Origin: a virus
Direction: 5' to 3' (one strand)
Virus record (IMG/VR): IMGVR_UViG_3300046492_000315
Location: 1-36,814 of that record
DNA length: 36,814 bases
In this document: positions 1 to 36,814 of the stretch, piece after piece
Layout of the letters: each line of letters starts with the position of its first letter
Position numbering within the stretch: the first letter of the stretch is position 1
The notes under the pieces: model-generated
What the model saw: the letters and a program-made list of their open reading frames with translations, nothing else
The model's database searches: none
What the model was told of the DNA's origin: nothing
Program-made: the position numbers and the translations under genes

Positions 1-127
1 GCCGCGCGACCGCCAGACCTCCAAAATATCGGATCGATCCCTCGGCCAGAGTTCGCGCGGGATGGGTTTCAGGAATAGCGGCCATTTGGCGTTTTCCTTT
101 GCCATCGCGCGGCGGTCGGCAAGCGTG
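1..127. repeat. Terminal direct repeat (copy 1) marking a circular contig
   Basis: Bases 1-127 are identical to 36688-36814. Both copies begin gccgcgcgac and end aagcgtg. A repeat of exactly 127 bp at contig ends is the usual mark of a de Bruijn graph assembler (k=127) closing a circle, so it is best read as an assembly overlap and not a biological terminal repeat. The genome unit is then 36,687 bp. Confidence 0.93.
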
Positions 128-135
128 GTTTTCAT
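1..135 (-). CDS. N-terminal part of DUF7694-like protein, split by the contig ends
   Basis: This is the 5' end of the gene continued at 36433-36687 on the circle. The ATG at 133-135 forms an ATGA overlap with the stop of the upstream gene (132-134), which matches the coupling of its neighbours. I therefore prefer it to the internal ATG at 103-105. The full circular gene is 129 residues and begins MKTTLADRRAMAKENAKW. See the entry at 36433 for the domain call. Confidence 0.8.
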   Translation of the reverse strand, partial: MKTTLADRRAMAKENAKWPLFLKPIPRELWPRDRSDILEVWRSRG

Positions 136-341
136 TCAGGTGCCCCTCCAACAAGTTTGATAAGCCGGTCAACTTTTTCGTAATGCGCCCGGTCTGCTGC
201 GTCAGCCGCAAGGCGAAGACACGCGGCAAGCCCGTCGACCCGGTAGTGGTGAAATTCTGCGATCAGCGTGTTATTGATTTGCAGGCGGTAGTGAGCCCGG
301 CCTTCGTCATCGGTGGCCCCGGTGTTGATAATCGCGATCAT
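132..341 (-). CDS. Small hypothetical protein, 69 aa
   Basis: This is a 69-residue soluble protein that I do not recognise. It begins MIAIINTGATDDEGRAHYRL and looks like a short beta-rich N-terminal half followed by a helical, charged half (AADAADRAHYEKVDRLIKLV). The start codon (339-341) overlaps the stop of the gene at 338-559 as ATGA, and its stop overlaps the next start at 135, so it is translated as part of the reverse-strand chain of small genes. Function unknown. Confidence 0.7.
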   Translation of the reverse strand: MIAIINTGATDDEGRAHYRLQINNTLIAEFHHYRVDGLAACLRLAADAADRAHYEKVDRLIKLVGGAPE

Positions 342-559
342 GGATAAGCCCGCTTAAAGTTTGGCGCTCGAACATAGCGTTTCGAACTCTGGTCAAGTAT
401 CGCGTTGCCGGGGTTTTGCTGCCGGTACAACGTGAGGTCGCGGGTTGCCGTCACCTCACTGGTTCCGAAGTAGTCCATCAGTTCGGCGCGTGAAACGCTA
501 CTGAAGTGCAATAGCAGGAAATCGATTAACCGCAGGCGTTGCTCGACTGCGTAATTCAT
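338..559 (-). CDS. Small winged-helix/HTH-like DNA-binding protein, 73 aa
   Basis: The 73-residue product has the pattern of a small winged-helix protein: a helix (QRLRLIDFLLLHF), a helix-turn-helix (VSRAELMDYFGTSEVTATRDL) and a basic tail ending in SSKRYVRAPNFKRAYP. The arrangement resembles the N-terminal DNA-binding domain of DeoR/WYL-type regulators without an effector domain. The ATG at 557-559 overlaps the preceding stop as ATGA. It may regulate the reverse-strand block or the divergent late operon starting at 984. That role is inference; the HTH call rests on pattern only. Confidence 0.65.
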   Translation of the reverse strand: MNYAVEQRLRLIDFLLLHFSSVSRAELMDYFGTSEVTATRDLTLYRQQNPGNAILDQSSKRYVRAPNFKRAYP

Positions 560-903
560 TTTTTCGCCTCCAGGACGCTCTCCAGGACGCGAATTCGGAA
601 CTCCATCAGGTGCAGACCTTCTATGTACGGCTGGCTTTCCTCGTAGGGCATTCGGTTGACCATATCGGCCACGTTGAAAAATTCCGCCTGGAGCCTTCGC
701 AGCTCGTTCCGCAAATCTGCGCGGGCCTGAGTGCGGGCCATGTAACGCGTGAAACTGACCCCGACCGTGAGACAAAAGGTCAGGGCGAGCAGGGTGCCGA
801 GTAGCGTGTCACCGAGGGCATAGGCCGTGCCATACGCGAACCCGGTAGGCCCGAAAAGCGCGACCCATAACCGCCATTTTAAATAGTCGTCAGGGAACGT
901 CAT
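556..903 (-). CDS. Membrane protein with two TM segments and a C-terminal coiled coil, 115 aa
   Basis: Two hydrophobic segments lie at about residues 10-31 (LWVALFGPTGFAYGTAYAL) and 33-52 (LLGTLLALTFCLTVGVSF). A charged helical region follows (RTQARADLRNELRRLQAEFF) with a further helix to the end. The gene is first in the reverse-strand block apart from a 13-codon leader ORF whose stop overlaps its ATG, and AAAGGAG lies just upstream of the start. It is divergent from the holin across an 80-bp spacer. It could be an inner-membrane superinfection-exclusion or lysis-modulating protein. It has no recognisable spanin features. Function unknown. Confidence 0.65.
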   Translation of the reverse strand: MTFPDDYLKWRLWVALFGPTGFAYGTAYALGDTLLGTLLALTFCLTVGVSFTRYMARTQARADLRNELRRLQAEFFNVADMVNRMPYEESQPYIEGLHLMEFRIRVLESVLEAKK

Positions 904-941
904 TGTCGTGACTCCTTTCCGATTGGTTGTTTTTCGAACAC
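900..941 (-). CDS. 13-codon leader ORF with a consensus Shine-Dalgarno
   Basis: On the reverse strand a GTG (939-941) is preceded at optimal spacing by AGGAGG (948-953) and opens a 13-codon frame reading MFEKQPIGKESRQ. Its TGA (900-902) overlaps the ATG of the 556-903 gene as ATGA. The second SD (AAAGGAG) inside this ORF serves the downstream gene. The arrangement suggests translational coupling. Whether the peptide itself matters is unknown. Confidence 0.45.
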   Translation of the reverse strand: MFEKQPIGKESRQ

Positions 942-983
942 AGCGAACCTCCTTTTTAGACGCTTGGCAATGAGGCCCAAATC

Positions 984-1298
984 ATGCCCGAAAAAAACCC
1001 GGATTTGTGGGTTTCGTTGCTTGCGTGGTTAGGCACCGTGGCCGCCGCGCTGTATGCGCCCGGCCTGTCGGTGGCTATTGCCGTGCTCCGCGTGATCTAT
1101 GGCAATGGCGGCCGGCGTCAAATGCTGATCGAAGGCTCCCTCTGTGGACTCTGTACCCTATCGCTGGTTCCGCTCCTGGAGTGGCTCGGCCTTCCCTCAT
1201 CGATGGCGACCTTTGCCGGTGGCGCAGTGGGCTTCCTGGGCGTGGAAAAGCTGCGCGTGTATGCCGACCGCTTTCTTGAAATGAAGGTCGGCAAATGA
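984..1298 (+). CDS. Holin, lambda holin-like (phage_holin_3 type)
   Basis: This 104-residue membrane protein has three hydrophobic segments at roughly residues 9-38 (WVSLLAWLGTVAAALYAPGL), 50-67 (LIEGSLCGLCTLSLVPLL) and 72-88 (SMATFAGGAVGFLGV). A basic C-terminal tail (RFLEMKVGK) follows. Length and topology fit lambda-type class I holins, which open the inner membrane at lysis and let the endolysin reach peptidoglycan. The gene overlaps the endolysin start by 4 nt, the classical holin-endolysin coupling, and it opens the + strand late operon. The ATG at 984 has a weak GAGG upstream. No antiholin dual start is evident. Confidence 0.85.
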   Translation: MPEKNPDLWVSLLAWLGTVAAALYAPGLSVAIAVLRVIYGNGGRRQMLIEGSLCGLCTLSLVPLLEWLGLPSSMATFAGGAVGFLGVEKLRVYADRFLEMKVGK

Positions 1299-1732
1299 AT
1301 ATCAGCCGCGCCGGCCTGACGCTAATCAAGGGCTTCGAAAAGCTGCGCCTTACCGCGTACCTCGATGCGGTGGGCGTCTGGACGATCGGTTACGGCCACA
1401 CGCTGTCAGCGGTGCCTGGTATGCAGATCAGTGAGGCGCGAGCCCTGGACCTGCTATCGCAGGATGTGGAGGACGCTGAATTCACCGTGCAGCGCTTCGT
1501 CCGTGTCCAGCTCACGCAATACCAGTTCGATGCCCTGGTGTCCCTGGCATTCAATATTGGCGGCGGGGCATTCAAGTCCTCGACGATCTTGCGCCTAATC
1601 AATGAGCGCGCCGAACCGATGAGGATCGGTGCTGAGTTCAAACGCTGGGTGTATGGCAATGGCAAGAAGCTCGGCGGCCTGGAGCTGCGTCGTGCGGCCG
1701 AGCGCCGCATGTACCTGGGCGAGGCTGCCTGA
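1295..1732 (+). CDS. Endolysin, T4-type lysozyme (glycoside hydrolase 24)
   Basis: The 145-residue muramidase cleaves the MurNAc-GlcNAc bond of peptidoglycan at lysis. The GH24 catalytic arrangement E-x8-D-x5-T is intact as E15, D24 and T30 inside GFEKLRLTAYLDAVGVWTIG, followed by GYGHT. The family motif QFDALVSLAFNIGGGAF follows at about residues 77-94. There is no signal peptide or SAR segment, so release should depend on the holin encoded immediately upstream (4-nt overlap). No Rz/Rz1 spanin pair is recognisable downstream. Length is normal for the family. Confidence 0.95.
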   Translation: MNISRAGLTLIKGFEKLRLTAYLDAVGVWTIGYGHTLSAVPGMQISEARALDLLSQDVEDAEFTVQRFVRVQLTQYQFDALVSLAFNIGGGAFKSSTILRLINERAEPMRIGAEFKRWVYGNGKKLGGLELRRAAERRMYLGEAA

Positions 1733-1733
1733 C

Positions 1734-1919
1734 GTGTTGTCGCTCGTTATCCCGCTGCTCCTGATCGCTGTCGCGTTCTGGTCTTTACGTCGGGGACGCT
1801 TCCACTACGAGCGCGGGATGACGGGTGACGCCCTGGTGTGCGTCCTGGTGTGGCTACTGAGCACCACGATGGTGGGTTTCTATCTACTCGGTTACGAGGT
1901 GGCGCTGTGGCATTCATGA
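1734..1919 (+). CDS. Small two-TM membrane protein in the lysis cassette
   Basis: The 61-residue product starts from GTG at 1734, one base after the endolysin stop. It has two hydrophobic segments (LSLVIPLLLIAVAFW and ALVCVLVWLLSTTMVGFYLL) separated by a basic loop (RRGRFHYERG). Its place between the endolysin and the DUF1353 gene suggests a lysis-associated role, for example a second holin or holin modulator. It lacks the coiled coil or lipobox expected of a spanin. The start is uncertain; TTG 1737 is also possible. Its TGA overlaps the next coding region. Confidence 0.6.
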   Translation: MLSLVIPLLLIAVAFWSLRRGRFHYERGMTGDALVCVLVWLLSTTMVGFYLLGYEVALWHS

Positions 1920-2320
1920 CCACGCTGGACCTTCGCGCATTCAAGCCTGATGAGTGGGTGCTGCTGCGCCCGCTGATCTATGTCGGCCAGGACGATAAGC
2001 ACTACGTCGCGCCGCGTGGCTTCATCACTGATCTCGCCAGTATTCCGCGCCTCTTGCGCGCGCTATTCGATATCAATGGGCTGAGCCGCGCGCCTGCCGT
2101 GCTGCACGACTTTCTCTACTGTATCCACTACACGACACGCGCCGAGGCTGATGCCCTGCTCCTGGAGGCATTGGAGGCGGCCGGTGTGGGATGGGCTACC
2201 CGCTGGAGCATGTACCTCGGTGTCCGCTCTGGCGGTTGGATGTACTGGAACAAACGGGGCGATGGGATCAATCACGCCGATTTCGTCCCGGATGATTACC
2301 TCGATGCGAACCAAGGCTGA
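1907..2320 (+). CDS. DUF1353 family phage protein
   Basis: The 137-residue protein shows the DUF1353 signature: a strand-rich N-terminus, then PRGFITDLASIPRLLRALFD, then LHDFLYCIHYTTRAEADALLLEAL and a C-terminal amphipathic helix. The family is common next to phage lysis or tail genes and its biochemical role is not established. Conserved His and Asp residues (LHDFLY) give it a possible hydrolase-like look, which is inference. I chose GTG 1907 because GAGGTGG sits just upstream and the N-terminus MAFMTTLDLR resembles family members. ATG 1916, overlapping the upstream stop as ATGA, is the alternative. Confidence 0.8.
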   Translation: MAFMTTLDLRAFKPDEWVLLRPLIYVGQDDKHYVAPRGFITDLASIPRLLRALFDINGLSRAPAVLHDFLYCIHYTTRAEADALLLEALEAAGVGWATRWSMYLGVRSGGWMYWNKRGDGINHADFVPDDYLDANQG

Positions 2321-2615
2321 TTGGCACCACCTCTACAACACCAGACGATGGAAAGAATTGCGCCTGAGCCAGCTCCGTGCCTATCCGCTGTGCGTGTACT
2401 GCCTCGCGGCGGGTCGTGATACGTCGGCCAATGTGGTCGACCACATCAAGGCGCACAAGGGCGACACCGAGCTGTTCCATGATCCGGCCAACCTACAGAG
2501 CCTCTGTCAGCCCTGCCACGATGCGGTGAAGAAAACCCTGGAGCTTTCCGGCGTGCTGCCTGGGTGCGGCCTGGACGGGCGTCCGCTGGACCCTGGGCAC
2601 CACTGGCGGAGGTAA
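2304..2615 (+). CDS. HNH endonuclease next to terminase
   Basis: The 103-residue HNH nuclease reads YNTRRWKELRLSQL, then CVYC, then NVVDHIKAHKGD, then NLQSLCQPCHDAVKK. Two CxxC pairs (CVYC and CQPC) would bind structural zinc, and the His of VDHI plus the Asn and His of the LxxLCxxCH segment form the beta-beta-alpha metal site. In HK97-type phages an HNH protein beside the terminase genes is needed for specific cos cleavage and packaging. Its position right before the small terminase fits that. ATG 2304 gives the standard N-terminus; ATG 2292 would add four residues. Confidence 0.9.
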   Translation: MRTKADWHHLYNTRRWKELRLSQLRAYPLCVYCLAAGRDTSANVVDHIKAHKGDTELFHDPANLQSLCQPCHDAVKKTLELSGVLPGCGLDGRPLDPGHHWRR

Positions 2616-2704
2616 GGGGGTGGAGAAAAGTGTGGGGGTGTTCGACTGAATACCGATCCCTGCACAGGGCGTTCATAAATTCGTATTTTTTTAGGAAAAC
2701 CGCT
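2616..2704. other. Intergenic gap before terminase; candidate cos region
   Basis: Eighty-nine bases separate the HNH gene from the small terminase in an otherwise tightly packed operon. They hold a G-rich tract (about 2615-2638), an imperfect palindrome CCCTGCACAGGG near 2658-2669, and an AT-rich tail carrying the AGGA ribosome site. In HNH-containing HK97-like phages cos usually lies close to the HNH/terminase genes. The cos assignment is inference from position only. Confidence 0.25.
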
Positions 2705-3133
2705 ATGGCAGACCGTGGACGAAAGTCGGCGGCGTCGCTGGTGGTCGCTTCCCCCGCCTCACTATCGAACCGGCTCGCTCCGCCCGCCAATTTAACCGGC
2801 GCGCAAAAGGCGTGTTGGGTATCGGTCGTCAATTCGAAACCGGCCGAGTGGTTCGGTGACGAGCACGGGCCAATGCTGGCGCAATACTGCCGGCACAAGG
2901 TCACGGCTGACCTGATCGCGCAGCAACAGGAGGCATTTGATCCCGCGTGGCTGACCGATGACGAGGGGTTGAAGCGATTCGCCATCCTGGCCGCCTGTAT
3001 GGAGCGCGAAACCCGCGCGATGAACGCGCTACTTCGCTCGATGCGCCTCACGCAACAGAGCCTAATCCGCGCCGATAAGGCCGTGGGCAACCAAGGGAAA
3101 GGACGCAAACCGTGGCAGATCGAAAACGACTGA
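2705..3133 (+). CDS. terS: Terminase small subunit (P27 family)
   Basis: The 142-residue DNA-recognition subunit of the packaging motor should bind the pac/cos region and hand DNA to TerL. The pattern is that of P27-type small terminases: a basic N-terminus, PANLTGAQKACWVSVV, then EHGPMLAQYCRHKVTADLI and a helical oligomerisation region, ending in basic GRKPWQIEND. It begins with ATG 2705 behind AGGA and overlaps the large subunit by 22 nt. Length is normal for the family. Confidence 0.88.
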   Translation: MADRGRKSAASLVVASPASLSNRLAPPANLTGAQKACWVSVVNSKPAEWFGDEHGPMLAQYCRHKVTADLIAQQQEAFDPAWLTDDEGLKRFAILAACMERETRAMNALLRSMRLTQQSLIRADKAVGNQGKGRKPWQIEND

Positions 3134-4626
3134 CGCGCGGCGAGCGCAATATCGCTTGGATCGAGGGGCACTGCTGTATCCCTGAGGGCCGAATGGTCGG
3201 CCAGCCGGTCAAGATGACCAAGCATCAACGCCGTTGGATCAAGCGGATTTACGATTCACCGACCCGCGTTTTCATTTTGAGCATGGCGCGCAAGAATGCG
3301 AAGACCGCATTCTCTGCGTTCATCGTCCTGCTCCATTTGTGCGGCCCCGAGGCGCGGCCGAACAGTCAGCTGTATAGCGCTGCACAATCGCGTGACCAAG
3401 CGGCGATCCTGTTCGAGCTGGCGGCCAAAGTCGTCAGATTGAGTCGCGAGCTTTCGTATTATGTGAACATTCGGGACACCGCCAAGGAGCTGCTGTGCGG
3501 CGAACTGGGGACGTTCTTCAAGGCGCTGTCCGCCGACGCCTCAACCAAGTTCGGGCTGAGCCCGGCCCTGGTAATTCACGATGAACTTGGGCAGGTAGTC
3601 GGCCCCAGATCACAGCTATATGAGGCGCTTGAAACCGCGAGCGCCGCGCAAGACCAGCCGATGTCAATCATCATTAGTACGCAAGCGCCGAACAGTGCGG
3701 ACCTGCTGAGCCTACTAATTGACGACGCACTGACCGGCGCAGACCCGCGCAACAAAATAGAACTCTGCACGGCACCGGTCGACCTGGACCCGTTCAGCCT
3801 GAAGGCGATACGCGCAGCGAACCCGCATTACGACGACTTCATGAACAAGGAAGAAGTCAGGCGTCAGGCGTCCGACGCGAAGCGTTTACCGGCCCGCGAG
3901 GCGGCCTATCGCAACCTGATTTTAAACCAGCGGGTGGCGGCGAAAGCGCCGTTCGTGAGCTGGGCAGTGTGGGAAGAAAACAGTGCTGTGCCCGAGCCGT
4001 TACGCGGGCAAAAAGTCTGGGCCGGCCTGGACCTTTCGAGCGTGTCCGACCTGACCGCGCTGGTGGTAGTGACCGAGGACGGCGATGTCCATCCGACGTT
4101 CTGGCTACCCGAGGACGGTATCAAAGAGAAAAGTCGCAACGACCGCGTGCCGTATGACGTGTGGGCGCGCGAAGGAAAGCTCCAGCTCACGCCAGGACGC
4201 GCGATTGAATATCGCTTTGTTGCCCGCTGGCTGCGCGAATTATTCGACGAATGCGACGTCCAGGTGCTGGCATTCGACCGTTACAACATGCGGTTCCTGA
4301 CCTCCTGGCTGGTGGAGGCGGGGTTTACAGAAGAAGAATTGACGCGGTTCAAGGGGTTCGGCCAGGGCTGGGTTTCGATGTCGCCCGCGCTGCGCGAACT
4401 TGAAGCGCGGCTGCTCGCCAAGGGGCTGCGTCACGGCAACCATCCGGTGCTGACGATGTGCGCCGCCAACGCCATCACCGTCAACGACGAGGCGGGGAAC
4501 CGCAAGTTCACGAAATCGAAAGCGACCGGACGGATCGACGGAATGGTCGCGCTCGCGATGGCGGTCGGGGCGCAAGGCGAACCGATTGAAGACGCCCCCA
4601 ACCACGAACTATTTATGGTGCTCTGA
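3112..4626 (+). CDS. terL: Terminase large subunit (Terminase_1/HK97-like)
   Basis: The 504-residue packaging ATPase-nuclease has a deviant Walker A SMARKNAKT (S57-T65, K64), a Walker B LVIHDE (D157, E158), and coupling motif IISTQAP. The C-terminal RNase H-like nuclease has GLDLSSVSDLTALVV, AFDRYNMRFL and GRIDGMVALAMA supplying the acidic residues. The start is GTG 3112 behind AAAGGA inside the end of terS, and the stop overlaps the portal ATG by one base. It translocates DNA into the prohead and cuts concatemers, probably with the HNH protein. Confidence 0.95.
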   Translation: MADRKRLTRGERNIAWIEGHCCIPEGRMVGQPVKMTKHQRRWIKRIYDSPTRVFILSMARKNAKTAFSAFIVLLHLCGPEARPNSQLYSAAQSRDQAAILFELAAKVVRLSRELSYYVNIRDTAKELLCGELGTFFKALSADASTKFGLSPALVIHDELGQVVGPRSQLYEALETASAAQDQPMSIIISTQAPNSADLLSLLIDDALTGADPRNKIELCTAPVDLDPFSLKAIRAANPHYDDFMNKEEVRRQASDAKRLPAREAAYRNLILNQRVAAKAPFVSWAVWEENSAVPEPLRGQKVWAGLDLSSVSDLTALVVVTEDGDVHPTFWLPEDGIKEKSRNDRVPYDVWAREGKLQLTPGRAIEYRFVARWLRELFDECDVQVLAFDRYNMRFLTSWLVEAGFTEEELTRFKGFGQGWVSMSPALRELEARLLAKGLRHGNHPVLTMCAANAITVNDEAGNRKFTKSKATGRIDGMVALAMAVGAQGEPIEDAPNHELFMVL

Positions 4627-5864
4627 TGTTCAATTTCGGCAAGCGCAAGAAGCTGGAGCAGGAGGTCGACGCGCTCCGCGCGGAGGTCAAAGCGCTAACC
4701 GGTTGGGGTACAACGCCCGAGGAATGGGCCGAATTTTTCGGTGTGAAACCGGCGTCGTCAGGCGTCGCGGTGACGGTGGAATCGAGCAAGCGAAGCGCGG
4801 CGGTTTACTCGTGCGTGCGTCTGATCGCGGGGGCCGTGGCCCTGCTGCCGCTGCCTGTATATGAGCGGACCCCAGACGGTGGGCGCAAGGCTGTCGACCA
4901 TCCGGTGTGGTGGATGCTGAACGAGTCGCCCTATCCCACGCTGACCGCGTGCAGTTTTTGGGAGTGGATGCTGGCGTCTTCGCTGATGCGCGGCGATGGT
5001 ATCGCCCAAATTTTGCGCGACCGAAATGGCAACGTCACCGGGTTCATGCCGCTGCCGCGCCAGTGTGTGGACATCGAATTGCGCGAAGGCCGGCTGGTGT
5101 ATTTCGTCAGCGACGGCGTGTCGAATTACGGCCTGTTTGCTGACGACGTTTTGCATTTTCCAGGCTTCGGTTTTGATGGCTGTCACGGTGAATCGGTGAT
5201 CCGATTCGCGGCCCGGCAAGCGGTCGGCACCGCTCTGGCGGCGGATGATTACGCGGGCGAATTCTTCGCCAATGGTGCGTCGCCATCGATTGCCCTGTCC
5301 TATCCGCAAGGCGTGGCCCCAACTGAGAATCAACAGAACCATTTACGCGAGCAATTCACCGAGCGCTATACCGGCCAGGGCAATCGTCACAAGCCGCTGC
5401 TCCTGGTGAACGGCGGCAAGATCGAATCGATCAGCCTGTCGGCCGAGGATGCGCAGCTACTGGAAACCCGGAAGTTCCAGGTGATCGAGATCGCGCGCGC
5501 CTTCGGTGTACCTCCCCACATGATCGGAGAGACGAGTTCGTCCACGAGCTGGGGCAGTGGCATCGAGCAAATGAGTATCGGGTTTGTCCGCTACACGCTC
5601 GGCCCGCATCTGCGTCGCATCGAGCAGGAATTGAACCGCAAGCTGTGGCCGCGTTCGCCGCGCTATTTCGTCGAGTTCAATCGCGACGGATTGCTGGCCG
5701 GCGACAGCATTACCGAATCGGAAGTCATCGCGAAGTCGCTCGGCGGTCCTGGGGCACAAGGCTGGCGCACCGTCAACGAAGCGCGCCGCCTAAAGAACCT
5801 GCCGCCCGTGCCGGGTGGCGACGTGCTGTACATCACCACCACCACACCACAAGGGGCCAGCTAA
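4626..5864 (+). CDS. Portal protein (HK97 gp3 family)
   Basis: The 412-residue protein forms the ring at the capsid vertex through which DNA is packaged and ejected. Diagnostic stretches are the N-terminal AVTVESSKRSAAVYSCVRLI, ADDVLHFPGFGFDG, the ARQAVGTALAADDYAGEFFANGASP segment, and the C-terminal FGVPPHMIGE followed by IEQMSIGFVRYTLGPHLRRIE. A short coiled coil (KRKKLEQEVDALRAEVKAL) opens the protein. It starts on the TerL stop codon (TGATG) and its stop overlaps the protease start, so terL-portal-protease are coupled. Confidence 0.95.
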   Translation: MFNFGKRKKLEQEVDALRAEVKALTGWGTTPEEWAEFFGVKPASSGVAVTVESSKRSAAVYSCVRLIAGAVALLPLPVYERTPDGGRKAVDHPVWWMLNESPYPTLTACSFWEWMLASSLMRGDGIAQILRDRNGNVTGFMPLPRQCVDIELREGRLVYFVSDGVSNYGLFADDVLHFPGFGFDGCHGESVIRFAARQAVGTALAADDYAGEFFANGASPSIALSYPQGVAPTENQQNHLREQFTERYTGQGNRHKPLLLVNGGKIESISLSAEDAQLLETRKFQVIEIARAFGVPPHMIGETSSSTSWGSGIEQMSIGFVRYTLGPHLRRIEQELNRKLWPRSPRYFVEFNRDGLLAGDSITESEVIAKSLGGPGAQGWRTVNEARRLKNLPPVPGGDVLYITTTTPQGAS

Positions 5865-6571
5865 TGAAGCTGATGCAGCTCTTCCTAAGCAATCAAGCGG
5901 CCCCACGTTCGGCCCGTATTGAGCAGGCCGGCCGCGAGGCGACCGTCTACATTTACGACATTATTGGCGGCGACTGGGGCGGTGTCGGTGCGCGGGATTT
6001 TGTCCCGCAACTGGTGGCCCTGGACGTGGACGTAATTCACCTTCGCATCAACTCCCCCGGTGGCGATGTGTTCGACGGCCGCACCATCGCGACCGCGCTG
6101 GCCCAACATCCGGCCCGTGTCATCGCCCACATCGACGGCCAAGCGGCCAGCGCTGCGACCTACGTCGCCCTGGCGGCCGATGAGGTAGAGATTGCCGAGG
6201 GCGGTTTTTTTATGATTCACAACGCCTGGACAATCGGCATTGGCAACGCGGACGAGTTCGTACAAACCGCCGAGCTGCTGCGCAAAGTGGACGCCAGTAT
6301 CGTTGCCGATTACCAGCGCAAGACCGGTAAGTCGGCCGATGAGCTGGCGGCCATGATGGCGGCCACGACTTGGTTCACCGCTGAGGAAGCGGTAGCCAAT
6401 GGCTTCGTCGACCGGATCGCAGCGGGCCAGAAGGCCGCACGCAACCAATGGAATTTGGCGGCCTACGGCAACGCGCCCGCCGCTCTGACTGAACCCCCTG
6501 AAACTGAACCAGTGTTCGACCGCGCCGCTCTTGAGCGCCGGTTGTCGCTGCTCGAAACCATCGCGCCATAG
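5864..6571 (+). CDS. Head maturation protease (ClpP/S14-like)
   Basis: The 235-residue serine protease of the ClpP fold processes the prohead. The oxyanion/substrate loop INSPGGDVFDG is present, the nucleophile is S96 in GQAASAATYVALA, and the general-base histidine is H119 in FMIHNAW. The acidic third residue lies in the following helix (VDASIVADYQRKTGKS), and the ClpP landmark ATTWFTAEEAVANGFVD follows. The start is ATG 5864, overlapping the portal stop (TAATG). No separate scaffold gene is present, so scaffolding may come from the capsid N-terminal delta domain, as in HK97. Confidence 0.93.
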   Translation: MKLMQLFLSNQAAPRSARIEQAGREATVYIYDIIGGDWGGVGARDFVPQLVALDVDVIHLRINSPGGDVFDGRTIATALAQHPARVIAHIDGQAASAATYVALAADEVEIAEGGFFMIHNAWTIGIGNADEFVQTAELLRKVDASIVADYQRKTGKSADELAAMMAATTWFTAEEAVANGFVDRIAAGQKAARNQWNLAAYGNAPAALTEPPETEPVFDRAALERRLSLLETIAP

Positions 6572-6593
6572 GCCTCGCGCCATCGCGAACCCC

Positions 6594-6617
6594 AACCCGC
6601 CATCGGCGGGTTTTTTT
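6594..6617 (+). terminator. Hairpin with T-run between protease and capsid genes
   Basis: An 8-bp stem (AACCCGCC, 6594-6601; GGCGGGTT, 6605-6612) with loop ATC is followed by a T-run to 6617. It has intrinsic-terminator form but lies inside the head operon only 19 bp upstream of the capsid start. It probably acts as an attenuator or as a 5' stabiliser of capsid mRNA. Confidence 0.75.
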
Positions 6618-6635
6618 ATGCCTGGAGAAAATGAA

Positions 6636-7841
6636 ATGACTATTCAAGCTATGCGCGAGCGCCGCAGCGGTCTTGCCATCGAGGCGCGCAAACTGTTGGA
6701 CGATTCGAAGGCCAGCAAATGGACCGACGAGAACCAGACCAAATACGATGGTCTGACCGGCGAAATCCTCGACATCGATTCGCGCATTGAGCGCGAGCAG
6801 AAGTTGCTCGACCTCGCGGCCGAGGAACGCATTCAGCACCGCGACCCAAATGTCAAGAATGACGACCCGCTGTCGGACGTCAAAATTTTTGACTCCTGGA
6901 TGCGTCGCGGTGAAAAAGGTTTGAGCGCTGAGCAGGCGGCCAAGCTGTACAACACCATGTCTACCACCACCGGCTCCGAGGGTGGTTACACCGTGCCGTC
7001 GGCGGTAGCGTCTGAGCTGATCGAATCGCTCAAGGCATTCGGCGGCGTGCGTGCGGTGGCCGACCAACTGACCACTGCGCAGGGCAACCCGCTCAGCTAT
7101 CCGTCGTCTGACGGCACTGCCGAGGTGGGCGAGCTGCTCGCAGAGAACACGGCCGCCGCTGCGCTCGACCCATCGTTCGGGACCGTGGGTCTGAACGTGT
7201 TCAAGTACAGCTCCAAAATCATCGCGGTCCCTATTGAGCTGCTCCAGGACAGCTCGGTGGACATCGAGGCGTTCGTGCGCCGCCGCATCATTGAGCGAAT
7301 CGGCCGCATCGAGAACCAGCACTTCACCACCGGCACCGGCACCGGCCAGCCGCGCGGCATCGTGACCGGCGCGTCGGCCGGCAAGGTGGGCACGACCGGC
7401 CAGACTCTGACCGTCATTTATGACGATCTGGTCGATCTGCTCGAATCGGTGAACGAGGCGTACCAGCTCGGCGGTACTTGCATGTTCATGTTCAACCAGA
7501 CGGTGCGCGGCGTGCTGCGCAAACTGAAGGACACCGCTGGCCGTCCGATCTGGACTCCAGGCTATGAGGCGGGCATTACTGCCGGCGCTCCTGACCTGCT
7601 GCTCGGGAAGTCGGTTGTGATTAACAACGACATGGCAGTGCCAGCCGCGAACGCGAAGTCCATCATTTACGGGGATTTCAAGAAGTACATTGTGCGCGAC
7701 GCGATGGCTGTGTCGCTGATGCGCTTCGATGATTCCGCGTATGCCTCCAAAGGGCAGGTCGGCTTCCTGGCGTTCATTCGCTCGGGTGGCAACCTGATGG
7801 ACACCGCCGCTGTGAAGTACTACGCGCACTCCGCGACGTAA
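6636..7841 (+). CDS. Major capsid protein (HK97 family)
   Basis: The 401-residue protein has the two-part HK97 design. An N-terminal coiled-coil delta domain spans about residues 1-105 (MRERRSGLAIEARKLLDD, DSRIEREQKLLDLAAEE) and is removed by the upstream protease. The coat domain starts near NTMSTTTGSEGGYTVPS. Typical coat segments are YSSKIIAVPIELLQDSSVD, FTTGTGTGQPRGIVTG, and the C-terminal GDFKKYIVRDAMAVSLMRF. ATG 6636 is chosen because GGAG lies 8 nt upstream. The gene is bracketed by two strong hairpins. Confidence 0.96.
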   Translation: MTIQAMRERRSGLAIEARKLLDDSKASKWTDENQTKYDGLTGEILDIDSRIEREQKLLDLAAEERIQHRDPNVKNDDPLSDVKIFDSWMRRGEKGLSAEQAAKLYNTMSTTTGSEGGYTVPSAVASELIESLKAFGGVRAVADQLTTAQGNPLSYPSSDGTAEVGELLAENTAAAALDPSFGTVGLNVFKYSSKIIAVPIELLQDSSVDIEAFVRRRIIERIGRIENQHFTTGTGTGQPRGIVTGASAGKVGTTGQTLTVIYDDLVDLLESVNEAYQLGGTCMFMFNQTVRGVLRKLKDTAGRPIWTPGYEAGITAGAPDLLLGKSVVINNDMAVPAANAKSIIYGDFKKYIVRDAMAVSLMRFDDSAYASKGQVGFLAFIRSGGNLMDTAAVKYYAHSAT

Positions 7842-7847
7842 GCCCCA

Positions 7848-7878
7848 CGGGGCGGGCTTCGGCCTGCCCCGTTTTTTT
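7848..7878 (+). terminator. Intrinsic terminator after capsid gene
   Basis: A 10-bp stem (7848-7857 with 7862-7871, one G-U pair) closed by a stable TTCG tetraloop is followed by seven Ts. It has full rho-independent form. Head-tail genes continue on the same strand, so it should lower but not stop read-through, or be overridden by late antitermination. Confidence 0.85.
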
Positions 7879-7897
7879 ACTTTGTCGAGGTGGAAAA

Positions 7898-8080
7898 ATG
7901 GCCGTAGTTAAAACCATTTGTGCCCGCGTCCTGGTGACGTTCTGGTACGAGCAAACCGAATACAAACCGAATCAAGTGGTCGAGTTGCCGACGCTGGCAA
8001 TCGCCGCCCTCAAGGCTGACGGTCTTGTCGACGATGACAAGGCGGCTGTCGCCTACTGCCTGCAAAACGCCGAGGCCTGA
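7898..8080 (+). CDS. Small head-region protein (DUF7210-like), 60 aa
   Basis: The 60-residue protein begins MAVVKTICARVLVTFWY and continues YKPNQVVELPTLAIAALKADGLVDD. The pattern of a short beta unit ending in 'KPNQVVELP' and then a helix with 'ALKADGLVD' resembles small proteins (DUF7210-like) found between capsid and connector genes in many siphoviruses. A strong SD (GAGGTGG) lies upstream. Its role is unknown. A virion accessory or connector-assembly role is inferred from position only. Confidence 0.7.
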   Translation: MAVVKTICARVLVTFWYEQTEYKPNQVVELPTLAIAALKADGLVDDDKAAVAYCLQNAEA

Positions 8081-8083
8081 CCT

Positions 8084-8659
8084 ATGCGCCTGGAACTAGT
8101 CACGGCACCGACGACCGAACCCGTCACGCTGGCCGAGGTGAAGACGCGCCTCCGCATTGACAGCTCGGCGGATGACACTGGGGTAACGCGGTTGATTGCC
8201 GCCGCTACCCGGCACGCTGAGACGGTGTGTCGCCGCGCGTTCGTGACACAGACCTGGACGCTGGTGCTCGACCGGTTCCCGTGCGGGTCGATTTCCCTGC
8301 CACTGCCGCCGCTGCAATCGGTGGACGAAATCACCTATGTCGATACGGCCGGCGCGACGCAGACCCTGGCGGCCAATCAATATGTCGTCGACAAGGCCGG
8401 CATGATTGGTCTGGTTCACCGCGCCTATCAAGTGCAATGGCCGACCACACGCGCCCAACCGATGTCAGTCCGCATCAAGTTCACAGCGGGCTATGGAGCT
8501 GCCGCTTCGGTGCCGGCTGATCTGGTGTCGGCGCTGATGTTGCTGATTGCACACTGGGACCAAAACCGGGAGCCGGTAATCATCGGCACCATAACCTCCG
8601 CCCTGCCCATGAGCGTTGATTCGCTCCTGGCCCCGTATGTGATTCCGGGGGTTGCATGA
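8084..8659 (+). CDS. Head-tail connector protein (HK97 gp6-like)
   Basis: The 191-residue adaptor that docks beneath the portal has the family N-terminus LELVTAPTTEPVTLAEVKTR, helix DTGVTRLIAAATRHAETVC, strand SISLPLPPLQSVDEITYVD and C-terminal FTAGYGAAASVPADLVSALM followed by LLIAHWDQNRE. These match the gp6-like connector plus phage_chp pattern. It overlaps the head-closure gene by 4 nt. Confidence 0.9.
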   Translation: MRLELVTAPTTEPVTLAEVKTRLRIDSSADDTGVTRLIAAATRHAETVCRRAFVTQTWTLVLDRFPCGSISLPLPPLQSVDEITYVDTAGATQTLAANQYVVDKAGMIGLVHRAYQVQWPTTRAQPMSVRIKFTAGYGAAASVPADLVSALMLLIAHWDQNREPVIIGTITSALPMSVDSLLAPYVIPGVA

Positions 8660-8985
8660 GACTGGGACCGCTCCGCCATCGCGTGACTTTTCAGTCGCGC
8701 AAGACTGGGCGCGATTCATACGGGCAACCCCTCGAAGGGTGGGATGACATCGCGACAGTGTGGGCGTCCGTCGAGCCGATCAGTGGCCGGGAGTTGCTGT
8801 CCGCGCAACAGGTCCAGGCCGAATTGACGCACCGTATACGCTGCCGGTATTTGCCTGGACTTGAGGCGGCTGATCGAATGCTTTTCGACAGCCGGGGCTT
8901 TGACCTGAAGTCGATTATCAACGCAATGGAAATTGGCGCGTCGCTTGAAATCCTGGCGACCGAGGGGCTGAGCGATGGCCGATGA
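8656..8985 (+). CDS. Head-tail adaptor / head closure protein
   Basis: The 109-residue protein matches the phage head-tail adaptor family (SPP1 gp16/HK97 gp7-like). It has an N-terminal LRHRVTFQSRKTGRDSYGQPL, then WASVEPISGRELLSAQQ and RIRCRYLPGLEAADRMLFD, and a C-terminal strand region with LEILATEGLSDG. It plugs the connector after packaging and provides the tail-docking surface. The ATG overlaps the upstream stop by 4 nt, and its end overlaps the next gene by 11 nt. Confidence 0.9.
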   Translation: MRLGPLRHRVTFQSRKTGRDSYGQPLEGWDDIATVWASVEPISGRELLSAQQVQAELTHRIRCRYLPGLEAADRMLFDSRGFDLKSIINAMEIGASLEILATEGLSDGR

Positions 8986-9481
8986 GATAAATGTCCTGGG
9001 GCTGCGCGAAATCAAAGCGACCCTGGAAAAATTGCCGGCCCGGCTGGGTGAAAAAGTCTTGCGTGCAGCGTTGCGCGCTGGCGCTCAAGTCATCCGCAAG
9101 GACGCACAAGCGCGCGCGCCGGTCCTGAAGAAGCCAGCGTATGGCCGCAAGCCCGGCACCGTGAGAAGTGCCATCACCATCAAGCGCTCGAAGCGGGATA
9201 AATTCGGCGTGTACCTGACCGTCAAAGGATTGAGCGCCAAAAAGATTAAAGAGTTCAAAGGCGGCAAGGCGAAGAAGAACGCGGCCTACAATCCCGACGA
9301 CCCCTGGTACTGGCACTTCCTCGAATTCGGAACGGCCAAGATGCCGGCCCATCCGTTCCTCCGCCCGGCATTCGAGGCGCAGAAGTTCGCAGCGCTGCGT
9401 CGGTTTGAGGAATTCGCGAAACGTCGCATTGCGCGTGAGGCTGAAAAGCTGGCGCGTGAGCAGGGGAGTAAAGCCGCATGA
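8975..9481 (+). CDS. HK97 gp10-like tail completion protein
   Basis: The 168-residue basic protein has the pattern of the HK97-gp10 family: GLREIKATLEKLPARLGEKVL, then RAGAQVIRKDAQARAPV, DDPWYWHFLEFGTAKMPAHPFLRPAFEAQ and a helical C-terminus rich in Arg and Lys. Family members sit at the head-tail joint and complete the tail end that meets the connector. Overlaps with both neighbours indicate coupled translation. Confidence 0.9.
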   Translation: MADEINVLGLREIKATLEKLPARLGEKVLRAALRAGAQVIRKDAQARAPVLKKPAYGRKPGTVRSAITIKRSKRDKFGVYLTVKGLSAKKIKEFKGGKAKKNAAYNPDDPWYWHFLEFGTAKMPAHPFLRPAFEAQKFAALRRFEEFAKRRIAREAEKLAREQGSKAA

Positions 9482-9846
9482 TTGAAATCGACTTGCGTGC
9501 GGCAATGCTCGCCGCCTCCGCCGTCACCGCGCTGGTCGGCCAACGGATCGCGGCCGGGGTTTTGCCAGAGGGCGAGGTGCGCCCATACGTGACGTATTCA
9601 CTGGTCACGGGTGAGCGCATTCCGTCCATGACTGATTCGGGTCTGATGCGGCACGCCCGTATGCAGGTGAATTGTTGGTCGCCAAGTTACGGCGAGGCCA
9701 AGCAGATCGCGCTCGCGGTGCAAACCGCCATCGAGGCCAGCGCGCTGTTCGAGGTGGTGTTCATCAGCGACCAGGATTTATACGACCCCGAGACGAATCT
9801 GTTTTATATGGTGCTGGACTATTCGGTGTGGCAGGTGACCGCCTAA
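9478..9846 (+). CDS. Tail completion/terminator protein (DUF3168, SPP1 gp17-like)
   Basis: The 122-residue protein has the DUF3168 pattern: an N-terminal helix (LRAAMLAASAVTALVGQRIAAG), then RPYVTYSLVTGERI, RMQVNCWSPSYGEAKQIALAVQTAIEA and a strand region LYDPETNLFYMVLDYSVW. It terminates tail-tube growth and joins the tail to the head. It is the last gene before the reverse-strand moron and overlaps its upstream neighbour by 4 nt. Confidence 0.9.
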   Translation: MIEIDLRAAMLAASAVTALVGQRIAAGVLPEGEVRPYVTYSLVTGERIPSMTDSGLMRHARMQVNCWSPSYGEAKQIALAVQTAIEASALFEVVFISDQDLYDPETNLFYMVLDYSVWQVTA

Positions 9847-9860
9847 GTCGCGGGCGCCGC

Positions 9861-10535
9861 TCATGGTTTCCATTCCGGGTTATCCCACACGACCAACCCG
9901 TTTCTCTCTGGCGTGAGCGAGCGTGAGAAAAGCGCGTCGCTCTCGTGGACGATATAGGGCAGGTCCAGCAATGGCTTGTGCTGGTGAACGGATAGGTTGC
10001 CGACGAATATATAGCGTCTGATCTGGCTGAGCATTGCCACCTCATCGACGCCTATCACGTTGCCTCCACGCTGGTGTTCCGCTGCGTTGTATATGTGTGT
10101 GACCCACGCGGCGACCACTACCTCTGGCCGATGCCGGGCCACTGCTGCCTCGGCGTCCAGGCGTTCGACGTGCGGGCCATAGGTGACAACCGGCTGGCGC
10201 ATTGATCGATACAGGGCAATCACTGCCGGGTCTTCTTGCATGTGGTTATCAGTGCAGGGAATGCCGAGGGCTTTGCCGAGTACACCGTTCCCGCTGCCGA
10301 TCTCAATAGCGGAGCGGGTAGGGCTCGCCTCTAGAATCAACTCGTTGATCTTATCGACCAGCTCGACCGTGGGCAGACAGTACAGACCGTGACGCAGGCA
10401 AAAGCCGGACAGGTCCGCTTGTGAGAACTGCGCATAAAAGTCCATCGGCACCACGCGCAGCACACCGCTGTCCAGGGCTTGGGCATCGAGCGCGTCTTGT
10501 GCGCCCTGGCTGACTCTCAGAATCGAAGTGTTCAT
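9861..10535 (-). CDS. Moron: class I SAM-dependent methyltransferase-like protein
   Basis: The 224-residue protein is encoded against the direction of the surrounding tail operon. Residues 76-84 (AIEIGSGNG) match motif I of Rossmann-fold SAM methyltransferases, followed by VLGKALGIPCTDNHMQ and a VVVAAWVTHIYNAAEH segment at a motif-IV-like position. No DPPY-type DNA or rRNA motif is present, so the substrate cannot be named. The gene has its own promoter and lies between tail genes, the mark of a moron, possibly expressed in the lysogen. ATG 10535 has AGGT upstream. A longer frame to 10616 would run over the promoter and is rejected. Confidence 0.75.
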   Translation of the reverse strand: MNTSILRVSQGAQDALDAQALDSGVLRVVPMDFYAQFSQADLSGFCLRHGLYCLPTVELVDKINELILEASPTRSAIEIGSGNGVLGKALGIPCTDNHMQEDPAVIALYRSMRQPVVTYGPHVERLDAEAAVARHRPEVVVAAWVTHIYNAAEHQRGGNVIGVDEVAMLSQIRRYIFVGNLSVHQHKPLLDLPYIVHESDALFSRSLTPERNGLVVWDNPEWKP

Positions 10536-10572
10536 AACCGGACCTGTATTGGCGGAGAGGATTGGCCGCCAA

Positions 10573-10601
10573 TCATATAACAAAAGTTTTTGCCCAACAA
10601 A
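10573..10601 (-). promoter_or_regulatory. Moron promoter with repressor-operator-like site
   Basis: On the reverse strand TTGTTG (-35, about 10596-10601) and TATGAT (-10, 10573-10578) are separated by 17 bp, upstream of the methyltransferase-like gene. The spacer overlaps ATAACAAAAGTTTTT (10577-10591), which differs by two bases from the putative operator at 28613-28627. The promoter call is by consensus; operator function is inference. Confidence 0.5.
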
Positions 10602-10637
10602 ACACGCCCAAACCAAAACCCCCCAACCGTCACGGAT

Positions 10638-10672
10638 AACCCCATTAGCGTCACGCTCCTGGGGTTTTTTTA
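10638..10672 (+). terminator. Terminator upstream of the tail tube gene
   Basis: An outer stem (AACCCC with GGGGTT) and an inner stem (AGCG/CGCT, loop TCA) are followed by a T-run to 10671. It would stop + strand transcripts entering from the head genes, 15 bp before the tail tube start, and resembles the hairpin in front of the capsid gene. Confidence 0.7.
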
Positions 10673-10687
10673 TTTGGAGAAAACCTC

Positions 10688-11347
10688 ATGGCTACTAAAT
10701 CCCGCGCGGTGTCTTCGCAGGGCACTCACTTCTATATCGAGAACGCAGGTGCCACGCTGGTGACGACTGCGATCACTGGTATTTCCAAGGCGGCGAAGGC
10801 CGTGGTCACATTCGCCTCGCATACCTATGTCGTGGGTGATGTGCTGACCTTTGCTGCTGTGGTCGGCATGACCGAAATGAACGGCCTGGACGGTATCGTC
10901 AGCGCGAAGACCGCCACCACTGTGACCCTGGAGAACATCGACTCGACCGGGTTCACCACCTATGGCTCGGCCGGTACTGCCGGCCTGGTGCAATTTATTG
11001 AGACGTGCCAACACAAGTCCTATTCGGGCTTCGATGGGCAGGCGTCGGAAATCGACACGACCACGCTGTGCTCGACCGCGAAGGAAAAAGTCCTCGGCCT
11101 GCAAGATTTCGGCGGCATGTCGACGGACATTCATTACGTTGAGGACGATCCGTTCCAGGTAGAGGCCAAAGTCGCCAAGCGTGCCGGCCTGCCGCGCTGG
11201 TTCAAGCTGGTCAAGAAAAATAACTACATCAAAATTTTCGAAGGCTATGTGCGGTCGGTCAGTGATTCCGGCGCAGTCGATGGGACCAACGCCGGCACGA
11301 TGGCCGTAACCATCACAGGCGACGTGTATGAGGTGGCCGGTGCTTAA
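10688..11347 (+). CDS. Major tail tube protein
   Basis: The 219-residue tube subunit begins MATKSRAVSSQGTHFYIEN and has the phage tail-tube pattern FSGFDGQ/DTTTLCSTAKEKVLGLQDFGGMS, then a C-terminal IKIFEGYVRSVSDSGAVDG and TMAVTITGDVYEV. It polymerises in rings around the tape measure. A strong SD (TGGAGAAAA) lies upstream after a terminator hairpin. It is followed by the chaperone gene, which overlaps its last codons. Residues about 30-80 (a VVTFASHTYVVGDVLTFAAV segment) look like a small inserted beta domain. Confidence 0.92.
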   Translation: MATKSRAVSSQGTHFYIENAGATLVTTAITGISKAAKAVVTFASHTYVVGDVLTFAAVVGMTEMNGLDGIVSAKTATTVTLENIDSTGFTTYGSAGTAGLVQFIETCQHKSYSGFDGQASEIDTTTLCSTAKEKVLGLQDFGGMSTDIHYVEDDPFQVEAKVAKRAGLPRWFKLVKKNNYIKIFEGYVRSVSDSGAVDGTNAGTMAVTITGDVYEVAGA

Positions 11348-11708
11348 TCGCGAACAGATCCTGGGCGCGAAAGACCGCGCCCAACAAACCATCACCATTC
11401 CCGAATGGGGCGGTGACGTGCTCATCACCGCTCTCTCTGTGCGGGATCGCAGCGTCGTGCTTGGCGAATGGGCACGCCTGGGCAACGTGCAGAAGGAGGG
11501 CGGCGATACAGTCGGCGCAATGCTGGACATCAAGCTGCGTCTCGTCGCGCTGTCGATCACCGACGCAGACGGTGTGCCGGTGTTCAGTGCTGACGATGTG
11601 GCCGCGCTGGCGACGAAATCCTCTGAGGCTATCGGCGTCATTTCCGACGCAGCTATCACGCTGAACAAGTTCTTTGCCAGCGCGACAGAGGACGCAGCAA
11701 AAAACTGA
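11340..11708 (+). CDS. Tail assembly chaperone G-like (unshifted product)
   Basis: The 122-residue protein (VLNREQILGAKDRAQQTITIPEWGGD, then LALGEWARL-type helix segments, ending EDAAKN) acts in the position of lambda gpG. Such chaperones coat the tape measure during tail assembly and are absent from the virion. GTG 11340 gives the expected N-terminus; ATG 11328 would add four residues. Its last sense codons form the slippery sequence A AAA AAC directly before the TGA at 11706-11708. Confidence 0.85.
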   Translation: MLNREQILGAKDRAQQTITIPEWGGDVLITALSVRDRSVVLGEWARLGNVQKEGGDTVGAMLDIKLRLVALSITDADGVPVFSADDVAALATKSSEAIGVISDAAITLNKFFASATEDAAKN

Positions 11709-11920
11709 GGGGCCGCCCCGAGCGTTACTTCCTTTTCAAACTCGCCCGCGACCTGGGCGTGTGGGATGTGGACGCTCTGGCGCGGCAAATGAGCAGTCCG
11801 CAACTGGTCGACTGGATGGCGTTCTATCAAGTCGATTACGAAATCCAAACAAACACACTCCCCCCGCTGGAATTCGACGACCCGGCTGAGCACTCGGCCG
11901 CCATCGACGCACTCTTTTGA
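11340..11920 (+). CDS. Tail assembly chaperone G-T fusion made by -1 frameshift
   Basis: Slipping back one base on A AAA AAC (11699-11705) avoids the TGA and reads on from 11705 for 71 more codons to TGA 11918-11920. The extension reads LRGRPERYFLFKLARDLGVW, then DVDALARQMSSPQLVDWMAF, and ends AAIDALF. This is the usual T-domain pattern (DUF4035-like, with RxxxYxxFKLARDLG and 'S..L.EWMAF') found immediately before tape-measure genes. The T frame has no suitable start of its own, so the fusion is its only obvious expression route. The G:G-T ratio sets correct tail assembly. Confidence 0.88.
11699..11705 (+). promoter_or_regulatory. Programmed -1 frameshift site A AAA AAC
   Basis: A canonical X XXY YYZ heptamer (A AAA AAC) ends at the base before the G-frame TGA. 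Re-pairing in the -1 frame gives AAA AAA and continues CTG AGG. The stop codon directly 3' favours pausing. No strong downstream pseudoknot was found by eye. Confidence 0.88.
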
Positions 11921-11932
11921 CGAGGTATCACC

Positions 11933-13984
11933 ATGTCGCTCGGTACGCTGACTATCGACATCGCGGCGAATCTTGCGCGGCTTGAATCCGACCTCGGCAA
12001 AGCCAACCGCCTTTCGGAAAAATTCGCGGAGGATCAGAAGCGCCGTTACGCGCGCATTGGCAAACTTATCGGTGGAGCCATCGCTACCTTTGCCACTGGC
12101 GCTTTTGCCGGCTGGATTAAAGAGAGCATCGACGCGGCCGACGCAGCGGCGGAGACGGCGCAGACTATCGGCATCAGCATCGAGGCATATCAAGGGCTGT
12201 CGTTCGCGGCATCGACTGCCGGCGTTGAGCAAGAAGGGCTGACCGGCGCGCTGACCAAATTCAACAAGACCATTTCGCAGGCGGCGGCCGGTGGCAAGAA
12301 ACAGGCGGCGGCATTTGCCGACATCGGTCTCAGTGTCCGAGACGCGAACGGCAATTTAAAAACCGCTGATGGGTTGCTGTTGGAAGTGGCCGACAAGTTC
12401 CAGGGTTACACCGACGGGGCGAACAAGACCGCCTTGGCTCAAGACCTGTTCGGCAAGTCCGGCGCGAAGCTGATCCCGCTACTCAATAGCGGCAAGCAAG
12501 GCATCACCGACCTGACGACGCAAGCGCAACGCCTGGGGCTGGTGATGAGCGCCGAGGCCGCCGCCGCCGCCGATACGTTCAATGACAACTTGACTGTTCT
12601 GTCCGGGGCAAGTCGCGGGATGGCGAACAATCTCGCCACCGGACTGTTGCCCGCGCTGAACGATATTGAAGGGCTGATGCTCGACCTTGCCGACAACTCG
12701 GACACCGCCGCCGATAGTGGCTCGGGCCTCGGCACCATCCTCAAGGCTCTTACTGCTATTGCGCTGGCGCTCGGCACTGAGTTGCAAGCCGGGGCTATCA
12801 GTCTCGCCGGGTTTGCGGCGGCGGCGGTGCAAGCGGCGAGCGGTGATTTTGCAATCGCCGGGGAAACGCTTAAGGCAATGAAAGCCGATATCGACGCGGC
12901 CGAGGCCAAAGGCGCGGAACGCATCGAGAAACTTTTCGACGGCACCTATGCCAAGAAAGCCCAAGAAGCGGCGGCGGTTGCGCGCGAGTATGCAAAGGAG
13001 CTTAAACGGCTTGAACGCCAGAACGCCGAGGCCGCCGCCGCCGCAGCGGCGGCGGCAAAAGCGACGGCAAAAGCGGCGGCGGCGATAGACAAACAAGTCG
13101 TTGCGCTGCAAGAGCAAGCCGCAACCGTCGGCATGACCACCACGCAAACAGCCCTGTACAAACTCGCCCAAGACGGCGCGACCAAAGCCCAATTGGAAAG
13201 CGCCGCCGCCGCGCTCGCGATTGTCGACGCCTACGACAAAAGTCAAAAGGCAATCAAGGATCACACCGAGCGCGTCACCGCGTTCAACGCCGTACAAGAG
13301 TCGACCTTTACCGACGGCCAGAAGCTGTTAGACGACTATCAAACAAAGGTCGAAACACTGCGCAAATCGTTGAACGCGGGCGATATCAACCAGACCCAAT
13401 ACGACAACGTGATGGATGGACTCGACAAAGGATTGTCGAAGGCGCAGGACAAGTTGGCGGAAACCAAGGACGTGATGAGCGTGTTCGCTGATGAGGCCGC
13501 GCGCAATATGCAGAGCGCCTTTGCCGACTTCCTCTTTGACCCGTTCGCGGATGGTGTGGACGGCATGGCGGCCAATTTCGGCAAGGTCATACAGCGGATG
13601 ATTGCCGAGGCTGCCGCTGCGCAAATCATGGACAGCGTGTTCGGTGCAGTGAGCAAAGACACCGGGAGCCGGGGCGGCGGGTTGTTGGCTACCGGGCTCA
13701 AGGCCGCTGGTGATTTCTTCGGATTCGCTGGCGGCAAGGCGGTCGGCGGCCCGGTGCAGGCCGGCAATCTGTACGAGGTAGGCGAGAACAATGCTCCTGA
13801 AATGTTCATGAGCAACGGGCGTCAGTACATGATTCCCGGCAATAGCGGGAGCATCAAACCGCAGGGCACGGCCGGCGACCGTAGCACGCAAATTTTCAAC
13901 ATCAACACGCCTGACGCGAATTCGTTTCGCGCCTCCCAGCGGCAAATAGCCCGCCGCGCCAAACAGCAAATGAGTATCACATGA
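11933..13984 (+). CDS. Tail tape measure protein
   Basis: The 683-residue protein is the length ruler of the tail and is ejected with DNA. Features in order are an N-terminal helical MSLGTLTIDIAANLARLESDL typical of tape measures, a hydrophobic helix (IGGAIATFATGAFAGWI), further hydrophobic segments near 290-325, an Ala-rich charged coiled coil (about residues 365-400), and a C-terminal segment ending in IARRAKQQMSIT. No muramidase or peptidase domain is seen. At about 0.15 nm per helical residue the tail would be near 100 nm (inference). The gene follows the G-T frameshift pair. Confidence 0.93.
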   Translation: MSLGTLTIDIAANLARLESDLGKANRLSEKFAEDQKRRYARIGKLIGGAIATFATGAFAGWIKESIDAADAAAETAQTIGISIEAYQGLSFAASTAGVEQEGLTGALTKFNKTISQAAAGGKKQAAAFADIGLSVRDANGNLKTADGLLLEVADKFQGYTDGANKTALAQDLFGKSGAKLIPLLNSGKQGITDLTTQAQRLGLVMSAEAAAAADTFNDNLTVLSGASRGMANNLATGLLPALNDIEGLMLDLADNSDTAADSGSGLGTILKALTAIALALGTELQAGAISLAGFAAAAVQAASGDFAIAGETLKAMKADIDAAEAKGAERIEKLFDGTYAKKAQEAAAVAREYAKELKRLERQNAEAAAAAAAAAKATAKAAAAIDKQVVALQEQAATVGMTTTQTALYKLAQDGATKAQLESAAAALAIVDAYDKSQKAIKDHTERVTAFNAVQESTFTDGQKLLDDYQTKVETLRKSLNAGDINQTQYDNVMDGLDKGLSKAQDKLAETKDVMSVFADEAARNMQSAFADFLFDPFADGVDGMAANFGKVIQRMIAEAAAAQIMDSVFGAVSKDTGSRGGGLLATGLKAAGDFFGFAGGKAVGGPVQAGNLYEVGENNAPEMFMSNGRQYMIPGNSGSIKPQGTAGDRSTQIFNINTPDANSFRASQRQIARRAKQQMSIT

Positions 13985-14658
13985 GCCGATTCCTGGACCT
14001 GTACCTGGACCGTTGCGTTCCTGGCTATCCGTGCATGTCATCGCCGCGCTGGTCGACATCGATCACGCACTCGGACTCAGGTGCCGAGCAGGCGAACCAG
14101 CGCTGGGAACATCCGTTACACCGCTACACGCTGCCGCAAGCGATCCGTGACCACGATGTTTATGAGGCGGTGCGCGATCACTGGTTAATCGTGCGCGGTC
14201 CGCTGCGCAGCTTTCCGTTTCGCGATCCGTTGGACTTTGCGTCGCGTGCGCTGGACCGCCCGAACCATGTCCCGACGATCACCTTCAGCGATCAGGTGTT
14301 GGGCACGGGTGACGGAATTGCCGTCGCGTTCCAACTGGTCAAGACCTACACGCGAGGCGCGCAAACCTACACGCGCAACGTCGTCCATCCGGTGGTTTCG
14401 ACCGTCAAGGTTTCGATCAACAACACCGATCCCACAACGTGGGTTTTCCCGCTAGTCCCGCTGACCTGGACCGTCGACCGCTTAACCGGCGTCGTCACCT
14501 TCAGCGGTCCGCCCGCGCCTGGGGCGGTAGTGCGTGCCGGGTATCTGTACGACGTTGAGGTCCGCTTTGAATCCGACGAGTCCTTTGATGGCCTGTTGCA
14601 AGACTACGGCGTGTCCGGTTTTGCCGACTTGGTGCTGATCGAAATCCGTCCTTGCTAA
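13981..14658 (+). CDS. Distal tail protein, DUF2460 family
   Basis: The 225-residue protein has the DUF2460/TIGR02217 pattern: an N-terminal RCVPGYPCMSSPRWSTSITH, then QRWEHPLHRYTLPQAIRDHD, FRDPLDFAS, and the family's GDGIAVAFQLVKTY with TWTVDRLTGVVTFSGPPAPGA. The C-terminus is VRFESDESFDGLL. In gene transfer agents and related siphoviruses this is the distal tail/baseplate hub adaptor, followed by DUF2163 and NlpC/P60 proteins. Here a lectin-like gene is inserted between it and DUF2163. It overlaps the tape-measure stop (ATGA). Confidence 0.92.
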   Translation: MSRFLDLYLDRCVPGYPCMSSPRWSTSITHSDSGAEQANQRWEHPLHRYTLPQAIRDHDVYEAVRDHWLIVRGPLRSFPFRDPLDFASRALDRPNHVPTITFSDQVLGTGDGIAVAFQLVKTYTRGAQTYTRNVVHPVVSTVKVSINNTDPTTWVFPLVPLTWTVDRLTGVVTFSGPPAPGAVVRAGYLYDVEVRFESDESFDGLLQDYGVSGFADLVLIEIRPC

Positions 14659-14673
14659 ATCTTGAGGTGATCT

Positions 14674-15738
14674 ATGGCTTTGCTTTGGTGTGATGGTTTT
14701 GACCACTACGGGACAAGTACGACGAAAATGCTTGACGGCGTATGGGCTGAAGTTGGTGCATCGGTTAGCTTGTCGAGCGTCAACCCACGTACAGGTTCAC
14801 TACATATTCGGCAAAGCGGCGGCACTCCAACCACTAAATTGCGCCGCGTATTCGGCGGTGCAAAAACAACGGTCGGGATCGGCGCCGCGTTCTATTTTGC
14901 TTCATTGCCAAGCGGCAACGACGGGACAAACCTTTTTCAATTTTGCGATACGGCCAACATCGAACAATTGACCATCGGGCTACAAAGTACCGGGACGGTT
15001 GCCGCATGGCGACGCCGGCCTAGCGGCGGCACATTGCTCGGGACCAGCGCCTCGCCGGTCGTTGTCGCATCGGCCTATCAGCATATTGAAGCGGTCGTCT
15101 TTTTTAGCGATACCGTGGGCACCGTAGAAGTGCGAGTAAACGGCGTTACCGTCCTTTCGCTTAGCGGCATCGATACGGTATACACCGCCAACGTCGAAGC
15201 GAGTCAAGCCTATATCGGCGGAAATATTCCAGGCGAAGCGCTTAACCATCCGACAATGGATCTCGACGATGTTTTCTGTTACGACAATACGTCGAGCTAC
15301 AACAATACGTTTATTGGTGACCGCCGTGTTCTAACCCTGTTCCCCAACGCGAATACGGCAACTGCCGACTGGACCGCCGTCGGTGCCGCGACCGGGTACG
15401 AGTGTATCGACGAGGCTAGCCCGAACGACGATACCGATTACATCACCGCTGCAACGACCGGCCTTGTATCTCAGTTCGGGTTGCAGAATTTGCCGGGCGG
15501 TATCTCGGTAGTAAACGCCGTTGTCATGGTTGAGCGTGCGCGCAAGACCGAAGCCGGTACGGCGAACACCAAGGTGTCGATTGTGTCCGGGGCTTCGACT
15601 ACGGCCGGCGCCGACAAGCCACTGACCGAGGTTTACACCTATCGTCAAGACGTGTTTCAGACCGACCCTTCGAGCGCCGCACCGTTCACGCCATCGCAAG
15701 TGGACTCCCTGAATTTCAAGGTTGAGCGGACCGCCTAA
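14674..15738 (+). CDS. Lectin-like tail accessory protein inserted in the baseplate cluster
   Basis: The 354-residue protein has two parts. Residues 1-220 read as a jelly-roll (concanavalin-like) sandwich: LWCDGFDHYGT, then TGSLHIRQSGG, GIGAAFYFASLPSG, TVEVRVNGVTVLSLSG and MDLDDVFCYD. The rest is a second beta region with DDTDYITAATTGL and VVNAVVMVERARKTE. Similar proteins occur in phage tails as carbohydrate-binding or decoration modules. It separates DUF2460 from DUF2163, which are usually adjacent, and its base composition looks less GC-rich than its neighbours. Glycan binding is inference. Confidence 0.7.
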   Translation: MALLWCDGFDHYGTSTTKMLDGVWAEVGASVSLSSVNPRTGSLHIRQSGGTPTTKLRRVFGGAKTTVGIGAAFYFASLPSGNDGTNLFQFCDTANIEQLTIGLQSTGTVAAWRRRPSGGTLLGTSASPVVVASAYQHIEAVVFFSDTVGTVEVRVNGVTVLSLSGIDTVYTANVEASQAYIGGNIPGEALNHPTMDLDDVFCYDNTSSYNNTFIGDRRVLTLFPNANTATADWTAVGAATGYECIDEASPNDDTDYITAATTGLVSQFGLQNLPGGISVVNAVVMVERARKTEAGTANTKVSIVSGASTTAGADKPLTEVYTYRQDVFQTDPSSAAPFTPSQVDSLNFKVERTA

Positions 15739-15740
15739 CT

Positions 15741-16841
15741 ATGGATACCAGAGAAACGCAACTCGCCGCGTTAATTCTTGGCGCCGGGTCGGGGGTTAAC
15801 TCAACGCAAGTTGCTGCGCTGGTCATGGGCGGAATGACACCGATTATTCGGGATACTCAATTCGCCGCGTTGGTCCTGGCTGCGCCGACCCCGCCGATGC
15901 GTGCGACACAATTCGCCGCGCTTCCATTGGTGGAGTTCCACGCCGATACACCGGTCACGCAAATGACCGCGCTGGTCCTGGCTGACCTTGTTCCATGTAA
16001 CACGCAATGGGCGCAGACCTGGACGATTACGCGCACCGATGGGCAGGTGTTCGCCTTCACCTCGCTCGACCGGCCGCTGACGTTCCGGGGTGTTGTGCAT
16101 AGCCCATGCAACAGCCTGAGCGCTACAGCCACGGAGCAGTCGACGACCATCGGTGCGAACGGGAATATGGAGCTGATCGGGATTATTTCCGACGCGGGCA
16201 TCAGTGAACAGGAGCTGTACAACGGCCTGTTTGACTTTGCCAAGTTTGAGGTCTGGATGGTCCCTTGGCTCAATCATGGCGGCGAGACACCGTTCCGCCT
16301 CATGGCTGGCACCACTGGCACCATGAGCCACGGCACCGAGGGCTTCAGCTTCGAGGTGCTGACCGGCTCGGCCAACTTGCGCCAACGCGGGCTGATGGAA
16401 AACTTCACGGCGTCCTGCCGTTACGGTTTCGGCTCGACCCTTGACGCACGCTGCCCGGTGATCTTGGCAGCGATCACCGTCACCGGATCGGCCACGTCGA
16501 CGGCGGTGCCGGCCGCGAGCAATACAGCAACGCGGCGGATTCTGATCGACAGCTCGCGCGCTGAAGCGGCCGGTCATTTTGACCTGGGCATCTTGACCTT
16601 CACTGGTGGGGCCAACGCCGGGGCATCGAGCGAAATCAAACGGTTTGAAGGCGGTGTGTTCGTCCTGTGGTCGCCGCTGCTGTTTCCGATTGAAGTCGGT
16701 GACACATACAGCGCGACCCCTGGCTGCAATAAATCCCCTTCCGATCACATGCGCTTCAACGCAGATATGGTCGATTACGGCGGGTTCCCTGACGTGCCAG
16801 GTAGTGATGCCATTAACCAGTTTCCAGACGCCAAGGGGTAA
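15741..16841 (+). CDS. Distal tail protein, DUF2163 family, with repeat-containing N-terminal extension
   Basis: The C-terminal ~275 residues match DUF2163/TIGR02218: FTSLDRPLTFRGVVH, then YNGLFDFAKFEVWMVPW, and the cysteine-containing ASCRYGFGSTLDARCPV. The end has DMVDYGGFPDVPGSDAINQF. In gene transfer agents this is a baseplate hub component. The first ~85 residues are unusual: five degenerate copies of the pattern TQxAALxL (TQLAALILG, TQVAALVMG, TQFAALVLA, TQFAALPLV, TQMTALVLA). The family normally starts near the CNTQWAQTWTI segment, so this is an added N-terminal module, probably acquired with the lectin-like gene just upstream. Confidence 0.88.
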   Translation: MDTRETQLAALILGAGSGVNSTQVAALVMGGMTPIIRDTQFAALVLAAPTPPMRATQFAALPLVEFHADTPVTQMTALVLADLVPCNTQWAQTWTITRTDGQVFAFTSLDRPLTFRGVVHSPCNSLSATATEQSTTIGANGNMELIGIISDAGISEQELYNGLFDFAKFEVWMVPWLNHGGETPFRLMAGTTGTMSHGTEGFSFEVLTGSANLRQRGLMENFTASCRYGFGSTLDARCPVILAAITVTGSATSTAVPAASNTATRRILIDSSRAEAAGHFDLGILTFTGGANAGASSEIKRFEGGVFVLWSPLLFPIEVGDTYSATPGCNKSPSDHMRFNADMVDYGGFPDVPGSDAINQFPDAKG

Positions 16842-16843
16842 CT

Positions 16844-17290
16844 ATGCGCGAGCGAATTGTCAGCGAGGCCCGGCGCTGGATCGGCACTCCGTACCACCAT
16901 CAGGCGTCTCTCTGTGGCGTAGGTGTGGATTGTGTCGGGCTGATCCGTGGCGTCGGTCATGCGACCGGCGCACTGCCTGAGGACGCCGAGGCGTGGGCGC
17001 GGTTCGGTGGTTACAGCCGGGTGCCGAACCCTAACCGAATGGGCGAAGGGATGCGGCTGTTTCTGCGCCCGATGGACCTTGAACCACAAGCCGGTGACAT
17101 CGCGTGGCTGCACTGGCGTGAGGATTTACCTATGCACCTCGCCATCCTCGCCTCTGACCCGCGCGGTGGGGCGACCCTGATTCATTCCTATAGCGAGGCG
17201 GGCGGTGTAGTGGAGCACGGCCTGACGCCACTGTGGTTGGCGCGTGTACATTCCTGGTGGCGGTATCCCGACCTTGAGGACAAAGCATGA
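16844..17290 (+). CDS. NlpC/P60-type peptidoglycan hydrolase of the tail tip
   Basis: The 148-residue cysteine peptidase matches the phage cell-wall peptidase family found after DUF2163. The nucleophile is C30 in GVDCVGLIRGVG. The catalytic histidine is in DLPMHLAIL, and the third residue is the His in TLIHSYSEAGG. The preceding RRWIGTPYHHQASLCG is a family landmark. It probably cleaves stem-peptide bonds of peptidoglycan during DNA entry. The start lies two bases after the DUF2163 stop and the stop overlaps the tip-protein gene. Confidence 0.93.
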   Translation: MRERIVSEARRWIGTPYHHQASLCGVGVDCVGLIRGVGHATGALPEDAEAWARFGGYSRVPNPNRMGEGMRLFLRPMDLEPQAGDIAWLHWREDLPMHLAILASDPRGGATLIHSYSEAGGVVEHGLTPLWLARVHSWWRYPDLEDKA

Positions 17291-19626
17291 GTAGCGTCGG
17301 GCAAGTTGTCGGCGGTGCGGCCGGTGCCGTCATCGGGTTCTTCGTCGGCGGTGGTCCGGCTGGCGCGATCTATGGCGCGCAAATCGGCATGACGGTCGGC
17401 GGGATTATCGACCCGCCAGACGGACCGCAACTCGAAGGCCCGCGCCTGCAAGACAAACAAATCATTGTGTCGACCTACGGTAACGCAATCCCTCTGATCT
17501 ATGGCGCGGAGAACCGGTGTAGCGGCAACGTCATCTGGTCGACCGGCCTGATTGAAACCGCCGAGGAAGAAGACTCAGGCGGCGGCAAAGGCGGCGGTGG
17601 TGGCGCGACGACGACGACCTACAGCTACCGCATGAGCTTTGCCCTGGCGATGGGTGCCGGCACGATGGTCGGTGTGAAGCGTATCTGGGCAAACTCGAAA
17701 CTGATCTATGACTCGACCGGGCTCACGCTGCCGGCGGTCGATCCGGTGAACGGGCAAGTCGTCACCAAGGCGATGGGCGCTCACGCGGTCATGGAGGAAA
17801 TGCACTTCTGGCCGGGCTCGAAGGTGCAGGTGCCCGACCCGTGGATTCAATCGTATTCCGCGAGCACGCCGGCATATAGAAACGTCGCTTACATCGTTTT
17901 CAAAGACATGCAACTGGCGGATTTTGGTAACCGGCTCCCGAACATCGAGGTGGAAATCGCCGGGAGTGCAGTCACCAACGTGGCGGCGGTGGTGCAAGAC
18001 ATCGCCCGGCGTGTCGGCGTGGATGACATTTCGGTCACTGGGCTGACCGATGAGCTGCGCGGTCTGGTGATCGCGCGGTCGGTCCAGGCAAGCGGGGCAC
18101 TGACACCGCTCGCCGTCGCGTTCAATTTCGACTTGGCAGAGCAGGCCGGGCAAGTGCGTTGCGTGAAGCGGGGCGCTGGCATGAAGGGCGTTGTCCCGGT
18201 GGGCGACATGGGTGCCGTCCAGGGGGCAGACAATGCGACCGAGCCGGCACGCTTCAAAGCGGTGACGGCACTGGAGATGCCCAAAACGGTATCGCTCACG
18301 CACCTCGACCCGGAGCTGGATTATCAGCTCAACAGTCAGCGCGCCTTTAAAGACCTGGGCAACGCGGCGAATATTATCAGCGTCGATTTGCCGCTGACGC
18401 TGGGTGTCGATGCCGCGCGCCGGATCGCAGACCGCACGTTGTGGGAAGCGTGGACCGCACGCCGTAGCGTGTCGTTTTCCCTGACCGATAAGTGGGTTCG
18501 CCGCGCGTCGGGTGATGTGCTGGGCGTGCTCGTGGACGGCCAAATCATCCCCTATAAAGTGGTCCGCATTTCGCGCGGTGATAACGGGGTGTCTACCTAT
18601 GAGGCGCAGCGTGATGACCCCGAGGTCTATACCTCGACCGCGCTGGGCACGGACGGCAACCTGCCAAGCAACGTGGTCAAGTTCCCTGGCGTAACGCGTC
18701 TGGTGCTGATGGACATGCCCATCGTCCAGGATGGTAACGATGACACGGGTTTTTACTGGGTGGTCACTGGCGAGTCGGCCGGCTGGCGCGGTGCTGATGT
18801 GCGCCGCTCGATTGATGGCGGCTCGTCCTATTCCAGCATGAGCAAGGTTGGCGTCCGCTCTGTGATCGGTGATGTCCCGGTCGCGCTGCCGGTTGGCCCG
18901 ACAGCCTTCTGGGACCGGGGCAATACGCTAACCGTGACGCTCGCCTATGCCGGCTCGGTCCTGGAGAGCGTCAGCGAAGACCTCGTTATCGCTGGCTACA
19001 ATGCGGCGTGGTTGGGGCCAGCGACCGGCCAGGGGGGCGAAGTGATTCAGTTCGCAACGGCGACCCTGGTCGGCCCTGGACAGTACACGTTGAGCAACCT
19101 GCTGCGCGGCCGCCTGGGCACCGAGGCGAACACCACGCACGGCACGAACGAAGTCTTTGTTCTGCTGAGAACGGCCACGCTGGGGCGTAGCGAATTCGGC
19201 CCGGCCGACTGGTATTACTCGCGGCTGTTCAAACCGGTCAGCGTCCTGACCAACGAAGTCGATACGGCCGCGCAGGCCTTCACCAATAATGGCGTCGGCA
19301 AAATGCCGAAGGCACCGGTTCACGTTGCGGGGGTGCGCGATGGATCGAACAATCTGGCGCTGTCCTGGGTGCGCCGGTCCCGTCTGCAAGTGCCCGGCCT
19401 GGGGCTCGGCCCCGTTCCTCTGGGCGAGCTGACCGAGGCGTATTCGATTGACATCTATAGCGGTGCCAGCGTCGTCCGAACGATCGCCGCGACCACGCCC
19501 GCCACAAGCTACACCGCCGCCGAGCAAACCGCTGACGGGCTAACCCCTGGCAACCCGGTCACCCTTCGCATTTATCAACTGAGCGACGTTCGCGGACGCG
19601 GCTTCCCCGCTATCGCGACCGTGTGA
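17287..19626 (+). CDS. Tail tip / host-specificity protein (J-like, phage tail_3 type)
   Basis: The 779-residue central tip protein begins with a glycine-rich hydrophobic stretch (VGQVVGGAAGAVIGFFVGGG, continuing to residue ~45), then IPLIYGAENRCSGNVIW, typical of tip proteins of DUF2163-type phages. The middle holds the hub segments (DIARRVGVDDISVTGLTDEL) and beta domains (LTDKWVRRASGDVLGV). The C-terminus carries fibronectin-like material (APVHVAGVRDGSNNLALSW). It should form the central baseplate spike or adhesin base. It is coupled by a 4-nt overlap to the NlpC/P60 gene. Confidence 0.88.
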   Translation: MSSVGQVVGGAAGAVIGFFVGGGPAGAIYGAQIGMTVGGIIDPPDGPQLEGPRLQDKQIIVSTYGNAIPLIYGAENRCSGNVIWSTGLIETAEEEDSGGGKGGGGGATTTTYSYRMSFALAMGAGTMVGVKRIWANSKLIYDSTGLTLPAVDPVNGQVVTKAMGAHAVMEEMHFWPGSKVQVPDPWIQSYSASTPAYRNVAYIVFKDMQLADFGNRLPNIEVEIAGSAVTNVAAVVQDIARRVGVDDISVTGLTDELRGLVIARSVQASGALTPLAVAFNFDLAEQAGQVRCVKRGAGMKGVVPVGDMGAVQGADNATEPARFKAVTALEMPKTVSLTHLDPELDYQLNSQRAFKDLGNAANIISVDLPLTLGVDAARRIADRTLWEAWTARRSVSFSLTDKWVRRASGDVLGVLVDGQIIPYKVVRISRGDNGVSTYEAQRDDPEVYTSTALGTDGNLPSNVVKFPGVTRLVLMDMPIVQDGNDDTGFYWVVTGESAGWRGADVRRSIDGGSSYSSMSKVGVRSVIGDVPVALPVGPTAFWDRGNTLTVTLAYAGSVLESVSEDLVIAGYNAAWLGPATGQGGEVIQFATATLVGPGQYTLSNLLRGRLGTEANTTHGTNEVFVLLRTATLGRSEFGPADWYYSRLFKPVSVLTNEVDTAAQAFTNNGVGKMPKAPVHVAGVRDGSNNLALSWVRRSRLQVPGLGLGPVPLGELTEAYSIDIYSGASVVRTIAATTPATSYTAAEQTADGLTPGNPVTLRIYQLSDVRGRGFPAIATV

Positions 19627-19633
19627 GGAACTT

Positions 19634-21172
19634 ATGACCACATCCGCCGACCTCGGTATCAGCTACATCGCCGGCCAGCAAGCGCAACCGGAAATCACGC
19701 ACAACACTGCGCTCAACCAGATTCAGATTTTGCAGACCGGTGTTATCAGCGTCGCGCTCAATACTCCGCCCGGTTCCCCCGCGCAGGGGGACACATACAT
19801 TCTCGGTGCCAGTCCGACCGGGGCGTGGACAGGCCGGGCGAACTGTCTCGCCGGGTACTTCGGCACGGCCTGGGTGTTCGTGCCGGGCAATGATTCGAGC
19901 GGTACTGCTATCGCTATGGGCGCGCGGCACGAGGGCTTGAAGGTCTACAGCAAAGCCGACAACGCGCTGTATGTGTGGAATGGCACGACATGGGCCGCCG
20001 TCACGTCGGGTATGTCCAACCCCATGACCACCTCCCAAGACCTGATCGTCGGCGGGGCCAGTGGCACGCCGGGGCGTCTGGCGATTGGCACGAACGGCTT
20101 CGTGTTGACTGCCGTTGCGGGGGCTGTTGCCTGGGCAGTGGCGACCGGCTTCGCCAACCCCATGACTACGGCCGGCGACCTGATTCTCGGCGGGGCATCG
20201 GGGGCACCGGGCCGCCTGGGCATCGGGTCGACCGGGCAAATCCTGACCGTCTCGGGGGGCACGGCGGTATGGGCGGCCAACGCGGCCATGACTAACCCGA
20301 TGACCACGAGCGGGGATGTGATCTACGGCGGGGCGTCTGGCGTCCCGACGCGGTTAGCGGCCGGCACGAACGGGCACGTCCTGACGTTAACCGCTGGCGT
20401 CCCGACGTGGGCGGCGGTCGCCGCTGGCATGACAAACCCCATGACCACGGCCGGCGACCTGATTCTCGGCGGGGCGAGCGGTGCGCCGGGTCGCCTGGGG
20501 ATTGGTTCCACGGGGCAGGTGTTGACCGTCACGGGGGGCACCGCCGTATGGGCGACGCCGAGCGGGGGCAGTCAAGCCGGCATGGCGAGCGCCGCCGCGA
20601 CCTTGAATGATTTCCCGTTTTACACGGGCGTCGGCGGGTACACGTCGGGACCACTTAACAGCGCGACCCGTCTACATCTAAACCTCGTCTATCTTGATTC
20701 GGCGCTGACGTTCACCGACATTGTGATCGCCGTCCGAACCGGGTCGGCGGCGACTACGGTGGACGTTGGTATTTATAATTTTCTCGGGGCTGGCAAACCC
20801 GGAACGTGTGTGGCGAGCGCCAACTTTTCGACCGCCGCAAGTGGCCGGGTTGCCGTTACCCTCGGTGCTCCCGTGACCCTAAACCCCGGCCTATATTATG
20901 TGGCAATGCATGGGAGCACATCGCCTAGTCTCGCGATGTATTCTATGGCTAGCGCTTCGGTGCCGGGGCAGATTGCCGCGCTATCGACTAGTGACGCGAT
21001 GACCGCAATTGCTGCCGGGACCACCACGCTTGCGCTAATCCTGTTCAACGACGCGTCATTGCCGGGCGGGTCGTACACGCGCGGGATGGACCTCACGGGC
21101 ATGAACATAACCAGCGCGAACATGGTCGGTTACAACACCATCATTCCGGTTATTGCCCTCAAGAAACAATAA
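19634..21172 (+). CDS. DUF2793 tail fibre protein with four internal repeats
   Basis: The 512-residue fibre protein starts with a DUF2793 domain (about residues 1-125): LGISYIAGQQAQPEITHN, then PGSPAQGDTYILGASPTGAW, and GLKVYSKADNALYVWNGTTW. Four ~46-residue repeats follow (about 129-310), each opening NPMTT and containing GGASGxPxRLxxGxxGxVLT. The last ~190 residues form a separate beta-rich tip (SAATLNDFPFYTGVGGYTSG and onward) that should contact the host. It is the last gene of the late operon, the usual place of the receptor-binding protein. No chaperone gene follows. Confidence 0.88.
   Translation: MTTSADLGISYIAGQQAQPEITHNTALNQIQILQTGVISVALNTPPGSPAQGDTYILGASPTGAWTGRANCLAGYFGTAWVFVPGNDSSGTAIAMGARHEGLKVYSKADNALYVWNGTTWAAVTSGMSNPMTTSQDLIVGGASGTPGRLAIGTNGFVLTAVAGAVAWAVATGFANPMTTAGDLILGGASGAPGRLGIGSTGQILTVSGGTAVWAANAAMTNPMTTSGDVIYGGASGVPTRLAAGTNGHVLTLTAGVPTWAAVAAGMTNPMTTAGDLILGGASGAPGRLGIGSTGQVLTVTGGTAVWATPSGGSQAGMASAAATLNDFPFYTGVGGYTSGPLNSATRLHLNLVYLDSALTFTDIVIAVRTGSAATTVDVGIYNFLGAGKPGTCVASANFSTAASGRVAVTLGAPVTLNPGLYYVAMHGSTSPSLAMYSMASASVPGQIAALSTSDAMTAIAAGTTTLALILFNDASLPGGSYTRGMDLTGMNITSANMVGYNTIIPVIALKKQ
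20018..20560 (+). repeat. Four tandem ~138-bp coding repeats in the fibre gene
   Basis: Repeat units start at 20018, 20156, 20294 and 20435, spaced 138, 138 and 141 bp. Units 2 and 4 are the most alike at DNA level (for example both contain ggcgacctgattctcggcgg), which suggests recent duplication or gene conversion between non-adjacent units. Confidence 0.9.
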
Positions 21173-21192
21173 ACCCGGCACTAGTCCGGGTT
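21172..21192. terminator. Hairpin between convergent operons
   Basis: Arms AACCCGG (21172-21178) and CCGGGTT (21186-21192) with a 7-nt loop lie between the fibre stop and the end of the MvaT-like gene on the other strand. The following T-runs are short on both strands, so it is a moderate bidirectional terminator. Confidence 0.6.
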
Positions 21193-21197
21193 CACCT

Positions 21198-21617
21198 TTA
21201 GGCTTTCGGGTGTTTCGGTGGAGCGTCCTCTTCGTGAAATTTCCAAGACGCTACAACGTCCTTTCCATATTCGATGTTCCATTGATTGAACTTGCCGTCG
21301 CGATTGCCACGCACGACTAGCACCTCGCCGGTATGGGGGTTTTTGAACGTCCTGATTTTGACGCCGTTAAACACACGTTTCCCGGTGGCCGGCTTACTGG
21401 CCGGCTTACTGGCCGGCTTCTTTTCCGGCGCGATGTCCAGGGCCAGCAATTCATAGAGCGCAGCGCGCGAAGTCTTATGCTCCGTGCAGAATGCCTCTAG
21501 CGCAGCGTCAAGCTCTAGCGCCTTCCTGAGTTCCGGGTTTTGTTTCATTTCTTCAAAGGCGGTGAATTGCATTGCTAGCGCGCGCTCGGCGGCCTTGAAG
21601 TCAGCGATTGTTGCCAT
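21198..21617 (-). CDS. MvaT-like H-NS family nucleoid protein (phage-encoded)
   Basis: The 139-residue protein has the MvaT/MvaU layout. An N-terminal coiled-coil oligomerisation domain (FKAAERALAMQFTAFEEMKQ) occupies about residues 5-60. A flexible basic linker with KPASKPASKPATGK follows, then a C-terminal AT-DNA-binding domain with TFKNPHTGEVLVVRGNRDGK and QWNIEYGKDVVASW. The KNPHTGE segment and the R-G-N loop (103-105) are the marks of the AT-pincer of Pseudomonas MvaT. Such proteins silence AT-rich foreign DNA. A phage copy could complement, mimic or poison the host silencer. It is last in the reverse-strand cassette at the prophage end. Confidence 0.87.
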   Translation of the reverse strand: MATIADFKAAERALAMQFTAFEEMKQNPELRKALELDAALEAFCTEHKTSRAALYELLALDIAPEKKPASKPASKPATGKRVFNGVKIRTFKNPHTGEVLVVRGNRDGKFNQWNIEYGKDVVASWKFHEEDAPPKHPKA

Positions 21618-21644
21618 GATGGTGCCGTCCCTGTTGGGTTTGGG

Positions 21645-21884
21645 TTAGTTGGATTGTTTGGATTTGTTAGCCAATTTTTTTGGGTGAACCGAAGAGGCGA
21701 CAGTAATCGCGCCGATAATTCTGAGCACCGCAGCTGAGACACTCACGTCGCTCGCTGAATCGATTACGTCTTCAATCTGTTGCAACAGTTTCATCACCTC
21801 GTCGCGCTGCTCCATTGTTAGCCATGTAAACTGGCTAATTATTTTTTCCAGGGTTAATAGGTCCCGCGCCTCTTTATTCATCAT
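21645..21884 (-). CDS. Small cassette protein C, 79 aa
   Basis: The 79-residue protein is not recognised by family. Its core LTMEQRDEVMKLLQQIEDVI and the following DSASDVSVSAAVLRIIGAI align by eye with the proteins at 22081 and 21881. The shared layout is a Glu-rich helix, then a D-A-x-D motif, then a small-residue hydrophobic helix. It has a basic tail (KKLANKSKQSN) that the others lack. Starts and stops along the three genes overlap, so they are translated together. Function unknown. Confidence 0.7.
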   Translation of the reverse strand: MMNKEARDLLTLEKIISQFTWLTMEQRDEVMKLLQQIEDVIDSASDVSVSAAVLRIIGAITVASSVHPKKLANKSKQSN

Positions 21885-22084
21885 TGAGTCCCGCCATAGC
21901 TGACCATCTGTTCAGCGCTGACCAGTGCCAGCGCGACAAACACTAGATGCCGGCAATCGCCAGCATCATTAATCATCTTGCGGATTGAATCCGCATGTCC
22001 CTCAACGAGTGCGCGATAGGGTTGCTCTAGCAATTCGATATCGCCTAGCAAGCGCTGAAGCTTGTAATCGTTTCGCGTCATCAT
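21881..22084 (-). CDS. Small cassette protein B, 67 aa
   Basis: The 67-residue protein is not recognised by family. The order of elements, LQRLLGDIELLEQPYRALVE, then MINDAGDCRHLVFVALALVS, is shared with the neighbours. The D-A-G-D motif matches that of protein A exactly, and the hydrophobic helix after it (VALALVSAEQMV) aligns with ALTLVCARNLI. It overlaps both flanking genes by 4 nt. It probably arose by tandem duplication. No catalytic motif is seen. Confidence 0.7.
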   Translation of the reverse strand: MMTRNDYKLQRLLGDIELLEQPYRALVEGHADSIRKMINDAGDCRHLVFVALALVSAEQMVSYGGTQ

Positions 22085-22281
22085 TTCCCCCCACTTGTAA
22101 TATCAATCAAGTTTCGCGCACACACTAAAGTGAGTGCCATCGATGCGACTGCCTTATCGCCCGCCGCATCAACCGTCGCTTGCAACTGATCGACCAGCCG
22201 CATGACTTTGATGCGCTCGTCTTCGGCCAACAATTCGATGTGCTGCCGAATGACATAGAGATATGCGTGGTCCCTGTTCAT
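22081..22281 (-). CDS. Small cassette protein A, 66 aa
   Basis: The 66-residue protein is not recognised by family. It begins MNRDHAYLYVIRQHIELLAE and continues DERIKVMRLVDQLQATVDAA, then GDKAVASMALTLVCARN. Two amphipathic helices flanking an AAGD turn suggest a small helical bundle or oligomer. It overlaps the upstream coiled-coil gene and the next paralogue by 4 nt. Function unknown. Confidence 0.7.
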   Translation of the reverse strand: MNRDHAYLYVIRQHIELLAEDERIKVMRLVDQLQATVDAAGDKAVASMALTLVCARNLIDITSGGK

Positions 22282-22964
22282 GCTCGCGCCGCTCCAACGG
22301 TGTATTCGATTTCTTTAGAAGTGGTCTTTATGTGTTTGAGGACTTTAAGGCCAAGGCGTCGGGCTTTCTTGCCGGCTTCGATTTCTGCCTCGACGGCGGT
22401 CATATTGAACTCAGAGTGATAGAAAGGAATCTCCCGCCAATCCGCGTCCCGAACCTGGAGAATAACTTCAAGCTGGCGTTTAAATAGCGGCCGGCGCTCT
22501 ACGTGTTTACGTGTGGGCACTGCTGGTATGGACGGGGTAGGAACGCCAAGGGTGACGCGCAGCTCTTTCTCAAGTGCGGCCTGCCGCTTGGCTGTCTCGC
22601 TGGCCTGTTCAATACCGGGCGTGGGCGGTGTGATAGAGGGTATTGTTTGAAACTCGAAAGACGCGAGCAATAATTCCGGCCGCTCTTGCGGGGCCGGCTT
22701 ATCTATTCCGAGTGCTTCGCGCATTTGGTCCTCAAGTGACTTGAGGTCTTCGGTCTGGCGGGAAATAGCGGGGGCGGCGAATTCTATTTGTTCAGGGCTG
22801 AGTGACTGTAACTCTCGAAGTTGCCGCTTCTTCGCCTTGCGCTGTGATCGCAGCTCTTGAAGTGTGGGCGGTGCAGGTGGTGGCTCAACGGTAGAGAGAA
22901 AATCATGGATCAGGTGTTCACGGTGGGCGAACTGGGCAAACCCTAAACTTGAATTCAAAGCCAT
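22278..22964 (-). CDS. Charged, coiled-coil-rich protein heading the accessory cassette
   Basis: The 228-residue protein is not recognised by family. It has a short N-terminal region (MALNSSLGFAQFAHREHLIH), a Pro-rich stretch (VEPPPAPPTLQ), a strongly basic helix (LRSQRKAKKRQLRELQSL) and a second Pro-rich linker (IPSITPPTPG). The C-terminal globular part has VERRPLFKRQLEVILQVRDA, DWREIPFYHSEF and a basic end. No membrane segment is seen. It is the first gene of the reverse-strand cassette, behind a promoter at 23036-23064, and its stop overlaps the first small paralogue. DNA or RNA binding is possible from charge alone. Confidence 0.7.
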   Translation of the reverse strand: MALNSSLGFAQFAHREHLIHDFLSTVEPPPAPPTLQELRSQRKAKKRQLRELQSLSPEQIEFAAPAISRQTEDLKSLEDQMREALGIDKPAPQERPELLLASFEFQTIPSITPPTPGIEQASETAKRQAALEKELRVTLGVPTPSIPAVPTRKHVERRPLFKRQLEVILQVRDADWREIPFYHSEFNMTAVEAEIEAGKKARRLGLKVLKHIKTTSKEIEYTVGAARA

Positions 22965-23035
22965 GCGGTTACTCCTACTGTCCTTGTTTCCCTGAATCGC
23001 TTGCGGTGGTGGGCCGACGCGAATTTGTTGTCGTA

Positions 23036-23064
23036 TGTGTACCGTCCATCGGTGGAGGCGTCAA
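23036..23064 (-). promoter_or_regulatory. Candidate promoter for the accessory cassette
   Basis: On the reverse strand TTGACG (23059-23064) and TACACA (23036-23041) are 17 bp apart, about 70 bp upstream of the 22964 start. The -35 is good and the -10 is weak. It lies inside the stretch of GGTAC-type motifs near attP, so integrase binding could influence it. Confidence 0.4.
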
Positions 23065-23152
23065 TACCGTAGGTTATTTTTTTTGCCCCCTGGCCGACTT
23101 GACAGGTACGTCGGCCGATAGGGTACGGGGCCGGTCGCCCTGGTGCAACGAT

Positions 23153-23173
23153 GGTACAAATTTGGTACATCGG
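23153..23173 (+). repeat. 21-bp direct repeat, left of attP core (arm-type site)
   Basis: GGTACAAATTTGGTACAT then CGG occurs here and again, identical, at 23383-23403. The copies lie on opposite sides of the tRNA-like attP core. Paired repeats flanking the core are typical arm-type binding sites of tyrosine integrases. Each unit itself contains two TTTGGTAC/GGTAC elements. Confidence 0.7.
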
Positions 23174-23264
23174 ATGTACCAAATCATGGTGTATCAAGCT
23201 TCATGGTGATGAATGCTTGTGCAATGATTTCAATACCTTGACTGAAAAAAGTGAAGTAAATCAA

Positions 23265-23336
23265 CGGGCAAAATCGGATTCGAAATCCGTTGAAGTGGCA
23301 ACATTTCCTAGGGTTCAAATCCCTATCTCTCCGCCA
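23265..23336 (+). other. attP core: 3' portion of a tRNA-Ser(CGA) gene
   Basis: The sequence folds as the 3' part of a serine tRNA. It has an anticodon stem-loop with TTCGAAA (about 23275-23290; anticodon CGA), a 6-bp long variable arm (GAAGTG/CATTTC, loop GCAA), a T-arm (TAGGG, TTCAAAT, CCCTA) and an acceptor end TCTCTCC-GCCA finishing at 23336. The 5' acceptor strand and D-arm are missing, so it is not an intact tRNA. Tyrosine integrases commonly use tRNA 3' ends as attB, and the phage copy restores the host gene after integration. The int gene follows directly. Confidence 0.88.
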
Positions 23337-23341
23337 AAATC

Positions 23342-23376
23342 AAAGGCTTAGCGGCTTACCCCCGCTGGGCCTTTTT
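23342..23376 (+). terminator. Terminator between attP core and int
   Basis: Outer stem AAAGGC/GCCTTT and inner stem AGCGG/CCGCT are followed by a T-run (23372-23376). In the prophage it would sit just downstream of the restored host tRNA-Ser and could terminate its transcript, limiting read-through into int. Confidence 0.75.
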
Positions 23377-23382
23377 GCTTTT

Positions 23383-23403
23383 GGTACAAATTTGGTACAT
23401 CGG
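23383..23403 (+). repeat. 21-bp direct repeat, right of attP core (arm-type site)
   Basis: This is identical to 23153-23173. It lies 55 bp upstream of the int ATG, so integrase bound here could also repress its own gene. Confidence 0.7.
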
Positions 23404-23457
23404 TTTAAAACCGGGCTATCCTCCTGTTTCCAACCATCTGGAAACGGGCACCTTCAA

Positions 23458-24432
23458 ATGGCTACCTATCAAAAACGCGGCACCGCTTGGCGGGCACTGA
23501 TCCGGCGCAAAGGCTACCCAACCCTCACCGCTACCTTCGACACGAAGGCCGAGGCGCAACGCTGGGCGACGGAGCTAGAAGGCGATATGTCCCGCTCACG
23601 TTTTGTCGATGGCCGCGAGGCTGATCGCACTACGCTGACCAAAGCGCTCAATAGATACTTGACCGAAATCAGCGAACACAAAAAGGGCAAGAAGCAAGAG
23701 GCGACTAGAATCGCTCGCTGGTTACTTCATCCCCTCGCTGAGAAAAACCTCTCCGCTATTACATCGTCTGACCTTGCCGAGTATCGGGACGCCAGGAGTA
23801 AGGAGAAAGTATCCTCCGCAACTATTCGCCTGGAACTTGCAATCATCAGCCACCTCTACACCATCGCGGCGAAAGAGTGGCATATGGCCGGGCTGGTCAA
23901 TCCCTGCACTAATATTAGATTGCCGAAGGGTAGCCAAGAGCGGGACCGCCGCCCGACTACCAACGAACTCAAAAAGATATATGAGGCGGCCGGGGCGATT
24001 AATAGAGAGCTGCCGATCATTATCGAACTTGCGGCCGACACGGCAATGCGCCGCACTGAGCTGGTCATGCTGACGCGTGAACAGCTTCGGGGGCGGGTGG
24101 CATACTTCGAGGACAGTAAGAATGGATCGCGCCGCGCGGTGCCACTATCTACGCGGGCTCTCGAATTGCTCAAAAGTTTACCCGCGCGAATTGATGGCCG
24201 GGTCTTTAGTATCTCGCCGCAATCGGTCAGTAACTATTTCCCCCGCGCGTGCGAGGCGGCTGGCGTGGTCAACCTGCACTATCACGACCTCCGCCATGAG
24301 GCGACCAGCCGGCTGTTCGAGCGCGGCCTGGACATCATGGAGGTTGCAGCGATTACCGGGCACAAGACCCTGGCAATGCTCAAGCGCTATACGCACTTGA
24401 GCCCCGAGAACCTTGCCGACAAATTAGCGTAG
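23458..24432 (+). CDS. int: Tyrosine recombinase integrase
   Basis: The 324-residue site-specific recombinase drives integration into the host tRNA-Ser(CGA) locus. It has an N-terminal arm-binding region (MATYQKRGTAWRALIRRKGY), a SAM-like core-binding domain (about 65-160) and a catalytic domain with R198 (AMRRTEL), H276-x-x-R279 (HDLRHEA), H302 (ITGHK) and the nucleophile Y311 (KRYTHL). A beta-hairpin lysine is in EDSKNGSRRAVPL. ATG 23458 is preferred, since a longer frame would start inside the attP/repeat region. The gene converges with the reverse-strand excisionase-like gene, overlapping by 9 nt. Confidence 0.95.
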   Translation: MATYQKRGTAWRALIRRKGYPTLTATFDTKAEAQRWATELEGDMSRSRFVDGREADRTTLTKALNRYLTEISEHKKGKKQEATRIARWLLHPLAEKNLSAITSSDLAEYRDARSKEKVSSATIRLELAIISHLYTIAAKEWHMAGLVNPCTNIRLPKGSQERDRRPTTNELKKIYEAAGAINRELPIIIELAADTAMRRTELVMLTREQLRGRVAYFEDSKNGSRRAVPLSTRALELLKSLPARIDGRVFSISPQSVSNYFPRACEAAGVVNLHYHDLRHEATSRLFERGLDIMEVAAITGHKTLAMLKRYTHLSPENLADKLA

Positions 24433-24669
24433 CGCTACCAGACTCGGCGGCTCTTTACGGGGCCGCCCTACTTTAAGCGCCTGATGCTCCCCCGCTTCAA
24501 AATCCCTCAGATACTTGCGCACCGTCTCCAGACGCCAACATATCCGCGAGCCCTGCTTATAATACGGGGGCAACCAGTCTGGCCGGGCTTGGACCGCGCT
24601 GCGAATCGCCGCCTCGGTGCGCCCCATCAGTAGCGCCAGCTCTGGTACATGCAGAATTTCAGGTTCCAT
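24424..24669 (-). CDS. Excisionase-like HTH protein, 81 aa
   Basis: The 81-residue basic protein has a MerR/AlpA-like helix-turn-helix pattern: LHVPELALLMGRTEAAIRSA, then WLPPYYKQGSRICWRLETVRKYLRDF. The 'YKQGSRICWR' hairpin followed by 'VRKYLRDFE' is usual for phage Xis and DNA-binding anchor proteins. It ends the leftward early operon and converges on int, where an excisionase is expected. A role as Xis is inferred from fold and place. Confidence 0.75.
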   Translation of the reverse strand: MEPEILHVPELALLMGRTEAAIRSAVQARPDWLPPYYKQGSRICWRLETVRKYLRDFEAGEHQALKVGRPRKEPPSLVALR

Positions 24670-24680
24670 ATCCCTACTCC

Positions 24681-25037
24681 CTACACTAATTCGTCACGAA
24701 TGAACGGCGACCATTTGCGTTCTGTTTGATCCATGAGTGTCTCGCTGATCGTCGCCATACTGGAGCGCTCGGCGTGTGGACAATCATCAGTAAAGAAGCA
24801 TGTCCCTGGCGCGGTCTTCGTCTTGGTTTCCGCCGCGACGATCTTGGAGTAATCGCGTTGCCACGCGTGCAGAGCGTCTCCTGGCCGGGCGGGGCACACT
24901 TCGAAATCATACGGGTTGCCGAATTCGTCCAGCGCCCAAAACAAGTCCGCCACTTGCGCAACCACCACGAGGCCGACTTCACAGAAGCCAAGAGCCGCGA
25001 CGCTCTCGGCCTTACGGCGAAATAAAAAAACCTCCAT
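24681..25037 (-). CDS. Hypothetical early protein, 118 aa
   Basis: The 118-residue soluble protein is not recognised. Notable parts are VVVAQVADLFWALDEFGNPY, DFEVCPARPGDALHAWQRDY and TCFFTDDCPHAERSSM. Two cysteines in a TCFFTDDCPH setting could form a metal site with other Cys/His residues. This is speculative. The ATG at 25035-25037 overlaps the TGA of the 53-residue gene upstream (TGATG), so it belongs to the leftward early operon. Confidence 0.65.
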   Translation of the reverse strand: MEVFLFRRKAESVAALGFCEVGLVVVAQVADLFWALDEFGNPYDFEVCPARPGDALHAWQRDYSKIVAAETKTKTAPGTCFFTDDCPHAERSSMATISETLMDQTERKWSPFIRDELV

Positions 25038-25198
25038 CAGTCGTCCTCCTTGTCCTGGGCGGCGAGAAACTCGGTCAGCTCTTTGCTCAATTCCTGAGCG
25101 CCAATGCTGGGGTATTTATTCACATACGCTTTAGCCCGGTGGAGCAGTGCAAGTGCCTGGGCCAACACCGCCTCCATTAAAAAATGCTTTTTGTGCAT
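25037..25198 (-). CDS. Small early protein, 53 aa
   Basis: The reverse-strand frame of 53 codons reads MHKKHFLMEAVLAQALALLH and ends LTEFLAAQDKEDD. It looks like a single helical protein with an acidic tail. The stop overlaps the start of the next gene (TGATG), which supports it being real. Function unknown. Confidence 0.6.
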   Translation of the reverse strand: MHKKHFLMEAVLAQALALLHRAKAYVNKYPSIGAQELSKELTEFLAAQDKEDD

Positions 25199-25223
25199 AG
25201 TGCCCCCCGGTGGTTCGTTGAAT

Positions 25224-25250
25224 ACGACGGTGTAATGATTACACCGTCGT
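25224..25250. repeat. Perfect 12-bp inverted repeat, loop TGA
   Basis: ACGACGGTGTAA (25224-25235) and its exact complement TTACACCGTCGT (25239-25250) are separated by TGA, between the SSB stop and the 53-residue gene. No T-run follows on the reverse strand, so it is not a classical terminator. It may be an operator, an RNA-processing hairpin or an attenuator. Confidence 0.8.
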
Positions 25251-25254
25251 TTGA

Positions 25255-25728
25255 TTACGCGCCGGCCAGATGAGGCAGACGCGCGAAGGGTATGTCGTCG
25301 TCATAGGTATTACTGTCAGGCGGTGCGGCCTGCTGACTTTGTTGTGGGGGCTGCGCCTGTTGCTGCGGTGCCTGCTGCCCGTTCGGATTACCACCGAGCA
25401 GTTGTAGCGTGCCGCGCATATCGACGATGACCTCGGTGGTGTAGCGCTTGATCCCGTCTTTCTCCCACTCCCGCGTCTGCAACTTGCCCTCGATATAGCA
25501 CTGAGAGCCTTTGCGTAAATACTTCGCGGCGACTTCTGCGACCTTTCCGAATAGACAGACCCGGTGCCATTCGGTTTTTTCGACCGGCTGCCCCGATTGC
25601 TTGTCCGTCCATTTCTCACTGGTCGCCATGCTGAGAGTCGTTACCGCATTACCATTGGGCAAGTAGCGGCTGTCCGGGTCTTGTCCCAGAGTGCCAACCA
25701 ATATGACTTTATTTACTCCACGCGCCAT
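25255..25728 (-). CDS. ssb: Single-stranded DNA-binding protein
   Basis: The 157-residue SSB has an OB-fold (about 1-110) with [20 protein letters not shown], then [39 protein letters not shown] and YTTEVIVD. A Gln/Pro-rich linker ([16 protein letters not shown]) leads to the acidic tail DDDIPF. Oddly, the tail does not end at Phe but runs on with ARLPHLAGA. It protects ssDNA in replication and recombination and lies in the recombination operon after the exonuclease. Confidence 0.95.
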
Positions 25729-25730
25729 AA

Positions 25731-26348
25731 CTACCTCGGGATGTTGAGAGTGATGTGATCGACCAGTGCCAGGAATTCAGCGCGCCGCTCGGCCAACTGG
25801 ACTAGTTCCTCTTTAAAGTCGTCGCGGTCCTGGCGGTATATGACCAACTGCCCGGCCGGTGGGAAGTCGCTACAGTAGCTCGCGAAGTCGACCCAATCGC
25901 GCCCGGTGCAGTCCAGGTGCCCGACGAGTTGCCAGCGATAGGACGGATCGAATGACCCGCGACGCATCGTGTCCCAGTGAACCCCGGCCGTGACTGATTT
26001 GATTTCGAGGACACCGTGCAGGCCGACAAGCCCGTCTGGTGAATCGCCGTGTGTGGTGCAATCGAAGAACCCCCCGTTCGTGACCTCCACGAATTGCGCG
26101 TCCTCGTAGAGCATTCGGGCAACCGGCTCCTGGAGGTGGCCGCGCTCCAAATGATCGCTCTGGAAACTGAATTCGGCACGCTGGCCGGTGATCCGTTCGA
26201 GCGCCAACTGGAGGGCGTAGCGTTTGGCGGGATCACCGAACGCCTTACCGAAGTTCGCCATGAACGAACTGAAGTTGCTGGAGGTGGCTTTGCCAATGCG
26301 CAGCGCAAACCATTCCTCGGTGTTCTGCGCTACGTCATGCCATCCCAT
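25731..26348 (-). CDS. YqaJ-like viral recombinase exonuclease
   Basis: The 205-residue lambda-exonuclease-type PD-(D/E)xK nuclease has [20 protein letters not shown] and [12 protein letters not shown] as the N-terminal family motif. [18 protein letters not shown] carries the helix with the conserved Glu, [10 protein letters not shown] supplies the Asp, VLEIKSV is the ExK motif, and [13 protein letters not shown] supplies the Gln/His helix. It degrades DNA ends to give 3' ssDNA for annealing. ATG 26348 gives MGWHDVAQN, as in the family. It overlaps the upstream partner by 14 nt. Confidence 0.92.
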
Positions 26349-26844
26349 CGCCGCACTCCTGCTTGAGCTGCTGCTGATGTACCTCCGACATCGCCGCGCG
26401 TGCCAGGACCGCGTCCAGGCTGCCGTCGCGCCGGTACGCGGCCTTGGCATTCTCCCATGTCTTGCCACTGGCCGGCGTGATGGTCACCGCGTTGGCGGCC
26501 TTGGGGCTGATGCGCAACCCCTCGGTGACCTCCTTCCCGAAACGCACGTTCGGCTCGACGTACACCGTGACGCGGACGTTTTGCCAGTCCTCGATGTATG
26601 GGCTGCCGGTCAATTTTTTGAGCGTGCCTGAGTTGGTGGCGTTCAAGATCATCGGCTTCAGCGGTTCGCCAGGACGCAGCTCGCGCTCGGCAAACCATGC
26701 AGTATTGAACCGGTCCTTGGTCTTCTTGGTCCGGTCCGCCTCCAGGGTGACGCGCGCGATAGTGAGCACGGTAGGCCCGACGATATCGGCGCTGGAGAGA
26801 TACGGCGAATCGAAAGCCTTACGGAAATGGGTTTTAGTTTCCAC
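26335..26844 (-). CDS. Conserved phage protein beside the exonuclease, 169 aa
   Basis: The start is GTG 26844 (VETKTHFRKAFDSPYLSSAD). The segment KPMILNATNSGTLKKLTGSP then YIEDWQNVRVTVYVEPNVRF is the signature of a phage family that repeatedly accompanies YqaJ/RecT-type genes. It reads as a beta-rich domain followed by a helical C-terminus (SLDAVLARAAMSEVHQQQLK). Its biochemical role is not known to me. A recombination accessory or annealing role is inferred from constant company with the exonuclease. It overlaps genes on both sides. Confidence 0.75.
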   Translation of the reverse strand: METKTHFRKAFDSPYLSSADIVGPTVLTIARVTLEADRTKKTKDRFNTAWFAERELRPGEPLKPMILNATNSGTLKKLTGSPYIEDWQNVRVTVYVEPNVRFGKEVTEGLRISPKAANAVTITPASGKTWENAKAAYRRDGSLDAVLARAAMSEVHQQQLKQECGDGMA

Positions 26845-27004
26845 GTTGTGCCCCCGCGTTTTGCTCTGGTTGGATGGTGTCGGCCGACTGATCGGTGATC
26901 GCGCCACCGATGGCAATGAGCGTCATCAGCGACAGCCAGACCACGAACCCGACCACTATTGAACGGGAGCGAAGGAGTGCGGCCCGGCGACGAAGGCGCT
27001 TCAT
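26834..27004 (-). CDS. Small single-TM membrane protein, 56 aa
   Basis: The 56-residue protein has a strongly basic N-terminus (MKRLRRRAALLRSRS), one TM helix (IVVGFVVWLSLMTLIAIGGA) and a polar tail. It is probably an inner-membrane protein with the basic end in the cytoplasm. It overlaps both neighbours in the early operon. Superinfection exclusion is a common role for such proteins, but there is no direct sign of it here. Confidence 0.6.
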   Translation of the reverse strand: MKRLRRRAALLRSRSIVVGFVVWLSLMTLIAIGGAITDQSADTIQPEQNAGAQRGN

Positions 27005-27291
27005 AGGTCTGCCTCTGGCGTCTGGTGCTCGATACAAAGCAGGTTCTGAATCTGCGCGGACAGTGCGTCCATCCGCTGCACGGCCTGGGAATGAACCTGC
27101 TCGATCTCCTGTTCGTAGCGCGCGATCAGGAGCGCGGTCGGGTTCGCCTCGATCTCCGGCCATTCGACCTCCACGGTGATGGTGCCGAGCAGTGCGCCGT
27201 AGGCGGCCGGCCAATCGCTCATGTCGCAGGTAATTGCCCGTTGCGGCTCCCCTGGCTTCTGATGGATGTACAGCGTGATGGGCGTTTTCAT
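27001..27291 (-). CDS. Hypothetical early protein, 96 aa
   Basis: The 96-residue soluble protein is not recognised. It has an N-terminal beta part (MKTPITLYIHQKPGEPQRAI, YGALLGTITVEVEWPEIEAN) and a C-terminal coiled coil (LIARYEQEIEQVHSQAVQRM). The start and stop overlap adjacent genes by 4 nt. Function unknown. Confidence 0.65.
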   Translation of the reverse strand: MKTPITLYIHQKPGEPQRAITCDMSDWPAAYGALLGTITVEVEWPEIEANPTALLIARYEQEIEQVHSQAVQRMDALSAQIQNLLCIEHQTPEADL

Positions 27292-27473
27292 GCGGCCCCC
27301 TCGGTCACGGCCTTGAGCATTTCCTGCCATATCCGCTTTTCTTCGCGCAGCTCCCGAATGCGGTCCTTGTCCTGGCGAAACGCCGGACCATCGGCATAGG
27401 CGAGGCCGTCCTCAAAATTTCGGATGTACGAGTCACAGACGGCAATCTGCCGTTTAATCAACGTGGCGAACAT
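27288..27473 (-). CDS. Small early protein, 61 aa
   Basis: The 61-residue, highly charged helical protein begins MFATLIKRQIAVCDSYIRNF, with a C-terminal coiled coil RIRELREEKRIWQEMLKAV. The ATG at 27471-27473 is the start that fits the spacing. Its stop overlaps the next gene by 4 nt. Not recognised. Confidence 0.6.
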   Translation of the reverse strand: MFATLIKRQIAVCDSYIRNFEDGLAYADGPAFRQDKDRIRELREEKRIWQEMLKAVTEGAA

Positions 27474-27550
27474 GCGGCCCCCTATAGGCGTCGTGAGCTG
27501 TGGAGACGCAGCGGTGCCCCCGTTGGGTGGGGGCACCGTGCGTCGATCCG

Positions 27551-27679
27551 TTACTTGGTAGTTGCGAGAATTTGCGCGATGGTGCGGAGGGGGGCCAGCG
27601 CCTCCCAGTATTGATACGCGCCTGCACCGATGGCGCAAAGGATCAGAAGTGCGAGGATGGTTTTATCGGTGGTGGTCAT
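27551..27679 (-). CDS. Small membrane protein, first gene of the PL operon, 42 aa
   Basis: The 42-residue product has one hydrophobic helix (ILALLILCAIGAGAYQYW) and a short C-terminal helix. It lies about 40 bp downstream of the PL -10 box, so it is the first leftward early gene. GGAG is present upstream of the ATG (27677-27679). Function unknown. Confidence 0.55.
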   Translation of the reverse strand: MTTTDKTILALLILCAIGAGAYQYWEALAPLRTIAQILATTK

Positions 27680-27719
27680 GGCGGCTGCTCCTTGCTGGGT
27701 TCGGCTTGCTGATGACCTG

Positions 27720-27761
27720 AGAATATCCCAACCATAACCCATGTCAATAACTTAGGTTATT
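27720..27761 (-). promoter_or_regulatory. PL promoter and operator OL
   Basis: On the reverse strand a perfect -35 TTGACA (27742-27747) and -10 TATTCT (27720-27725) are 16 bp apart. The palindromic site ATAACTTAGGTTATT (27747-27761) abuts the -35. Its AAC-N5-GTTATT core is shared with sites at 28613-28627 and 28668-28682. A repressor bound here would block leftward early transcription. Confidence 0.7.
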
Positions 27762-27837
27762 AAATTTAGGTATCGGTTCCACGCGGGGGATAACTTGCGG
27801 GGTGATGTCCTGAAAGTCCTGATGTCCTGGCAGGCAC

Positions 27838-27861
27838 AAAAAAACCCGCGTCTGGCGCGGG
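27838..27861 (-). terminator. Terminator of the repressor gene
   Basis: Stem CCCGCG/CGCGGG (27845-27850, 27856-27861) with a 5-nt loop is followed on the reverse strand by seven Ts (27838-27844). It lies about 20 bp beyond the repressor stop and insulates it from the PL operon. Confidence 0.88.
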
Positions 27862-27880
27862 TCTTTTGCTGGCCGGTGGC

Positions 27881-28600
27881 TCAGGGCTCGAAGTAGCGAG
27901 TGCCTTTGAGAATCCCGGCGACGTAGTGAATCCCTTCAATATTTTCGGCCGCAACATGGATCGGCTTGTGGTCCTCGTTGATCGACTCGAAGCGGTAGAA
28001 CCCGTCCTTCAAACCGCAAAAAACTTTAATCATCTTGCGCCCGTCGCTGGTGATGACCAGTACATCCTCATGCAGGATCAGCGACTGGTTCGGCTCTATC
28101 ACCACATACTCCCCGTGTTTGATGCGCGGGCTCATGCTGTCGCCTTTTACCCTCAGACCGTAGGCGTCCGGGTCGTCACTGTGAATCTTTAGAAACCCTG
28201 ACGGGCCGCCGTCCCCGTCAAAATAACCATCGTCGCCAAGCTGTGCGATTCCGACCACTGGCACCAACCCCTTTTTGAGTTTGCGTTCTTCCGTGTCCGT
28301 GTTGGACGGCTGTTCCGCCGCTGGACCAACATCGACCACTGTAGTTGTGGTCAGGGAAAAACGCGAACTGTCCTCGCCGTGGGCCAGCCATTCGACGGTG
28401 ACGCCCAAGGCTCTGGCGATGTCTGGCAGGCGCTTGGATTGGAGGGTTTTGCCGGAGGTTATTTTCTGGATCGCGACCTGTGAAAGGGGCAGGCCGCTGA
28501 CTTCGCCAACCAGTCTTGCGAGCTGAAGCTGCGTCAGATTACGGGCGGCCATCGAGGTTTTAAGCCTATCGGCCAGGGTAGGGGGAGTGGTCGTATTCAT
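27881..28600 (-). CDS. CI-like repressor with S24 (LexA-like) domain
   Basis: The 239-residue lysogeny repressor has an N-terminal HTH (LTQLQLARLVGEVSGLPLSQ then VAIQKITSGKT, about 22-53), a linker, and a C-terminal S24 domain with catalytic S155 (KGDSMSPRIKHGEY) and K192 (RKMIKVF). The segment where the self-cleavage bond normally lies reads VVGIAQLGDDGY, that is A119-Q120 and not the usual Ala-Gly or Cys-Gly, so RecA-stimulated cleavage is in doubt. ATG 28600 is used. It has no SD and follows the PRM -10 by 7 nt, so the transcript is probably leaderless. Divergent from Cro. Confidence 0.92.
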   Translation of the reverse strand: MNTTTPPTLADRLKTSMAARNLTQLQLARLVGEVSGLPLSQVAIQKITSGKTLQSKRLPDIARALGVTVEWLAHGEDSSRFSLTTTTVVDVGPAAEQPSNTDTEERKLKKGLVPVVGIAQLGDDGYFDGDGGPSGFLKIHSDDPDAYGLRVKGDSMSPRIKHGEYVVIEPNQSLILHEDVLVITSDGRKMIKVFCGLKDGFYRFESINEDHKPIHVAAENIEGIHYVAGILKGTRYFEP

Positions 28601-28607
28601 GCGCAAA

Positions 28608-28637
28608 ACTATATAACAAATGTTATTGGTCAGGCAA
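28608..28637 (-). promoter_or_regulatory. PRM promoter with operator in its spacer
   Basis: On the reverse strand TTGCCT (-35, 28632-28637) and TATAGT (-10, 28608-28613) are 18 bp apart, with operator-like ATAACAAATGTTATT (28613-28627) between them. Only 7 nt separate the -10 from the repressor ATG, predicting a leaderless mRNA as for lambda cI from PRM. Confidence 0.65.
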
Positions 28638-28656
28638 CACCGCCATCGTTTGGTCA

Positions 28657-28684
28657 TTGACGGCTCGAAAACCTAGGTTATTAT
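28657..28684 (+). promoter_or_regulatory. PR promoter with operator
   Basis: TTGACG (-35, 28657-28662) and TATTAT (-10, 28679-28684) are 16 bp apart. The operator-like AAAACCTAGGTTATT (28668-28682) covers the spacer and -10. A further inverted repeat TATCGT...ACGATA (28682-28687, 28697-28702) lies in the leader before cro. Confidence 0.7.
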
Positions 28685-28714
28685 CGTGATACGAAAACGA
28701 TACAGGTGGCCGCC

Positions 28715-28966
28715 ATGATGGACCGAGAACGCCCGATTGACCGAGCGGTTCGCCTCGCTCAAGAGCGCCCCATTGACCGAGCGGTTCGCCTCGCCGGGGG
28801 GCAGGCCGAACTAGCCCGCTTATGCGGGACCAGCCAACCGCGCATCTGGCAATGCGTACACCGCAATTTGAATGTGCCGGCTGAGCTGGTGCTGAAAATT
28901 GAGCGCGCCGTCAATGGTGCTGTGACTCGCTCCGAGTTGCGGCCCGATCTCTATCCGGTCGAATAA
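28715..28966 (+). CDS. Cro-like repressor (YdaS-type HTH) with duplicated N-terminus
   Basis: The 83-residue protein is the first gene of the PR operon. The YdaS/Cro pattern is PIDRAVRLAGGQAELARLCG, then TSQPRIWQCVHRN, PAELVLKIERAVNGAVTRSE and LRPDLYP. The first 12 residues of the usual fold (ERPIDRAVRLAQ) are present twice in tandem, encoded by a 36-bp duplication (perfect 23-bp core at 28736-28758 and 28772-28794). AGGTGG (28704-28709) fits ATG 28715. It should bind the same operators as CI to commit to lysis. Confidence 0.88.
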   Translation: MMDRERPIDRAVRLAQERPIDRAVRLAGGQAELARLCGTSQPRIWQCVHRNLNVPAELVLKIERAVNGAVTRSELRPDLYPVE

Positions 28967-28970
28967 CGGC

Positions 28971-29010
28971 CAAAAAAAACCCCTGGTATGTCGTGCGGAC
29001 GGGCCAGGGG
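28971..29010 (-). terminator. Reverse-oriented intrinsic terminator after cro
   Basis: Stem CCCCTGG/CCAGGGG (28980-28986, 29004-29010) is followed on the reverse strand by a run of eight Ts (28972-28979). On the + strand no T-run follows. It would stop antisense transcription entering the immunity region from the right. Confidence 0.65.
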
Positions 29011-29030
29011 TATCGATGAGCGAGGTCAGT

Positions 29031-29276
29031 ATGAACAACAATCCTAACCCGATCAACTGTGAATCGCAGAGCGTAGCCATCGCCCGTTACCTGGAGGCAG
29101 GGGGGCGCCTGACGCCGTTGCTGGCCCTGGAGCTATTCGGCTGTTTCCGTCTGGCTGCCCGCGTCGGAGAACTTCGGAATCGCGGAATGGTTATCCAAAC
29201 CGATTGGATACAGGTGCGGAACGAAAAAGGGCGGCTCGTGCGTATTGGCGAGTACTCGCTCGGGGCGGGTGTGTAA
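29031..29276 (+). CDS. Small HTH protein of the early operon, 81 aa
   Basis: The 81-residue protein matches the short phage helix-turn-helix domain type (winged): SQSVAIARYLEAGGRLTPLL, then ALELFGCFRLAARVGELRNR, and the wing GMVIQTDWIQVRNEKGRLVR. Such proteins lie between cro and the O gene in many phages and are probably regulators. ATG 29031 has GAGG at 29021-29024. ATG 29016 is possible but lies within a few bases of the hairpin. Confidence 0.8.
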   Translation: MNNNPNPINCESQSVAIARYLEAGGRLTPLLALELFGCFRLAARVGELRNRGMVIQTDWIQVRNEKGRLVRIGEYSLGAGV

Positions 29277-30046
29277 TGGCCGGTGACTGGATAAAGATGC
29301 GGACGGCGTTAGCCAATGACCCCTCGGTCATCGCGATGGCTTGCGCGCTGGACGTTGACGAATTCGAGGTGGTCGGAATGCTGCACCACCTCTGGTCCTG
29401 GGCTGATGCTCAGTCACGCGATGGTCACGTTCCCGGCGTGACCAAAAAATGGATCGACCGTTACGTTCACCGTGACGGGTTCGCTAACGCAATGTGCGCG
29501 GCCGGCTGGCTGGTCGTCGATGAGGTGGGAATTCAGTTCCCGCATTTCGAGCGGCACAACGGGAAACCCGCGAAGGACCGGGCACTGGCTGGGGAGCGCC
29601 AGCGTAAGAAGCGCGCCAGTGTCACGCCCTCCGTAACGGATGTGTCACGCGGCGACCGTGACGCCCCCGTGACCAGAGAAGAGAAGAGAAGAGAAGAGAA
29701 TACAGAGCATGGCGGCGAGGCCGCGCCATCACCGGCCGGTGTCCAGGCGACGCCGATCACGCCCAAGGCCAAACGCAAAGCCGCGCTACCGGATGAATTC
29801 CCGATCACCGCCGACATGATCGTCTGGGCGAACGAGCGCGCGCCGGCTGCCGAGCTGTCCCTGGAAACTGAAAAGTTCCTCAACCACTTTCGGGCAAAGG
29901 GCGAGGTGCGTGCCGACTGGCTCGCGTCCTGGCGCAATTGGATGCTGAACGCTCAGACCTATGCCGGGCGGCGTGTGGTGCCGATGGGCAAGGCCGGCCC
30001 GGACTTCGACGATCTGACATGGACTAAAGACCTGGGGAGCCTGTAA
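29276..30046 (+). CDS. Replication initiator, lambda O-like
   Basis: The 256-residue protein has an N-terminal winged-helix region (AGDWIKMRTALANDPSVIAM then ALDVDEFEVVGMLHHLWSWA; GVTKKWIDRYVHRDGFANAM). A charged low-complexity linker (SVTDVSRGDRDAPVTREEKR) follows, then a C-terminal domain with LPDEFPITADMIVWANERAP and WLASWRNWMLNAQ that should recruit the P-like helicase loader. The linker DNA holds GTCACG/CGTGAC repeats that may be the origin. The start overlaps the upstream TAA by one base (TAATG). Confidence 0.87.
   Translation: MAGDWIKMRTALANDPSVIAMACALDVDEFEVVGMLHHLWSWADAQSRDGHVPGVTKKWIDRYVHRDGFANAMCAAGWLVVDEVGIQFPHFERHNGKPAKDRALAGERQRKKRASVTPSVTDVSRGDRDAPVTREEKRREENTEHGGEAAPSPAGVQATPITPKAKRKAALPDEFPITADMIVWANERAPAAELSLETEKFLNHFRAKGEVRADWLASWRNWMLNAQTYAGRRVVPMGKAGPDFDDLTWTKDLGSL
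29619..29673. other. Candidate origin repeats inside the O-like gene
   Basis: The hexamer GTCACG or its complement CGTGAC occurs four times in 55 bp. Two copies are GTGTCACG (29619-29626, 29642-29649) and two are CGTGAC (29657-29662, 29668-29673). A purine-rich tract follows directly. In lambda, O-binding iterons and the AT-rich melting region lie within O at the equivalent linker position. The role as ori is inference. Confidence 0.45.
29676..29700 (+). repeat. Pentanucleotide repeat (GAGAA)x5
   Basis: Five perfect GAGAA units encode part of the O-like linker (REEKRREE). A 5-bp unit in coding DNA is prone to slippage, and gain or loss of one unit would shift the frame of the C-terminal domain. 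Confidence 0.9.
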
Positions 30047-30714
30047 TGGAAAAGGTCAGCAATGTGCTCGCGCGCATCAAATCCCGCAACGCCCCCACAT
30101 CGGGCGGCGGTGAACCACCGAACATTGATGAGGCGGCGGGGCGGGTGGTGAACTCACTCATCAAAGAGCTGAAAGCAATTTTCCCGGCGTGGCGTCAGGC
30201 ATGGCCGGACGACAATGATTTGCAGGCGTACAAGCGCTCGATGACCAAGGGCTTCATTTCCGAGGGCATCACCAACGTCGAGCAAATTCGCTTCGGCGTT
30301 CATGCCTGCCGCCAACTGGCGTCCGATTTCGTACCATCGGTGGGCCGCTTCATTGCCATGTGCAAGCCCACGCCGGAGATGCTCGGGCTGCCGTCCGAGG
30401 ACGATGCCTATGCCGAGGCCGCCCGCAACGCCTATCCCGGCGCAGGGCGAGTCGACTGGAGCCATCCGGCCGTGTCCCATGCTGCGCGTGAGGTGGGGCT
30501 GTACAACCTGTCCACGATGCCGCTGAAGGCCAGCCGCATGTTGTTCTCCCGCGCCTATGCGATCGTCTGCCGGATGTTGGCGGATGGTGAAGCGCTGCGC
30601 CCGATCCTGGTCGGCCTGCCGGAAAAGGTCCAGGGGCGGCGAACGCCAGCGGTGGGCAAGGCTGCGCTCGATAAGCTGCGCGGCACTGTACGCGGGGAGC
30701 CGACCGATGAGTAG
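30046..30714 (+). CDS. Replication protein P-like (helicase loader)
   Basis: The 222-residue protein has the phage replication protein P pattern: VVNSLIKELKAIFPAWRQAW, then DDNDLQAYKRSMTKGFISEG, VEQIRFGVHACRQLASDFVP, and SVGRFIAMCKPTPEMLGLPS. It should bring the host DnaB helicase to the O-origin complex. It begins at the stop of the O-like gene (TAATG). Downstream coupling is by overlap with the DUF1367-like gene. Confidence 0.85.
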   Translation: MEKVSNVLARIKSRNAPTSGGGEPPNIDEAAGRVVNSLIKELKAIFPAWRQAWPDDNDLQAYKRSMTKGFISEGITNVEQIRFGVHACRQLASDFVPSVGRFIAMCKPTPEMLGLPSEDDAYAEAARNAYPGAGRVDWSHPAVSHAAREVGLYNLSTMPLKASRMLFSRAYAIVCRMLADGEALRPILVGLPEKVQGRRTPAVGKAALDKLRGTVRGEPTDE

Positions 30715-31216
30715 CGCGCCGAAACCGCCGCCCGTGGAGCTGATCCTCCGTGTCTTGAATGACCCGGCCACTGGCAAGCCGACAGCGGCCTTTGTCGCCG
30801 CCACTGATGCAGACCGCTCGATGCTGCGCGAGCGTGGCCTACGACTCAATACACGCGTGTTGGCGCACCTCACGCTCCCGCGCAATTCCCGGTTCAATCG
30901 CCTCGTGCATGGCCTGGGGAAACTGCTCGGCCAGCATCTGGACCGATTCACCGGCCAGAATTCGCACGACGTAATCAAGGGGCTACAGGTGGAGTCCGGG
31001 GTGTGCTGTACCCGAAAGGAAATTGACATCCCTGGCCTGGGGCAACTGGTTCTCAAGGAGGCGCAGAGCCTGTCTTATCAATCGATGGGCGAGGACCGGT
31101 TCAAGGCGTTTTGGTCTGGCGTGTGTGCGTATGTGATCGAGCACGACTGGCCGACCCTGACCGAAGAGCGGTTGACCCAAATGGCGGAAATCGACGCATT
31201 TAAGGAGCAGGTATGA
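30707..31216 (+). CDS. DUF1367-like early protein
   Basis: The 169-residue protein has a TDADRSMLRERGLRLNTRVL segment, then PRNSRFNRLVHGLGKLLGQH, a strand with TRKEIDIPGLGQLVLKEAQS, and LSYQSMGEDRFKAFWSGVCA. The order resembles DUF1367 proteins, which lie in the nin-like region of lambdoid phages and have no settled biochemical role. The family match is by eye. ATG 30707 overlaps the end of the P-like gene. Next to nucleases, it may take part in recombination. Confidence 0.55.
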   Translation: MSSAPKPPPVELILRVLNDPATGKPTAAFVAATDADRSMLRERGLRLNTRVLAHLTLPRNSRFNRLVHGLGKLLGQHLDRFTGQNSHDVIKGLQVESGVCCTRKEIDIPGLGQLVLKEAQSLSYQSMGEDRFKAFWSGVCAYVIEHDWPTLTEERLTQMAEIDAFKEQV

Positions 31217-31431
31217 ACATCGAACGCGAGCGGTACGGGCGGTTTGGGATTGCATCATATTCCGTCCTTTGCCCGACGGGGTCCTGGTGGCTGGCGTGGG
31301 GCTGCGTCGGTGACACCGTCGCGGACAACGCACTACACGAGCCGGCCGAGCCGACGTGGTTCACCTATGGCGATACGCAGGAGGAAGCCGTCGCCATGCT
31401 GAAGGCCGAGCTGGATTCGGTGCCCGCATGA
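31213..31431 (+). CDS. Small hypothetical protein, 72 aa
   Basis: The 72-residue protein is not recognised. It starts MNIERERYGRFGIASYSVLC and ends in a helix YGDTQEEAVAMLKAELDSVP. The beta-then-helix order with 'GDTQEEAVAMLKAEL' resembles the HicB/DUF1902-type half-fold, but no partner toxin (HicA) is beside it. It overlaps neighbours by 4 nt. Confidence 0.6.
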   Translation: MNIERERYGRFGIASYSVLCPTGSWWLAWGCVGDTVADNALHEPAEPTWFTYGDTQEEAVAMLKAELDSVPA

Positions 31432-31718
31432 CCACGCTGCGCCGTCTGGCGCGAGGCCGTGACTGTCAAGTGCGTATCCCTGGCGTGTGCAATTTCGACC
31501 CTGACACGACGGTCCTGGCCCATTACCGGCTCGCCGGACTGTGCGGCATGGGGCTCAAATCCCACGACCTGTTCGGTGCCTGGGCGTGCTCCAGTTGCCA
31601 CGACGAAATAGACCGCCGGACTCAAACTTTCGATATCGAATACGTCTCGCTCGCTCACCTTGAGGGCGTGTTGCGGACGCTATCTACGCTCATCAAGGAA
31701 GGGGTGGTATCGATATGA
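31428..31718 (+). CDS. YbcO-like (DUF1364) nuclease
   Basis: The 96-residue protein has the DUF1364/YbcO layout: LRRLARGRDCQVRIPGVCNF, then VLAHYRLAGLCGMGLKSHDL and FGAWACSSCHDEIDRR. The HY...CSSCH residues with the two upstream cysteines form the zinc-stabilised HNH-like metal site. YbcO-type proteins are structure-specific nucleases of lambdoid nin regions. ATG 31428 overlaps the upstream TGA. Confidence 0.88.
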   Translation: MTTLRRLARGRDCQVRIPGVCNFDPDTTVLAHYRLAGLCGMGLKSHDLFGAWACSSCHDEIDRRTQTFDIEYVSLAHLEGVLRTLSTLIKEGVVSI

Positions 31719-32116
31719 CCGCACGGCGAGGGCGCCCTCCAGGGCCGCAAAAAATAATAGATAAAACCACGCGCCAGACCTTCGACCTGATGCGCGCACT
31801 GGTGAACAAAATCGGGTGCCAGTTCCCCGACACGCCCGAAGGCCGGCTGATGCTTTCGGTTATCAACATCGCGCTGAGTGACCTGATAACCAACCGGCGC
31901 GGCACCGAGGTCGAGCGCTACCGGGTGGACGCCAGACGCTACCTCAGCGGCGAAATGTGGCACGCGCTGGTCAGTGGGGTAGACCCCGAATGGATTCGCT
32001 TACAACTCAGAATCGCCGGTTTTGATTTCAAGGAGGCAGGGTATGGACTGGCATCAGTTGAGCAACTACCGGATCGAAACGGCCGAGGGCTACATCATTA
32101 CGCGGTCGCGAGTTAA
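31715..32116 (+). CDS. Hypothetical protein, 133 aa
   Basis: The 133-residue protein is not recognised. It has a basic N-terminus (MTARRGRPPGPQKIIDKTTR) followed by a helical region with MLSVINIALSDLITNRRG and RYRVDARRYLSGEMWHALVS. The segment GVDPEWIRLQLRIAGFDF resembles a helix-turn-helix of phage early regulators. The last ~25 codons overlap the next gene in another frame. A regulatory role is only a guess. Confidence 0.6.
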   Translation: MTARRGRPPGPQKIIDKTTRQTFDLMRALVNKIGCQFPDTPEGRLMLSVINIALSDLITNRRGTEVERYRVDARRYLSGEMWHALVSGVDPEWIRLQLRIAGFDFKEAGYGLASVEQLPDRNGRGLHHYAVAS

Positions 32117-32258
32117 CGAAAAATCGGTCGTGTACATCGCGCGCGCGCCTCGCGTCTCTCCGATCATCTACGCGGGGCGCGATCTGGAAGCGGCGAAGGT
32201 GGTCTGTGAGCGGCACCTATCTGAGCAACCGAAAAAAGGGAGCGGGCCAAAATGGTGA
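32043..32258 (+). CDS. Small hypothetical protein, 71 aa
   Basis: The 71-residue basic protein is not recognised. It has strands (NYRIETAEGYIITRSRVNEK, SVVYIARAP) and a C-terminal helix (DLEAAKVVCERHLSEQPKKG). The strong SD AAGGAGG (32029-32035) fixes ATG 32043, though the gene starts inside the end of the previous one. It overlaps the PDDEXK nuclease gene by 7 nt. Confidence 0.65.
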   Translation: MDWHQLSNYRIETAEGYIITRSRVNEKSVVYIARAPRVSPIIYAGRDLEAAKVVCERHLSEQPKKGSGPKW

Positions 32259-32647
32259 ACAGTCGGAACAAAGGGGCACAAGTCGAACGCGAATTCGCCT
32301 TGATAGCGAAGGAGACTTGTGGCTGGCGTCTGGTGCGCAACCTGGAGCAAAGCCGCTCTGGTGGGCACGACCTAACCGGCCTGCCCGGTTGGGCTATCGA
32401 GGTGAAGGCCCGCGCCGAGCGACCGGGGCCGGTGGAGCTGGAGCAGATGTGGAAGCAAACCGTCGACCAAGCGATTCGCGCCAATGCGCGGCCGATCCTG
32501 GCGCTCAAGATCAACCGGCGCGGTTGGGTATGCTACGTCGACGCTCACGACTTGCGCCCCGAATGGTGGGCGCGTGGGTGGTCCTGGGTCGCCCTGGAGC
32601 TGAGCGATTTTTTCCATATGGTCGAATCGCTGGAGGCGTCCGAATGA
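32252..32647 (+). CDS. PD-(D/E)xK nuclease, Holliday-junction-resolvase-like
   Basis: The 131-residue nuclease begins SRNKGAQVEREFALIAKETC with the conserved Glu. SGGHDLTGLPGWAIEVKAR gives the D...ExK catalytic core, and LEQMWKQTVDQAIRANARPI with LALKINRRGWVCYV completes the fold. It fills the role RusA or gp Rap plays in lambdoid phages: cutting branched DNA before packaging. The C-terminus ends in a helix (LSDFFHMVESLEAS). It overlaps both neighbours. Confidence 0.85.
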   Translation: MVNSRNKGAQVEREFALIAKETCGWRLVRNLEQSRSGGHDLTGLPGWAIEVKARAERPGPVELEQMWKQTVDQAIRANARPILALKINRRGWVCYVDAHDLRPEWWARGWSWVALELSDFFHMVESLEASE

Positions 32648-33282
32648 AGCTGAATTCCGCGCGGCTCGCGTGGCATGACTGTTACTACTCCCCCGGCGAT
32701 TCGCTGGCCGCGTTCGCTATCGAGCGCGCCCGGCTTGGGCAAGCAGTCCAGTTATCGCAGTTCGATGGTCGGACGGCCCGCGCAGTGCATCAGGCGATTG
32801 CCGGCCGGATTCAGCAAGCAATCAACACCTTGCCCGGTTACGTCGCCGCGTTCGGCCACTGGATGTATAACCCGTTGACCGACTTTGACTTGCGCGAAAT
32901 GGCCGAGGCTGCCGTTTTCGTGCGGGCCTATAACAAAACCCCCCGCATGACCAAGCACAAGATGGTGCGCGCCCGTTACGTCGCTATGGGCGTGCTGTTT
33001 CGATATCGACGAATGCACCAAGGCGGCCAGAGCGCGAGCCTGGACCCGCTCGCCAAGCCGGAAATGTTCCGCGACTGGCTGTACGGTGAATACGGCGTGC
33101 GGATTCGATCCGAGGCGTGGGCGCGGGAGTGGGCCGGATTCGTCGAGCTTTGCTTCGATGCGTGCGATGACTTGGACCGCGAGGCTCTGGCGCCAGTGTC
33201 GGCGGTTATCGGGGTGATGAATTCCCCGTTGGAGGCTGTCACGACGGGCGGATATAGAACGGGCTGCACGTTCTTAATATGA
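32644..33282 (+). CDS. Hypothetical protein near the end of the early operon, 212 aa
   Basis: The 212-residue protein is not recognised. It is helical, with SPGDSLAAFAIERARLGQAV, ALREMAEAA-type helices, and a basic helix-turn-helix-like NKTPRMTKHKMVRARYVAMG. The C-terminal part reads AWAREWAGFVELCFDACDDL. ATG 32644 overlaps the nuclease stop (ATGA). Its place near the end of the rightward early operon is where phages often encode the late-gene antiterminator (Q), but no Q family motif is visible. Confidence 0.6.
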   Translation: MKLNSARLAWHDCYYSPGDSLAAFAIERARLGQAVQLSQFDGRTARAVHQAIAGRIQQAINTLPGYVAAFGHWMYNPLTDFDLREMAEAAVFVRAYNKTPRMTKHKMVRARYVAMGVLFRYRRMHQGGQSASLDPLAKPEMFRDWLYGEYGVRIRSEAWAREWAGFVELCFDACDDLDREALAPVSAVIGVMNSPLEAVTTGGYRTGCTFLI

Positions 33283-33326
33283 TCGGCACGGCCGGCCATT
33301 TTGGCGAGGCGAAAAAGGAGCATCAG

Positions 33327-33680
33327 ATGACCGGGACCACGGTATGGCAGGAACTGAACTCGACGGCCTTTGGCGAGCTGTTCGTGATCTACGACGACGG
33401 AATCGCGCTGGTTCAGGACGGGGAGCATTTGTGGATTGCCGACGCGGCACGGCTGCGACAGACCATCGAATGGGCGCGGACCACTCCGGCCGACGCCCAT
33501 TTTCCCCATTTGGCGTATGCCAGCTTTTGGGGCCGGTGTCCTGGCTGGATTGTGACCGACATCGGGAGGGATGACGTTTTGCCGCTCGATACGGCGGCAT
33601 GTATTCACGCGCTGTCACACGCCGGTTGCGAGCGGTTGATTCCGCAATGCTGGCTCGAATCGATGGAGACAAAAATATAG
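33327..33680 (+). CDS. Hypothetical protein, 117 aa
   Basis: The 117-residue acidic protein begins MTGTTVWQELNSTAFGELFV and continues IYDDGIALVQDGEHLWIADA. Start ATG 33327 follows AAGGAG (33315-33320) at proper spacing, whereas the longer frame from 33279 has no SD. It is last in the rightward early operon, ahead of a structured RNA and terminator. Not recognised. Confidence 0.65.
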   Translation: MTGTTVWQELNSTAFGELFVIYDDGIALVQDGEHLWIADAARLRQTIEWARTTPADAHFPHLAYASFWGRCPGWIVTDIGRDDVLPLDTAACIHALSHAGCERLIPQCWLESMETKI

Positions 33681-33699
33681 TCAAAGGGCCACTTGTGTT

Positions 33700-33740
33700 C
33701 CTGCACGGCTGAGACTAGGATTCTCTCAGTCTGACGCAGG
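33700..33740 (+). ncRNA. Structured leader/small RNA element
   Basis: A nested hairpin has outer stem CCTGC/GCAGG (33700-33704, 33736-33740) and inner stem CTGAGA/TCTCAG (33709-33714, 33724-33729) around a 9-nt loop. It is followed 25 nt later by a strong terminator. The 20-90 bp layout resembles a phage small RNA or an attenuator ahead of the ParB-Mom genes. No promoter could be assigned. Confidence 0.45.
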
Positions 33741-33764
33741 TGCCCGCCTCGTTCGTTAGACCCT

Positions 33765-33793
33765 AAAAGCCCGGCCAAAACCGGGCTTTTTTT
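33765..33793 (+). terminator. Strong terminator at the end of the early operon
   Basis: A 10-bp perfect stem (AAAAGCCCGG, 33765-33774; CCGGGCTTTT, 33781-33790) with a 6-nt loop is followed by Ts to 33793. The ParB-domain gene starts 23 bp downstream, so its expression needs read-through or antitermination. Confidence 0.9.
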
Positions 33794-33816
33794 CGTCCCG
33801 AATAAAGGCCAACCCC

Positions 33817-34437
33817 ATGCAGGTTGAACACCGGAAAGTTTCCGACCTCGTGCCAAACGCGAATAACGCGCGGACGCATAGTGATGCTCAGGTCGCCCAA
33901 ATAGCGGCCAGCATTCGGGAGTTCGGATGGACAAACCCGGTCCTGGTGGATGGCTCAAACGGGATATTGGCGGGCCACGGCCGCGTCATGGCCGCCCGCA
34001 AAATGGGGCAGGAGACGGTCCCGGTGATCGAGCTGGGGCACCTCACGGAAACCCAGCGTCGCGCTTACATCCTGGCAGACAATAAGCTGGCGCTTAATGC
34101 CGGATGGGATGACGAACTATTGCGCCTGGAACTGGACGCGTTGCAGGAGCTGGGCGCGGACCTCGAATTGATCGGTTTCGACTTTGACGAGATTGAAGCC
34201 CTGTCGATTGACTGCGATCCGCTGGACATGATGCCGGTGTTGCGTGAGGGCGACCGAGAACCATTTCGGCAAATCTCGTTCGTCCTGCACGATGAGCAGG
34301 CCGAGCAGGTCGAGCGCGCTATCGCCGCCTCGAAAAAAATGGGGCCGTTTGGTGACACGCAAAACGAGAACAGCAACGGCAACGCCATCGCGCGAATTTG
34401 CGAAATATTTTTGACCTCGCAGGGAGCCGACTTTTGA
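33817..34437 (+). CDS. ParB-domain protein paired with Mom-like modifier
   Basis: The 206-residue protein has an N-terminal ParB/Srx domain: EHRKVSDLVPNANNARTHSD, then VAQIAASIREFGWTNPVLVD, and GILAGHGRVMAARKMGQETV with the GHGRxxAA nucleotide-binding box. RRAYILADNKLALNAGWDDE follows. The C-terminal part (FRQISFVLHDEQAEQVERAI) resembles tails found in phage ParB proteins fused or linked to DNA modifiers. There is no ParA or parS, so plasmid-type partition is unlikely. A CTP/NTP-dependent DNA-binding role in modification is inference. Confidence 0.85.
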   Translation: MQVEHRKVSDLVPNANNARTHSDAQVAQIAASIREFGWTNPVLVDGSNGILAGHGRVMAARKMGQETVPVIELGHLTETQRRAYILADNKLALNAGWDDELLRLELDALQELGADLELIGFDFDEIEALSIDCDPLDMMPVLREGDREPFRQISFVLHDEQAEQVERAIAASKKMGPFGDTQNENSNGNAIARICEIFLTSQGADF

Positions 34438-35192
34438 GCGCGCCTACTGCTAAAGACATCATCATTCAGCCGATCAGCTCCGCCGCTGCAAACGAGGCGG
34501 TGCGCCGGATTCACTACAGCGGCAAGTCGGTGAATAACAGTCAATTGCATCTAGGCGCGTTCCTGGGCGGCAAACTGGAAGGGGTGATGTCATTCGGCTG
34601 CCCGATGGATAAGCGCAAGTCGATTGCCCTGGTGCCCGGTACGCTGTGGAACGGAATGCTTGAGCTCAACCGTATGGCCTTCAGCGAAAAATTGCCGCGC
34701 AATAGCGAGAGCCGCGCGCTGGCCGTGGCCTTCCGAATGATCCGCAAGCACTACCCGCATATTGATTGGATTCTCTCCTTCAGCGACGGGACGCAATGCG
34801 GCGACGGCGCAATTTATCGCGCCTCGGGCTTCGTGCTGACCGGCATATCCAAAAACAAGTCGCTGTTGCAGATGCCAGACGGATCGATCATTGCCAATAA
34901 GACGCTGAATAATCCGAACCACATCGGCGCTAACGGCCGGTCGGGGGCATACGCTGCGAAGGCGGCCGGGGCCAGACCGTTACCGGGCTACCAGATGCGT
35001 TACGTTTATTTCCTGAATCCTGAGGCCGCCTCTCGGCTCGCGGTGCCGGTGGTGCCGTTCAGTCAGATCGAGGCGCTCGGGGCAGGGATGTACAAAGGGC
35101 AAAAAATTACGCGTGCAAAAGAGCAGGAGCCAGAGTTCCCCTCTGGTCTGGGCGGTGCGACTCCGACCTGCACGCTCCATTCAGACGGGTGA
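34434..35192 (+). CDS. Mom-like DNA adenine modification protein
   Basis: The 252-residue protein has the Mom family pattern (GNAT-like fold): RIHYSGKSVNNSQLHLGAFL, then GVMSFGCPMDKRKSIALVPG, LELNRMAFSEKLPRNSESRA and ILSFSDGTQCGDGAIYRASG, where the S-F-S-D and G-x-IY-x-A-G elements are the family core. Mu Mom converts adenine to a carbamoylmethyl-type derivative that blocks many restriction enzymes. The start is TTG 34434, overlapping the ParB stop as TTGA, with AGGGAG upstream. The weak start fits the need to limit a toxic modifier. The last ~50 residues are low-complexity. Confidence 0.78.
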   Translation: MSAPTAKDIIIQPISSAAANEAVRRIHYSGKSVNNSQLHLGAFLGGKLEGVMSFGCPMDKRKSIALVPGTLWNGMLELNRMAFSEKLPRNSESRALAVAFRMIRKHYPHIDWILSFSDGTQCGDGAIYRASGFVLTGISKNKSLLQMPDGSIIANKTLNNPNHIGANGRSGAYAAKAAGARPLPGYQMRYVYFLNPEAASRLAVPVVPFSQIEALGAGMYKGQKITRAKEQEPEFPSGLGGATPTCTLHSDG

Positions 35193-35201
35193 GGTGAGGC
35201 G

Positions 35202-35567
35202 ATGGATTGGCCGGCGATTCGCCTGGAGTACGTTCACGGTACGGCCACGTTGGCCGAGCTGGCCGAGCGTCATAGCATTTATCCGGCCACGCTGACCACG
35301 CGTGCGGATAAGGAAAACTGGTCCGATGAGCGCCGCCACCATCAGGAGCGCTCGCGCGCTGTGACCGGCCAGGACAGCGACGTTGCCGCGCTGCTGGCTC
35401 GATTCAATGAGGACGATTTGGTGGTTGCCCGCGCGATTCGCGCCAGGGCTGCTCAGATGATTCAGGGCACTACGACACCGGCCGAAATTGCCGCGCTTGC
35501 CAAGGTGATGGACATCGCGCACAAGATCGGCCGGGTTGCGTTAGGGGCTGACCCCGACAAGCGTTAG
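35202..35567 (+). CDS. HTH protein, small-terminase-like or regulator, 121 aa
   Basis: The 121-residue protein has an N-terminal homeodomain-like HTH (IRLEYVHGTATLAELAERHS, IYPATLTTRADKENWSDERR) followed by helices (LLARFNEDDLVVARAIRARA, AEIAALAKVMDIAHKIGRVA). The order is like phage HTH proteins annotated as small-terminase-like. However, a proper TerS lies at 2705, so a DNA-binding regulator of the modification genes is just as likely. Its TAG overlaps the stop of the convergent reverse gene. Confidence 0.7.
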   Translation: MDWPAIRLEYVHGTATLAELAERHSIYPATLTTRADKENWSDERRHHQERSRAVTGQDSDVAALLARFNEDDLVVARAIRARAAQMIQGTTTPAEIAALAKVMDIAHKIGRVALGADPDKR

Positions 35568-35818
35568 TGCTTGGTTTCTGCCTCGTGTTCTTCAATATGA
35601 ATGACGTTCACAACGGCCGGGTGGTCGAGTTGATCGATTCCGTTTTGTAGGAATTGCCGGGTGTATTCCTCGCCCGAGACAGCGCGCAAAAAGTTGGACC
35701 CGAGAACCACGAACATCTCCGCGACGGCAATTTGTACCGCAGCGTCCTCCAGAGAATTCAGCGCGTTTTCCAACGCTGCCCCAGCGATCTGAACCGCCTG
35801 TTCCATTACTTTGCTCAT
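35564..35818 (-). CDS. Small hypothetical protein, 84 aa
   Basis: The 84-residue acidic protein begins MSKVMEQAVQIAGAALENAL and has helix NSLEDAAVQIAVAEMFVVLG. It looks like a helical bundle and is the last gene of the reverse-strand block, convergent with the HTH gene. The stop codons overlap (TTAG). Not recognised. Confidence 0.65.
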   Translation of the reverse strand: MSKVMEQAVQIAGAALENALNSLEDAAVQIAVAEMFVVLGSNFLRAVSGEEYTRQFLQNGIDQLDHPAVVNVIHIEEHEAETKH

Positions 35819-35831
35819 CGATTGATTTTCC

Positions 35832-36125
35832 TTAGTTAATGATCCGGGCCTTGATTTCGGCCTCGATTGCGTCCCAGTCCGGGGAGTAATTTGGCACTGT
35901 TGGCGGTGGGTCCATACGCGGCCAGGACATCGGGTTTTGTTCGCCGTTTGCCCACATCGTCAGAATGTCGACCGATGTTACGGAAGCGGGAAATTCTTTG
36001 TAATGCCAGCCGATGACCTGAAAAGGACAGTCGCCCTCGCCGCGCAAATAAACCCACACTTTTGTGATTTTCGGATCGCTGACGTTGATTCGAATCTCGT
36101 CGTGATACAGGTGACAGTCGCCCAT
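35832..36125 (-). CDS. Hypothetical protein, 97 aa
   Basis: The 97-residue protein begins MGDCHLYHDEIRINVSDPKI and continues KVWVYLRGEGDCPFQVIGWH, ending in an acidic helix (DWDAIEAEIKARII). The regular strands and Trp/Tyr content suggest a small beta-sandwich. It is part of the reverse-strand block. Not recognised. Confidence 0.65.
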   Translation of the reverse strand: MGDCHLYHDEIRINVSDPKITKVWVYLRGEGDCPFQVIGWHYKEFPASVTSVDILTMWANGEQNPMSWPRMDPPPTVPNYSPDWDAIEAEIKARIIN

Positions 36126-36127
36126 TT

Positions 36128-36436
36128 TTATTGCTCCACTTGTTGTTTTTCAGTTACGCGTGCGACGGGGCCGGCCCACTCAAGTTCGACCAGCCACGGG
36201 TAGTCTCCAAGATCGCTTGACCAGATAGTGCTGGGGAAGCCGTCGGAGAAGAAATTGAAATTTATCTCGGCTCGGAATACCCGCTGACCGTCGATCACGT
36301 CAGAGTTCACGCCATTGTTCGCTCGGACCATTATTGGCCGGTTGAAGTAACCACCACGCGCCCAAAAATACTCTTCGGAATGGCCGTTAAGATCGGTCGG
36401 AATCGGTCGGGTTTTGCTCCAGGTAAGCGCGCTCAT
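36128..36436 (-). CDS. Hypothetical protein, 102 aa
   Basis: The 102-residue protein is rich in aromatic residues: SEEYFWARGGYFNRPIMVRA, then FRAEINFNFFSDGFPSTIWS, and PWLVELEWAGPVARVTEKQQ. It is mostly beta and not recognised. The start overlaps the stop of the DUF7694-like gene as ATGA. Confidence 0.65.
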   Translation of the reverse strand: MSALTWSKTRPIPTDLNGHSEEYFWARGGYFNRPIMVRANNGVNSDVIDGQRVFRAEINFNFFSDGFPSTIWSSDLGDYPWLVELEWAGPVARVTEKQQVEQ

Positions 36437-36814
36437 TCGTCACCGCTCCATTTAAAAATGACGGGTCCAGGTGGGAAAAAAAGATGTCGGATATTCGCGA
36501 CGTTCACCACATCAGCGTCAGCCGGAAACAGCTCCAGGGCATCAAGTTCGCCCCGGCCACATTCGCGCTTGAGCCGCATCAGTTCGTCCCACGTTATCGC
36601 CGCGACCCAATTGTCGCCCGTGTGTGTGGTGCGATTGACGGACATGCGGATGTGCCCGTTTTTCTCGGTGTAGATTTGCACGAGAAAGCCGCGCGACCGC
36701 CAGACCTCCAAAATATCGGATCGATCCCTCGGCCAGAGTTCGCGCGGGATGGGTTTCAGGAATAGCGGCCATTTGGCGTTTTCCTTTGCCATCGCGCGGC
36801 GGTCGGCAAGCGTG
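36433..36814 (-). CDS. DUF7694-like protein (continues across the contig ends)
   Basis: The product reads RELWPRDRSDILEVWRSRGF, then LVQIYTEKNGHIRMSVNRTT, WVAAITWDELMRLKRECGRG and DVVNVANIRHLFF. This is the DUF7694 pattern, a small phage/bacterial family of unknown role. In this copy an internal ATG lies at 36790-36792. The true start is probably the ATG that falls at 133-135 of the window start, 10 codons further up, making a 129-residue protein on the circle. Confidence 0.82.
   Translation of the reverse strand, partial: TLADRRAMAKENAKWPLFLKPIPRELWPRDRSDILEVWRSRGFLVQIYTEKNGHIRMSVNRTTHTGDNWVAAITWDELMRLKRECGRGELDALELFPADADVVNVANIRHLFFPPGPVIFKWSGDE
36688..36814. repeat. Terminal direct repeat (copy 2)
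   Basis: This is identical to bases 1-127. Together the two copies show that the contig closes into a circle of 36,687 bp. They fall within the DUF7694-like gene and have no regulatory look. Confidence 0.93.

Follow-up and report, generated by a model that had tools for sequence, protein, structure and literature searches.

In the window, by which we mean the whole 36,814-nt stretch of DNA that was analyzed, a reverse-strand gene interrupts the tail operon, as the initial annotation had stated. It is flanked by plus-strand genes assigned through PHROGs to a tail terminator and a major tail protein; the interval between these two genes is referred to below as the slot, and the genes that it carries as cargo. 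The minus-strand open reading frame is open from a TTG at 10616 to 9861. Because relatives align from a conserved ATG at 10535, that ATG was taken as the start codon; position 10601, given as the start in the initial annotation, falls within the leader. The features of the slot are as follows.

9478 to 9846, plus strand: tail terminator gene, bordering the slot on the left (PHROG 78, E = 2.5e-11)
9861 to 10535, minus strand: slot cargo, a gene whose product is predicted to have a class I SAM-methyltransferase fold (224 aa; open reading frame and conserved ATG)
10572 to 10577, minus strand: −10 element TATGAT, at a constant register relative to the dyad across 7/7 non-redundant slot leaders
10577 to 10590, no strand assigned: dyad of the CI operator class, ATAAC-AAAA-GTTTT, between the slot −35 and −10, with one base in common with the −10
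10595 to 10600, minus strand: weak −35 element TTGTTG (3/6 consensus), not conserved between lineages
10638 to 10671, plus strand: terminator-like hairpin followed by T7, for rightward transcription (RNA fold −18.3 kcal/mol, z −2.0)
10688 to 11347, plus strand: major tail protein gene, bordering the slot on the right (PHROG 584, E = 1.4e-24)

The promoter had been described as TTGTTG, 17 bases, and TATGAT. Both hexamers are present at that spacing (10600-10595 and 10577-10572), but the −35 agrees with the consensus at only three of six positions, and a consensus promoter scan reported none above threshold. Among relatives the slot −10 is conserved and the −35 is not. Neither a pattern scan nor RNA folding found a terminator 3′ of the cargo gene; the only terminator-like hairpin is that on the opposite strand, which lies immediately upstream of the major tail gene and falls under the criteria of the pattern scan.

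As to the host, two genome-contig scans and the annotated phage collection yielded no relative, and weak similarity to Pseudomonas phages was limited to the integrase region of the window. By the integrase, GGTACAAATTTGGTACATCGG occurs twice (23153-23173 and 23383-23403), bracketing a stretch that resembles a tRNA 3′ end (GGTTCAAATCCC...). These repeats are possibly integrase arm sites around attP; ARAGORN reported no complete tRNA.

Methyltransferase-like protein and its relatives

The gene product had been called methyltransferase-like from the DNA alone, and the structure searches bear this out. Its AlphaFold2 model, built with 33 viral sequences (pLDDT 95.5, pTM 0.92), predicts with high confidence a class I SAM-dependent methyltransferase fold, Rossmann-like β/α over the whole domain. 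The best 50 VIA-align matches were SAM-methyltransferase-type folds with Z scores of 8.3 to 9.8 over 129 to 176 residues, headed by 7pd7 (Z 9.8, 148 residues aligned, rmsd 4.3), and the best Foldseek matches were HemK (1t43, E = 1.4e-4), TrmA, 3gnl, and KsgA. Motif I reads E78-x-G-x-G-x-G. Residues E78, G80, G82, and G84 and the acid after strand 2, D96, are invariant in 33/33 sequences; in a wider set E78, G82, G84, and D96 are invariant (35/35) and G80 is nearly so. The DPPY motif is missing, as first noted, and the motif IV position is occupied by W144-V-T-H147, in which W144 and T146 are nearly invariant.

Several more specific assignments were considered and rejected. A DNA methyltransferase is disfavored by the lack of (D/N/S)PP(Y/F) and of any Pfam match, and an amino-methylating enzyme acting on DNA or protein and carrying that motif is disfavored by WVTH in its place. 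A defense gene was set aside, there being no PADLOC match. The structure does not single out a substrate, since the top VIA-align matches within 1 Z mix enzymes acting on rRNA, tRNA, protein, and small molecules. The window protein matched 0 families in Pfam, PHROGs, NCBIfam, and PADLOC, the 35 family members gave single stray matches only against curated families, and profile searches of solved structures gave nothing significant. No description of the family exists in Pfam, PHROGs, or NCBIfam, and the annotated phage collection contained no relative of it.

The gene is encoded at 68 to 97% identity in six viral contigs, and broader scans yielded 8 and then 40 loci with relatives, down to 27% identity. 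One distant member (L045, 9896-10792) has a C-terminal extension of roughly 80 residues. Plasmid relatives were found in 20 records, with 14 matches covering at least 80%; they are annotated as "hypothetical protein," with "SAM-dependent methyltransferase" appearing in two weak partial matches, and the eight plasmid regions inspected had no shared neighbor that we could see. On plasmid pBASL58 of Pseudomonas sp. Leaf58 (L048), a 57% relative lies about 1.3 kb after genes for a TROVE-domain protein and an RtcR-type regulator, so that it adjoins an RNA-repair-like locus.

Outside the slot, the 30 methyltransferase loci (L009, L018, and L020 to L047) included two, L009 and L018, in which the same cargo families stand in a row, GNAT-like and CYCYK-like genes among them, and in which the methyltransferase gene follows others on its own strand (CYCYK is the name given here to a protein of about 112 aa with a CYCYK motif). 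In L009 an O-like replication gene stands on the same strand, about 3 kb upstream of the methyltransferase gene. The operon in these two loci is probably early lytic, and the presence of the cargo families in a row near the O-like gene fits an early lytic role. A small protein family (FLGLDH..FETMIFG), first seen in L009 at 6061-6459, has a member no more than about 3.5 kb from the methyltransferase in 12/30 non-slot loci (L009 and 11 others); its L009 member has no Pfam or PHROG match. In L119, relatives of the GNAT, FLG, and CYCYK proteins occur together. The co-occurrence of these companions in L009, L018, and L119 indicates that the slot cargo families travel together elsewhere too. Around the distant relatives, 78 neighbors compared with Pfam and PHROGs contained no recurrent functional family, the most frequent being a CxxCxxCC protein (3/78); these 78 were drawn from 109, the 31 omitted being mostly short opposite-strand frames and near-duplicate loci, with one frame of 2033 aa.

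Operator dyad in the slot and in the immunity region

The immunity region of the window contains the following features.

27747 to 27760, no strand assigned: PL operator, perfect dyad
27881 to 28600, minus strand: cI-type repressor gene (Pfam HTH_3 and Peptidase_S24)
28613 to 28626, no strand assigned: PRM (cI promoter) operator, perfect dyad, with the −10 placed relative to it as in the slot
28668 to 28681, no strand assigned: PR operator, one mismatch (TTGACG, 16 bases, TATTAT)
28715 to 28966, plus strand: gene in the Cro position, YdaS-like HTH (PF15943, E = 7.7e-21)

The operator unit is a 14-bp dyad, ATAAC-N4-GTTAT, which is perfect at 27747 and 28613 and has one mismatch at 28668, 10577, and 23064. 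The initial annotation had drawn attention to the slot site as a repressor-like operator two mismatches from that at PRM, and this comparison stands (ATAACAAAAGTTTTT at 10577-10591 versus 28613-28627 at the cI promoter); operator-like sites with up to three mismatches number four in all, compared with 0.24 expected. Scored with a matrix of 10 immunity operators, 10577 ranks fourth in the window with 21.0 bits, below the three immunity operators at PL, PRM, and PR (scores of 24.9, 23.1, and 23.05 bits) and well clear of the fifth at 13.6. The same rank (4 of 36,801 positions, 20.7 bits, with the fifth at 13.0) was obtained with a second matrix built from six immunity operators of two other phages only (G005 and G012), leaving out the window's own sites. 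The PR, PRM, and PL operators of a further phage, G016, are the same 14-mers as those of G012. A site as good as 10577 occurred in 0/60 random genomes, generated as order-1 Markov sequences and not as exact shuffles. By sequence, the dyad at the gene is of the immunity-operator class, and CI or Cro would be expected to bind at 10577-10590.

The match between slot and repressor could be followed into related phages. A filled slot and a related cI are both readable in four phages, namely the window, G005 (cI 65% identical), G012 (63%), and G016 (62%). The HTH stretch SQVAIQKITSGKT is identical in all four cI proteins, and each of the four phages has PL, PR, and PRM operators of the same class. 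All three immunity operators are kept in cI relatives at 96 to 97% identity (L011 to L014), in a distant one at 64% (L015), and in L053 and L079. In L015, TTAACTTAAGTTTT at 8897-8910 scores 15.3 bits about 1 kb to the lytic side of the G005 cI operators and is a possible extra operator.

Two further observations concern the window itself. The fifth, weaker dyad, ATACCGTAGGTTAT at 23064-23077 (13.0 to 13.6 bits), lies upstream of the integrase region and has an identical copy in the close relative L011 at 15730. At the start of the gene in the Cro position, 28736-28795 is a tandem near-duplication in which ATTGACCGAGCGGTTCGCCTCGC occurs twice.

Relatives of the methyltransferase-like gene carry the dyad as well. 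In L006/L063 (68% identity) the upstream DNA is unrelated to that of the window, yet a perfect dyad, ATAACGGTTGTTAT, stands at the −10. The relatives in L016, L017, and L019 (70 to 74%) have ATTACTTTTGTTAT at the same place in different surroundings, and L008 (61%) has AAAACAAATGTTGT, with two mismatches. L009 and L018 (57 to 60%), the probable early operons, had no dyad above 8 bits.

The operator belongs to an exchangeable slot

Twenty-one loci were recovered when the major tail protein was used as the query; the contigs used here are for the most part metagenomic fragments. Sixteen had a filled slot, with leftward genes between the tail terminator and major tail genes, four had an empty one, and one was cut off (L075, which starts inside the tail gene, shows no slot, and was dropped from later counts). 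In three of the 16 (L060, L062, and L064), the contig end cuts inside the slot. In the four empty slots (L073, L074, L076, and L077), 48 to 77 bp separate the tail terminator and major tail genes; the flanking genes of the window gene are thus adjacent in four relatives without cargo, as they should be for a moron. When an alignment of 11 tail-protein sequences was used for a wider scan, 22 loci were obtained, comprising the earlier relatives and two distant ones, L098 and L099, in which neither a tail terminator nor cargo was recognized. The cargo varies as follows.

Methyltransferase alone: window, L059, L078
Methyltransferase and CYCYK: L058, L071
Methyltransferase and DUF4262: L063, L069, L070
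CYCYK alone: L061
CYCYK and DUF4262: L065, L068, L072
CYCYK and GNAT-like protein: L066, L067

The DUF4262 assignment is firm (E = 4.1e-25) and the GNAT match has an E value of only 0.005. The two ends of the G012 contig (L019 and L101) between them hold methyltransferase, CYCYK, and DUF4262 genes. An aca-like HTH gene was not seen in the slot, which in the window consists of one gene; representative CYCYK, DUF4262, and GNAT-like proteins had no HTH match.

In 16/16 other filled slots, no site in the locus scores higher than the one in the slot leader, which is 73 to 97 bp before the tail gene and has 14.8 to 21.4 bits; elsewhere in those loci the best score was 10.3 or lower. The dyad was absent from the empty slots (4/4), where the best score was −8 or lower. 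The slot dyads have one or two mismatches in 15 of the 16 and one in the window, and only that of L063 is perfect. The operator accordingly belongs to the exchangeable slot and its −10, not to one gene. Four empty-slot contigs gave a best cI match of 34% identity in one and none in three, which proves little because the contigs may be fragments; the other filled-slot contigs, mostly short and without a cI match, carry no weight in this respect.

The 16 filled slots are not independent of one another. Clustering at 80% ungapped identity reduced the 17 leaders (window included) to seven, of which those of L066 and L067 are still near relatives. Across these seven, conservation is 0.89 in the half-sites, 0.79 in the N4 spacer, and 0.57 in the flanks, and positions A1, A4, and C5 of the left half-site are kept in 7/7 while neighboring bases vary. 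When three thousand random leaders were generated as order-1 Markov sequences of matching composition, the observed score was reached by 0 to 0.4% of them, and 53 control loci (770 kb; GC 0.23 to 0.69) contained 18 sites of at least 14.7 bits, mostly in AT-rich loci. A lone weak slot site (14.8 bits) is therefore little proof; recurrence at one place is proof.

Possible control of the slot and comparison with known systems

We consider the most probable explanation, to which we give odds of about two in three (0.68), to be that the repressor of the phage itself controls the accessory slot, which is switched on at low CI. The methyltransferase-like gene would be the current occupant of a slot that carries its own leftward promoter, with the CI-immunity-class operator in the spacer. 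A CI dimer on the dyad would span the spacer to the −10 and exclude RNA polymerase. Cargo transcription would be low while CI is plentiful, as in an established lysogen, and would rise when CI is scarce, as upon cell entry or induction; Cro and opposing late transcription would then end it. In this way the slot is probably tied to the decision between dormancy and growth. Repression may be partial because the slot operators are mostly imperfect, and the weakness of the −35 is a further point against this reading.

The layout of the promoter bears on the main alternative. At both the slot and PRM, the final base of the dyad is also the first of a −10-like hexamer (slot, TATGAT, TAAGAT, TATAAT, and TATAAT; PRM, TATAGT, TAAATT, TACAAT, and TAGAAT). 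At PR the −10 begins two bases earlier, with TTGACG or TTGACT 16 bases upstream, and at PL the dyad extends into the −35. The slot layout thus resembles that of the cI promoter, not PR. It may be, then, that the slot promoter is a look-alike of PRM, with the cargo on in the lysogen, tracking cI through negative autoregulation, and turned off by Cro in lytic growth; the gene would then be a true lysogeny-expressed moron. This alternative is clearly the less probable of the two and keeps a quarter of the weight, chiefly because of the shared layout; the PRM-type register counts against repression in the lysogen because PRM must work there. The slot N4 spacers point the same way, being mostly A/T-rich (TTTT, ATTT, and AAAT, with GGTT in L063) and closer to that of PRM in the window (ATTT) than to those of PR and PL (CTAG and CTAA), and the slot half-sites are weaker than those of PRM, which would make the slots at least as leaky. 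Reverse orientation within lytic genes is also reported to be typical of accessory genes (PMC7067206). However, the same cargo families occur in the probable early lytic operon of L009 and L018, the terminator expected 3′ of a lysogen-expressed gene was not found, and slot and PRM are modestly alike beyond the dyad (4 to 7 of 10 bases downstream, 5 to 11 of 30 upstream).

It is improbable that the dyad resembles CI operators only by coincidence or shared promoter ancestry, being in fact bound by a different regulator or no more than a promoter shape (GTTATA-NNAT). The right half-site does partly overlap the −10, and slot and PRM promoters might share one ancestor without repressor control having been kept, but the three positions invariant in the left half-site belong to no promoter element, and the match extends to immunity operators of other phages. 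An ordinary moron with an unrelated constitutive promoter and a chance operator match is scarcely credible: the motif is short and A/T-rich, with single 14.8-bit sites in up to 0.4% of random leaders, but the slot census, with the dyad in all other filled slots and in seven non-redundant leaders, already made this unlikely, and together with the matrix lacking the window's sites it led us to reject it.

As to the role of the cargo, our guess is that the methyltransferase has a host-directed or counter-defense target; the early-operon homes of the cargo families favor early action, and counter-defense is the most natural guess by likeness to acr loci. More tentatively still, CI may govern a plug-in socket for genes directed against the host or its defenses, with whatever cargo comes to lie behind the operator in the tail operon timed like an early gene, the methyltransferase, CYCYK, DUF4262, and GNAT-like proteins forming a new counter-defense or host takeover set; we regard this broader proposal as doubtful. 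If repressor control of the slot is correct, a temperate phage exchanges accessory genes with control retained, the socket keeping its operator as the cargo changes, and an immunity-class operator outside the immunity region would be a searchable signature for early-acting accessory genes in metagenomic phages. The analysis also names a conserved, uncharacterized methyltransferase family. Literature searches did not turn up a description of an immunity operator at a tail-operon moron, which is not proof of absence in print.

The nearest annotated repressors are those of the 933W/phi24B type, to which the window cI is about 40% identical over its full length; the likeness is one of protein sequence, and in the window PL, PR, and PRM each have a single observed operator. 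Cluster A mycobacteriophages likewise have immunity repressor sites outside the immunity region, their stoperators, but these are more than twenty asymmetric sites, located also in short intergenic spaces and stopping elongation (PMC9283540), whereas the window has one symmetric site at one promoter. The P22 pid gene, a moron, is likewise an accessory gene of the late region that has no effect in the lysogen (PMC3573128); unlike the behavior proposed here, its effect is also absent in strict lytic growth and is seen in the carrier state, and the word "operator" is absent from the main text of that paper. The acr-aca loci share with the slot exchangeable small genes and a conserved inverted repeat within the core promoter, which in acr-aca loci a repressor binds, and acr operons are reported to be strongly transcribed early (PMC9410906). 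Here the operator belongs to the class used by the immunity repressor of the phage and no aca-like HTH gene was recognized in the slot, so the likeness suggested is one in the way of working, not of membership. As in the lambdoid morons, an extra reverse-oriented gene, here with a putative promoter of its own, stands between genes that are neighbors in relatives. Expression in lysogens is the behavior described for morons (PMC7067206), whereas a slot promoter with an immunity-class operator would be expected to give low or tuned expression there, and here several genes share and exchange one promoter.

Follow-up and report, generated by a model that had tools for sequence, protein, structure and literature searches.

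A conserved partner gene and an MvaT-family gene in an attP-side phage operon: a possible phage-owned nucleoid/silencer module

A temperate tailed phage carries beside its attP site a five-gene operon that, on sequence comparison and predicted structures, we read with roughly even confidence as a phage-owned nucleoid/silencer module. Its core would be gene E, encoding an MvaT-family protein, and gene A, the conserved companion of MvaT-like genes, with three small proteins (B, C and D) as optional modulators. The window, i.e., the whole stretch of DNA that was analyzed, comprises 36,814 bases (an IMG/VR virus record) and encodes an integrase (23458..24432, plus strand; Phage_integrase, E 6.8e-24) and an S24/HTH repressor.

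The genes form one minus-strand operon, running from 22964 to 21198 and flanked by attP and a convergent tail-fibre gene. It consists of A (22278..22964; 228 aa), B (22081..22281; 66 aa), C (21881..22084; 67 aa), D (21645..21884; 79 aa) and E (21198..21617; 139 aa). ATGA overlaps join A to B, B to C and C to D, and E starts 27 nt past D, so the five reverse-strand genes with overlapping starts and stops described by the original prediction are all in place. Median omega against relatives was 0.10–0.32 for each gene, indicating purifying selection on all five and supporting them as real genes; B is the most constrained (0.10) and D the fastest evolving (0.32). A candidate promoter with a weak -10 (TTGACG-17-TACACA; 23036..23064, minus strand) lies just downstream of an A-tract within the conserved stretch upstream of A and is kept in relatives; it was found by eye and was not picked up by a consensus promoter scan. 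A terminator-like stem-loop (21168..21196, minus strand) separates E from the convergent tail-fibre gene. The attP region (23152..23403) contains perfect 22-nt direct repeats (23152-23173 and 23382-23403, 230 nt apart), kept in relatives, around a tRNA-Ser(CGA)-like 3' half at approximately 23273-23336, the anticodon of which was read by eye. This adjacency confirms the proposed position at the prophage end. The tRNA-Ser core had no exact match (attB host) among 84,980 genomes. The attP region also has an inverted repeat copy at 23173-23184, and elsewhere this integrating phage encodes a protein with a ParB N-terminal domain (33817-34437; PF02195, barely over the cut-off).

Protein matches assign E securely as a complete MvaT-family protein, composed of an N-terminal oligomerization domain (approximately residues 1-62), a linker and an MvaT_DBD (90-125), which bears out the MvaT-type protein originally proposed. 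It matched PF22055 with 35.2 bits (E 1.2e-8; curated cut-off 27), and the E-family profile matched both the solved MvaT C-domain (2mxe, E 7e-12) and the coiled-coil N-domain (5b52 residues 1-63, E 5e-9; 8h8h residues 1-50, E 4e-9). Since both MvaT ends match these solved structures, E is ruled out as a truncated antagonist. The AT-pincer of MvaT is formed by the non-contiguous residues R80, G99 and N100 (PMC6936261, PMC4466236). In an ungapped register with 2mxe these correspond to V86, N105 and R106 of E, and MvaT K105 and K108 to N111 and N114. The contiguous R103-G104-N105 of E, previously taken for the characteristic R-G-N loop, aligns with MvaT K97-G98-G99 (2mxe), one residue out of register, and is not the AT-pincer. 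Due to the changed pincer and lysine positions, we call E MvaT-like with a diverged DNA-reading surface rather than a canonical MvaT; with V, R, N and N in place of R80, N100, K105 and K108, AT-specific binding is not assured. When 50,697 phage records were searched with E, only two human-gut phage contigs matched, at 28-29%. Their MvaT-like genes (L024 5471-5836; L025 3259-3624) look closer to Pseudomonas-type MvaT, and the stretches fetched around them held no A homologue.

A and E occur together in every relative of the window's phage whose sequence continues for 2.8 kb or more past the tail protein (11/11), which makes the pair a fixed component of this genome. The locus had been described as an accessory cassette with emphasis on its small proteins; the conserved core is instead A with E, and only the small genes vary (0-4). 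An unrelated phage group, consisting of contigs of 47-84 kb plus one 4.4 kb fragment, has two tandem MvaT-like genes immediately preceded by a homologue of A (35-40% identity), without small genes; G001-G004 of this group each have two diverged MvaT-like copies. In two of its contigs the structural-gene set differs from that of the window phage, with tape measures >2,200 aa, and their large terminase is nearest to that of the Pseudomonas phages Lana/PMBT3 (~32%). No integrase was found in 6/6 records (G001-G004, G008, G009; 47-84 kb) and a ParA ATPase was present in 5/6 of them, which suggests that these are phage-plasmids. A thus adjoins MvaT-like genes in two phage groups, as the expected recurrence required, and based on its presence in the unrelated group the silencer-companion pair looks like a portable tool of long-term resident phages for handling DNA coating and gene silencing inside the host. 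The profile of A found no relative in 84,980 genomes, A and its L023 homologue matched none of 50,697 phage records, and the A carriers found are metagenomic contigs only.

Gene A matched no Pfam, PHROG or PADLOC family. Alignment of 19 relatives revealed a near-invariant MALNxxxGF start, followed by a helical acidic N-part, a variable low-confidence linker and a basic beta-beta-alpha-beta C-domain (residues 158-223); the acidic N/basic C charge split is the same as that of MvaT (PMC6936261). AlphaFold2 predicted the C-domain, mostly with pLDDT >90, as two strands (158-172 and 178-186), a helix (190-203) and a final strand (207-223). Among the 19 relatives K162, R163, A193, A197, A201, G205 and V208 of this domain are invariant, and K200 and R202 near-invariant. 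A match of the helical part to nucleosome assembly protein (E 0.12) is explained by helix composition.

The A-E unit has a GC content of 51-55.5% against 58-64% in its surroundings at 15/15 loci (the window and 14 related loci of both groups), and the lowest-GC 500-bp windows of the record fall in the operon and its upstream region; this AT-richness may stem from the way the unit was acquired instead of from silencing. The A C-domain occurs in two classes, whose distribution differs from that of the N-part. Identities of N-part and C-domain were 93% and 56% between the window and L005, 85% and 56% between L021 and L022, and 62% and 73% between the window and L017. The DNA-binding domain class of E changes likewise (L016 vs L021: 53% N, 71% C). 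All four combinations of A class and E class occur, and the natural reading of these alignments is that the C-terminal domains of both proteins have been swapped as modules.

The diverged DNA-reading loop keeps alive the reading of E as a counter-silencing decoy, which would join host MvaT oligomers through its N-domain and weaken or redirect them, with A and the small proteins assisting, so that host MvaT could not shut down an incoming or induced phage. The retained N-domain together with the lost AT-pincer residues fits this idea, as does the switching of the DNA-binding domain class between relatives, and phage LUZ24 is known to inhibit MvaT with its protein Mip (PMC4635203, PMC6936261). 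However, the C-domain is retained in an untruncated E that is under purifying selection as a whole, and the two different MvaT-like copies of the large phages suggest that DNA binding matters. We consider the decoy unlikely, though deserving of attention.

The best viral structural match (BFVD) of the A C-domain was the histone-like p6 of phi29-like phages (E 3e-3). Direct comparison with phi29 p6 (8pw4) gave Z 5.3 over 72 residues, where Z <8 can reflect a common arrangement; ribosomal eL20/LX matched as well (Z ~6), so the p6 match may be of that kind. Against a profile of eight p6 sequences, the C-domain scored an hhalign probability of 0.13, no better than shuffles. The DNA-contacting residues of p6 are R50 and K53 (PMC10899789), and the conserved K199/K200/R202 of A are located at the helix end, where these two stand. 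Setting the absolutely conserved A44 of p6 on A193 by eye puts R50 and K53 on K199 and R202, which we regard as a lead. Given this p6-like fold match and the presence of A and E in large phages without integrase, both proteins could be architectural, organizing the phage genome while it replicates lytically or is packaged, in the manner of phi29 p6, and not serving lysogeny or host regulation. In the window phage, however, the operon has the layout of lysogenic genes: it adjoins attP, runs against the late genes and has a candidate promoter and a candidate terminator to itself. ParA is encoded by the large phages, and the p6 profile test was negative; we rate a purely lytic role as distinctly improbable.

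Profile comparison places B, C and D in one small-protein family, in line with the proposed paralogy of the three, with C and D linked only through intermediate relatives. BLASTP related B to D (3e-7) and to C (7e-5), with no match of C to D, and comparison of family profiles gave probabilities of 75 for B-D and 43 for B-C. The single small protein of L017 scored 95 with C and 85 with B, that of L022 93 with B and 92 with D, and the fourth copy of L010 94 with B, while column-shuffled controls reached at most 6.6. The predicted fold of B is a three-helix bundle (pLDDT 84), and a structure search with this model returned no useful PDB match. Three copies are present in the window and most close relatives, none in L021, one each in L017, L018, L019 and L022, and four in L010. 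All small proteins found by search come from the attP-side locus of the window's phage group; its members differ too much to be traced by a pattern scan. Searches of 50,697 phage records returned nothing for B and only chance-level matches for C. PHROG matches were to phrog_9105/9106, both of unknown function (best E 0.002), and weak Pfam/NCBIfam matches, including DUF2067, DUF4404 and CSTF_C, were below cut-off and inconsistent among family members. With net charges of -4 to +4 the small proteins are not strongly acidic, unlike DNA-mimic anti-silencers (Ocr, Arn). An H-NST-like truncated silencer antagonist was rejected (hhalign against the E N-domain <1 for every small-protein family), and the Hha family was not among the Pfam/NCBIfam matches.

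The original prediction had also raised an anti-phage or superinfection-exclusion module, with the small proteins as effectors kept silent by E. The prophage-end location, the turnover and varying copy number of the small genes and the AT-richness of the operon are consistent with such a module. The operon gave no defence-family match, PADLOC models yielding a single chance-level one (D vs DpdF, E 0.017). It is the small genes that can be dispensed with, as A and E persist without them in L021 and the large phages, and they are under purifying selection, strongly so for B. Defence is the least supported of the three ideas put forward at first, and we judge it very improbable. That the five are unrelated lysogenic genes merely side by side is similarly improbable, although accessory genes do gather at phage ends, given the fixed gene order, the ATGA overlaps from A to D and the linkage of A and E in both phage groups, whose structural genes differ.

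We return to the nucleoid/silencer module as the reading that best accommodates these observations. In our model, where DNA binding by A, its contact with E, the part played by the small proteins and the sign of any expression effect are inferred, E would oligomerize through its N-domain and bind DNA through its diverged C-domain. A would be a second DNA-organizing protein beside it, assembling through the acidic helical N-part and holding DNA with the basic beta-beta-alpha-beta domain. In the resident phage both may coat AT-rich DNA, their own AT-rich operon first, and mix with host MvaT, keeping the phage cheap and quiet while host silencing shifts; such mixing is plausible based on the conserved N-domain of E, as for plasmid-borne Pmr. 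The small three-helix proteins might attach to A or E and adjust how these assemble, in a role loosely like that of Hha toward H-NS. The sequence fits self-silencing, silencing of host genes and a blunting of host MvaT alike as the outcome. Given the nucleoid-protein build of A and its constant pairing with E, a two-component phage chromatin is the simplest reading. It is favored by the matches of E to MvaT domains at both ends and above the PF22055 cut-off, by the pair in 11/11 relatives and A upstream of two MvaT-like genes in the second group, by the AT-rich unit in 15/15 loci, and by the MvaT-like charge split of A and the structural match of its C-domain to p6 with K199/K200/R202 at the DNA-contact positions. 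Against it stand the p6 profile result at shuffle level and the equal structural match of eL20/LX, the V, R, N and N of E at MvaT contacts R80, N100, K105 and K108, the restriction of A carriers to metagenomic contigs and of small genes to one of two groups, and an AT-richness that could stem from acquisition history. Of the initial interpretation, the MvaT-type protein, the three paralogues, the position and the recurrence are kept, and the anti-phage module finds no support; neither outcome named beforehand as refuting it, small proteins no more alike than chance or a cassette absent from other phages, was observed. A bolder version, which we offer only tentatively and think rather doubtful, is a two-protein phage chromatin in which A would found a new nucleoid-protein family with a p6-like DNA-binding fold beyond the phi29-like phages, the small proteins would be diversifying modulators, and exchange of the DNA-binding domains of A and E would keep the chromatin of co-resident phages separate.

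MvaT and MvaU of Pseudomonas and Pmr of pCAR1 share with E the N-terminal oligomerization domain, charged linker and MvaT_DBD, and pCAR1, like the phage, is a mobile element with its own MvaT-family copy; in contrast to them, E does not conserve R80, N100, K105 and K108, is carried by a phage and shares its operon with A and small proteins. Plasmids and islands can also contain MvaT-like genes, including a phage-related one in PFGI-2 (PMC2647930). Phage-encoded H-NS (EPV1, a Candidatus Accumulibacter phage; PMC3097231) and Lsr2 proteins (PMC7074111) have already been described. EPV1 H-NS and the Lsr2-type CgpS are, like E, full-length xenogeneic silencers on temperate phages, but they belong to other silencer families, with no A partner or small-protein array described (PMC3097231, PMC7074111). 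Phi29 p6 has a beta-beta-alpha-beta core that the predicted A C-domain may share, with basic residues close to where strand 1 begins and at the helix end. A adds a 150-residue helical N-part and linker and has no detectable sequence relation to p6, whereas p6 has an oligomerization hairpin and an acidic C-terminal tail, neither of which is seen in the A model. Hha/YmoA resemble B-D only in the proposed role, both being small helical proteins whose genes neighbor that of a silencer; no sequence or fold match to them was found, and B-D look like a separate three-helix family with as many as four copies in tandem. Mip (LUZ24 gp4) acts on the MvaT network, as E may, but is a small inhibitor and not an MvaT homologue. 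No paper on family A, the small-protein array or their operon with MvaT was found in the open literature, subscription papers being mostly outside the search, so the view that no named system has this composition holds there. As far as searched, none of the following has been described: the partner A, the array of small proteins, and their recurrence with a silencer across two phage lifestyles in the case of A.

Most silencers known from phages are lone genes with a guessed purpose, while here a recurring set with the fixed partner A spans two kinds of long-residence phage, one integrating and the other probably plasmid-like. With its natural variation in small-protein copy number and in the DNA-binding domains of both A and E, this set offers a way to test whether mobile elements bring along entire chromatin modules instead of lone stealth proteins, and which partners MvaT-type proteins need. 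A second gene is common to both phage groups (window 9861-10541, minus strand, vs L049 14176-14985; 61% identical), and the groups therefore probably meet in related hosts. This gene has no Pfam match, runs counter to the tail genes and encodes a nucleotide-binding-like GSGNG motif.
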